This document shows positions 1 through 44,156 of a stretch of 44,156 bases of DNA, in pieces. The DNA comes from Desulforadius tongensis. GTDB taxonomy: Bacteria > Bacillota > Desulfotomaculia > Desulfotomaculales > Desulfohalotomaculaceae. Position 1 is the first letter of the stretch. The number at the start of each line of letters is the position of its first letter. The notes beneath the pieces were generated by a model. It saw only the letters and a list, made by a program, of their open reading frames with translations, searched no databases and was not told the DNA's origin. The stretch lies in NCBI RefSeq assembly GCF_016907915.1, contig NZ_JAFBCW010000021.1, positions 1 to 44,156 of the forward strand, read 5' to 3'. The translations under genes were made by a program, and so were the position numbers.

Positions 1-111
1 CTCGGGTTGCTCTCCAGCAGAGCCCTATCCTCCCAGAGGGTAAGAGCCATTATAAGGTTAACCATTATTCAACGGAATTACCCATTTACACAAAATAATT
101 TACACTCCCTT
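1..111. mobile_element. Possible IS256-like element end (partial)
   Basis: The segment around 86-111 (TTTACACAAAATAATTTACAC and following) resembles the terminal inverted repeats of IS256-family elements as I remember them. The preceding bases would then be internal or subterminal sequence of an element lying mostly left of the window. A frame open from position 3 ends with TAA at 96-98; I do not recognise its residues. A hairpin (137-147 with 157-167, one G-T wobble) follows. The identification rests on the repeat alone. Confidence 0.35.
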
Positions 112-179
112 ATTAAAAGGAAGTTGATTGAATGATAAGGCTATTAACAACTACTGTTAGTAGCCTTAAGTGTTTATAT

Positions 180-239
180 AAAAAATTTCAAGTATGGGAA
201 CAACGCCGCATGGCGTTGTTCCCATACTTGAAATTTTTT
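180..239. repeat. 28-bp perfect inverted repeat, 4-nt loop
   Basis: Positions 180-207 pair without mismatch with 212-239 around the loop GCAT. The outer arms are A/T-rich (A-run left, T-run right), so transcripts from either strand would form a long hairpin followed by U. It lies downstream of the minus-strand MNT/HEPN pair and could be its terminator, but the stem is far longer than an ordinary intrinsic terminator. A MITE-like or element-end palindrome is the alternative. Confidence 0.7.
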
Positions 240-266
240 TGGTATGCTCTAACTCAACTAATTCCC

Positions 267-644
267 TTAACCTATAAAGTTCTTAACTTCGTCAATTAGT
301 AAACGAACAGATTCCTTAGCCGTTTAGGCCTGCTGAAAACTGAATACTTTAAAATCTAAGTAATCTGATTCATTTCTTAGTTTAAATAAGTTAGAAACTG
401 TTTTACTTGCATTTTTACTTATTTTACCCGTTTTAACAAAGTGCAGGTTAAAAAGAACAATTACACCACTATGCTTAGCAGAATCTAGTCCTTCTGTAGC
501 AAGTACCGCCCTCATTGCATGAAAAGTTGTATAATAGAACCTGTTAATCGCACCAGAATAATGTCCCAATAATAAAAGTTCTTCACCTTCCTTAAAGGTT
601 TCCCTTGCTTTGTTTAACCGCCACATTACCAAGTCTCGGTTCAT
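267..644 (-). pseudogene. HEPN-domain protein, interrupted by an in-frame stop
   Basis: HEPN-domain partner of the nucleotidyltransferase just upstream. Family signs are FHAMRAVL (about residues 40-47), KHSGVI and FVKTG, and the R-N-E-S-D-Y segment near residue 92, the position of the HEPN active-site motif; the classical R-x4-6-H is not present. The frame opens with ATG at 642-644, overlapping the MNT stop as ATGA. It hits TAA at 324-326 after residue 106. Reading straight on in frame gives 18 more sensible codons (TAKESVRLLIDEVKNFIG) to a second TAA at 267-269, so one change (GAA to TAA would suffice) has clipped the last helix. The shortened protein may still be made. Confidence 0.75.
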
Positions 645-976
645 AAAGGTAATCCTTCCTTTTGAATATTTTTATAAAAAAGAGTGTCTTGGAATGGAGG
701 GTAAGAATAGTCTTTTTCCGTAATTGTAGTAGCTGCAATAACAACATTATACTTTAAATTCATATCAACAGTTGTATCTAGGATTATTTCTTCTGTTGCT
801 GCATCTTCTTTTTTTAATATAACTAAAATATCAATGTCTGACTCCGAAGTTGCAGTTCCTTTAGCAACTGATCCAAACAAGCGAATTTCAATTATATTAT
901 CTTTCAATAAGGATTTAATTTTAGTGCAAAACTCATTAATTGCAGTGCTGATGTTATTATCTTCTAAGCCAACCAC
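641..976 (-). CDS. MNT-type nucleotidyltransferase (antitoxin)
   Basis: Minimal nucleotidyltransferase of 111 aa. The catalytic signature G-S-x3-G-x5-S-D-x-D-x-L is complete at about residues 35-52 (GSVAKGTATSESDIDILVIL). In HEPN/MNT modules of this kind the MNT protein neutralises the HEPN ribonuclease, in known cases by nucleotidylating it. The start is GTG at 974-976, behind a weak GGCGGTGAT site. Translation is probably coupled to the HEPN gene by the ATGA overlap at 641-644. The antitoxin is intact while its partner is truncated, as expected if the module is decaying without poisoning the host. Confidence 0.8.
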   Translation of the reverse strand: MVGLEDNNISTAINEFCTKIKSLLKDNIIEIRLFGSVAKGTATSESDIDILVILKKEDAATEEIILDTTVDMNLKYNVVIAATTITEKDYSYPPFQDTLFYKNIQKEGLPL

Positions 977-1166
977 ACTATCACCGCCTTCATTTTTCTA
1001 TTATATTCATAGGTAATCACTCCTAAGAACATTATAACCATTATGGAAACTATATTTCCAGCACTTTCGAGTACAAAATATTCCTATTCTTCGATAGTTA
1101 TTAACTATTTTCTAACCATTATATAACAACATGTTGACACTCTTTTTAAACATTCTATGAAAAAAA

Positions 1167-1565
1167 TCACTGAGGTATTTTGGCTTTAATAAGCACCTCG
1201 TTTTCACTAATTATTATCCGGCCTATTAAAAGGATCACCAAATGTTTCTTGTCCTCCTGATCCAGATCATCAATACAGCCAAGTACTTCTTGGGCCAAAT
1301 TTTTCAATTCTTCCACTCTTTGTTCCAGCTATTTTTGTGATACCTCTGATTTTTCTATCTCAGCCAGTCTGGTTTTCGCCGAATTAATTTTACCTTTTAT
1401 TTCTTTCATTACCTTTTCAAAGTCATCCATTTTTAATATACCGCGCCGAAAAGCAGTAAAAACACGCTCTTTTTCTTTGTTCAACGAGCCAATTTGTTTT
1501 TGTAAGTTTTTCTTTTCTCTTTCATCTGATTCCAGTTGCTTTTTACTATAAACATCCTGTATCAT
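1167..1565 (-). pseudogene. Large serine recombinase, C-terminal remnant
   Basis: The coiled-coil and C-terminal part of a large serine recombinase. The first segment has KEKERVFTAFRRGILKMDDFEKVMKEIKGKI, typical of the long helices after the zinc ribbon. A TAG at 1329-1331 interrupts it. The same frame continues for 53 codons (LEQRVEELKNLAQ, then LGCIDDLDQEDKKHLV and LLIGRIIISENEVLIKAKIPQ) to TGA at 1167-1169, matching the usual recombinase tail. The catalytic domain is gone: in-frame stops lie just above 1565, where unrelated sequence begins. It is a dead remnant of a phage- or ICE-type integrase. Confidence 0.7.
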
Positions 1566-2121
1566 GGCATCCGGATCTTACTTACATTATTCCTCTTATT
1601 GGCGCAATGACCGGACTTTTCAAAATATTTATATCAACACTTGGACTACTTGAAGTGGAAAAATTATTTATATCTAAAGAGAAAAAATAGCTGATAATAT
1701 TTTAGAGTATATTAAAGTAGTATTCTTCTTAGCAATATTTACATTAATACTATCCTATTTTCTTATAACGTATGACTCAATTTTCAACCTACTAGCTAAT
1801 TATGATTATTACTATGTCCCAAATACCATTGCAGGAACTTTATTTTCTCTATTAGTGTTACTGAATTTAATTTATACTTCAAGCCCTAAAAATCTCTTAA
1901 ATTGAAAAATAATAAATGGTATACTATGTGCAGAAGCTTTCAAAGAACAACCTTCTAATCTCGAGATTTTCTTTCTCTTTATTGCTTTAATTTTCATTTA
2001 TTTAGCTATATTCTTTTTTCCAAAGTTTATTCAAGGACTTATTATAAAGTTACCATTAAAACTAAGGATAACCATTGCTTTGAAGATTTGTATCTGTATA
2101 GCAATAATCACAAATATATAG
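1566..2121 (+). pseudogene. Decayed multi-span membrane protein
   Basis: Three hydrophobic segments read as one protein if two lesions are repaired. Segment one (about 1568-1690; TYIIPLIGAMTGLFKIF) ends at TAG 1688-1690 just after an A6 run. A one-base shift in that run leads into KIADNILEYIKVVFFLAIF, which stays open to TGA 1903-1905. The same frame then continues with LEIFFLFIALIFIYLAIFF to TAG 2119-2121. Four or five membrane helices can be seen. I do not recognise the family. It abuts the recombinase fragment at about 1566, so the left end is a rearrangement junction. Confidence 0.5.
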
Positions 2122-2162
2122 TACTTGGAAAAGAGCCCAAACATTTTTACTCAAGTCAATAT

Positions 2163-2507
2163 CTAAAGGTTCTCAAGTTCCAGCAGAGTCACTTTTTCAC
2201 CAATAATTGAGGTAACCCTACTCTGCCATATTGAAAACATTTCCCTTTGAGCGTTATTTAGTTTATTATCCATTTTCGGCCACGTCCTGGGCCGGTATTT
2301 CATATATATTTTAATTACATACCTCTTTGTGATTCCGTGTTTCACAGCCGCTTCTCTAGGTGAATACCCCCTACCTAACATCCGTAAAACATTTTTTCTA
2401 TTTTTTCAGTTATCTTAACTTTAGGTCTTGTTGCTGGGCGTCCTTTTCTGCTTGGTTTTAGTCCCGGGCGCGCCGGCGGGCCATCCCCTCCGCCCTGCGG
2501 CTGACGC
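2163..2507 (-). pseudogene. Small helix-turn-helix protein, frameshifted
   Basis: The open part (2163-2381, 72 aa) carries a helix-turn-helix-like stretch, GYSPREAAVKHGITKRYVIKIY. Upstream, in another frame, lies a basic lead-in GLKPSRKGRPATRPKVKITEKIEK. The two join as KIEK-NVLRMLGRG if one A is restored in the A6 run (forward T-run near 2393-2398), so the gene has probably lost one base. Resolvase/transposase-type DNA-binding proteins begin this way, but I cannot name the family. The coding signal runs out near 2507, where the next fragment begins on the other strand. Confidence 0.4.
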
Positions 2508-2529
2508 CTAAAATCAAAGCAATCTCAAT

Positions 2530-2976
2530 GTGTTTAAGCTTGATGCAGATTTTGATGTACTCATTGACAATAATTATATTCATATTTTAAGACCAGCAGC
2601 TTTTGAATTTGCAGGTCAGTTACAACAGGCAGTATTAGAAGCAGTACCAAAGAACATTGCGTCATTGCAAAAAGATCTTGACTTTGTAGATTTTAGCGAT
2701 ATTCAAACATACGCTGCCAATCATCCGCGTGCAGCCCGTTACCTAGCATCAATCCGTACGGCACAAGACACACGAAACATCAGTTATCAAAATTTGAAAG
2801 ATATTTGCCTGCGAACTGGAGTTGAAGTCTTCGAAAAAGATGGAAAGCTACATGTGCACAATCAACACATCATGGGATTTTTGGAAGTATTAGATCGCCG
2901 CCGCTATGAGCTGGAATTAATTAACGGAAAGCCTGAACAATTCCGAGCACCAAGTAGACAACGCATCAAAGAGTAA
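2530..2976 (+). pseudogene. DUF4868 (KwaB-like) C-terminal fragment
   Basis: 148 aa resembling the C-terminal half of DUF4868 proteins, the family of KwaB in the Kiwa anti-phage system: FKLDADFDVLIDNNYIHILRPAAFE at the start, then ARYLASIRT, and FLEVLDRRRYELELI near the end. Full KwaB proteins are roughly twice as long. There is no ribosome binding site before the GTG at 2530, and a TAA sits in frame at 2509-2511, so the N-terminal half is missing. No kwaA partner is identifiable beside it. The match is from memory of the family pattern. Confidence 0.5.
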
Positions 2977-3127
2977 TCGCTGGAAATTTCCCGTCTTTAG
3001 TTACGAAGAACAGGGATAATCCCACAATAAAATAAAAAATTAATTTTTCAGGGGAAGCTTGACATGAATTGCCATTGGAATTAGCAAAAACGTTGGTCAG
3101 ATAATAAAAATTCATGAGGTGTATAAC

Positions 3128-6100
3128 ATGCATAAAGAACTACCACACGTATTAGATTATTTCATTAGCTACGAAAATCAATGTCGTTACTATGAAAGTA
3201 ATTTAAAAAATCATACCGAAGGTTCTGATAAACCTCTTCGTTCTTTAAATGATATTACTAATCTTAAAGAATTTATTAAAAAAAAATCCATTGAAGTACT
3301 AGAAAAAGAAATTACTAACGTTTATAAGAAAACAAACAAAAGCAAGATAACTTTACAGCAAAAACAAAATATTATAGAAACACTTAATAATGTATTTATA
3401 TCTCAAGATATTAAAGCACTTAGACAATTATTAGATAAATTCAAAATACCCCAAGATGAACAGGATAAAGTTGTTAAATTATCAACCGAATTATTACTAT
3501 TAAGTAAATGTATTATCTGTTATCCAATAATCGAGAATAATAAAGGTAAATCTAAGATTATCAAAATACCAATTGTAACTTTTCACTGCGAAATCAACAA
3601 TAATGATATTATTGTTAAGAAATATATTGTTAATTATAGTGCATTAAAAGTTATTATTGCTTGGATGCTGAACGTTGAATCTGTATCCTTAGAGCAAATA
3701 TATGGTGAGAAACTAAAATCATTTTATATAACACTTAATTCTTTTCAAAATCAGTCAATCACAGAAATTATAAATTTAATTGAAGACAGTATAAATAAAG
3801 AGTTTTCCCTTGGTAACAATATTTGTCATAAATTTAGCAAGTATGAAAATTGGGTAAAAACCGAAAATATATTTGTGACAATTGATGAGTTAAAAGAAAT
3901 TTATGAACCTATTTTTAAAGAAGAAATCCATTCAATTAAACGTTACTTTTATAGAGAAAATACCATTCCACCTTTACTAAGTAGGTATTTAGGTTATACA
4001 CATAATCCAAAGGAATTTAAACCAAATAAGTTAAAACCTTATTTTCATACTGGAAGTTATACAAACAAATATCCTGTCAACTTTAAACAATGGTGTGTTA
4101 TTAGTACAGTTAATAATTCCGAGTTAATAGCTGTAAGTGGTCCCCCAGGTACAGGCAAAACAACACTTCTTAAAGAGATTATAGCTAACGAAATAACGGA
4201 AAAAGCTCGCCTTATTTATAAATGCTGGGATAAGTCTTGGAAAAATAAAAAAGTTCAAGGCCGTGATATTTATATTTCTCCATTAGGAGGGCAAAATCAT
4301 TATTCTATAGTACTTACAAGTACCAATAATACAGCTATTGATAATATCGGTGAGGAAATTTCTAAAGAGATTGATTTTTGTAAAACTTTTATTAACAATG
4401 ATAAATTTAATGGCACTTTTTGTGCTCGTATGGGTAAATCTGATAATTTTGAGCAGTTTCGAGTATTATATAAAGAACTAATCAAAGGTTTAGAGTGTAC
4501 GGAATATGATCCAAATGAAGCACAGCAAGTTTATAAAAATTTTGAAGAATTAAACTTAAAACTATCTGAAATAAAAGAAAAATTTGATTCTTTGTATCAA
4601 GATAGAACTATTATATTAAGCAAAACAAAAGCTCTAAGCAATAAATATAGTATTCATACAACTGTACCCGAAAAAATATTAGAAAAATTAAATCAAATGC
4701 TTCTTATTATTACTAATGAAATAAAACAACTTTCTGAAACTGTACAAAATGAACAAAAAAATGTAGAGACATACGAAGAAGAAATTAACAACCTTAGAAA
4801 ATTATTGAGTAATAATAAAGTAATGATTGAAAATTTTAAAAAATTTCTTCAACGTGAAGAAGAAAACCTAAAAACGCTTTATTTAGCATATGAAAAGCTC
4901 CGTAGATTAAATAAATGGGGACCTTTACGGTTATTGTTTTTATCTTGGTGGAAACTTTCATCCAGGTATCCAAGTATGCGTTATATTGAGGATGTTATTC
5001 AAGAATCTAAGAAAAAAAAAGATCTTTTATATAATAAAATTATTACACAAACAGAATACCATTCTTCCATAAATAAGGAATTGCAACAAAATTATACTTT
5101 CTTTGAAAAATCTAAAGAAAAATTAAATAAATACCAACAACAAGAAACGGAAAAAAAAGAACATAAAAAGAGACTGCAAAAAGATATTATGGAGTTAACT
5201 AATTTAATAGTTACTTACAAAGAAAAATTAAAAAATTATACTAGTAAGGTTAAAGTAAAAATCGAAGAAAATTACAATCCTTGGGGTATAAATTGGTATT
5301 CATTGGCTAACACAAAAATTATATTTAATCTACGGTATGATTTATTTAAAGCTGCTATTAGGTTGATTGAACAATTTATCTTGCTTAATAAAAAATACAT
5401 TATTACCAATTTAAAAGAAATTATCCAAAATAAAAATAAAGAAAATGGATGGTTTAATGCTTTATATAATTCCGAAGAAAATTACAATAAAACTACTAAA
5501 TTAAAAATACTTGCATTATGGGAAACTTTGTTTTTATGTTTCCCAGTAGTAACCTGTACCCTTCATTCTTTTAAAAAAAATTATAGTAATTTCAAACAGC
5601 TAATACCTAATATGTTTGATCTTTTGCTTGTAGATGAAGCTGGGCAAATTATGCCCCATTATTTGTGCGGTCCCATGTTTAGAGGGCGTAAAGCAGTAGT
5701 TGTTGGGGATATTTTTCAAATCGAGCCAATTAGACCTCTTCAAAAAGATTTACTGGAAGAATTTAATGATATTGATCCTGTTCGTAAAAACAATATCTGC
5801 CTCTTATCAAAATCTGCACAAGATTATGTTAATGCAAGTTCAAATTTTGGAGAAAAACTTAATTCCAAATATATGGGAATAATATTACAAGAACATAGAC
5901 GTTGTGAACCAAATATTATGACCTACAGTAACGAACATGTTTATGCAAATAATTTAATAATCTGCACAAAAGATGACCATAATAAGCCATTTGGTAGTAA
6001 TTTAGTTGCAATTGATGTTCGTGGAAAAAAATATCCTTATAGTCATTATAATCAATATGAATTAGATGTATGTTCACGTATTGTTTCTTACATATCTAAA

Positions 6101-7108
6101 CATAAAAACGGTTTTGGTAGCAATATTGCAGCTATTACTCCATTTCGCAAACATTCTGAAAAACTAGGAAAGCAAGCTGGAATAAAATCTGGTACTGTTC
6201 ACCGCTTTCAGGGCCAAGAATGTGATTGTATAATTTTTTCCACGGTATTTGATTCAGTGGAAAAACAAGGTACTTTAGTTAATTTTATTGGCAGCTTGCC
6301 AAATATGCTAAATGTTGCTCTATCCCGGGCTAAAAAACAATTTATTTTAGTTGGTAATTTAGAAGAAATAGCCAATTCAAATAATGAACTAAGTAAAGTA
6401 TACAATATTATCCGTAAAAAAGGTAAAGTCTTTAGTTTATATAGCCCTGAAGCAAATAGTTTATCAGATGAAGATATGGAATTATTATGCTCGTTATTAA
6501 AAGATGAGCTTAAAGACAGCACTGACACTATCGGTAAATACTTGGAAACCAATTTTCCAAAAGGTGTTGTATTATCACCAGAAAATCATAACAAATTAAT
6601 AAAATTTGTACTTTGCCACTTTGAAAAATCATTATTTATTTCTTCACCATGGATTACAAGTGATGTCGTTAATACACATTTTTTAAAACAGTTAGCAATA
6701 AAAGCAAATGAAAATCTTGATATACAAATTCATTTTGGGTATAACAAATTGCCAAATTATAAACAAGGTGATTTAACTGATAGTTTATTTTTACAAAAAT
6801 TACTAAAAAGAGATTATCCATCTCCATATAGGGATAAAGCTTCCAAGGCTATTTTACAACTTTATAAAATTCTAAAATCAAAACTTATATACAATGCTCC
6901 AAATCATGCAAAAATACTTATAATAGATGGAAAATATGCAATAGTTGGATCACACAACTGGTTATCTAACCCAGGTCGAGCTTCACGAAAAGAAGTTAGT
7001 TTCATAAATTGTCGTCCCGATTCTATTTCATACCTTTTACAAAAATTCACCAAACGTGCCAAAGCCCCCGGGGATATAAGGCGCACCGGGCAAAGCCCCG
7101 TGATGTAA
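3128..7108 (+). CDS. SF1 helicase-PLD nuclease, Mokosh type II (MkoC)-like
   Basis: About 1326 aa with two enzymatic parts. The SF1 (Upf1/DNA2-type, COG1112-like) helicase has Walker A SGPPGTGKTTLL near residue 338, Walker B LLLVDEAGQ near 833, then QEHRRCEPN, GTVHRFQGQECDCIIFS (near 1023) and NVALSRAKKQFILVGN. A long Lys/Glu-rich coiled coil (about 450-760) is inserted between motifs I and II. The C-terminal phospholipase-D-like domain has one HKD motif, HAKILIIDGKYAIVGSHN (near 1260). This layout matches single-gene Mokosh type II defence proteins, thought to act on phage nucleic acid. ATG 3128 is chosen because GAGGTG lies 5 bases upstream. The last about 15 residues come from IS sequence, so the native stop is lost. 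Confidence 0.75.
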   Translation: MHKELPHVLDYFISYENQCRYYESNLKNHTEGSDKPLRSLNDITNLKEFIKKKSIEVLEKEITNVYKKTNKSKITLQQKQNIIETLNNVFISQDIKALRQLLDKFKIPQDEQDKVVKLSTELLLLSKCIICYPIIENNKGKSKIIKIPIVTFHCEINNNDIIVKKYIVNYSALKVIIAWMLNVESVSLEQIYGEKLKSFYITLNSFQNQSITEIINLIEDSINKEFSLGNNICHKFSKYENWVKTENIFVTIDELKEIYEPIFKEEIHSIKRYFYRENTIPPLLSRYLGYTHNPKEFKPNKLKPYFHTGSYTNKYPVNFKQWCVISTVNNSELIAVSGPPGTGKTTLLKEIIANEITEKARLIYKCWDKSWKNKKVQGRDIYISPLGGQNHYSIVLTSTNNTAIDNIGEEISKEIDFCKTFINNDKFNGTFCARMGKSDNFEQFRVLYKELIKGLECTEYDPNEAQQVYKNFEELNLKLSEIKEKFDSLYQDRTIILSKTKALSNKYSIHTTVPEKILEKLNQMLLIITNEIKQLSETVQNEQKNVETYEEEINNLRKLLSNNKVMIENFKKFLQREEENLKTLYLAYEKLRRLNKWGPLRLLFLSWWKLSSRYPSMRYIEDVIQESKKKKDLLYNKIITQTEYHSSINKELQQNYTFFEKSKEKLNKYQQQETEKKEHKKRLQKDIMELTNLIVTYKEKLKNYTSKVKVKIEENYNPWGINWYSLANTKIIFNLRYDLFKAAIRLIEQFILLNKKYIITNLKEIIQNKNKENGWFNALYNSEENYNKTTKLKILALWETLFLCFPVVTCTLHSFKKNYSNFKQLIPNMFDLLLVDEAGQIMPHYLCGPMFRGRKAVVVGDIFQIEPIRPLQKDLLEEFNDIDPVRKNNICLLSKSAQDYVNASSNFGEKLNSKYMGIILQEHRRCEPNIMTYSNEHVYANNLIICTKDDHNKPFGSNLVAIDVRGKKYPYSHYNQYELDVCSRIVSYISKHKNGFGSNIAAITPFRKHSEKLGKQAGIKSGTVHRFQGQECDCIIFSTVFDSVEKQGTLVNFIGSLPNMLNVALSRAKKQFILVGNLEEIANSNNELSKVYNIIRKKGKVFSLYSPEANSLSDEDMELLCSLLKDELKDSTDTIGKYLETNFPKGVVLSPENHNKLIKFVLCHFEKSLFISSPWITSDVVNTHFLKQLAIKANENLDIQIHFGYNKLPNYKQGDLTDSLFLQKLLKRDYPSPYRDKASKAILQLYKILKSKLIYNAPNHAKILIIDGKYAIVGSHNWLSNPGRASRKEVSFINCRPDSISYLLQKFTKRAKAPGDIRRTGQSPVM

Positions 7109-7255
7109 ATGCTGCCAGGAATATTCCTCGAGAAGGATTAAGGTTGGGCAGGTTAGTGATTTAGGCCGTGGGGCACACGGCGTCAGCTTGGGGACTGTAC
7201 TTAGTTTGCGGCGGGAAACCCGGGCCTTTCGTAAAGCGAAGGACCGGGTAGTTCA
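7062..7255 (+). pseudogene. IS200/IS605-type tnpB remnant and element right end
   Basis: In a frame different from the helicase, bases from about 7062 read GYKAHRAKPRDVNAARNI and REGLRL, the conserved end of TnpB (RDVNAARNIL). A TAG at 7162-7164 interrupts it, and AVGHTASAWGL follows, again TnpB-like. Just behind lies a GC-rich hairpin (CCCGGGCCTTTCG with CGAAGGACCGGG, about 7218-7248), as expected for a right end of this element class. Only the last few dozen codons remain. The helicase reading frame runs through this block for its final residues. Confidence 0.6.
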
Positions 7256-7354
7256 CTTACCTTTCAAGAATATTATGCTCAGCAACCAAATTATAGTCAT
7301 ATGCATCTTGTGAAATATATAAGTTTCATTTCAAAACTAAGGAGTGACTTGTTC

Positions 7355-8452
7355 GTGGTAGCTAAAAAATTTGATGTTTTGTGGAAACTGGAGGAACATA
7401 CTAAAGCCAAGCACGATATACTTGTACAGTACATGAAGGCATGGTTACCCATTATGTCAAGAATATCAAATCAAATTTTATATATTGATGCCTTTGCCGG
7501 CCCTGGCGAGTATTTGAATGGCGAACCAGGTTCTCCAGTTCACTTTCTTGAAACCATAAAGCATCATAATGCCAATTTAAATTGTCAAATTAATTGCTTA
7601 TTTATTGAAAAGGATCCAAAAAAGCATCACCACTTACAGTCTATAACCTCTAGATATAATGATCTACCTAATGTAAAAATTAGAACAGTCTGCGGATCTT
7701 GTGGTGATATAATAACTAAGGTGTTAAAAAATTTTGAAAACCGCAACAAATCGATGCCAACGTTTGCTTTTCTTGACCCGTTTAGTTATGTAGAACCCAC
7801 AATGGATATGGTTAAAAGAATAATGAAATTTCCAAAGTGTGAAGTATTGATTAACTTTATGTATGAGGAAGCTAACAGATTTTTAAAAGTTGATCATCAA
7901 GCAAAATATTATGATTCCGTCTTTGGAACTAGTGAATGGAGGAATATATGCAAAATATCTGATAGTAAAATCAGGAAACAGCAATTACACGACTTATATT
8001 TAAACCAGTTAAAAAATCTAGCTAATATAAATTATGTGCGATCTTTTGAAATGAAGAATAAAAAGAACACAACTAAATATTATCTTTTCTTTGGTACTAA
8101 CAGTTATTCTGGATTAAAAAAGATGAAAGAAGCTATGTGGAAAGTTGATCCCTTAAGTGGATACACTTATTCAGATTATACTGATAAAAACCAATTAACA
8201 CTATTTAAGCCTGAACCTGATTATTACCAATTAAAAAGACAACTAGTTGATAATTTTAAAGGCAAAACTGTACCAATTGAGAAAATAGAAAATTTTATTG
8301 TAGTCAACACGCCATTTAGAGAAACCCATTTTAAAAAGCCTATACTTAGAGAAATGGAAAAAAGTAATCCTCCTGAAATACAGGTCTTTACTAAAAATAA
8401 AAAAAGAAGGCCTGGGCAATATCCTCGCGGAACAATAATTAAGTTTATTTAA
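7355..8452 (+). CDS. tcmP: Three-Cys-motif partner protein, TcmP-like
   Basis: 365 aa from GTG 7355, chosen because AAGGAG lies at 7339-7344; the frame is open further back but without a better site. It resembles TcmP, a family defined by its habit of lying next to radical-SAM-like three-Cys-motif proteins. Visible signs are KLEEHTKAKHDILVQYMKAWLP, a methyltransferase-type loop ILYIDAFAGPG (about residues 47-57), LFIEKDP, and AFLDPFSYVEP. The C-terminus looks like a winged helix (KKRRPGQYPRGTIIKFI). The D-x-F-A-G-P-G loop suggests S-adenosylmethionine binding; no substrate is known. Its TAA is directly followed by the stop of the opposing radical SAM gene, which fits the family definition. 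Confidence 0.75.
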   Translation: MVAKKFDVLWKLEEHTKAKHDILVQYMKAWLPIMSRISNQILYIDAFAGPGEYLNGEPGSPVHFLETIKHHNANLNCQINCLFIEKDPKKHHHLQSITSRYNDLPNVKIRTVCGSCGDIITKVLKNFENRNKSMPTFAFLDPFSYVEPTMDMVKRIMKFPKCEVLINFMYEEANRFLKVDHQAKYYDSVFGTSEWRNICKISDSKIRKQQLHDLYLNQLKNLANINYVRSFEMKNKKNTTKYYLFFGTNSYSGLKKMKEAMWKVDPLSGYTYSDYTDKNQLTLFKPEPDYYQLKRQLVDNFKGKTVPIEKIENFIVVNTPFRETHFKKPILREMEKSNPPEIQVFTKNKKRRPGQYPRGTIIKFI

Positions 8453-9670
8453 CTATATACAATTACAGCCCTTGAAAGGTATCTGTAATCTATTACACAT
8501 TCTATACTCTTCTTTACAAGGAGCCACCATTAGTGGTTCTTTATTTTTTTTTCTAATTAGATTAATTATTTTTTTATATACTTTAGCCCGACTTTCAAAC
8601 TCTGTACGGCAGCGCCCCCCCCCGCCCATTTCTCTGGTTGCGTTTAAAAAGTATTCACCTGCTTTAGGATGACGTTTTTTAATAAACTGCAGCAGCATTG
8701 GATAAAAACGCAGTTGACCCAAAGTTATAACTTCTGGCTCAACCATATCAAATAAATAATCTATTAATTCTGAGTACTCTTCTTCCCAATTATCACTATA
8801 TGTAATAATTGGGTCTATTCGACATCTTATTCTATACCCTTTAGCTTTAGCCCTAGCAAGAGCATCAATTCTGGAATATGGATCCGCTGTTCTATCTTCA
8901 AAAACTGCAGCATTAATTGGAGTTGTTAAGCTGGCTGAAATAATCACCTTGTTATTTTTAATATCTGGTAAATGATTAACATTTGTCCCTTTACTAACCA
9001 GTAATAAGCTAACATTACACGTATTAGATATTTTGTCTATCACTTCTTCTACTGATTTAACAATAGGGTCAACAGCTAGAGAATCAGATAATTCTCCAGA
9101 GTTTAATAAAACAGGCTTTCCAATTTTATCTATACTATCTATTTCTTTAAATAATGATTCTAAATTCAAGTACTGTCTTACATAGGGGGTCATTCTAAAA
9201 GTAAGCTGTAAAAAACAATAAGAACAATTAAATGGACATCCAGTTCCCAATACAACTTTATAAAATTTATGACAAGCTAATCCTTTTGGTGGAGTAAAGG
9301 TATCAATAAATTTGCTACGTCTTTCCCCTAGATACAAAATTTTCTTGCCAGCATCTAACTTGTCTACCAATGAAGGATTCTTACCGTAAAAGTAATCTTT
9401 TAAAATTATTGAAGAATCATTTATCCTATCTTTTGAAAATTTACAATCAAAATTAATATCTTTAAGCGAAGAAATATTTCCAATACCAGCCTTTTCTTCT
9501 AAATTATGGTATAAAAATAAAACCTTATTAAAAATTCCTCGCATATTATTAAGTGCATTAATAACTCGTTGATATGACTTCTCATTTAAAAGCAAGCCGC
9601 TATCTACAACTACTGTTGTTAAATTTCCCCAAGGTTCATCTGCTTTATCCAAGCTTTTGACAACTGCCAT
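8453..9670 (-). CDS. SPL-like radical SAM protein (three-Cys motif)
   Basis: 405 aa. The iron-sulfur and SAM motif is GTGCPFNCSYCFLQ near residue 145 (C-x3-C-x2-C, as in spore photoproduct lyase-type enzymes). Downstream are SGELSDSLA, ISASLTTP, RIDPI and LGQLRFYP, all placed as in the SPL-family barrel. The tail is rich in cysteine (APCKEEYRMC, then GCNCI) and may hold a second metal site. The start at 9668-9670 follows AGGAGA at a good distance. Converging with tcmP at zero spacing, it is the likely three-Cys partner. SPL itself repairs thymine dimers; here the substrate is unknown and could be nucleic acid. Confidence 0.75.
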   Translation of the reverse strand: MAVVKSLDKADEPWGNLTTVVVDSGLLLNEKSYQRVINALNNMRGIFNKVLFLYHNLEEKAGIGNISSLKDINFDCKFSKDRINDSSIILKDYFYGKNPSLVDKLDAGKKILYLGERRSKFIDTFTPPKGLACHKFYKVVLGTGCPFNCSYCFLQLTFRMTPYVRQYLNLESLFKEIDSIDKIGKPVLLNSGELSDSLAVDPIVKSVEEVIDKISNTCNVSLLLVSKGTNVNHLPDIKNNKVIISASLTTPINAAVFEDRTADPYSRIDALARAKAKGYRIRCRIDPIITYSDNWEEEYSELIDYLFDMVEPEVITLGQLRFYPMLLQFIKKRHPKAGEYFLNATREMGGGGRCRTEFESRAKVYKKIINLIRKKNKEPLMVAPCKEEYRMCNRLQIPFKGCNCI

Positions 9671-9795
9671 AAAAAATCATCTCCTAAGACACATTTTATA
9701 TTTAATAACTACTATTGCCAATATTACATATAAAATAATTTATAAAAATAATAGCAAACAAATGTTCTGTTTGCAATAAAAATCTGGTATTTAAG

Positions 9796-10038
9796 GAAAC
9801 TGTTTGGACAATGCCTGCATGGAAAACTTCTTCAGCCATTTCAAGGCAGAACGTTTCAATCTGTACTCTTTCTGCACAGCCGAAGAGGTGAAGGATGCGG
9901 TACACAAATATATTTGTTTTTATAACCACCAACGCTTCCAAAAGAAATTGAACAACCTGAGTCCTTATGAATATAGGACTCAGGTTGCTTAACTGTGCTT
10001 TTTTATTCCTGTCTGCTTGACAGGGGTCACTTCAGATC
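9796..10038 (+). pseudogene. IS3-family (IS150-type) orfB tail and element end
   Basis: The reading frame from about 9797 to 9992 gives NCLDNACMENFFSHFKAE and YICFYNHQRFQKKLNNLSPYEYRTQVA, the universal C-terminus of IS3-family orfB transposases with the last catalytic Glu (ENFFSHFKAE). A stop lies just before it, and the rest of the transposase is absent. The sequence that follows (TGTCTGCTTGACAGGGGTCACTTCAG) looks like the terminal inverted repeat. Only the right end of the element survives. Confidence 0.75.
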
Positions 10039-10130
10039 ATTTCTTCCAAGGGGGGTATGTGTAAGAATTTTTAAATATTTTTATTGATGCAGCAGGAATA
10101 TTTAGAAATTTATTGAAATGAATACATAAT

Positions 10131-10216
10131 AAAAATTGATAGCAATTTGGAGAAAAGGAGACGGCTTATAGTAGAATATTCCCCAGGGAATATAACTTAT
10201 AGGCCGTTATTTTTTA
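10131..10216 (+). ncRNA. Candidate structured RNA element, copy A
   Basis: A leader TTGAT (10136-10140), 8 bases, then GGAGAAAAGGAGA (10149-10161) running straight into a hairpin: ACGGCTTATA (10161-10170) pairs with TATAGGCCGT (10198-10207) with G-U wobbles, and inner pairing continues towards GAATATTCC. A U-run follows at 10210-10215. The same order of parts recurs 134 bases downstream. It could be a terminator-linked regulatory RNA; I match it to no known riboswitch. Confidence 0.4.
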
Positions 10217-10263
10217 ACCGGTGAAATAGAAAGCTTTTTATTTTTGGATACAAAATACATCAT

Positions 10264-10338
10264 AAAACTTGATGTCTGGTTAGGAGAAACGGAGATAACC
10301 ACGGTGAGGTAGATTATAAGAACTGCCTATTGGGGTTA
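10264..10338 (+). ncRNA. Candidate structured RNA element, copy B
   Basis: Leader TTGAT (10269-10273), 9 bases, then GGAGAAACGGAGA (10283-10295; 12 of 13 identical to copy A). AGATAACC (about 10293-10300) pairs with GGTTATCT, with an inner AGGTAG/CTGCCT stem, and TTTGTTTTTG follows. The stems differ in sequence from copy A while the leader is kept, as for homologous RNA elements with compensatory change. It lies 120 bases ahead of the chemoreceptor start. Confidence 0.4.
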
Positions 10339-10461
10339 TCTTTGTTTTTGTTTACAATTCGGCCGGGTACTGTTCCAGAACAGCAGGGTAACGAGTCTAC
10401 ACTAAATTATACCGGATGTGACGTAGATTTACTGTAAATTTGCTATGGAGGTGGTTGATAA

Positions 10462-12174
10462 ATGCTGGGGCTGAAAACGAAACCTGTATGGAACGGGCGG
10501 GCAGCTTCAAAGAGTATAGAACAGTACAATCCTTTACCCCTGGCGGAAAAATTGAGTTTTGACGCCCATCAGATTAACTGGACGGTGCAGGAAAACGCAG
10601 AGGCTGCGAAAAGTTTGGTAAAAAATGTTGAAAAAAACACCCGGGAACTGATGGATGGCTCGGCAGGACTCCAGGAACTGACAGGTTTGGCCAGGGAGCT
10701 GGAAGAACGGGCACGGCGGGTATCCGATGTGTGCTCGTCTAGACTTCCCCAGGCTCAAAGGGGCAAAGAAACAATGAATGAGGCAAAAGCCAGCCTGGCG
10801 CAGATTGCAGAAGATGTGATGGCTTATGCTGACTCAGCCGTTAAATTAAGGGAATTATCTGAATATATTTCTGATTTTGTCAATGAAGTGAGAGACATTG
10901 CCCGTCAAACCAACCTGCTGGCGCTGAATGCAGCCATTGAGGCGGCCCGGGCCGGGTTGGCCGGTAAAGGGTTTTCTGTTGTAGCGGAAGAGGTGCGTAA
11001 GCTGGCGGATAAGAGCGCCCTTTCTGCGCAAAGGATTCAGAAAACGGCAGAGGACATTACAAAGGGCATTAATAGCGTGGCTTCGGGGGCGGAAGAGAGT
11101 TCCAAACAATTAAATGCTGTGGAAAAAAATGTTCGGGCAGGTGTAGATATCCTCACTGCCATTGTTTCTACCTTTGAGGAAATTACCGGTTTGAATGAGG
11201 AGTTGTTTCAATCCACGGCCCAGCAGGCAGAAACAACAGAAAAGCTGGCGGATATTTTTTCTTCTCTCACCGGTGGTATGCAGGAAATTGTAGGTTTGGT
11301 TGAAGATCAAGAAAGGCATCATCAGTACCTGCTGACATTGGCCAATCAACTGAGTACTAACATTTATACTCTGCAGAAACAGTCGGCCTTCTTTAAACAG
11401 CCGGATGAACTCATATTTGGCATTAATCCTGCTTTAAGTCCGGAAAATATCCGCCGCCTTTACCTGCCGGTTATCACTGCCCTCTGTACCACCATCGGCT
11501 GCCGGCCCCGGGTACTGATAGCGGCGGATTACAATGCTTTAGCCGACAGTCTGATTGACGGTATTGTGGATGTGGGCTGGTTTTCACCGCTGGCTTATGT
11601 TAACGCTTCTGCCAAGGAAAAGATAATTCCCTTGGCTACCCCTGTTGTTAATGGTGCAGCTTCTTATAAAGGGTATATTATTACCACCGGTGACACCGGC
11701 ATCACTTCGCTGCCGGAACTGAAGGGCAAGCGTATGGCCTTTGTTGATCCCAAGTCGGCATCAGGTTATGCCTACCCGCGTTTGATGCTGCGCCGGGCCG
11801 GTTTGGATCCGGACAGTGATCTTGGAGAGAGCATATTCTTGGGAACCCACAGCCGGGTCATTGATGCTGTATTATCCGGTGCGGTAGCTGCAGGGGCAAC
11901 ATACTCCGAAGCCATTGAGGATGCCAAGCAGCGCGGTTTGGATGTTGACAGGTTGATTTACCTGGCAGAAACAGAACCCATACCCAAAGATTGTATTGCA
12001 GCCCGCCCGGGGTTGGAATCTAAAATAATTAGCAAACTGCAGCGAGGTCTGCTGAATTTATCCAACACTAAGGCCGGGCAAGAGGCTTTAGCAAGCTCGT
12101 CCATTGAAGGTTTTATCCCGGCACAGGATGAAAGTTACAACATCGTGCGGGAAATAGTCCGGCAAGCAGATTAA
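10462..12174 (+). CDS. Soluble chemoreceptor fused to PhnD-like binding domain
   Basis: 570 aa without signal peptide or membrane helix. Residues about 50-310 form a methyl-accepting chemotaxis signalling coiled coil with the hairpin tip [40 protein letters not shown], where CheA and CheW would dock. Residues about 315-570 resemble a PhnD-type (phosphonate/phosphate ABC) substrate-binding protein: [76 protein letters not shown]. Such domains normally sit outside the membrane; here it would be cytoplasmic, sensing an internal ligand such as a phosphonate or other anion. GGAGGTGG precedes the ATG by 8 bases. A terminator follows, so it is a single-gene unit behind two RNA elements. Confidence 0.85.
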
Positions 12175-12179
12175 TAATC

Positions 12180-12207
12180 AAGGCACCCGTTCTGCTGGGT
12201 GCCTTTA
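12180..12207 (+). terminator. Terminator after the chemoreceptor gene
   Basis: AAGGCACCC (12180-12188) pairs perfectly with GGGTGCCTT (12197-12205). It lies between the convergent chemoreceptor and ATPase genes and may serve both strands. Confidence 0.8.
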
Positions 12208-12221
12208 TCAACCAATGGTGC

Positions 12222-13343
12222 TTACTTGAACTCTTCAGCATACTTTAATATTCTTTGTAAAATTTCATCCCGTTTGGCGTTAATGGCATCAAAATCCATG
12301 GCCGGGATGTAGTATTTTTCCATTGCATCGTGTTCTTCTTTAGCGGCGGCGATGCAGCCCAGTGCCCGGCAGATGGCTGAGTGCAGCCTTTCACTGCAGC
12401 ACTTGATTTCTTTTGCGTAAACTGCCAGAATGTTTTGGTTTATGAATTTGTCTAAGTTGAACATTTTAATCTTTTTAATATTTGTCACTTCTTGGGGCTT
12501 AAAGTTTATACCGGGAACATCTTTAAGCACTGCAGTGTTCATGGCAGGGATGACCACCAGGTCCACCTTTTCCGGTTCCATAGCACAATGGTACACTTCG
12601 GTGTCTAATCCATGCATGTGTATGGCGTCAGCTACTGTTTCTACGATGTAGGAACCGGCAGCACTGGCTGCACCGGTGATGAAGTACAATTTTTCAACAT
12701 CCTGCAGGATAGTGTCCAGGTGGTGGTCCTGTCCTTTAGGAGTAAAGGCGGTGGCAAACAGGTGGCGGTCTTTAGGCTTGCGATCAAATTGAATTTCTGC
12801 TTTGCTAATAATAGATTTGGCAATTTCATGAATAATGCCGTTTACCTGGGCGTAGTTGATGGCTTCATCATAGTAGCTGTCCAGCTCATCCTTTATAATT
12901 TTAGCTTCTGCCAGCTGACTGTAAGCTGTTTTAAACAATCTGCCCACCCTGGCATTGGAGGCTAACACCTCTTTCTTTGATTCGCGTAATTTGGGCTCAT
13001 TCCAGTAATCTCCTAAATGAATAATTTCGTCTACCACACCGGGATTTTTAGGATCTACTATGTGCGGTGCCGTTCCATCCAGCATGGCTACTTTTATGGT
13101 CGGAATCATAATTCCATCTAAAGAGTTATTATCGGAGGAACAGCAGTGAAATTCCACGTCGTAACCCCGTTCCAGCATTTGTTCGCCGATCCAGCGCATT
13201 AGTGTTGATTTGCCTACCCCCGGGCCCCCTTTGATTACCAAAATGCGGGTAGCGTCCGGTTCAATAATATAGTCATAGTAAGAATAGAAGCCGCTGCAGG
13301 TGTTACCGCCGGGAAATACCTTTTTTAATTTGCCTTTGCCCAC
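12222..13343 (-). CDS. P-loop ATPase of the PRK06851 type
   Basis: 373 aa from GTG 13341-13343, behind AAAGGAGG; the longer frame upstream runs through a hairpin and is not used. Walker A is LVIKGGPGVGKSTLMRWIGE near residue 40. A second nucleotide-binding-like loop, YFITGAASAAGSYIVETVADA, occurs near 245, giving the two-domain layout of this conserved Firmicute family. The DNA- or sporulation-related role sometimes assumed for it is not established. Cysteines occur in FHCCSSDN and KCCSERL. It converges with the chemoreceptor gene, and nothing shows the two work together. Confidence 0.7.
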   Translation of the reverse strand: MGKGKLKKVFPGGNTCSGFYSYYDYIIEPDATRILVIKGGPGVGKSTLMRWIGEQMLERGYDVEFHCCSSDNNSLDGIMIPTIKVAMLDGTAPHIVDPKNPGVVDEIIHLGDYWNEPKLRESKKEVLASNARVGRLFKTAYSQLAEAKIIKDELDSYYDEAINYAQVNGIIHEIAKSIISKAEIQFDRKPKDRHLFATAFTPKGQDHHLDTILQDVEKLYFITGAASAAGSYIVETVADAIHMHGLDTEVYHCAMEPEKVDLVVIPAMNTAVLKDVPGINFKPQEVTNIKKIKMFNLDKFINQNILAVYAKEIKCCSERLHSAICRALGCIAAAKEEHDAMEKYYIPAMDFDAINAKRDEILQRILKYAEEFK

Positions 13344-13493
13344 AACCAAACCTCCTTTGGTAAAGTTTGTACTGAGAAAAAATAACCACCGGGCAGGTGG
13401 GACCTGCCCTTGGTGGCGCATTTAATCTGTTTTAATTTATACATCTTGAAACAGCGGTATATGACAGGTTATTAGTGTTAATTTGTGGCCGGT

Positions 13494-13977
13494 TTAACAA
13501 ATTTCCACTTTATACTCCCTCAGCCAGGTGTCAATTTGGCACAGGTAGGCAAACAGCTGGGGCCCGGTCATCAGTTGGCCGAACCATGGCCGTTTAAAAG
13601 TGTCTCCTTCTACCCGGGTGAGGGAACGGAGGGCATTGGCGTTAACCAGCGGCAGCAGCGGGGATGCTGGGTCTTCCAGAATACGTATTAACTAACCAAT
13701 TGCGCACCGCAGCCAGGTAATGGGGGTTGTGTGTTTTGGGGTAGGGGCTTTTGCGACGATTTAGTATGCCCTCGGGCAGTACACCGGCCAGTGCTCTGCG
13801 CAGGATACCCTTTTCCTGCCCATTCCAGTTTTTCATCTGCCAGGGTATGTTCCACACGTATTCTACCAACCGGTGGTCGCAGAATGGCACCCGTACTTCC
13901 AGGCCGGTGGTCGTGCTCATGCGGTCCTTACAGTCCAACAGTGTGGTCATAAACCACAGCATGTTAAGGTAAAACAT
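13494..13977 (-). pseudogene. asnB: Asparagine synthetase (asnB) C-terminal remnant
   Basis: The tail of glutamine-hydrolysing asparagine synthetase: LWFMTTLLDCKDRMS, GLEVRVPFCDHRLVEYVW, EKGILRRAL and RKSPYPKTHNPHYL are family hallmarks of the synthetase domain. The first frame goes out of register near 13690 and stops at 13642. The shifted frame gives RILEDPASPLLPLVNANALR and PWFGQLMTGPQLFAYL, ending at TAA 13494-13496. Everything upstream of the synthetase C-terminal region is gone; an unrelated gene begins at 13995 on the other strand. It is a deleted and frameshifted pseudogene. Confidence 0.8.
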
Positions 13978-13994
13978 TTACTTGAGGAGGAATT

Positions 13995-14303
13995 ATGGAT
14001 TATTTAGAAATTAAGACGTTTGTATATTTAAGCCTGGGAATATTATTTATTACTATACTTGCCATTAACGTATGCAGGCAGTCAAAAGAAGAAGAAAAGT
14101 CAGGTAGATACTTAAAAGGTATTGTAAAAAGTAAGAATTGGGATGAAGAACTTAATAAATATCGTATTACTATGACTGATAATGGATTCGATTATATTTA
14201 TTATATTGATGTTGATAAAACAGAAATGTACGAAAATCTTGTTATAGGAAAAGAATTTGATTTTAAGGTAATTGGTTTTAAAATTGTCGAGATTAATAAC
14301 TAA
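13995..14303 (+). CDS. Small membrane-anchored protein, unknown
   Basis: 102 aa with a strong GAGGAGG site 5 bases before the ATG. A membrane helix at residues about 7-25 (TFVYLSLGILFITILAINV) is followed by a polar, beta-rich tail of about 75 residues (GRYLKGIVKSKNWDEELNKYRITMTDNG, IDVDKTEMYENLVIGKEFDFKV) that could fold as a small OB/SH3-like barrel. I do not recognise the family. It is intact although wedged between an asnB remnant and a dead insertion sequence, and its AT-richness fits the island. Confidence 0.55.
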   Translation: MDYLEIKTFVYLSLGILFITILAINVCRQSKEEEKSGRYLKGIVKSKNWDEELNKYRITMTDNGFDYIYYIDVDKTEMYENLVIGKEFDFKVIGFKIVEINN

Positions 14304-14384
14304 TATACTAATTCAGACTGAAGACAAACACCGCTTTCTTAATGGATCCAAGATTTTAGACACGAAATCAGGGGGTTTTAAGAT

Positions 14385-15228
14385 AGAAATATCTGTTCGT
14401 AAGCACCACTCACCAATTCAAAAGCAAAATTGTACTGGAAATTCTTAAAGAGGAAAAATCAATTTCCGAAACATCTTCAGAATATGGAATTTACACTACA
14501 CAGCTAAGACGCTGGAAGAAAGAAACCGTTGAAAGGCTGTCCCAGCTGTTTTCAGATCAAGAAAAGAGAATTGAAGCCATGAAGGAATATGCTGAAGTTG
14601 GGCGACTGACAATACAACTTTCCTGGCTGAAAAAATCTGGTCTCTGGTCTGACCAGGGCTGAGCGCGCGGCCCTGGTCGAGTGGGACAACCCTGACATCC
14701 CCATCAAAACCCAGGCAGAGCTGCTGGAATTTAACCGTTCGAGCCTTTATTACAAACCGGTAAAACCGCCACTATAAGAAATCACCATCAAGCACCGCAT
14801 TAATGAAACATATACACAATATCCTTTTTACGTTTAAGGTGCATCACTGTCCAGCTTGCTTTGCCGGGAAGGTTTTATTATCGACCGTAAAGCAGTTTAA
14901 CGCCACATGCGCGAAATGGGAATTGCCGGCATTTGCCCTGGCCTGAACCAAGCCGGAGATTATGAACAGCGACCAGGGAAGCCAGCTTACCAGCCCGCAA
15001 TATATTAAAGCTTCTAAAAAAAGCCGGTATCCGCATCAGCATGGACGGGAAAGGCAGGGCCATTGATAACATCTTTACAGAGCGCCTCTGGTGCAGCATT
15101 AAGTACGAAGAAGTTATCTCAAAGAATACACCAGCTCCAAGGAAGCCCATAGGGGGATAAACCGTACGTGTCCAAAATTAGGGGGCCAGCGCGCCAAGTC
15201 TCCAGGAAAAAGCTGCAAAACAAATAGA
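14385..15228 (+). pseudogene. Decayed IS3-family insertion sequence (orfA + orfB)
   Basis: orfA is readable with one frameshift near its start: RKHHSPIQK, then KIVLEILKEEKSISETSSEYGI and LRRWKKETVERLSQLF, to TGA near 14660. The orfB start follows (LTRAERAALVEWDNPDIPIKTQAELLEFNRSSLYYKP). After that only scraps remain: MREMGIAGICPG, then ISMDGKGRAIDNIFTERLWCSIKYEE, with several stops and a missing middle. Gene order and residues are those of IS3-group elements. Nothing functional can be encoded. No other gene is visible in 14304-15230. Confidence 0.75.
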
Positions 15229-15253
15229 CAATAGTTTGTTTGGTAAAAGCCTA

Positions 15254-15275
15254 TAGTGGCAATTTAGTGGCATTT
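15254..15275. repeat. Two tandem 11-bp repeats near the tRNA, arm-site-like
   Basis: TAGTGGCAATT (15254-15264) is followed directly by TAGTGGCATTT (15265-15275), 10 of 11 identical. Short direct repeats of this kind close to a tRNA 3' end are typical of arm-type binding sites of tyrosine integrases at genomic-island ends. No integrase gene is present in the window. Confidence 0.4.
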
Positions 15276-15283
15276 CATAACAA

Positions 15284-15313
15284 AAGGGTTCCAGCAGTCT
15301 TACTGGAACCCTT
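15284..15313 (-). terminator. Terminator downstream of tRNA-Arg
   Basis: AAGGGTTCCAG (15284-15294) and CTGGAACCCTT (15303-15313) form a perfect 11-bp stem. On the minus strand it is followed by TTTTGTT, ending the tRNA-Arg transcript 9 bases after the CCA. Confidence 0.8.
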
Positions 15314-15321
15314 GATATTCG

Positions 15322-15398
<77 letters not shown>

Positions 15399-15661
15399 AA
15401 GTATTCAATTGATCACCAACGCATATAAAATATTAGCAAAAAAATATCTTTATGTCAACTACATATTACAAATAGTCTCTGCCAAAAATTTGCGGGAATT
15501 TTTTCATTAATGAATGCCGCATAATTATTTTATTTTAATTTATATTTTACCAATCCATAAAAGGTGTTTGGGCAGTAAATTAAGGTAATAATAAAGTCAA
15601 AGCCGCTAAAATATGGATTCAGAAATGCGCCCTTTACTCATACCCATCGGAGGTGTAAAAG

Positions 15662-15955
15662 GTGTTAAAATCAGCAGCTGTGCTGGCAAAACTAGATGAA
15701 ATCTCGCGCAACGTTTTAATATTTGTCGCCGATAAATCTACACCAGATGGTATGCTAATATACCCGGCAAAGGATATGGGAAAAGAATTGGGGTATTCTG
15801 AGTTTGAAATTAACCAGGCTTTAAGCCGTTTGGAATCCCAGGGAGTTATTGATGTGCGTGAAGGTGAAGATAAAGAACAGCCCAATGTAATTCTATACAA
15901 GGAAGAATGGTTAAACAAATTGAAACACAGCAGCCAAGACCATCATATAGATTAA
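15662..15955 (+). CDS. Small winged-helix DNA-binding protein
   Basis: 97 aa from GTG, with CGGAGGTG about 8 bases upstream. Residues 18-80 fit a winged helix: SRNVLIFVADKSTPDGML, then GKELGYSEFEINQALSRLESQGVIDVRE (helix-turn-helix and start of the wing), LYKEEWLNK. No ligand-binding domain follows, so it would act as a simple repressor or architectural factor. It is a single-gene unit ending at a bidirectional terminator shared with thiE. Target unknown. Confidence 0.65.
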   Translation: MLKSAAVLAKLDEISRNVLIFVADKSTPDGMLIYPAKDMGKELGYSEFEINQALSRLESQGVIDVREGEDKEQPNVILYKEEWLNKLKHSSQDHHID

Positions 15956-15958
15956 TTT

Positions 15959-15991
15959 AAAAGCCAAGGTCAATGGTTAACCTTGGCTTTT
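15959..15991. terminator. Bidirectional terminator
   Basis: AAAAGCCAAGGT (15959-15970) pairs with ACCTTGGCTTTT (15980-15991). A/T tracts on both sides let it stop the winged-helix gene on the plus strand and the thi operon on the minus strand. Confidence 0.85.
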
Positions 15992-15996
15992 AAATA

Positions 15997-16644
15997 TTAA
16001 TAAGGCACGTTCTCTTTACGGGGGTATCCCGCCAATTTTTCTCTAATGGATTTAATCTTTGCCGGGATATCCTCTGCCCCAACTATTTCGGTAACCATGG
16101 CCATACAGGTGGCCCCCTTATTATAAACTTCTAATATGTTGTGTTCTTTAATTCCACCAATGGCCACAAAGGGAAGGTTTATGTTTTGGACCACATATTC
16201 CAGGTATTCCAGTCCTACCGGGGCACACACATCTTTTTTAGTGCTGGTGGCAAATATCGGGCCCACTCCAATGTAATCCGCTCCACACTTTACTGCTTCC
16301 CGGGCCTGCTCCGGCGAGTGGGTGGATAAGCCGATTATCATTTCTTTACCAACCAACCGGCGCACTTGCTCCACCGGCAAGTCTTCCTGGCCAACATGCA
16401 CCCCGTCCGCTCCCACTGCCAGTGCCAGGTCTATATCGTCATTTACTATAAATGTAACTCCCGCGGCCTTGGTCATTTCTCTTATCTCCCGGCATTCCCG
16501 AAATTTGTATAACTTTTTTTTCTCCTTTTCCCGGTATTGAATTATTTTTACCCCGGCCTCTATTAACTGCCGCACCACTTCGATATTGGAACGACCCAGG
16601 GAGTATTCTTCAGCAGTAATGGCGTAAATGTCTGTGTTTAACAA
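15997..16644 (-). CDS. thiE: Thiamine-phosphate synthase
   Basis: 215 aa TIM-barrel enzyme joining hydroxymethylpyrimidine diphosphate and thiazole phosphate to thiamine phosphate. Family features in order are QYREKEK (near 36), FIVNDDIDLALAVGADGVHVGQEDLP (pyrophosphate/Mg site), IGLSTHSPEQA, GADYIGVGPIFATSTK, and FVAIGGI near the end. The start is TTG 16642-16644 behind AAGGAGGTG. Last gene of thiSGHFE, 70 bases after thiF. Confidence 0.95.
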   Translation of the reverse strand: MLNTDIYAITAEEYSLGRSNIEVVRQLIEAGVKIIQYREKEKKKLYKFRECREIREMTKAAGVTFIVNDDIDLALAVGADGVHVGQEDLPVEQVRRLVGKEMIIGLSTHSPEQAREAVKCGADYIGVGPIFATSTKKDVCAPVGLEYLEYVVQNINLPFVAIGGIKEHNILEVYNKGATCMAMVTEIVGAEDIPAKIKSIREKLAGYPRKENVPY

Positions 16645-16714
16645 AGTTACACCTCCTTGTCAGCCACTAATTTCATCCTTAATGATAACCATATGCCATG
16701 CCGGCGGGCATCCT

Positions 16715-17323
16715 TTATTTCAGCACCCAGCTTAAAACCACATCCGCTTGTTTTGCCGCCACAATATTTACCCTGGGTGACATAGGGGGGCAGTCCTCCC
16801 TTACTGCAGAAACCATGTCACCCACAATATAAAAATTATCTTTTACCCGCCGTACCTTAATATCGTCACTTTTTCCCCAACCCGCTATACCGGAGGCAGC
16901 AACCAGCAGCTTATCCGTATATATGAATGCTTCCACTAGCATTCGCTTGCAGCTGGCATCATCAAAGGCTTCCACCACCACATGACAGTCTGCAAAAACC
17001 TGTTTAATGCTGCTTTGATCCAGCTTTTCTGCTACAGCAATCACATCAATACCGGGATTGATCTGCTTTAAATTGGCCTCTAAGGCCAGCACTTTTAACT
17101 GCCCCACCTGGTTTGAAAAATAAAACTGGCGGTTTAGATTAGAATAATCCACCACGTCAAAATCAGCCAGTACAAAATTGCTAAAACCGGAACGTACAAG
17201 GTGCTGGGCACAGTTGGAGCCCAACCCCCCCGCCCCGGCAATACCCACTTTAACGCTTTGAATTTTTTTTAAGTTTTCCGGCCCCAGGTATTTATTTAAA
17301 GCCTCTTTAAAACTGCTCACCAT
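16715..17323 (-). CDS. thiF: ThiS adenylyltransferase (short ThiF)
   Basis: About 202 aa of the short ThiF type, which adenylates the C-terminal glycine of ThiS. The ATP site is VGIAGAGGLGSNCAQHLVRSG (near 26), then DFDVVDYSNLNRQFYF with the Arg and Asp for catalysis, and VVVEAFDDASCK. The CxxC zinc pairs of E. coli ThiF are absent; only EDCPPMSPRV remains near the end, normal for this clostridial subtype. The start could be ATG 17321-17323 or the TTG before it. It overlaps the thiH stop as TGATG, indicating coupling. Confidence 0.92.
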   Translation of the reverse strand: MVSSFKEALNKYLGPENLKKIQSVKVGIAGAGGLGSNCAQHLVRSGFSNFVLADFDVVDYSNLNRQFYFSNQVGQLKVLALEANLKQINPGIDVIAVAEKLDQSSIKQVFADCHVVVEAFDDASCKRMLVEAFIYTDKLLVAASGIAGWGKSDDIKVRRVKDNFYIVGDMVSAVREDCPPMSPRVNIVAAKQADVVLSWVLK

Positions 17324-18444
17324 CAATTCTCCCCGTCCAGGGACTGCCAGTCCTTAAATACCGGCTGGTAGCCCATTTCCAGCAGCATCGCTCTTATTTC
17401 ATCCACCCCACGTTGATCAGAAATTTCAAACTGGCCGGTGCCGGAACTTTCTTCTCTGTTGTAATGGCCGCCCACTTCGGTGCTCACACCGGCAGACATC
17501 TTGGTTATGCCCAATTTTACCAGGTGATTGCGCAGTTCGGCCCTTTCCCTGGTGGAAATGGTTATGCCCACCCGGGGCATAAATAAGCGCAGGGCCAGGA
17601 TTATTTGTACCAAATGGCGGTCTGTAACATCAAAACGGGGGGTAAAGCCACCGGCATTTGGCCTTATCCTGGGGATGGATACACTGATTTCTGTATCTAA
17701 ATACTTGTTTTGCAGGTAATTGGCATGCATGCCGGTGAAAAAGGCTTCTTTGCGCCAGTCTTCCAATCCCAGCAACGCACCTATGTTTACCCCGCGCATT
17801 TTCGCCTGGCAGCCCCGCTCCGGCGCATCCAGGCGAAAACGGTAGTTCCTCTTGGGCCCCCGGGGGTGCAGCTGGCGATAGGTTTCTTCGTCATATACCT
17901 CCTGGTATATAGTGAGGCCGTCCACCCCGGCACCAATTAACCGGGCATAGTCTTCGGTGCTCAACGGGTATATTTCTATGGATATGGAATGAAAATATTC
18001 TTTTAATACCTGTACACAATTTGCAATGTAAGATACGGGGCTGTATTCCGGTGACTCCCCTGTTAAAATCAAAATATGTTTCAGTCCTGTTGCCGCAATG
18101 CTTTGGGCCTCTTTCTCCACCTGTTCCAGTGTTAATTTTTTTCGCACCACCCGGTGATCAGCACTAAAACTACAGTAAACACAGCGGTTGGTGCAGTAGT
18201 TTGATAAATACATCGGGGTGTAAAGCAGTATTGTGTGCCCAAAATGCTGTACAGTCAGGCGGTGAGCCTTTTGAGCCATGGGCTCCAGGTAGGCTGCCGC
18301 TTTTGGAGACAGGAGAGCCAGAAAATCCATATCATTTATCCTGTCTTTGGCCAGTATTCTTAATATGTCATTGTCAGTAACGCTGTGCCAGTAATTTTCA
18401 AAGTTAAAATTTTTTATCCGGCTGTAAACTTGGTAAAAACTGAT
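17323..18444 (-). CDS. thiH: 2-iminoacetate synthase (ThiH), apparent ATC start
   Basis: Radical SAM tyrosine lyase making dehydroglycine for the thiazole ring. The cluster motif is CTNRCVYC (C-x3-C-x2-C), followed by [35 protein letters not shown] and [13 protein letters not shown]. The first ATG (18328-18330) would remove about 38 conserved residues. Upstream the frame reads [21 protein letters not shown] and [21 protein letters not shown], the usual ThiH N-terminus, headed by ATC (18442-18444) seven bases after a GGGGGG site. Family proteins begin M-S-F-Y here, so ATC occupies the start position. Either it is a rare start, a point mutation, or a sequence error. Oxygen-sensitive ThiH instead of ThiO fits an anaerobe. 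Confidence 0.88.
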
Positions 18445-18458
18445 TTTATATCCCCCCT

Positions 18459-19226
18459 TTAATCTAGAAAACCGGTGAGGGGTGAGCTTGCTTCCGCCTC
18501 CACCTTAACCGGGCCCAGGCCGGCCAGGTAGGCTTTGCGCCCTGCCTCCACAGCCATGCTGAAGGCTTTGGCCATGGTCACAGGGTCCCTGGCGGTGGCC
18601 ACCGCAGTATTGGCCAGCACTGCCGCCGCCCCCATCTCCATTGCTTCAGCCGCTTCCGACGGCCGGCCGATGCCTGCATCTACAATAATGGGCAAGTTAA
18701 TCTCATCAATTAATATCCGAATCAATTCCCTGGTTTGCAAACCGCGGTTGGTACCGATGGGCGCTCCCAGGGGCATTACCGCAGCGGCACCGGCATTTTC
18801 CAGGTCCTTAGCCACCATTAAATCCGGGCTGACATAAGGCAGCACCACAAAGCCTTCTTTCACCAGCATTTCGGTGGCTTTTGCCGTTTCATAGTTATCC
18901 GGCAGTAAATACTTGTTATCGGAAATAACTTCAATTTTTACCCAATTACCGCAACCACAAGCCCGGGCCAGTTTGGCAATGCGCACCGCCTCTTCGGCAT
19001 TTCTGGCCCCGGATGTGTTGGGCAGTAAAATACATCTCTTTGGTATGTAATTTAAAATATTTTCCTGGGGAGAAGTTAAATCCACCCGGCGCAGCGCCAC
19101 CGTTATAACTTCTATCCCCGATTCATTAACCAGTTGAGGAATAATGGCATTGTTGGCATGTTTCCCCGTACCGGTAAAAAAGCGATTGGTAATTTCTTTA
19201 CCGCCAATAATTAGTTTATCCGTCAT
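18459..19226 (-). CDS. thiG: Thiazole synthase
   Basis: 255 aa. It builds the thiazole phosphate from deoxyxylulose phosphate, dehydroglycine and sulfur carried by ThiS. FFTGTGKH near residue 16, [30 protein letters not shown], the Schiff-base lysine in NWVKIEV (near 96), [14 protein letters not shown] and [28 protein letters not shown] are all present. The start lies 4 bases after the thiS stop and its ribosome binding site is inside thiS. Confidence 0.96.
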
Positions 19227-19230
19227 AATT

Positions 19231-19431
19231 TTAACCTCCCCCTACGAATTGCAGCACTTCCAAGTTGTCCCCTTCTTTTAAGGTAATTTCCCCCCATTTA
19301 TCCCGCTGTACAATGTCATAATTATATTCCACCACCACCACATCGAGGTCTATATTTTTGGACTGCAGAAACTGTAAAAGGGAAATTTCCTTTTCCAAAA
19401 CCTCTTCTTTACCGTTTACTTTTACTGTCAC
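19231..19431 (-). CDS. thiS: Sulfur carrier protein ThiS
   Basis: 66 aa ubiquitin-like sulfur carrier ending in the required double glycine (LQFVGGG). [19 protein letters not shown] opens the fold and [15 protein letters not shown] matches the family centre. The start is GTG 19429-19431, with AGGAGG at its correct distance; the longer open frame includes the riboswitch expression platform. First gene of the operon, directly under TPP control. Confidence 0.93.
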
Positions 19432-19453
19432 CGCCACACCTCCTAAAAAAGAA

Positions 19454-19478
19454 ATGCCTACCCAACAAAGGTAAGCAT
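19454..19478 (-). terminator. Riboswitch-controlled terminator before thiS
   Basis: On the minus strand ATGCTTACC and GGTAGGCAT form a stem followed by TTCTTTTTT. Its left arm, read as ATGCTT, is also complementary to AAGCAT at the end of the TPP aptamer, so the antiterminator and the aptamer P1 helix exclude each other. Confidence 0.75.
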
Positions 19479-19502
19479 AATTAACAATCATCACCAGAAA
19501 AC

Positions 19503-19588
19503 AATGCTTCCCTACGTTGGCATTACCCAAACAGGTTCAAAGGGTTAGGACACAGTCCCTCTCAGCCCCCAAGGGCACCCCCAGCATT
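19503..19588 (-). promoter_or_regulatory. TPP riboswitch controlling thiSGHFE
   Basis: On the minus strand: AATGCT (P1), GGGGTGCCC, GGCTGAGAGGG, ACCCTTTGAACCTG, GGGTAATGCC, CGTAGGGAAGCATT (P1 close). These are the conserved THI-box segments in order. The P1 strand AGCATT can instead pair with the terminator arm, giving transcription attenuation when TPP is bound. Confidence 0.95.
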
Positions 19589-19697
19589 ACTATTCATTTT
19601 TTATAAGTATACCTCTTATAACTATATATTGTAAAGTGCAGAAGGAAACCACCCCATGTCATCGAATATAAATTAATCATATAACTGAAAAAGTATC

Positions 19698-19787
19698 GTT
19701 TTAGCTGGGGGAGCTTAAAAAGCTGAGAGGGATTATTCCCGACCCTTTGAACCTGATCAGGTTAACACCTGCGTAGGGAAGCTAAAC
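19698..19787 (+). promoter_or_regulatory. TPP riboswitch controlling thiD
   Basis: GTTTTAGCT (P1, 19698-19706), GGGGGAGC, AGCTGAGAGGG, GACCCTTTGAACCTGAT, CACCTGCGTAGGGAAGC and the closing AGCTAAAC (19780-19787) make a complete aptamer. AGCTAAACAG (19780-19789) is perfectly complementary to CTGTTTAGCT (19807-19816) in the terminator, so ligand binding frees the terminator. Confidence 0.95.
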
Positions 19788-19800
19788 AGCGTGGTTTGAT

Positions 19801-19839
19801 AATTCCCTGTTTAGCTTTAAAAACGGCAGGGAATTTTTT
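19801..19839 (+). terminator. Riboswitch-controlled terminator before thiD
   Basis: AATTCCCTG (19801-19809) pairs with CAGGGAATT (19827-19835), followed by a U-run. The left arm overlaps the antiterminator partner at 19807-19816. Confidence 0.9.
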
Positions 19840-19869
19840 ATTTACCTTTACAAGGGAGGCGTTTAATTT

Positions 19870-20655
19870 ATGAAAGCAGCACTGACAATCGCCGGTTCCG
19901 ACTCCGGGGGCGGTGCCGGCATCCAGGCAGACTTAAAGACATTTGCTGCCCATGGGGTTTACGGCACTTCAATAATTACCGCGGTAACAGCTCAAAACAC
20001 AACGGGCGTTCAAGGTGTGGCAGAAATAGAGCCATCGTTTGTCGCTTTGCAGATGAAATCAGTTTTGGAAGATATCAAAATTGACGCCATTAAAATCGGC
20101 ATGTTATCCAGTACTGAGATTATAAAATCAGTGGCCCGGGTTTTAAAGGAATACCCCCACATCCCGGTGGTGCTGGACCCGGTAATGGTGGCCAAAAGCG
20201 GGGATCACCTGCTGCAGCCCAGTGCAAGACAGGCACTGATTGACTTTTTATTTCCTTTAGCCAAAGTTATTACCCCCAACCTGCATGAGGCCGGTGTTAT
20301 TGCTAACTTTACGGTTAAATCAATGGATGACATGAAAAAAGCAGCCCAGGTTATCAAGTCAATGGGAGCTTCTAATATCTTGGTTAAGGGAGGCCACCTG
20401 CCGGGGGATGCTGTGGACCTGCTTTATGACGGCAAAAAGTTCAGCTCTTTCACTGCCCGCCGGCTGTCAAATAAAAACACCCACGGCACCGGGTGTACCT
20501 ATTCCTCCGCCATTGCTGCCAACCTGGCTAAAGGGTTAGATTTAGAAAATGCCGTTGCCGAAGCCAAGAAATATATCACCGGTGCCATAGAAAACGCCTT
20601 CCCCGTGGGCAGGGGTGTAGGCCCTACTAATCACTTTTTTAAAATATACCGGTAG
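19870..20655 (+). CDS. thiD: HMP / HMP-phosphate kinase
   Basis: 261 aa ribokinase-fold enzyme phosphorylating hydroxymethylpyrimidine twice. [21 protein letters not shown] at the start, [26 protein letters not shown] (near 105), [18 protein letters not shown] and the anion-hole [18 protein letters not shown] with catalytic Asp-equivalent near 215 are all canonical. AGGGAGGC precedes the ATG. Alone on the plus strand, divergent from the thi operon but under the same ligand; it supplies the pyrimidine half used by ThiE. Confidence 0.96.
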
Positions 20656-20668
20656 CATCGTGCCCGGG

Positions 20669-20706
20669 CCAGGGGAAAACCCCTTTCTTTTAAGGTTTTC
20701 CCTTGG
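20669..20706. terminator. Terminator between thiD and dsdA
   Basis: CCAGGGGAAAACC (20669-20681) pairs with GGTTTTCCCTTGG (20694-20706) with one G-U. It overlaps the last codons of dsdA on the opposite strand. Confidence 0.7.
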
Positions 20707-21952
20707 CATACATATCCCGGTATATCTCATCCGGAAGCAGCAGCCCGCCGGTAGCCCAACATATATGAGCCGCATTTTCACCGCTGTCAACTATCACCGG
20801 CCCCAAAAGGCCGGCAGCAGCGGAAGGTTCCACTTTAATGTTCTCGGTATCCTTTAGCACAGCCAACAGCCTAAACAATTTACTGTCTTCAATGGTATAT
20901 ATACCGTCAACCAGCTTATCCGCCATGGCGGAAACAAGGGCTGATGGTGAACCCACAGCAAGGCCATCGGCCTCTGTAACATTGTCAATCCCGCAGTCAT
21001 TGACATGGATACGGTTATATTTTCCGGTTAACAAACCCAGCAGCATGCTTGGCGAATGAGTGGGCTCTACAAAGTAACAGTGAACATAATCTCTAAAAAC
21101 ATGTTTAAGACCGAAGGTTATTCCGCCCGGCGCCCCACCTACCCCACAGGGAAGATAAACATACAGCGGGTTATCCCCATCCACAACTATCCCCTTTTCT
21201 TTTAACCGCTCTGCAAGTCTTAAAGCTGCAACACTGTAGCCTAAAAAAAGATCCCGGGAGTTTTCATCATCTATAAAGTAAGCCCTTGGGTCCTCTTGAC
21301 ATTGCTTTCTGCCCTCTTCAACGGCTTTACCGTAATCCTCACTGTGTTCTACCACCTCTGCTCCCCTGCTTCGCAGCAGCTTCTTTTTCCATTCCTTGGC
21401 ATCCCGGGACATATGTACAGTTACCTTAAAGCCCAGGGCCGTCGCCATTGTGCCAATGCTTAAACCCAAATTACCCGTAGAACCCACCACAATTTTATAC
21501 TGGGAAAAGAATTTTTTAAACTTCTCACCGGCCAATTTAGCGTAATCATCATGCACTGATAATAAACCATTTTCTAACGCCAGTTTTTCGGCCTGTTTTA
21601 ACACTTCATAAATACCGCCCCTGGCCTTAATAGAGCCGGCTATTTTCAGGTGACTGTCACATTTTAAATACAGCTGACCCTTTATTTTTCTGCCAGCGGT
21701 CTTTTCCAGCTCCCTTTTCATAGCCGGTATTTCCACCAGGGGAGATTCAATAATGCCGTCACCGGTTTCAGGAAACAGTTTTTTTATTAGCGGTGCAAAC
21801 CGTTTCAGCCTTTCTTCCGCCTCTTTAATGTCTGCAAATTTGATATCCAAGGCAGCAAGAACTTTATCACTGCTTTCTTTTTTCGGGTTCTGCCAAAGAA
21901 CCGGTTTTAACTTAACTACCTCATTGAATATTTTTTGATTATATTCATCCAT
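20690..21952 (-). CDS. dsdA: D-serine ammonia-lyase
   Basis: 420 aa PLP enzyme converting D-serine to pyruvate and ammonia. The PLP lysine lies in HLKIAGSIKARGGIYEVL (near 105-120). VVGSTGNLGLSIGTMATALGFKVTVHMS, VYLPCGVGGAPGGITFGLK (phosphate-binding loop) and DGLAVGSPSALV follow the DsdA pattern, and the end is HICWATGGLLLPDE. ATG 21950-21952 is chosen because AGGAG lies 8 bases upstream; a GTG nine bases earlier overlaps that site. It could detoxify or catabolise D-serine. Monocistronic between thiD and tRNA-Gly; no dsdC-type regulator is beside it. Confidence 0.93.
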   Translation of the reverse strand: MDEYNQKIFNEVVKLKPVLWQNPKKESSDKVLAALDIKFADIKEAEERLKRFAPLIKKLFPETGDGIIESPLVEIPAMKRELEKTAGRKIKGQLYLKCDSHLKIAGSIKARGGIYEVLKQAEKLALENGLLSVHDDYAKLAGEKFKKFFSQYKIVVGSTGNLGLSIGTMATALGFKVTVHMSRDAKEWKKKLLRSRGAEVVEHSEDYGKAVEEGRKQCQEDPRAYFIDDENSRDLFLGYSVAALRLAERLKEKGIVVDGDNPLYVYLPCGVGGAPGGITFGLKHVFRDYVHCYFVEPTHSPSMLLGLLTGKYNRIHVNDCGIDNVTEADGLAVGSPSALVSAMADKLVDGIYTIEDSKLFRLLAVLKDTENIKVEPSAAAGLLGPVIVDSGENAAHICWATGGLLLPDEIYRDMYAKGKP

Positions 21953-22027
21953 GCATCTCACTCCTTTATGTTAAATCCGCCCACACCCCCCCAGGCCTAC
22001 ATTAATTTTAACAATTAACATCTAAAA

Positions 22028-22060
22028 AAGGCTATCACCTTTTACCAAGATGATAGCCTT
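22028..22060 (-). terminator. Terminator downstream of tRNA-Gly
   Basis: AAGGCTATCA (22028-22037) pairs perfectly with TGATAGCCTT (22051-22060); on the minus strand a U-run follows. It ends the tRNA-Gly transcript about 10 bases after the CCA. Confidence 0.85.
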
Positions 22061-22070
22061 AAAAATAAAA

Positions 22071-22144
22071 TGGAGCGGGTGATGGGAATCGAACCCACGT
22101 ACCCGGCTTGGAAGGCCGGTGCTCTACCATTGAGCTACACCCGC
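22071..22144 (-). tRNA. tRNA-Gly (anticodon TCC)
   Basis: On the minus strand: acceptor GCGGGTG/CACCCGC, discriminator T, encoded CCA (22071-22073), D-arm GCTCAATGGTAGAGC, anticodon loop CTTCCAA with stem CCGGC/GCCGG, and T-arm GGGTTCGATTCCC. Confidence 0.97.
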
Positions 22145-22283
22145 AGGAAAAAGTTTTATTAACTTAGCGCAATATTTATTATAACTTAAAGTTTTTTTTT
22201 CGTCAAGGGGGAATTTTTATTCCCCCCAAAGCAGCAGTATTATAATAACACAGTATTTATAGTTTTACAAGGGTTTATTTTTT

Positions 22284-22757
22284 TTACAAATCAAATATCT
22301 GGGAAATAATCTCTTGATTATCTATTTCAATTACCCCGTAGGTGGGGCCCCGCTGCCCCCTGGGCTGGGTTGTACTGCCGGGGTTAAAAATTAATATCCC
22401 CTGCCGCTCTTCAATCACCGGCACGTGGGTATGGCCGTAAACCACCACGTCAATTTTGTGCTGCAGCGCTTTTTTCACCAATGCATCATGTGATGTTTTA
22501 ACCCTATATTTATGCCCATGGGTCAGCCATATTCTTTTTCCCGCCGCGTCTATCAACAGGTCAGCCGGTTCCTGCACGTCCCAATCACAGTTTCCCACCA
22601 CGGCACACACCAGCAGTTCTTTACTTTTGGCCAGTTGATGAGCGTCTCTGTAATGATCCCCAGCATGCAGCAGCAAATCAATCTTTCCCATGCTGGTAAC
22701 TGCCAGCCTGGCCGCTTCCATATTGCCGTGAGTATCACTTAATACACCAATACGCAC
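22284..22757 (-). CDS. YfcE-type metallophosphoesterase
   Basis: 157 aa calcineurin-like phosphodiesterase. Metal ligands are all present: GVLSDTHGN (D, H), LLLHAGDH (D), VVGNCDW (N), LTHGHKY (H), VVYGHTHVP (H-x-H), and the closing FNPGSTTQPRG. Small enzymes of this kind hydrolyse phosphodiesters with Mn or Ni. GTG start. It follows rdgB by 14 bases, as ysnB follows ysnA in Bacillus. Confidence 0.9.
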   Translation of the reverse strand: MRIGVLSDTHGNMEAARLAVTSMGKIDLLLHAGDHYRDAHQLAKSKELLVCAVVGNCDWDVQEPADLLIDAAGKRIWLTHGHKYRVKTSHDALVKKALQHKIDVVVYGHTHVPVIEERQGILIFNPGSTTQPRGQRGPTYGVIEIDNQEIISQIFDL

Positions 22758-22771
22758 CTTATCACTCTTCC

Positions 22772-23374
22772 TTATTTTTCTTGGGCCATTTTAGCCAGGA
22801 TTTCCACCGCTCCTCTCAAGGCTTTACCCCGGTGGCTGATCTTATTCTTTTCACTCATATCCAGTTCAGCAAATGTTTTATCATATTCCGGTACATAAAA
22901 CAATGGGTCATAGCCAAAACCGCCCTGCCCCCTGGCCTGCTGCAGTATATATCCCCGGCACGTACCTTCGCTGGTATACACCTCACCCTGCGGGGTGCAA
23001 ATGGCCATCACGCAGCGGAACCCGGCGGTGCGCTGTTCCCAGGGTACATTTTGCATCAACCGCAGCAGTTTGCTGTTGTTGGCCGCATCATCTTTTTGAG
23101 GTCCGGCAAACCTGGCCGAATACACCCCGGGCTGCCCGTTTAAATAATCTACTTCCAGACCGGAGTCATCGGCCAAAGCCGGCAGGCCTGTATAGGCCGC
23201 CGCTTCCCTGGCCTTTTTAACAGCGTTTTCTAAAAAGGTGCTGCCGTCTTCCACCGTTTCCGGCATATCCGGGTAATCAGCCAGAGAATACACCGTAATA
23301 TTATAGGGTGCAAGTAAGGCCCGCAGTTCCTGCAGTTTTCCTTTATTGCCGCTGGCCAGTACCAGTTCCAACAC
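22772..23374 (-). CDS. rdgB: XTP/dITP diphosphatase
   Basis: 200 aa house-cleaning pyrophosphatase removing ITP, dITP and XTP. Signature stretches are LASGNKGKLQELRALL, ENAVKKAREAAAYTGLPALADDSGLEVD (with catalytic Asp pair), PGVYSARFAG, GYILQQARGQGGFGYDPLFYVPEYDKTFAEL and SHRGKALR. The GTG start follows GAAAGGTGAG. Two bases after rph, clearly co-transcribed. Confidence 0.96.
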   Translation of the reverse strand: MLELVLASGNKGKLQELRALLAPYNITVYSLADYPDMPETVEDGSTFLENAVKKAREAAAYTGLPALADDSGLEVDYLNGQPGVYSARFAGPQKDDAANNSKLLRLMQNVPWEQRTAGFRCVMAICTPQGEVYTSEGTCRGYILQQARGQGGFGYDPLFYVPEYDKTFAELDMSEKNKISHRGKALRGAVEILAKMAQEK

Positions 23375-23376
23375 TT

Positions 23377-24126
23377 TTATACACTCACCTTTCCCACTTC
23401 ACGTGCCGCTTCACCAAGGACTTGTTTTTGTATGGCTATCAATTCTTTAATTCCGCCTTCGGCATAATCCAGCATTTTTTCCATCTCCCGGCGGGAAAAG
23501 GAATATTCTTCGCCGGTTCCCTGCACTTCTACAAATTCGCCGCTGCCAGTCATTACAATGTTCATATCCACCTCTGCAGCGGAATCCTCTTCATAACAAA
23601 GGTCCAGTATCACTTCCCCGTTGACCCGGCCTACACTTATGGCCGCCACAAAGTCTTTAACCGGAATATAGCTGATGTCACCTTTTTGAACCAAGTGATT
23701 CAAAGCATCTATTAGTGCCACGAAGGCCCCGGTAATGGAGGCAGTGCGCGTACCGCCATCGGCCTGTATTACATCACAATCCAGGGTAATTGTTCTTTCG
23801 CCCAGCGCTTCCAAATCCACCACCGAACGCAGTGCCCGGCCGATCAAGCGCTGAATTTCCATCGTTCTTCCACTTAGTCTGCCTTTAGCTGCCTCGCGAA
23901 CGTTACGGGTATTAGTAGCCCTGGGCAGCATGGCATACTCAGCGGTAAGCCAACCTTTTTCCGTTCCTTTCAAAAAAGGCGGTACTTTATCTTCCACTGT
24001 GGCATTACAGATTACCTTTGTATCTCCCATCTCTATCAGCACCGAACCTTCCGGGTGTTTAATATAGTTTCTGGTGATTCTTACCGGGCGAATTTGCGCC
24101 GCATCTCTGCCGTCAACTCTTTGCAC
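23377..24126 (-). CDS. rph: Ribonuclease PH
   Basis: 249 aa phosphorolytic 3'-to-5' exoribonuclease trimming tRNA 3' ends. [96 protein letters not shown] and [23 protein letters not shown] with EVQGTGEE match the family over its full length. GTG start behind AAGGAGG. Head of the rph-rdgB-yfcE run. Confidence 0.97.
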
Positions 24127-24141
24127 CGATATTAGTCCTCC

Positions 24142-25104
24142 TTAGAAATTGGTTTTTGTTGCTCGTTTTTTCTCCCCAGTAATAAGGTGAAACTGGTTGG
24201 GATGGTCGGGAGTTTCCTCTTCTCTTACCGGTCCCACCAGCCCGGCTATTGTATACAGCTTATTAATCGGGTCCCATTTAAACTCTTTTACCAGCCTGAA
24301 GTTTTCCACTTCACCGGTGTTTTTAACATGCAGCCGCGGACCGGTACATTTAATTATATTATCCCCCACCCTTATATGGTGATCATCGTAATAATGAATA
24401 CTCCTTTTCTTTTGGATGATCTCTTTAACCTGTTTTTCCACTTCTTCCAGATCAATGTTTGGCTTTTCGTTAAATTCCAGCACAAAACCGTGTTTTAAAT
24501 CGTCATGCTCCACCGCTTCTTCAAGACCCATCTCCCGCAGTACGAACCCGGTAATATCTTCCGCACTGTGTGCCATTTTGCGGTATATAAGTGATTCAAA
24601 AACAATATCCACTATTTCCTGGGGTTCCGGGCCGAAGATATTGGGACGGGTAACAATTACTTCTTCCCCTATACCCAGCAGTATACTGGAATTATACTTT
24701 AGGTAAGGGTACAGCAGGTCAAAGTGTTCCACCACCACCCGGTGTTCACTGTTAATGGCCTGCATAACTGCTTCTGCTATTTCGTAGGGTTGGGTAAAGG
24801 CAGTTTCAAAACGCATATCCACATGATATGTACGGCTGCGGAAAAAACCCCGGCGGGCGTCTTCCAAAAGCGGCAGGGGCCGCACATTGATACCGTCATC
24901 GTCGTTTGTTAACTCCAACCCGGGAAACATCCCCCTGATTAAAAGCGATTTACCCGCACCGGCATCGCCGATGAAGCCAATTAATTTGTCCAGGGGACTT
25001 AAATATCTCTGTGAAATACTGGACCCCAACGCCATCAGCCTGCGGCGACCCCTGGGGGCAAAGTACACGGCGTGCATCAAGTACTCATGTACCAGGGAAA
25101 CCAC
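24142..25104 (-). CDS. P-loop protein, alanyl-tRNA synthetase 'second additional domain' type
   Basis: 320 aa conserved in clostridia and annotated in databases with the odd label alanine-tRNA synthetase second additional domain, as I recall. Visible: EYLMHAVYFAPRGRRRLMALG, Walker A GFIGDAGAGKSLLIRGMFPGLE near residue 45, and RSRTYHVDMRFETAF, VVVEHFDLLYP (Walker-B-like), ending in EEVEKQVKEIIQKKRSIHYYDDHHIRVGDNIIKCTGPRLHVKNTG, where the H/D-rich centre resembles the metal-binding editing fold of alanyl-tRNA synthetases. The chemistry is unknown. 15 bases before rph, it may take part in tRNA quality control, but this rests only on context. Confidence 0.6.
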   Translation of the reverse strand: MVSLVHEYLMHAVYFAPRGRRRLMALGSSISQRYLSPLDKLIGFIGDAGAGKSLLIRGMFPGLELTNDDDGINVRPLPLLEDARRGFFRSRTYHVDMRFETAFTQPYEIAEAVMQAINSEHRVVVEHFDLLYPYLKYNSSILLGIGEEVIVTRPNIFGPEPQEIVDIVFESLIYRKMAHSAEDITGFVLREMGLEEAVEHDDLKHGFVLEFNEKPNIDLEEVEKQVKEIIQKKRSIHYYDDHHIRVGDNIIKCTGPRLHVKNTGEVENFRLVKEFKWDPINKLYTIAGLVGPVREEETPDHPNQFHLITGEKKRATKTNF

Positions 25105-25193
25105 ATTTACCCCTCCCCTATACGCTCAGCTCCTCAAAACCTTCGCCGCCTTGAACTTCTCGTGTCTCTCGTGCTCCTCTTCGAACACTTACT

Positions 25194-25976
25194 TTAAGCA
25201 TTTTTTATATCGTATTTAGCATCTTCTTTAGCCACGGCAACCGTTTTTCCATAACCTTCACCGGCCTGAATACTCAGTTCATTAATATTGTACTCCGGGT
25301 AAAGGTGAGTAATAAGCAGCTTACGCACCCCGGCATCTTTGGCCAGCTGCCCGGCCTGCCGGGCGGTGAGATGGCTGCCGCGTACAAATTCCACATCTTT
25401 ATCTAACCCACTGGCCTCACAGAGAAATAAATCCGCCCCCCTGGCCAGCTCCTCCAGTTCCTTTGTTCGGGAAGTATCTCCGGAGAACACCATGCGCCCC
25501 CGGCCGCAATCGATGCCCACGGCATAAGCAGGTACCGGATGGCGATTGAGAGCAAATTCCAACTGCAGCATTCCCACCCGGCACCGGTGCACCTGGACAC
25601 CGGCGGTTAAATTCACTGTGGGCATATCTTCAATTTTATTGATTATAAATGTATCGGTATATTGAGCCAAGCGCTGGTACTCCTCCGCCGGGCTGCCGGG
25701 CATAAACAGTGCCAGCGGCCCGGGGCGCTTTTTTTCCCGGATGGCCCCGGCAATGGCATGCCGCAAACAAAATATGTCCATATAGTGGTCTGGATGCAGG
25801 TGGGTAATTACCACTGCCGCTAAGTAACGGAAATCTATATGTTTACACAGCCTGCTAAAGCTGCCGTTTCCCGCTTCCAGCATGATGCTTGTTTCACCGT
25901 TTTGTATCAGATAGCCGGAGCAGGCACCTCCGGGAGCAGGGTAGGGAGCGTATCTTCCCAATACCGTTAATTGCAT
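25194..25976 (-). CDS. MBL-fold metal-dependent hydrolase (RNase Z-like)
   Basis: 260 aa metallo-beta-lactamase-fold hydrolase. Metal ligands are in VITHLHPDHYMDI (H-x-H-x-D-H, near 60), VFSGDTSRTKELEELARGADLFLCEAS (D near 160) and LLITHLYPEYN (H near 225). The start LTVLGRYAPYPAPGGACSGYLI is of the RNase Z/ElaC-related group, but the long exosite arm of true RNase Z is lacking. Substrate unknown. It lies 71 bases after the BadF-type gene and 89 before the P-loop gene, on the same strand as both. Confidence 0.85.
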   Translation of the reverse strand: MQLTVLGRYAPYPAPGGACSGYLIQNGETSIMLEAGNGSFSRLCKHIDFRYLAAVVITHLHPDHYMDIFCLRHAIAGAIREKKRPGPLALFMPGSPAEEYQRLAQYTDTFIINKIEDMPTVNLTAGVQVHRCRVGMLQLEFALNRHPVPAYAVGIDCGRGRMVFSGDTSRTKELEELARGADLFLCEASGLDKDVEFVRGSHLTARQAGQLAKDAGVRKLLITHLYPEYNINELSIQAGEGYGKTVAVAKEDAKYDIKNA

Positions 25977-26047
25977 TTTCCATATTCACCTTCTTTCTAA
26001 AAAAGGAACCGGTTTTAGCACCGGCAAACCAGTACATCTTTTATTCT

Positions 26048-26821
26048 TCACTTTTCATTATTTTTCCATGCAGTAACAGCACAGCCTATGGCCCCGGCAT
26101 ACTGCGGGTGCTTCGGTACCACCACTTCCACGTCAAGTTCCCGTTCAATAATTCGTCTTAACGCGCTGTTTCCGGCCACCCCACCGGTGAATACCACCGT
26201 GGGGCTGCTCAACTTAATTAACATGGGCTTTATTCTTTTAAAAATGGTGTAATTGACGCCGGCAGCCAGGTTAGACACCGGGTGACCCTCCACCACCTTG
26301 CCAATTAATTCCGTTTCACCAAAAATGGCACAGGTGGAAGTAAGATCAACGGGGTTTTCGTAATAACGGCTTAATTCTTCCATATCTATGTCCAGCACAG
26401 CAGCCATGTTTTCCAAATAGCGGCCGGTGCTGGCGGCACAGCGGTCATTGGTTTCAAAATCTATCATCCGTCCCTTTACCACCTTGGCCACCTTGCTGTC
26501 CTGGCCGCCTAAATCCAGCAGGGTAAAGTTATCTAAACCGGTGAGATGCACCGCCCCGGTTACATGGGCCTTAATTTCCGGAATGTTCCGGGCTCCCTTT
26601 AAATTTATGGTTTGTCTTCCGTAGCCGGTGCTCACCACCGCCTTTAAATTTACATTTCCCAACCCCAGCCCGGAAAGGTTTACCACCAGTTGACCGTCCT
26701 CTAAACGGCCGTGCTCCCGGTAAAAGGATACGGTATCAAACTTATGTAAACTAAATTCTCGATTATCATCTAATAAAGCCACTTTAACGTTACGGCTGCC
26801 CAGGTCTATGCCAGCATACAT
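26048..26821 (-). CDS. BadF/HgdC-type ATPase activator
   Basis: 257 aa ASKHA-fold, ATP-driven electron-transfer protein. AGIDLGSRNVKVALLDD (phosphate 1), LLDLGGQDSKVAKV (phosphate 2), and the two cysteines that share a [4Fe-4S] cluster across the homodimer, NDRCAASTGRYLE and TSTCAIFGETE, are all present; VVFTGGVAGNSALRR closes it. Such activators push one low-potential electron into an HgdB-type partner. ATG 26819-26821 is chosen over the overlapping GTG because GAGGTG sits 6 bases before it. It overlaps hgdB, so the two are a coupled pair. Confidence 0.9.
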   Translation of the reverse strand: MYAGIDLGSRNVKVALLDDNREFSLHKFDTVSFYREHGRLEDGQLVVNLSGLGLGNVNLKAVVSTGYGRQTINLKGARNIPEIKAHVTGAVHLTGLDNFTLLDLGGQDSKVAKVVKGRMIDFETNDRCAASTGRYLENMAAVLDIDMEELSRYYENPVDLTSTCAIFGETELIGKVVEGHPVSNLAAGVNYTIFKRIKPMLIKLSSPTVVFTGGVAGNSALRRIIERELDVEVVVPKHPQYAGAIGCAVTAWKNNEK

Positions 26822-26826
26822 TGTTG

Positions 26827-27804
26827 TCACCTCAGCATTTCTATAAAAGAATCCACTCTCATCTTGGTACGGGCATCCAGCTTGTTGGGTTTATCTCCTT
26901 CCAGCGTTAATACCGGCACCTTCAGTTTTTGACGGATAATTAAATCTTCAATTTGCCGGTAACAAAAGCTCTGGGCATAGTGTATGATCCCGTCCAGCTG
27001 ACGCAGTTTTGTCTGCTCTTCAATGTCTTTCAGACGGTAAAAAATGCCGTAAGGATAGGAGTATAAGCGGTATTGTTCCACTATGTCATCGGTGGCAAAA
27101 GGCATGGTAAACTGGCGCTGGGTCTCGTTATACACCACCCGGGCACCACGCTCTTCCAGGTAGTCATACAGGTCATCCACTATTGGCGGCACACCTATAT
27201 AACCCAAACGCAGTTCGGCGTTCAGTTTTGGTTTTTCCGGCACCTGAGCCAGGTATGCATCCACCTCTCCGGCAAACCCTTCGGGGTCACCGTTAAAATC
27301 GCTGCAGGACACCTGATAAAGGTGGTTGTCCCACCCGGTGATGCGGTCCTGCTGCCAGGTAAGCTCATCCAGCTTCCATACTTTTTGGCGCACCGCATCC
27401 AACCGCTCTTTGGCTTCATTTACCTGCCGCCAGTTAACTCCAAAGGCGTCCATCAATTTTTCTATTTGCAGTTTTAACAGGTCATAATCACGGTCGTAGG
27501 GGTAGGCAAAGGGGATCACCTTAACCCCGGATAATTCCAGCGTTTCCATCAGGGCATGGGTATTGCTGCAGTCGCCCTGGGTAACGGCAATTAAAGTGTT
27601 TATATCATCTCTTTTTTGCACGGTGGCATATATCCCTTTTATCCAGGCGCACAGGTTGCGGGGGTAGCCGGCCATTTCGGCCTCTTCCACCAGGGCCTGG
27701 GGATTTTCAGCGGTAATAAAAATGTTGTTTAAATCCACCGGTACCATTCCGGCGGCATAAATAATTTCCACCGGAACGGTGGTGGTAATACCAACTTTCT
27801 GCAT
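26827..27804 (-). CDS. HgdB-like 2-hydroxyacyl-CoA dehydratase family protein (single subunit)
   Basis: 325 aa member of the family that holds iron-sulfur clusters in 2-hydroxyacyl-CoA dehydratases, benzoyl-CoA reductases and double-cubane cluster proteins. Three likely cluster cysteines are C52 (RNLCAWIK), C79 (QGDCSNTH) and C281 (SFCYRQIED). It ends in the family's LEGDKPNKLDARTKMRVDSFIEML. Real dehydratases have two different subunits plus an activator; here there is one, so its product may be a double-cubane-type protein or an uncharacterised reductase. No CoA transferase or acyl-CoA dehydrogenase is beside it. The ATG is chosen for MQKVGITTTVPVEII; the frame above it overlaps the lyase remnant. 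Confidence 0.85.
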   Translation of the reverse strand: MQKVGITTTVPVEIIYAAGMVPVDLNNIFITAENPQALVEEAEMAGYPRNLCAWIKGIYATVQKRDDINTLIAVTQGDCSNTHALMETLELSGVKVIPFAYPYDRDYDLLKLQIEKLMDAFGVNWRQVNEAKERLDAVRQKVWKLDELTWQQDRITGWDNHLYQVSCSDFNGDPEGFAGEVDAYLAQVPEKPKLNAELRLGYIGVPPIVDDLYDYLEERGARVVYNETQRQFTMPFATDDIVEQYRLYSYPYGIFYRLKDIEEQTKLRQLDGIIHYAQSFCYRQIEDLIIRQKLKVPVLTLEGDKPNKLDARTKMRVDSFIEMLR

Positions 27805-27857
27805 CTTACCACACCTATCTATCCTAAAATGAGCCCGGCAGCTGCCGGGGGTTTTCA

Positions 27858-27971
27858 TTAACTAATGGTGCCGCCCTGGTAAGCGCCAACACCATTTTCT
27901 TCAGCATATAAAACGGCCTCAATAGTATTATTTATGCCCCCGGGGAGGCCGGTACATTGATTATTTTCAAC
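27858..27971 (-). pseudogene. Methylaspartate ammonia-lyase (mal) remnant
   Basis: In the gap between glmE and hgdB, the minus strand is open for 37 codons ending at TAA 27858-27860. It reads QCTGLPGGINN, then EAVLYAEENGVGAYQGGT, which matches the region GGVNN-IADAIMYCKANGMGAYCGGT of Clostridium tetanomorphum methylaspartase as I remember it. After GGT the next conserved residues (CNETN) are replaced by IS and a stop. There is no start codon or upstream part. In glutamate fermenters mal follows glmE, the very place this scrap occupies. Confidence 0.7.
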
Positions 27972-27977
27972 TTAAAT

Positions 27978-29435
27978 TTACCGCGGCCGCCCCACCAGCA
28001 TTCCCTTACCAATGGCATAAATATCGTCTATCACCATTTGGAAACTGGGCTGCCTGTTTTCTTCTCTGCCCCGTTGGGCTATTTTTCCCCGGTGAAAATC
28101 TATTATTTCCTTCGTAAAAGGTAAATTGCCAAAGTCCAGCAGTCTCACTGCCCCGTTGTTGTCCCTGGCGGGCAGCAGTTTACCGTAATTAACTTTGCTG
28201 GGGGCAAAGGGTACATCTAAAATACCGGCTTGAAAAGCCCGCACCGTACCCAGCGCCACGTTACTTTCACCAAATTCAATTACTCTGTCAACAATAGCCC
28301 GTACCTCCTGCACAATTATATCTTTCTCCTGTTTTAACTCCTCACTTTCGGGCAGGCTCTGATCCTTTAACATGTTCAGTATCTGCTTGGTAGCTTTAAT
28401 TCCCAATGCATTGGCCTCTTTTGTAGGTACACCCATTGCTTCATGGGGGGTTTTTACAATCACCTTAGTAGCTTTTGCCAGAGCAGCGGTAACAGCTCCC
28501 CAGCCAATTACTCCATAGGCTTTACTCTCATCCTGGGGAAATCCCCCCATCCACTGGTGGAAAACAGTGGATAATTCTATATCTTGATAACCGAATTTAT
28601 CCAGGTATTCCCGGGCCAGTTCTTCTAAGGTGATAACGGCGGCCGCGTCTTGTATAAAATTGCCGCACTGGCCATAACCGAGGGTAATGCTTTTAACCCC
28701 CTGCTCCGCTGCCAAAAGGGCTTCAATAATGCCCACACTGTGAGATATGCAGGGAGGAACCAGGGTTCCGGTAAGGGGCCCAAAGGATTCCCGGTTAATG
28801 GTAATACCCTGTTCTTGATAGTACCCAATTAAACGATCCACATACTGCCAATTGGCCAGCGATCGTTCCAGCGGCACATTCTTGGCATAGGGAATATTAC
28901 ATGAAATTCCGCCCCCTTCAAAACTGGTAAAACCCCCGGCCAGTGTTATTTCCGCCAGCAGCCTGGCATCGGGAGTGCCGTGCCGCACCTGAACCGGTAC
29001 ATCCACCGCTTCAACCACTTCCCGGCAGGCCGGCAGGCCGTGGTTTACCGCCGGAAAACCGTTGAGCATGGAGCGGCCTTCTATACGGCTTTCATCTATG
29101 CCTTTTTGGGCTTCATTGTACCGGTTCTGCCGGGTATAACTGTCTATGGTGGTAGGCAGGCAGTCTGCCTCCCCTTCCCTTTCCAAATACTGCAGCAGCT
29201 CAATGTGCTCGTGAAGCAAAGCTGCACCGGCGCGGGGTTGAGCCAGGGTTCTGCCCTCCGCTTTCGCGGCTCGCAGCAGTTCCGGAAAACGGCGGTTGGC
29301 AGCCAGCTGTTTATGATACTCCACCGCCTCATCCAAATCCACTTCCTGCCCGGTGGGCCACGACATCAATACTTCCCGGCGTATTTGTTTAAACTGCTCC
29401 CAGTCAATCTTTTCCTTTGCCAGCTCTACATCCAC
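27978..29435 (-). CDS. glmE: Glutamate mutase epsilon subunit (methylaspartate mutase E)
   Basis: 485 aa catalytic subunit of B12-dependent glutamate mutase, a TIM barrel interconverting L-glutamate and 3-methylaspartate by a radical. [23 protein letters not shown] opens it. [75 protein letters not shown] and FGESNVALG are family-typical, and the length is standard. GTG start one base after the glmL stop. The protein looks intact, although the lyase that would use its product is only a scrap. Confidence 0.95.
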
Positions 29436-29436
29436 C

Positions 29437-30837
29437 CTAATCTTCTCCCCTTATCGTTGTTATATATTTTTTCATAATCCGCAAGGATTTTTCCGGTTCA
29501 ACTTCAGCCAGCAGTCCCATGGCCGCCAGTATATAGTTTTTATCCACCATTAACCGGGGGGTCTTAGGTTTTAACAACGTAGGTTCCTCTTCTCTAAACA
29601 GTGCAGCCTGCAAAATTTGCTCCGGGTGGGGATGGTTGACAATGACCCCACCGGTACCAATAACACAGGGAACAGCGGTTAAATCTTTGCCGTGCTGTAT
29701 ATAACTGGCACCAAAAGGTGTCCAAACTACCTCCAGTGTACCCACATGCCGCTCCACGGCCAACCCGGCACAGCTTGCGGCCATAGCCGTTTCAATTTTC
29801 ATTTCTTCCTCATCCCGGGGCAGCAGGCTGTAATTTTCCTGCACATCATCAATATATTTTTTCACCCGGTCAATATGTACATTACTGTATTTTTCAAACA
29901 CCGCCGGGGGCACTGCCTCATATAATGCCGCTGCACTCACCCGCATACCCAAGTCACCTTCAACGGTACGCTTGGCAAAGGGCTGGGGCAGCCCCCGGAA
30001 ACTAACTCCCGGCCTGGTAGGCAGCCCCTCTGCCAGCGAGTGTACGTCTGTGGTGGCCCCGCCAATATCCACCACTAAAAGATCGCCCAATCCCGTCTCA
30101 TTTTCCAGACCTTTGGCCAGCAGCTGGGCGGCATTTAAAACTGCTGCCGGGGTGGGCATTAATATTCTTTCAACAAACAGCTCTGCCTTTCTTAAACCCT
30201 TGGCTTCGATAATTTTATCTAAAAACACCTGGCGAATTAATCGCCGGGCGGGAATCACGTTTAACTTTTCCAGTTCCGGCAGCACATTCTCAGTAACCAG
30301 CACCTCTTTACCGGCCTTGGTTAGTATCTGCCGCACGTCTTCTGCCGCTGCCTTGTTGCCGGCCACAATAACGGTGGCATCCAGTACACTTTCCGCCACC
30401 ATGCGGGCGTTGTGCAGTATTACATCTTTATTACCGCCGTCTGTTCCACCGGCCAGCAGTAAAATCTCCGGCCCGGCGCTTTCTATTTCGTTTATCTCTT
30501 TAATGGTCAGTTTGTGAGCATAAACACCCAGCACCCGGGCTCCCGCCCCCAGTGCCGCCTGCTTAGCCGCTTCCGCCGTCAGGTCTTTTACCAATCCCAC
30601 TGCCACTATACGCAGGCCGCCCGCTGCACTGCTGCAGGCCAGTTTATATTTAAATTCTGTTTTTTTAGAGCCCAATTTTTGATAAATATCTTCCATGGCC
30701 TGCATTAACCCATCCATGATGTTAGTATCAACGGTGGTACGGGCCAGGGCAGCGGCCGCCACCGTTTCTTTATCTAAATCAACTGTAACAACTTTGGTAT
30801 AGGTACTGCCAAAGTCAATGAGCAGGGCCAAGTTCAT
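29437..30837 (-). CDS. glmL: Glutamate mutase-associated reactivase (GlmL/MutL)
   Basis: 466 aa ASKHA-type ATPase of the MutL family, which exchanges damaged B12 in glutamate mutase. [16 protein letters not shown] (phosphate 1), [24 protein letters not shown]-type loop and [20 protein letters not shown] (phosphate 2), and [17 protein letters not shown] near residue 400 are diagnostic. It has no catalytic role in the rearrangement itself. 11 bases after glmS. Confidence 0.94.
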
Positions 30838-30848
30838 ATTAACACCTT

Positions 30849-31265
30849 CTAACTGAAATCAGCATTTAAGTCATCAATTACTTCCTGGGGCATGGTGCCG
30901 GAGGGATAAACCCGGTCAAAACCCATCCTTTTAAATTTCTTTTCTATTTCTTTCCAATCCTGTTTGCCTACCACCAAATTACCGCCAACATATAATTTAA
31001 CGTTATGTAATCCAGCCTCTATTGTTTTTTCCTTTAAACCCCGGCAGTCAATTTCACCGTGTCCGCACAGTGAAGATACCACAATGACATCGGCACTGGT
31101 TTCCACAGCCGCGTTGATAAATTCCTCCTGGGAGGCCATCACTCCAATGTTTATCACATTAAATCCCGCTTCACTAAAGGCATGATGCAGTATCCGGTTA
31201 CCCACCGCATGAACATCCGCTCCTATTACTCCCAGCACGATGGTAATTTTTTTGTTCTTTTCCAT
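30849..31265 (-). CDS. glmS: Glutamate mutase sigma subunit (B12-binding)
   Basis: 138 aa cobalamin-binding Rossmann subunit. [32 protein letters not shown] contains the D-x-H-x-x-G loop whose histidine binds cobalt; [14 protein letters not shown] and [14 protein letters not shown] complete the B12 pocket. Start ATG 31263-31265 has GGAGGAGG upstream and gives the usual 137-138 aa; the longer frame has no site. First gene of glmS-glmL-glmE. No cobalamin riboswitch is visible above it. Confidence 0.95.
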
Positions 31266-31464
31266 ACGGGAAACCTCCTCCACGGCAGCAAAGCGGCATA
31301 TTTTGTACTTTGTATATATGTTATTTTTTTCTCTAGCCCATAAAATGTTCCTGCTTTCTATCCACATTATAAGGTATCTGAAACAGTTATGTCATTGAAT
31401 CTTTACAACAGGAACTATTATTTATTTTATGCCGGCTATTATTGAGCGGCTGTATACTGCAAAA

Positions 31465-31484
31465 GGGCTTGAAAAATCAAGCCC
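31465..31484 (-). terminator. Probable terminator after the amidase gene
   Basis: GGGCTTG (31465-31471) pairs with CAAGCCC (31478-31484); on the minus strand CCCTTTTGC follows, a short U-run. Confidence 0.55.
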
Positions 31485-31515
31485 CTGCTGAAAAAGAAAT
31501 ATTTAATTTTTTTCA

Positions 31516-33357
31516 TCACCGGCCCGCAAAGTAGGCATTAATACCCCGGGCAATGGCCTCTGCCGCTTTTTGACGGAAGCTGCTGTCCTGCAGCATTCTT
31601 TCTTCCTCCGGGTTGCTTAAATAGGCTGTCTCTACCAGTACCGAAGGCATGGCGCTGGTTCTCAATACAGCAAGATTGTCCTGTCTGACACCTTTGTCCG
31701 GTATTTTAAGCTGCTGCACCAGTTCGGTTTGAATATCCCGCGCCAAACGCCGGCGGTCGGCCAGCTGTTCATGTAATTCCGCCCTGTGGGAGGGGGCATA
31801 AAAATATACGCTTGTCCCCCTTATTTCCGGGTTGGAATTGGCATTGGAATGAATGCTGATAAAAATATCGGCATTAATTTTATTGGCCATCTCCGTTCTC
31901 TGGTATAAACCTACAGTGGCATCGTTTACACGGCTCATTTCTACCCTCGCACCCTGCTGCTTTAATATGGCCGCCAGTCTTAACGCTATATCCAGGTTAA
32001 TATCCTTTTCATATATGCTGCGGCTGTATCCCAAAGTACCGGGTTCAGTACCGCCGTGACCAGGATCAATAAATATCAATTTACCTTCCACAAACTGGTC
32101 ATAATTAGTACGATAAGTTTCAATATGCAGCACCCGGCCGTGGTCTGAAGTGTTCAGGCGATAATAAACGGGGCCGGCCAGATCCAGCACTAACCTGGAT
32201 ATCACCGGGTCTTCGCTAAACTGCCCGGTGCGGTACCTTATTACCGTTTCTGAGTTGATTTTTTTCAGCTCCGGCAATTCCCCCAGCTTTACCCCTTCAA
32301 AATTTATTACTAAACGATTGGGGTTATTGAGCATAAAACTGTTGTACTTCAGCACAGTGTTGGCTTCCACCGTGATAACTGTTTTATCTTTTTCTTTGTC
32401 CACCTCAATACCGGTCAGCTCGTAATTGCTGCCGTCTTTATCTTTGTCCTGATCGGTGTCTTGTTTATTTTCATCCACCGGAGGTTCCTCGTCACTGGGC
32501 AGCCAGCTAACCATGTCACCGGCCGACGGAGTTTTCCCCCTGTCGCCATCTCCCCTTGAAGGAAGGGAACCAGAAGGCACTTTCACCTCTTCTATTTTGG
32601 CCAGCCAATTGGCCACCCAGCCTTCACTGCCATCAATTTCCAACTTATACCACCGGCCGGAACTGCCCAGCCACCGGTAGCGTGCACCGGCATCAACCCG
32701 GTCTAAAATTTTATAACCGGTGCCCGGGCCGCTGCGAATATTTACATCAGTGGCTGTGATAACCACTTCTTTACGCTGTCTGACATTGTTTTCCGCCGGT
32801 TTTGCCGTTTCGGAAACAGGCACCGGGGTGCCTTCTATGCGCACCAGCCATCCCGCTACCCAGGCAGGCTGGCCATCACTTTTTCGCACCTGGCACCACC
32901 CTCCCTGCTTGCCGATCACCGGCAGCCTGTCCCCCTTGTTCACCCGGCCGCTAACGGGGTAACTGGTTCCCGGCCCTTTCCGCAGGTTAACACCGGCAGC
33001 GGTTACCACCGCTGTCTTTTTAATTACAACCGGTGTACTTTCCACCCGTACCAGCCAGCCTGCCAGCCATACAGCCTGGCCGCCGCTTTTTACTTTATAC
33101 CAGTCTCCCTTTTGACCCAGCACCGGCAGCTTGTCACCTTTGTTCACCCGTCCCTTCACGGGATAATTTGTTCCCGGGCCTCCCCGCAGGTTAACATATT
33201 TACCGGTTACCACCGCCGTTTTAGCAGCAGCAGCCTCCGCAGCCGCCGTTTTCAATACTAATTCCTGTATATTTACAGGCCAGGCCAAACAAAGGGTTCC
33301 CAAGGCAAAAATCATCACCGAAGACCTGACCACCTGCCGCAAAAACTTATTGTGCAT
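31516..33357 (-). CDS. N-acetylmuramoyl-L-alanine amidase with three SH3b domains
   Basis: 613 aa secreted wall hydrolase. Signal peptide FLRQVVRSSVMIFALGTLCLAW; three bacterial SH3 domains (KYVNLRGGPGTNYPVKGRVNKGD, VNLRKGPGTSYPVSGRV, VNIRSGPGTGYKILDRV) with W-L-V-R ends bind the wall. A Ser/Asp/Lys-rich linker and an AMIN-like domain (ITVEANTVLKYNSFMLNNPNRLVINFEG) follow. The C-terminal Amidase_3 domain has zinc ligands in IDPGHGGTEPG, YEKDINLD and SIHSNAN with the catalytic Glu in VLVETAYLSNPEEE. Start ATG 33355-33357 sits 7 bases after AGGAGG. Such proteins act in daughter-cell separation or spore cortex/mother-cell lysis. Confidence 0.93.
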   Translation of the reverse strand: MHNKFLRQVVRSSVMIFALGTLCLAWPVNIQELVLKTAAAEAAAAKTAVVTGKYVNLRGGPGTNYPVKGRVNKGDKLPVLGQKGDWYKVKSGGQAVWLAGWLVRVESTPVVIKKTAVVTAAGVNLRKGPGTSYPVSGRVNKGDRLPVIGKQGGWCQVRKSDGQPAWVAGWLVRIEGTPVPVSETAKPAENNVRQRKEVVITATDVNIRSGPGTGYKILDRVDAGARYRWLGSSGRWYKLEIDGSEGWVANWLAKIEEVKVPSGSLPSRGDGDRGKTPSAGDMVSWLPSDEEPPVDENKQDTDQDKDKDGSNYELTGIEVDKEKDKTVITVEANTVLKYNSFMLNNPNRLVINFEGVKLGELPELKKINSETVIRYRTGQFSEDPVISRLVLDLAGPVYYRLNTSDHGRVLHIETYRTNYDQFVEGKLIFIDPGHGGTEPGTLGYSRSIYEKDINLDIALRLAAILKQQGARVEMSRVNDATVGLYQRTEMANKINADIFISIHSNANSNPEIRGTSVYFYAPSHRAELHEQLADRRRLARDIQTELVQQLKIPDKGVRQDNLAVLRTSAMPSVLVETAYLSNPEEERMLQDSSFRQKAAEAIARGINAYFAGR

Positions 33358-33523
33358 TTCCATCCTCCTGCTGAAATATGTGTTCACTAATGTAGACGGG
33401 ATATTTCTACATTTCGTTCCAAAAACCTCCTGCATCATCCATATTTAACCACAGGTAATTGATGGAAATGAACCTTTCAGGATAGACCTTCATGCCGCAA
33501 ACAGCACCATCAAAAAATGAAAA

Positions 33524-33577
33524 GCCCCGGCAGCCATCTGCAGGAGCAAAGGTTTTTTAGTGAGCAGCCGCCGGGCC
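33524..33577 (-). terminator. Terminator after the GerMN gene
   Basis: GCCCCGGCAGCC (33524-33535) pairs imperfectly with GCCGCCGGGCC near 33567-33577; on the minus strand TTTTCATTTTTT follows. The rest of 33440-33609 shows no gene. Confidence 0.55.
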
Positions 33578-33609
33578 CAGTGAGATAACATTTTTCACAA
33601 TAGACCAGC

Positions 33610-34209
33610 TTACTGACTGGTTATTAAATTATCTTCCCTTTCCAACGGCACGCTTAAATCCACATGCCCGGCCAGCGTTTCCACCACCCGGCCGTCGACC
33701 AAAATCTGCACTTTATCCACCGTCGAAAACTGGGTTAAAGTATTAACTATGGAATACACCGTTAACAGTTCACTGCTGCTGCCGCCGGGGTGATTTTCTT
33801 TCAGCTCTTTTGTCCAATCCACAATACAAACCCCATCCCTGATATTGATATCCTTCAACTGCGTACCCGGCGGCAGGGTGGGTAACAAACCGCAATCTGC
33901 TTCCGGCCCTTTGGCCAGTTCCTGCATGGTCATTCTGGCAATACCGTCAACCTTTGGTATTTCCCTCTGCTGAGCCACCAAATACCCCCGGTGGTTGGCG
34001 AAATACAGCACCACCGGAATTTTGTCCATCACTTCGGGCAGCACAGCGACCTCTTTTGCCGCCGGTTCCTGCACCTCCGGGGAATCAACGGGAGTAACGA
34101 TTACATTATTCTCTTCACCGGCCGTTTCCTGGCCGCAGGCGGCCAAACAGGCTAAAACTAAAACCAGCCCCCAAATTATTAAATATCGCTGCCTTTTCCT
34201 GTACATCAT
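33610..34209 (-). CDS. GerMN-domain lipoprotein
   Basis: 199 aa. Lipoprotein signal with lipobox LAAC (Cys near residue 25) after a hydrophobic stretch LIIWGLVLVLACLAA. Residues about 70-185 form a GerMN domain: VVLYFANHRGYLVAQQREIPK, MTMQELAKGPEADCGLLPTLPPGTQLKDINIRDGVCIVDWTKEL, SIVNTLTQFSTVDKVQILVDGRVVETLAGH. In Bacillus GerM is a spore cortex lipoprotein and its gene leads into rph. Here it is next to the amidase on the same strand. Confidence 0.9.
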   Translation of the reverse strand: MMYRKRQRYLIIWGLVLVLACLAACGQETAGEENNVIVTPVDSPEVQEPAAKEVAVLPEVMDKIPVVLYFANHRGYLVAQQREIPKVDGIARMTMQELAKGPEADCGLLPTLPPGTQLKDINIRDGVCIVDWTKELKENHPGGSSSELLTVYSIVNTLTQFSTVDKVQILVDGRVVETLAGHVDLSVPLEREDNLITSQ

Positions 34210-34362
34210 ACCCCTCCTAAAAACTTAACGGTTTACCACTAATATAGATATTTATGCACCCTTTGTTCCAAATATTACATTATATGGAATAATTATTTAA
34301 TTTTGCCAGGCTGCATAAAACTACCGGGATAATAGAAATAATTAAACTTGGAGGGATGGGCG

Positions 34363-35295
34363 ATGAAAACAAAAATTCTTTTAATTGTTATTTGTACAGC
34401 AGCGTTATTTTTTTTACCCCCGACGGCGGAAGCAGGTGAATATCACCTGTGCCCGATAACCTGCCAAAAAGAAAGGATATTAACTTTACAGCAGCCATAT
34501 TTAACAGGGCCGGACGTAAAAGCATTACAGCGGGAGTTAATGCAGTTGGGATATTATAAGGGAAAAATTGATGGGATATACGGCCTTAAAACCGCCCAGG
34601 CGGTATCTGCCTTTCAAGCAGACCAAAAATTAAATGTCACCGGAACGGTCACCGGTGACACCTGGGAAATGCTGGCCTCACACCTGGAACAGCCCGCTGT
34701 AAAAGAAACCCCGCCACCCCCAGACGGAGATATCGCCCTTGTGGTGGACACAATAAATCGCACGCTGACATTAATGGCCAACGGGGAACCCTACAAACAG
34801 TTCCATGTGGCCGTGGGCACACCGGATACTCCCAGCCCGGTGGGCATATGGAGAGTTTCCAGAAAGGCTAAAAACTGGGGTACCGGTTTCGGCACCCGCT
34901 GGCTGGGGCTTAACGTGTACTGGGGAATGTACGGCATTCACGGTACCAACAAACCCGGTTCCATTGGCAGTTACGCCAGTCACGGCTGTATCAGAATGCA
35001 CAACAGCAAAGTTGAACAGTTATATCCCTGGGTGCCCACAAACACCCCGGTATATATTATAGGCAATCCCTTTGGCGTCCCGGGACATACCCACCGGATT
35101 CTCTGTGTGGGAGAGAAGGGGGCAGACGTGGCAGCGGTTCAGGCATACTTAAAACGCCAGGGGTATTACAACCAGAAAGTGGACGGAATCTTCGGACCCG
35201 CCATGGAACGGGCGGTATTTAACTTCCGCAAAGATCACGGTTTATTAAGGGACAACCGGGTGGACAGAGAAATGTTTGAAGCCATGGGACTGTAA
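34363..35295 (+). CDS. YkuD L,D-transpeptidase with two peptidoglycan-binding domains
   Basis: 310 aa secreted enzyme. Signal peptide ILLIVICTAALFFLPPTAEA; first PG_binding_1 domain GPDVKALQRELMQLGYYKGKIDGIYGLKTAQAVSAFQ (about 47-84); YkuD domain (about 120-230) with the catalytic H-x-n-S-H-G-C-I-R-M motif (HGTNKPGSIGSYASHGCIRM); second PG-binding domain at the C-terminus (GADVAAVQAYLKRQGYYNQKVDGIFGP). It makes 3-3 cross-links or anchors proteins. ATG 34363 follows TTGGAGGG. A binding domain on both sides is an uncommon arrangement. Confidence 0.94.
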   Translation: MKTKILLIVICTAALFFLPPTAEAGEYHLCPITCQKERILTLQQPYLTGPDVKALQRELMQLGYYKGKIDGIYGLKTAQAVSAFQADQKLNVTGTVTGDTWEMLASHLEQPAVKETPPPPDGDIALVVDTINRTLTLMANGEPYKQFHVAVGTPDTPSPVGIWRVSRKAKNWGTGFGTRWLGLNVYWGMYGIHGTNKPGSIGSYASHGCIRMHNSKVEQLYPWVPTNTPVYIIGNPFGVPGHTHRILCVGEKGADVAAVQAYLKRQGYYNQKVDGIFGPAMERAVFNFRKDHGLLRDNRVDREMFEAMGL

Positions 35296-35298
35296 AAC

Positions 35299-35333
35299 AA
35301 ATCAGGGCGGTACGCATACAGCCCTGATTTTTT
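35299..35333. terminator. Terminator between the YkuD gene and its convergent neighbour
   Basis: AAATCAGGGC (35299-35308) pairs with GCCCTGATTT (35321-35330), followed by TTTA. It overlaps the stop codon of the opposing gene at 35332. Confidence 0.8.
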
Positions 35334-36273
35334 ATTTCCATCCTTCTGTTTTAAATACTGTCTCGTTTAAATGTACTATGCGCGGCTGAAAATTAAGCTT
35401 CCGCAGCAGTACGCCGTATTCTTCGGGAGTAATATCCTCCCATTTTTTCTCTAAAATGGCCACCAGTAAGGCTTCGATAACATTGGTACCAAAGGAACGA
35501 CCGTTAAACTCCGGGGTGGTGGTAACCAGCATCCCCGCTCCCCGCTGCGCCAGCATCTGAACATCCTGGCCGGTGGTGGTATTGGTAATTATTATCTGCC
35601 CGTTCAATTTCAGGGGCAAATACTTGCGAATAAAGTGAAAATCACCGGCGATCACATCGGCCTCCCGGTAATAGCGGGCATACCTTTCAGCTTTGGCCGG
35701 GTCCTGCCTGTCCTGCTTTTTCCCGGTGGGGTACAGAAAATTAAAGGGCAGTTTGGTTACTACCGGCAGCAGCTTATTGGCTATATTCTCCAGCCTGGCC
35801 ACCGTTTTTACCGGGTAAGGAATTCCCAGGCCAAAAATTAAATCCCCGCAGGTGACATGGCAGCCCGCCTCTTCCAATGCCTCGGCCATACCAAAGCGGT
35901 CTACGGCACTGGTCATAAGTACCCTGCTGCCCGGTTTTAAATAACCCTGGTTTACAAGGTGTTTAACAGCTTCTCTTTCCAGTGTATTTTTTATACCACT
36001 GCCGTCCACCACCGGCGTTTTTTTCAGTGCCCGCACCAGCGGCCTGCTGTCCCGTATCATGTAGCGCTTTTTGCCGGCATACAGGTAAATATCTATACCA
36101 CCCAGTCCAACGGCATCGACGTTACCATCCAGTTCCTTTAATTTTGCCACTGCTTTATTAAAATCCCCGTCGGTGCCCACCCGGCTAATGATAAACTTTT
36201 CATTCAACAGCTCCAATGTAACGGTATGATCCCGTTTGGATGAACCCAGGCTGACACTAACAACTTTTTTCAA
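35332..36273 (-). CDS. Conserved protein annotated as quinate 5-dehydrogenase
   Basis: 313 aa of a clostridial family that databases label quinate 5-dehydrogenase on weak grounds. Visible: KKVVSVSLGSSKRDHTV, DAVGLGGIDIYLYAGKKRYMIRDS, LKKTPVVDGSGIKNTLERE, a Rossmann-like LKPGSRVLMTSAVDRFGMAEALEEAGCHVTCGDLIFGLG, and GAGMLVTTTPEFNGRSFGTNVIEALLVAI. I see no clear cofactor loop of the G-x-G-x-x-G form, so the dehydrogenase label is uncertain. TTG 36271-36273 is chosen because GGAGG lies 7 bases upstream. Not linked to shikimate genes here. Confidence 0.6.
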   Translation of the reverse strand: MKKVVSVSLGSSKRDHTVTLELLNEKFIISRVGTDGDFNKAVAKLKELDGNVDAVGLGGIDIYLYAGKKRYMIRDSRPLVRALKKTPVVDGSGIKNTLEREAVKHLVNQGYLKPGSRVLMTSAVDRFGMAEALEEAGCHVTCGDLIFGLGIPYPVKTVARLENIANKLLPVVTKLPFNFLYPTGKKQDRQDPAKAERYARYYREADVIAGDFHFIRKYLPLKLNGQIIITNTTTGQDVQMLAQRGAGMLVTTTPEFNGRSFGTNVIEALLVAILEKKWEDITPEEYGVLLRKLNFQPRIVHLNETVFKTEGWK

Positions 36274-36343
36274 AGTAAAAGCCTCCAATTTTGTAATATT
36301 ACATATATTAACATTTTAACCAATATATAATAATATTACAACT

Positions 36344-38455
36344 CTACCCTTTTAACTTAAACCGGACAAAAAATGTGGTTCCCGCTGCACTGGTTTCAAA
36401 ATCAATAGATGCATTGTGACGGTTGGCAATGTTTAGGCAGATAACCATTCCCAGCCCGGTTCCCCTGCTTTTAGTGGTTAAAAAAGGCGTACCCAGCCTT
36501 TCCTGTATCTCCGGGGCAATTCCCTGTCCTTCATCCTTTACTGCTAAAACCACTTCATTATTTTCTACATAAGTACTTATATTTAAATTACCCCCGGGGT
36601 CCATGGATTCCAAGCCGTTGCGGCTCAGATTTAGCACTAATTGACGTATTTCCTTTCCATTTAGCAGCAAATCGGGAATACTTTTTAAATTTGTAGTTAC
36701 ATACTTGTTTGTTTCCATGGCATCAGCTTGAATTAGCGGGTATATGGCTTTAATAACGGAGTTGAGATTCTGCATTTTTAATTCTAACGGGCGGTTCTTG
36801 GCCACCGATAAAAACTCGGTAATAATGGCATTGGCCCTGTCCAGTTCTTCTATCATCAGTTCAAACTGCTGTTTATACTCATTAAACTCTGTTTTGCCGG
36901 CCATTACCTGCAGCAAACCCCGCACAGTGGTCATGGGATTTCTAATTTCATGGGCAATTCCCGCCGCCATTTCTCCCACCAAATTCAATCTATCCAGGCG
37001 GGCCATTTCATTTTCCCACTGTTTTCTCTCGGTGATGTCTTCTAAAGTAGTATATACCTGGTAGGGCCTGTCTTCCCCTTCCCTGAACCAGGGTACGGCA
37101 TTAACATTTGCCCACCGGTGTATTCTTCCCTTGGAGTTTAAAAAACCCATTACCACATTTTTTATTTCTCTGCCGGTCTTCATGGAAATCACAGCCGGGT
37201 AATTTTCTGCAGAAATAAAGGAACCATCTTCACGGATTGCCTTCACTGGTAAATCAGCAATCACCCGGCCTTTCACCTCTTCCAGCGGCAGCCCCAGTAT
37301 CTCCTCAGCAGCGGGATTGGCAGAAATCACCCTGCCCTCGGTATCATAGTAGACAACACCCTGTTTCATGGTTTCAAACAGGTTGCGGTACTTTTCTTCT
37401 GACTGTCTAATGGCTTTCTCTGCCTCTTTGCGCCTGGTAATATCCCGGCTGCTGAATATCGCCCCGCATTTTTCTCCTTTCTCATCATATATCACCTTGC
37501 CAATGGTCTCCAACCAAACATAATGACCATCGGCATGCCTGTAGCGATATTCTGCTCTTCCCACTAAATTAGTTCTAACAGCTCTGCTATAAGCAGAAAG
37601 CACCCTGTCTTTATCCTCCTGGTGTATAAATTCAAAAATTGAACGGCCCAATAACTCTTCCTGCTCATAACCCAAAACATTTTTGTGCGAAGGACTGACA
37701 TATCTAAAAACACCATTCAAATCGCTTTCACTTACTGTATCCAGCATGTTTTCAGTAATACGGCGCAGGTATTTTTCACTTTTTTTCAGTGCCTCCTCTG
37801 CCTTTTTGCGCCGGGCAATGTCCCGGTGCAGCTTTTTATTTATCTCCGCCAGCTGGGCAGTGCGTTCTTGAACTAAAATTTCTAAGTTCTCTTTAGTCCT
37901 GCGCATTGCCTCTTCAGATTGTTCTAATTTTATCTGTTTTAATCCCAGGTCAGAAATCATTTCCGCTAACTGCACAAGAAAATTTAAATTGGTACCAATT
38001 TCATCTTCTGAAATAACCGGGACCCGGGTCAACGCCGTTAAATATTCATCTGCATTAAATCCAAACCTTTCCGCCTGGTGCCGGAAGTACTTAAAATCCG
38101 GTTTGCTGGTTAAAAACTGGCTTAAAAACATGGTGGCCAGGTGTTTTCCATCAACGATGATTGGTGTTGCTATCATCATCAACCCGTTTAAACATTTACG
38201 CATCACATAACGCTGGCCTGACTTAACAGTATTAATAAAAAAATTTTCATCAATGTTTTCACTAATGCTGCATCTCTTCTCAGTAAAAAAGTTCCGGCGG
38301 TGAAATTTACTGCAAATGTCCTGCCAGCGGGAATGAACTAAAAAATTTCCACCGGGATCCAAAACGGCATTGCATATTCCCGTAATGTTATAAAATTCAT
38401 CCATCAGGTTTTGTAACTTGGAAATATCCACAACATCTATAAATTTATACTTCAT
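36344..38455 (-). CDS. PocR-PAS-PAS sensor histidine kinase
   Basis: 703 aa, soluble by sequence. Residues 1-165 are a PocR ligand-binding domain (FIDVVDISKLQNLMDEFYNITGICNAVLDPGGN, and Cys in WQDICSKFH and EKRCSIS); 175-230 a coiled coil; about 235-350 and 360-480 two PAS/PAC units (DLNGVFRYVSPSHKNVLGYEQEELLGRS; TEGRVISANPAAEEILGLPLEEVKGR). The kinase core has the phosphorylated His in GEMAAGIAHEIRNPMTTVRGLL and N, G1 and G2 boxes (RQLVLNLSRNGLESM, VKDEGQGIAPEI, TTKSRGTGLGMVICL). No response regulator is adjacent. PocR domains often sense small hydrocarbon-derived molecules. Confidence 0.9.
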   Translation of the reverse strand: MKYKFIDVVDISKLQNLMDEFYNITGICNAVLDPGGNFLVHSRWQDICSKFHRRNFFTEKRCSISENIDENFFINTVKSGQRYVMRKCLNGLMMIATPIIVDGKHLATMFLSQFLTSKPDFKYFRHQAERFGFNADEYLTALTRVPVISEDEIGTNLNFLVQLAEMISDLGLKQIKLEQSEEAMRRTKENLEILVQERTAQLAEINKKLHRDIARRKKAEEALKKSEKYLRRITENMLDTVSESDLNGVFRYVSPSHKNVLGYEQEELLGRSIFEFIHQEDKDRVLSAYSRAVRTNLVGRAEYRYRHADGHYVWLETIGKVIYDEKGEKCGAIFSSRDITRRKEAEKAIRQSEEKYRNLFETMKQGVVYYDTEGRVISANPAAEEILGLPLEEVKGRVIADLPVKAIREDGSFISAENYPAVISMKTGREIKNVVMGFLNSKGRIHRWANVNAVPWFREGEDRPYQVYTTLEDITERKQWENEMARLDRLNLVGEMAAGIAHEIRNPMTTVRGLLQVMAGKTEFNEYKQQFELMIEELDRANAIITEFLSVAKNRPLELKMQNLNSVIKAIYPLIQADAMETNKYVTTNLKSIPDLLLNGKEIRQLVLNLSRNGLESMDPGGNLNISTYVENNEVVLAVKDEGQGIAPEIQERLGTPFLTTKSRGTGLGMVICLNIANRHNASIDFETSAAGTTFFVRFKLKG

Positions 38456-38576
38456 CTCTATCCCCAGACCTTTCCCAACAAAATAATTAATTAAAATGTT
38501 AAGCAATGAGCATCATTATTCCTTTGGATATTTTGCCGAAATTGGTAATATTTTCAGCAGAATCTCAAAAAACAAA

Positions 38577-38605
38577 AGCTGTTGACGCTATTTTTGCCAA
38601 CAGCT
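38577..38605 (-). terminator. Terminator after the small stress-type genes
   Basis: AGCTGTTG (38577-38584) pairs with CAACAGCT (38598-38605); on the minus strand TTTTGTTTTTTG follows. Confidence 0.8.
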
Positions 38606-38615
38606 CTAAAACTTG

Positions 38616-38813
38616 TTAACTTTCCTTATTCTGCTTTTTTCCCGGCTTCACCTCTGAAGCCGCTTCGGCCTGCTCTATCAATTCCAGCGCATCATCCATC
38701 CCGTCAATATACCCTGAAGCCCACACCCTTAACTGCCGGGGCTGCAAAACGGGTGCCTCTTCCTTTTCCCTGATACGTTCCACCGCCTGAGAAAAGTTTT
38801 TCGGTCGTTTCAT
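38616..38813 (-). CDS. Small charged protein, unknown
   Basis: 65 aa from ATG 38811-38813 (the frame is open to 38897, overlapping the gene upstream). KRPKNFSQAVERIREKEEAP, then LRVWASGYIDGMDDALELIEQAEAA: an amphipathic helix ending in Lys/Ser-rich residues, with no signal or membrane segment. I do not recognise it. It starts about 25 bases after the YflT-like gene and shares its terminator, so the two are probably one operon. Confidence 0.5.
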   Translation of the reverse strand: MKRPKNFSQAVERIREKEEAPVLQPRQLRVWASGYIDGMDDALELIEQAEAASEVKPGKKQNKES

Positions 38814-38838
38814 TTGCAGGGCCGCCCCCTCATATAAA

Positions 38839-39234
38839 TTATATTTTACCGCCGTGCCGTTTAACAATACTGACGGCTTGATCCAAGTGCTGCTCATCGG
38901 TTACCGCGGTAACCAGAAAGCTGCTGCCTCCCGCCACCCCGTAACCAGCAGCACCTATTCCACTGACCGATGGATCAGCGGCCAGCAAAACCCTTTCCGA
39001 GCTGCTGTCAAGCTTACTTGTCTGGCCTGATGAAAACAGAGTTAAACTGGTTTGGGTAGGCCCCCCGGTAAGGGCCTGGTTTATTTCCCGGTTGTTTTCC
39101 ACCCCGTAACGGGAAACCCGGTCTACCTGTACATTACTAATGCCCATTTCCTTTAACGCATTGGCTGCTTCCTCCGCCTCTGCCGCGGAAGAAAAATAAG
39201 CCAGTATGGAACGCTCGTTTCTTTTCATGCGCAT
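38839..39234 (-). CDS. YflT-like (general stress 17M-type) protein
   Basis: 131 aa with ERSILAYFSSAAEAEEAANALKEMGISNVQVDRVSRYG at the start, a ferredoxin-like alpha/beta unit seen in Bacillus general stress protein 17M/YflT, and a Gly/Ser-rich middle GIGAAGYGVAGGSSFLVTAVTD followed by EQHLDQAVSIVKRHGGK. GAGGAGGG lies 7 bases before the ATG. Function of the family is not established. Confidence 0.65.
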   Translation of the reverse strand: MRMKRNERSILAYFSSAAEAEEAANALKEMGISNVQVDRVSRYGVENNREINQALTGGPTQTSLTLFSSGQTSKLDSSSERVLLAADPSVSGIGAAGYGVAGGSSFLVTAVTDEQHLDQAVSIVKRHGGKI

Positions 39235-39466
39235 AAAAATACCCTCCTCAGCACTTTAAAATTATTGTTTCCCGGGCCAGCGGCAAAATTCACCGCCTCC
39301 AGCCCGGTAATTTATCCCATTTTCCACTTAAACCTACCTATTTGGATTTTTTTAGTGTATAATACAAACATAATTCATTTTTGTAAGCGAGGTGGTAACA
39401 GCCGGCATTTGATTAACCAATAAATATTACTGAATTATTCCAGAGAATTAACTTGAGGGGGCAGCA

Positions 39467-40819
39467 GTGTTGAAACAGCATCGATTTATCAAGGGTTCTC
39501 TGTTTTCCGCTATTTTGTCAATAATTTTATTATCCCCGTTGAGCATGGCAGAAGCCGGTGAAACATATACCGTGCAGCCGGGGGACAGCCTGTGGAAAAT
39601 AGCAGTTAAATTTGGCACCACTGTGGATGAGTTAAAAGAGGCCAATAATTTATCTGATATAGAAATTGGTGTGGGGCAGAAGTTGATAATACCCGGTGAA
39701 GACGGTGCCGGTGATGAAAAAGGTATTATCTATACTGTTAAACCGGGAGACAGCTTGTTTTTTATCGCCAGGGATTTCGGCATTACAGTAAGCGAACTAA
39801 AAAAGGCCAACAACCTCAAAAGCGATGAAATTCTGGTGGGACAGAAACTGGTAATTCCCGTTGATAAGGGGCAGCAGCCGGAAACCGGCGGTGTTTATAC
39901 CGTTAAACCGGGAGACAGCTTGTTTTTCATCGCCAGGGATTTCGGCATTACAGTAAGCGAACTGAAAGCTGCCAACAACCTCAGCGGTGATGAAATTTGG
40001 GTGGGGCAGCAGTTAATTATCCCCACGGGGGACAAGGAATATAAAGAATATACAGCAGCACCCGGAGACAGTTTGTATCTTATCGCCCAGCGGTTCGGCA
40101 CCACAGTAGACAAGCTGATGGAAATCAACCGGTTAACTGATTACAATTTATACGCCGGTCAGGTGTTAAAAGTACCGGTTCGGCACTCAGAAGGGGAACC
40201 GGCGGGTTGGAATATTCCCCCGGGTGTGGCCCTGCATTACGTGCAGTCCGGGGATACCCTGGGTTCAATTGCCCGGCAGTACGGTTCATCAACCGAAGCG
40301 ATAATAAAAACCAATAGATTGAAAGGTGATCTTATCACCCCGGAAATGCCGTTATTCGTGCCTGTTAATTCTCAAAAACCGGTATACGGTATTGAAGCAC
40401 CAAAGGCACCTAAAAAAGAAGGTTACGGCGAACTGCTGGATTGGGAATACGCCAACTGGCATTTTAATCACCAGAGCACCGGGGTAATTAAGGATCTGGA
40501 AACAGGCATTACATTTAAGGTTTATCGCATCGGCGGCAGCAGCCATGCCGATTGTGAACCGCTAACCGCCAAGGATACCGCCATTATGAAGAATCTTTTC
40601 GGCGGCAGTTGGACCTGGCTGACCCGGCCAGTGATACTCAGCTATGAAGGCCGGGAGATCGCCGCATCAATGGCCGGTATGCCCCATGCCTTTGATACCG
40701 TTCCCGACAATAATTTTGACGGCATGTTTGACCTGCATTTCCTGCACAGCCGTACCCACAATACAAATCAGGAAGATAAAAAGCATCAACAAACGGTGTT
40801 AAAAGCTGCAGGCCATTAA
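39467..40819 (+). CDS. Secreted protein with five LysM domains
   Basis: 450 aa from GTG 39467. Signal peptide LFSAILSIILLSPLSMAEAG, then LysM units at about 33-76, 88-131, 142-186, 192-236 and 259-303 (each Y-T-V-x-P-G-D-S-L...I...L...N.L...I..GQ.L.IP). Units two and three are nearly identical in DNA (about 39733-39797 against 39898-39962), so recently duplicated. The C-terminal 120 residues (GYGELLDWEYANWHFNHQ, DLETGITFKVYRIGGSSHADCEPLTAKDTA, MPHAFDTVPDNNFDGMFDLHFLHSRTHNT) are a conserved Firmicute domain without a known activity; the H-x-D-C and H-S-x-T-H residues could bind metal. Confidence 0.9.
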   Translation: MLKQHRFIKGSLFSAILSIILLSPLSMAEAGETYTVQPGDSLWKIAVKFGTTVDELKEANNLSDIEIGVGQKLIIPGEDGAGDEKGIIYTVKPGDSLFFIARDFGITVSELKKANNLKSDEILVGQKLVIPVDKGQQPETGGVYTVKPGDSLFFIARDFGITVSELKAANNLSGDEIWVGQQLIIPTGDKEYKEYTAAPGDSLYLIAQRFGTTVDKLMEINRLTDYNLYAGQVLKVPVRHSEGEPAGWNIPPGVALHYVQSGDTLGSIARQYGSSTEAIIKTNRLKGDLITPEMPLFVPVNSQKPVYGIEAPKAPKKEGYGELLDWEYANWHFNHQSTGVIKDLETGITFKVYRIGGSSHADCEPLTAKDTAIMKNLFGGSWTWLTRPVILSYEGREIAASMAGMPHAFDTVPDNNFDGMFDLHFLHSRTHNTNQEDKKHQQTVLKAAGH

Positions 40820-40840
40820 GCCATCACATATATCTCATTT

Positions 40841-40870
40841 AATTAAGGCGCGAAAATTCGCGCCTTAATT
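40841..40870. terminator. Terminator after the LysM gene
   Basis: AATTAAGGCGCGA (40841-40853) pairs perfectly with TCGCGCCTTAATT (40858-40870) around AAAT. Confidence 0.85.
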
Positions 40871-41000
40871 TATTATCCTGTAAAAGTACAGCGGTAATTA
40901 TTTCTAAAAGGTAAAATGAATTTTTCGTTCTTAAGAACAGGATTTTTTTATTGTTTTGAGGAAATTGTATGTTTATGCAAATATTTGAGGGTGAAATACA

Positions 41001-41696
41001 TTGCACATAGATAAAAACGAGGTGTTGAGATACCTGGGATATAAGCCGGGCCAAACCAACCTCAGCAGTTCGATGCTGGAAAAAGTAGATTACTATATTT
41101 CCCTGGGCATAACACTGCTGGAACCGGACAGCACATACCGTATATTCAACAGGGTTAAAATTAATGCCGCCGGTGTTGAGCTGCCGGAAGCAGACCTGGT
41201 GCTGCCCGGCCGGAACATTGTCAGCCACCTGCAGCACTGCGGTAAAGTGTGTATTGTAGCTGCCACCATCGGCCCCCGCTTGGAGCACAAAGTGACCGAG
41301 CTTTTCAACCGGGGAGAATATGCCGGAAGCACCATTTTGGATGCAGTGGGCAGTGATGCGGTGGAAAAGGTGGCCGACCAGCTGCAGGAAAAGCTAAAGG
41401 CCCTGGCCGCAAAGCAGGGCTACCGCATCACCTGGCGTTTTTGCAGCGGTTATGGTGATCTGCCGCTGAGTACAAATCAAAAACTGGCCGCCGCCGTTGA
41501 TGCCGGCAGAATAGGTATCACCGTAACAGAAACCTGCATGCTGCTGCCCCAAAAGAGCATCATCGGTATTGTTGGCTTTAACGTCAAAGAAACCGGTACC
41601 CGGTTAACAAACAAATGCGCGTACTGCAGCGCCACAGACTGTGCTTACAGAAACAGGGGTGATAAATGTGCCAAAGCTAATGGAAATGATCCGTAA
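41001..41696 (+). CDS. Stand-alone methionine synthase activation-domain protein
   Basis: 231 aa related to the C-terminal activation domain of cobalamin-dependent MetH, which binds SAM and remethylates inactivated cob(II)alamin. RYLGYKPGQTNLSSSMLEKV, VAATIGPRLEHKV, AGSTILDAVGSDAVEKVADQL, RFCSGYGDLPLSTN (SAM-contact R-x-S-x-G-Y-G-type), TVTETCMLLPQKSIIGIVGF, and a C-terminal Cys-rich NKCAYCSATDCAYR. The TTG start follows GAGGGTG. It overlaps metH by 29 bases, so the two proteins together replace a full-length MetH. Confidence 0.9.
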   Translation: MHIDKNEVLRYLGYKPGQTNLSSSMLEKVDYYISLGITLLEPDSTYRIFNRVKINAAGVELPEADLVLPGRNIVSHLQHCGKVCIVAATIGPRLEHKVTELFNRGEYAGSTILDAVGSDAVEKVADQLQEKLKALAAKQGYRITWRFCSGYGDLPLSTNQKLAAAVDAGRIGITVTETCMLLPQKSIIGIVGFNVKETGTRLTNKCAYCSATDCAYRNRGDKCAKANGNDP

Positions 41697-44061
41697 TCAA
41701 ATACTGGTTTTTGACGGTGCCATGGGCACCATGCTGCAAAAACAGGGTCTGTTAAACGAAGGCTGCCCGGAACTGCTTAACGTGGAGCAGCCGGAGGCCA
41801 TTGAAAACATTCACCGGATGTACGCCGAAGCCGGGGCAGATATAGTGGAAACCAATACCTTCGGCGGTAACAGGATAAAGCTGGCAGAATTTGGGTTAGA
41901 AGAAAGGGTGGCAGAATTAAACGCCGCCGCAGTGAAGGCCGCTAAAAGGGGGTGTGCAAAGGGCACCCTGGTGGCACTGTCGGTGGGACCCACAGGCAAA
42001 ATAATGCAGCCCAGCGGTTCCCTTACCTTTGAAGAGGCCTATGACGTATTTAAAGAACAAATAACCGCCGGCGTACAGGCCGGGGCCGATGTTATCTGTA
42101 TTGAAACAATGTCCGATTTGGGAGAAGCCCGGGCTGCACTGCTGGCTGCCAAGGATGCGGCCCCTGCCGTACCGGTGATCTGCTCCATGACCTTTCAACC
42201 GGACGGCCGTACATTAATGGGCACAGACCCGGTAACGGCGATCATCACACTGCAGTCAATGGGAGCAGACATAGCGGGCGCCAACTGTTCCGGCGGCCCG
42301 GAAGAACTGCGCCGGGTTATTGCCGAAATGTACCAGGTAAGTAAAATACCCCTATTGGTGCAGCCCAATGCCGGCCTGCCGGTGTTGAAAGGCAGTGAAA
42401 CGGTGTTTCCCCTTGGGGCCGGTGAAATGGGCCAATATGCACCCCGGTTGGTGGAAGCGGGAGCATCACTGGTGGGCAGCTGCTGCGGCTCCACCCCCGA
42501 GTTTACCACCGCCATTAAAGAAGCCGTTAAAAAATTAACCCCCCCGGCTCCCCGGTACCGGCCTAAAACTTACGTCACCTCCAGCACCGGCACAGTGATC
42601 ATCGGCAGCGGCCAGCCGGTACAAATTATTGGTGAACGCATCAACCCCACGGGTAAAAAAGCCTTGTCCGCAGAACTGCGCCAGGGATTGCTGGCCAAAG
42701 TGGTTCAAGAAGCAGTACAGCAGGTGGAAAAAGGAGCCACCCTGTTGGACGTCAATGTCGGCCTGCCGGACATTGACGAACCATCCATACTGGTTAAGGC
42801 AGTTAACGCGGTGCAGAAGGTGGTTAATGTACCGCTGCAAATAGACAGTACCGATGTACAGGCCATTGAAGCGGCTTTAAGAGCTTATCACGGCAAGGCA
42901 CTGGTGAACTCGGTTAACGGCAAGGAAGAAAGTTTAAAAACCATCCTGCCGCTGGTAAAACGCTACGGCGCCTGTGTGCTGGGACTGTGCCTGGATGAAT
43001 CCGGCATTCCCAGCAGGGCGGAAGACAGGCTGAAAGTGGCAGAACGCATTGTAAACAGAGCGGTTCAGTACGGTATCCCTAGAGAAGATATTTTAATAGA
43101 CTGCCTGGTGCTCACCGCCAGTGCCCAGCAGCAGGAAGTATTGGAAACAATTAAGGCGGTGCGCTTGGTAAAGGAACACCTGGGCACTCCCACGGTGCTG
43201 GGGGTCAGCAATGTTTCCTTCGGGCTGCCCAACCGCAGGCTGTTAAACCGCACCTTTCTGGCCATGGCATTGGCCGCGGGCCTGGATGCCCCCATTATAA
43301 ACCCCCACGATACCGAAATGATGGACACTATAAAAGCCTCCCAGGTGCTAACCGCAAGGGATGTGGATTCTAAAAGCTATGTTGCCGCTTTCAGCAGCCA
43401 ATCAAACAGCCCGCAGCCGGTAAAAGATACACCAAAAAATACGGCTGAGAACCTGTACCATGCCGTAGTTAACGGCCTGAAAGACGGGGTAATACCGCTG
43501 GTGGAACAGGCCCTTGCTGAAGGAAAAACGCTGATGAACGTGGTAGATGAAGTGCTGGTTCCGGCACTGGATGAAGTGGGCAATAAATATGAGCGGGGCG
43601 AATTCTTTTTACCCCAATTAATGCAGTCCGCCGAAGTGGTGCAGATGGCCTTTAACCGCCTGCGCCGGGAATTGGATTCCAGTGATGTGGATAAAGGAAC
43701 CATAGTTTTGGCCACTGTTAAAGGTGATATTCACGACATTGGCAAAAATATTGTCAAAGTGCTGTTGGAAAACTATGGTTACAATGTGATAGACCTGGGT
43801 AAAGATGTACCACCGGAAAATATAGTGCGGGCCGCCCGGGAACACCGGGCCAAAATGGTGGGATTAAGCGCGCTGATGACCACCACCATTCCCAGTATGA
43901 AGGAAACAATAGAACAGCTTAAAGCCGCAAAATTGGACTGTAAAGTGGTGGTGGGCGGTGCAGTGCTGAACCGGCGCTATGCAGACATGATAAAGGCAGA
44001 CTTCTACGCCAAAGATGCCAGGGAAGGGGTACAGATAGCCCGCCAAATTTTTAAATGTTAG
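41668..44061 (+). CDS. metH: Cobalamin-dependent methionine synthase lacking activation domain
   Basis: About 797 aa. Residues 1-290 are the homocysteine-binding barrel (FDGAMGTMLQKQGL, ETNTFGGNRIKL; zinc cysteines in GANCSGGPEELR and GSCCGSTPEF). Residues about 310-590 are the methyltetrahydrofolate barrel (IGERINPTGKKAL, LDVNVGLPDIDE, PLQIDSTDV, LVNSVNGKEE, GVSNVSFGLPNRRLLNR). About 595-680 is the cap (EVLVPALDEVGNKYERGEFFLPQLMQSAEVVQ), and the end is the B12 domain with VKGDIHDIGKNIVKVLLENYGYNVIDLG (D-x-H-x-x-G). The SAM-binding activation domain is absent and supplied by the overlapping gene upstream. GTG 41668 is chosen because AGGGGTGAT precedes it. TAG at 44059-44061. Confidence 0.95.
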   Translation: MPKLMEMIRNQILVFDGAMGTMLQKQGLLNEGCPELLNVEQPEAIENIHRMYAEAGADIVETNTFGGNRIKLAEFGLEERVAELNAAAVKAAKRGCAKGTLVALSVGPTGKIMQPSGSLTFEEAYDVFKEQITAGVQAGADVICIETMSDLGEARAALLAAKDAAPAVPVICSMTFQPDGRTLMGTDPVTAIITLQSMGADIAGANCSGGPEELRRVIAEMYQVSKIPLLVQPNAGLPVLKGSETVFPLGAGEMGQYAPRLVEAGASLVGSCCGSTPEFTTAIKEAVKKLTPPAPRYRPKTYVTSSTGTVIIGSGQPVQIIGERINPTGKKALSAELRQGLLAKVVQEAVQQVEKGATLLDVNVGLPDIDEPSILVKAVNAVQKVVNVPLQIDSTDVQAIEAALRAYHGKALVNSVNGKEESLKTILPLVKRYGACVLGLCLDESGIPSRAEDRLKVAERIVNRAVQYGIPREDILIDCLVLTASAQQQEVLETIKAVRLVKEHLGTPTVLGVSNVSFGLPNRRLLNRTFLAMALAAGLDAPIINPHDTEMMDTIKASQVLTARDVDSKSYVAAFSSQSNSPQPVKDTPKNTAENLYHAVVNGLKDGVIPLVEQALAEGKTLMNVVDEVLVPALDEVGNKYERGEFFLPQLMQSAEVVQMAFNRLRRELDSSDVDKGTIVLATVKGDIHDIGKNIVKVLLENYGYNVIDLGKDVPPENIVRAAREHRAKMVGLSALMTTTIPSMKETIEQLKAAKLDCKVVVGGAVLNRRYADMIKADFYAKDAREGVQIARQIFKC

Positions 44062-44156
44062 AATCGAGTAGGAGGGAGTGATTAACTCCCGTCCTCTCAC
44101 ACCACCGTACGTACCGTTCGGTATACGGCGGTTCATGTTGTGGAACGAAGTTCATC
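44062..44156 (-). mobile_element. Group II intron 3' end (domains V and VI), partial
   Basis: On the minus strand 44132-44101 reads ACCGCCGTATACCGAACGGT and on to ACGTACGGTGGT: a 9-bp lower stem with one G-U pair, a 2-base bulge (CG), a 4-bp upper stem and a 4-base loop, the form of intron domain V with a CGC catalytic triad. Then comes a hairpin (AGGA-C-GGGAGT with ACTCCC-TCCT) with an unpaired A at 44069 before CTCGAT, as expected for domain VI and its branch point. The 3' splice end would fall near 44063, next to the metH stop. The body lies right of the window. Confidence 0.7.

Follow-up and report, generated by a model that had tools for sequence, protein, structure and literature searches.

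The window analysed here is the whole stretch of 44,156 nucleotides from Desulforadius tongensis (contig NZ_JAFBCW010000021.1), in which a long gene for a protein with helicase and PLD nuclease domains (the helicase-PLD protein) stands among defence-type genes:

324-644, minus strand: HEPN (PADLOC, Pfam)
641-976, minus strand: MNT nucleotidyltransferase (PADLOC, Pfam)
2530-2976, plus strand: C-terminal half of KwaB, 5'-truncated (profile residues 154-299 of 300)
3128-7108, plus strand: helicase-PLD protein (1326 aa from ATG 3128; 1329 aa from GTG 3119)
7301-8452, plus strand: TcmP (three-Cys-motif partner; PDC-M30A), well above cut-off

The helicase-PLD protein is encoded by a single open reading frame on the plus strand (3128-7108, stop codon 7106-7108) without internal stops. 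The mechanically called start is GTG 3119 (1329 codons), but ATG 3128, the start chosen in the original prediction, is likelier because GAGGTGT lies just 5' of it. The neighbourhood agrees with the defence-like island previously described around the gene, with MNT/HEPN, a KwaB fragment and TcmP (7301-8452). No intact KwaA was found 5' of the KwaB fragment, and since KwaB is broken, the island may be decaying.

Several other elements were noted in the window: (i) at 186-240, a long and almost perfect inverted repeat that ends in runs of A and T and resembles a terminator; (ii) broken frames with hydrophobic stretches at 1556-2118, perhaps remnants of membrane proteins, without a PADLOC match; (iii) a radical SAM protein akin to spore photoproduct lyase, far below the family cut-off, at 8453-9670 (minus strand), convergent with TcmP; (iv) an IS integrase fragment (rve_2) at 9804-9992 (plus strand), beyond the defence-type genes on their right-hand side; and (v) two TPP riboswitches on opposite strands, at 19492-19592 (minus) and 19697-19796 (plus), with about 100 bases between them.

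Domains and predicted structure of the helicase-PLD protein

Pfam, AF2 and Foldseek all agreed with the proposal that one chain of about 1.3 kaa holds an SF1 COG1112-like helicase, an inserted coiled coil and a C-terminal single-HKD domain, arranged on the plus strand as follows (motif and domain residue numbers count from GTG 3119):

3128-4045, plus strand: N-terminal domain, ~residues 4-309; helical at first, followed by a beta sheet; conserved among the five family members described below
4046-4540, plus strand: first part of RecA-like domain 1, with Walker A, motif Ia and an insertion of ~25 residues between them (Pfam, segment profile scans)
4541-5446, plus strand: coiled-coil insertion within RecA domain 1, ~300 residues (long helices in the AF2 model)
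5447-6445, plus strand: motif II onward and RecA-like domain 2, motifs II to VI (Pfam, segment scans, Foldseek)
6533-7054, plus strand: C-terminal single-HKD PLD nuclease domain (Pfam, segment scans, Foldseek)
7055-7108, plus strand: non-homologous C-terminal tail, ~17 residues, in GC-rich single-copy DNA

Pfam placed AAA_11 at residues 327-560, AAA_12 at 919-1081, PLDc_2 at 1174-1310 and PLDc at 1262-1281, all above their cut-offs. The helicase motifs are Walker A (GPPGTGKTT, 341-349), motif Ia (STNN, 401-404), motif II (DEAGQ, 839-843), GDIFQ (863-867), EHRRC (925-929), GTVHRFQGQE (1025-1034) and SRAK (1069-1072), and the HKD motif is HAKILIIDGKYAIVGSHNW (1263-1281). Motifs I and II, the later helicase motifs and HKD, which the original prediction had considered intact, are thus all present and kept in relatives, the catalytic positions being invariant or nearly so in the alignment. 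We classify the helicase as a predicted COG1112/Upf1-type SF1 enzyme with intact ATPase motifs. The AF2 model of residues 300-1329, computed from 26 sequences, had a mean pLDDT of 80 and displayed two very long helices within the insertion; Foldseek matched its helicase part to Upf1, Dna2, Sen1 and Ighmbp2 and its C-terminal part to the single-HKD nucleases Nuc, NucT and Zucchini. The N-terminal domain (~residues 4-309) was modelled with modest confidence (pLDDT 65), and the PDB gave no match for it.

Alignment of the helicase-PLD protein with its relatives extends to residue 1305-1312; the final ~17 residues differ. The altered tail remarked on earlier is therefore present, but small. Its DNA, from 7055 on, is richer in GC and single-copy in the genome; it matched neither plasmids nor Rfam, and within the order a single genome contained a partial match, of 43 bases. 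As these residues lie beyond the complete PLD fold, the change probably does not stop the predicted activity. We regard it as improbable that the gene is decaying and no longer functional, with its C-terminus run into foreign DNA and its neighbours truncated: the altered tail, a KwaB lacking its first half and the broken hydrophobic frames at 1556-2118 point that way, whereas 1326 uninterrupted codons, the full set of intact helicase and HKD motifs and a PLD fold completed ahead of the tail point the other.

The match to the MkoC profile

Mokosh type II is defined by a COG1112 helicase on the N side and a PLD nuclease on the C side in one gene (PMC11672841), a layout that the helicase-PLD protein fits. 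Its best PADLOC model was MkoC, at 480 bits (E 5.8e-144) over protein residues 22-1311 and profile positions 9-1133 of 1136, and a Mokosh type II label is what PADLOC would probably give. The label is weakened by the range of scores in the same scan, where true MkoC proteins reached 1025-1685 bits (E. coli 1685, Vibrio 1414, Rhizobium 1202, a human-gut contig protein 1025) and PLD-less helicases 197-1032 bits (1032 for one of the MkoC clade; 267, 230 and 197 for COG1112 helicases outside it); E. coli MkoC thus scores more than three times as high as the helicase-PLD protein. When segments were scanned separately, the two helicase parts scored 90 and 262 bits against MkoC, and the PLD domain 63 bits against MkoC and 60 against MkoB, while residues 1-309 (against the PADLOC models) and the coiled-coil insertion, each scanned alone, gave no MkoC match. 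Comparison with MkoC by hhalign assigned the N-terminus a probability of 0.5 and part of the insertion one of 73. In profile comparisons the PLD domain matched that of MkoC at 99%, and each helicase segment was slightly nearer to the PLD-less group than to MkoC.

The long coiled-coil insertion had been counted as part of the Mokosh type II layout; a long insertion at that place proved general among the COG1112 helicases compared and is therefore no pointer to it. As for the contrary outcome named in the original prediction, placement in another helicase-PLD family unlike MkoC, the result lies halfway: no other named family claims the protein, and its helicase halves do resemble MkoC. The assignment to Mokosh type II thus stands as regards layout and best PADLOC model, but membership in MkoC is not supported by the score, the N-terminus and coiled coil, or the bootstrap trees and insertion described below.

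A match to the MkoC profile alone does little to identify Mokosh type II, since PLD-less COG1112 helicases match it at E-values of 1e-58 and far lower. L007, L020, L010 and other such helicases match the PADLOC model strongly, and the model alone may over-call the type. Among genomes of the Bacillus cereus group, PADLOC-type searches have been reported to call Mokosh in 93.8%, mostly type II, with all but one of these calls undetected by DefenseFinder (PMC11811056). Over-calling may bear on that figure.

A small and patchily distributed family

At the cut-offs used, neither 100 genomes of the order nor 398 genomes of the phylum yielded a close relative, and peptide-pattern scans from the single sequence found none either. 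An alignment-based scan of genome contigs recovered three full-length relatives, in Paenibacillus sp. JJ-223, P. xylanexedens and Scopulibacillus daqui, with 32-34% identity across residues 11-1312 and 477-593 bits to the MkoC model (three scored). A scan with the PLD domain recovered a fourth (L131, 1280 aa, positions 747-4589 of IMG/VR contig IMGVR_UViG_2711768659_000001), bringing the known family to five members including the window protein. The L131 contig also has a Zot-like gene and a rolling-circle Rep (Rep_trans) gene, as in filamentous phages, which suggests that this relative is carried by or beside a filamentous-phage-like element. No neighbour is conserved over the window and the other four loci (L022, L023, L024, L131); neighbours differ between them. 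At L022, a 1361-aa protein (9860-13945) with weak similarity to STAND ATPases and LmuA lies 50 bases 3' of the Paenibacillus relative.

This distribution bears on whether the protein could be a housekeeping or repair helicase-nuclease, performing Dna2-like end processing and situated near defence remnants by chance. The nearest helicases of solved structure include Dna2 and Upf1 and the neighbours are partly broken, as such a role would allow, but occurrence is patchy (among 100 related genomes only its own has the gene, and the two other genomes of the genus lack it), one relative lies beside filamentous-phage-like genes and neighbours vary by locus; we consider a housekeeping role very improbable.

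Phylogeny of the helicase core

In a quick tree the family grouped with PLD-less helicases at a support of 93, yet a tree holding it with MkoC had slightly higher likelihood in the AU test, and because the two disagreed, careful trees with outgroups were built from two aligned helicase-core blocks. Nine proteins lacking motif matches were left out of the earliest tree, and some of them, including two MkoC-type proteins, were added later. The family formed a clade (100/99), and MkoC-type proteins with and without PLD formed a separate one (100/100 in both trees). The family joined PLD-less COG1112 helicases outside the MkoC clade, with support of 99/92 for four members and 96/90 for five; AU tests did not reject holding it with MkoC (p 0.065 and 0.128). 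Some helicases of the MkoC clade lack a PLD domain, and gain and loss of the domain are therefore indistinguishable in these trees, although we tentatively favour an independent fusion; the flanks of those PLD-less loci, short in several cases, contained no separate PLD gene.

The spacing between Walker A and motif Ia, a criterion of our own that is unpublished and was noticed on reading the sequences rather than preset, was 55-56 residues in the five family members and 49-64 in 67 PLD-less helicases. In 21/21 proteins of the MkoC clade it was 30-31, while deep branches and outgroups had 22-35. An insertion of ~25 residues after Walker A is thus common to the family and the PLD-less helicases and absent from the MkoC clade.

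These results are relevant to the view that the protein is a divergent but true MkoC, descended with it from one ancestral helicase-PLD fusion, the family being a fast-evolving branch. The best PADLOC model across nearly the entire chain, the comparable scores of three relatives, the same domain order, the AU tests and the 99% PLD comparison are in its favour; a position with PLD-less helicases at 96-99 bootstrap, an insertion missing from all 21 MkoC-clade proteins compared, an N-terminus unlike that of MkoC and helicase segments slightly nearer to the PLD-less group weigh against it. We judge such descent rather unlikely, though less so than decay or a housekeeping role.

The PLD domain is related to those of Mokosh

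In all five members the best match of the PLD domain outside the family was MkoB of one genome (G141), ahead of twelve MkoC domains, and when the family PLD profile was searched in 249 genomes of the phylum, the only other match was this same MkoB, which stands beside MkoA. The window's own genome gave no MkoA match at 1e-80 and no MkoB match at 1e-10. The comparison included a single MkoB, which lies closer to the best MkoC domains than the helicase-PLD family does to either; the closest matches therefore indicate a Mokosh-type PLD domain, not descent from MkoB.

Interpretation and proposed mechanism

Taken together, our results make it reasonably probable that the helicase-PLD protein is a one-protein, Mokosh-like anti-phage (or anti-mobile-element) nuclease, belonging to a small family, mainly of Bacillota, that stands apart from MkoC. 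In favour of this reading are the domains and motifs, the fold, the relatives, their own clade, the spacing, the Mokosh-type PLD, the defence-type surroundings and the patchy occurrence; against it are the AU values (p 0.065 and 0.128), a family of five members, the broken KwaB and the lack of a conserved partner or neighbour, which leaves the link to defence with a weak genomic context. A defence role is predicted for the family as likely. More tentatively, the family may stem from a COG1112 helicase that became fused to a Mokosh-type PLD domain a second time and independently, giving a third Mokosh-like architecture convergent with MkoC, whose motor, as part of the same tentative reading, would come from a helicase group normally without a nuclease domain.

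Upf1-type helicases move on single strands driven by ATP, and the active site of HKD nucleases is built from two HKD motifs. In the mechanism we propose, the Upf1-like motor would load on a single strand, either phage RNA or exposed DNA, and then travel along it, powered by ATP; two helicase-PLD chains would pair, as a single HKD is half a PLD active site, and the PLD dimer would cut the engaged strand, with the N-terminal domain setting specificity or holding the enzyme off. By analogy, the target would be phage nucleic acid, Mokosh being reported to degrade viral transcripts (PMC11291487). If the family does stem from a fusion of its own, helicase and PLD were joined more than once in evolution, which would mark the coupling of motor and nuclease itself as the useful invention, and the family would offer a natural control for what MkoC needs to work.

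Comparison with known systems

Upf1, Dna2, Sen1 and Ighmbp2 on the one hand and Nuc, NucT and Zucchini on the other have folds like the two enzymatic parts of the helicase-PLD protein, but they are not so fused together and have 13-20% sequence identity to it. The PLD-less COG1112 helicases (for example L007, L025, L035 and L089), for which no family name was found, share with the family the Walker A-Ia insertion and an element where the coiled-coil insertion ends, but have different N-termini and no PLD domain. Mokosh type I (MkoA/MkoB) also combines a COG1112-type helicase with a PLD domain, but uses two genes and includes a kinase domain, whereas both enzymatic parts are in one chain here. 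MkoC (E. coli WP_024216601.1) has the same one-chain order, a COG1112-type helicase followed by a C-terminal single-HKD PLD, and a related PLD domain, sequence identity being 26% over the stretch that runs from the second half of the helicase to the end of the PLD and 22% over part of the first half; the helicase-PLD protein is distinguished from it by the insertion of ~25 residues after Walker A, another N-terminal region and another coiled coil.
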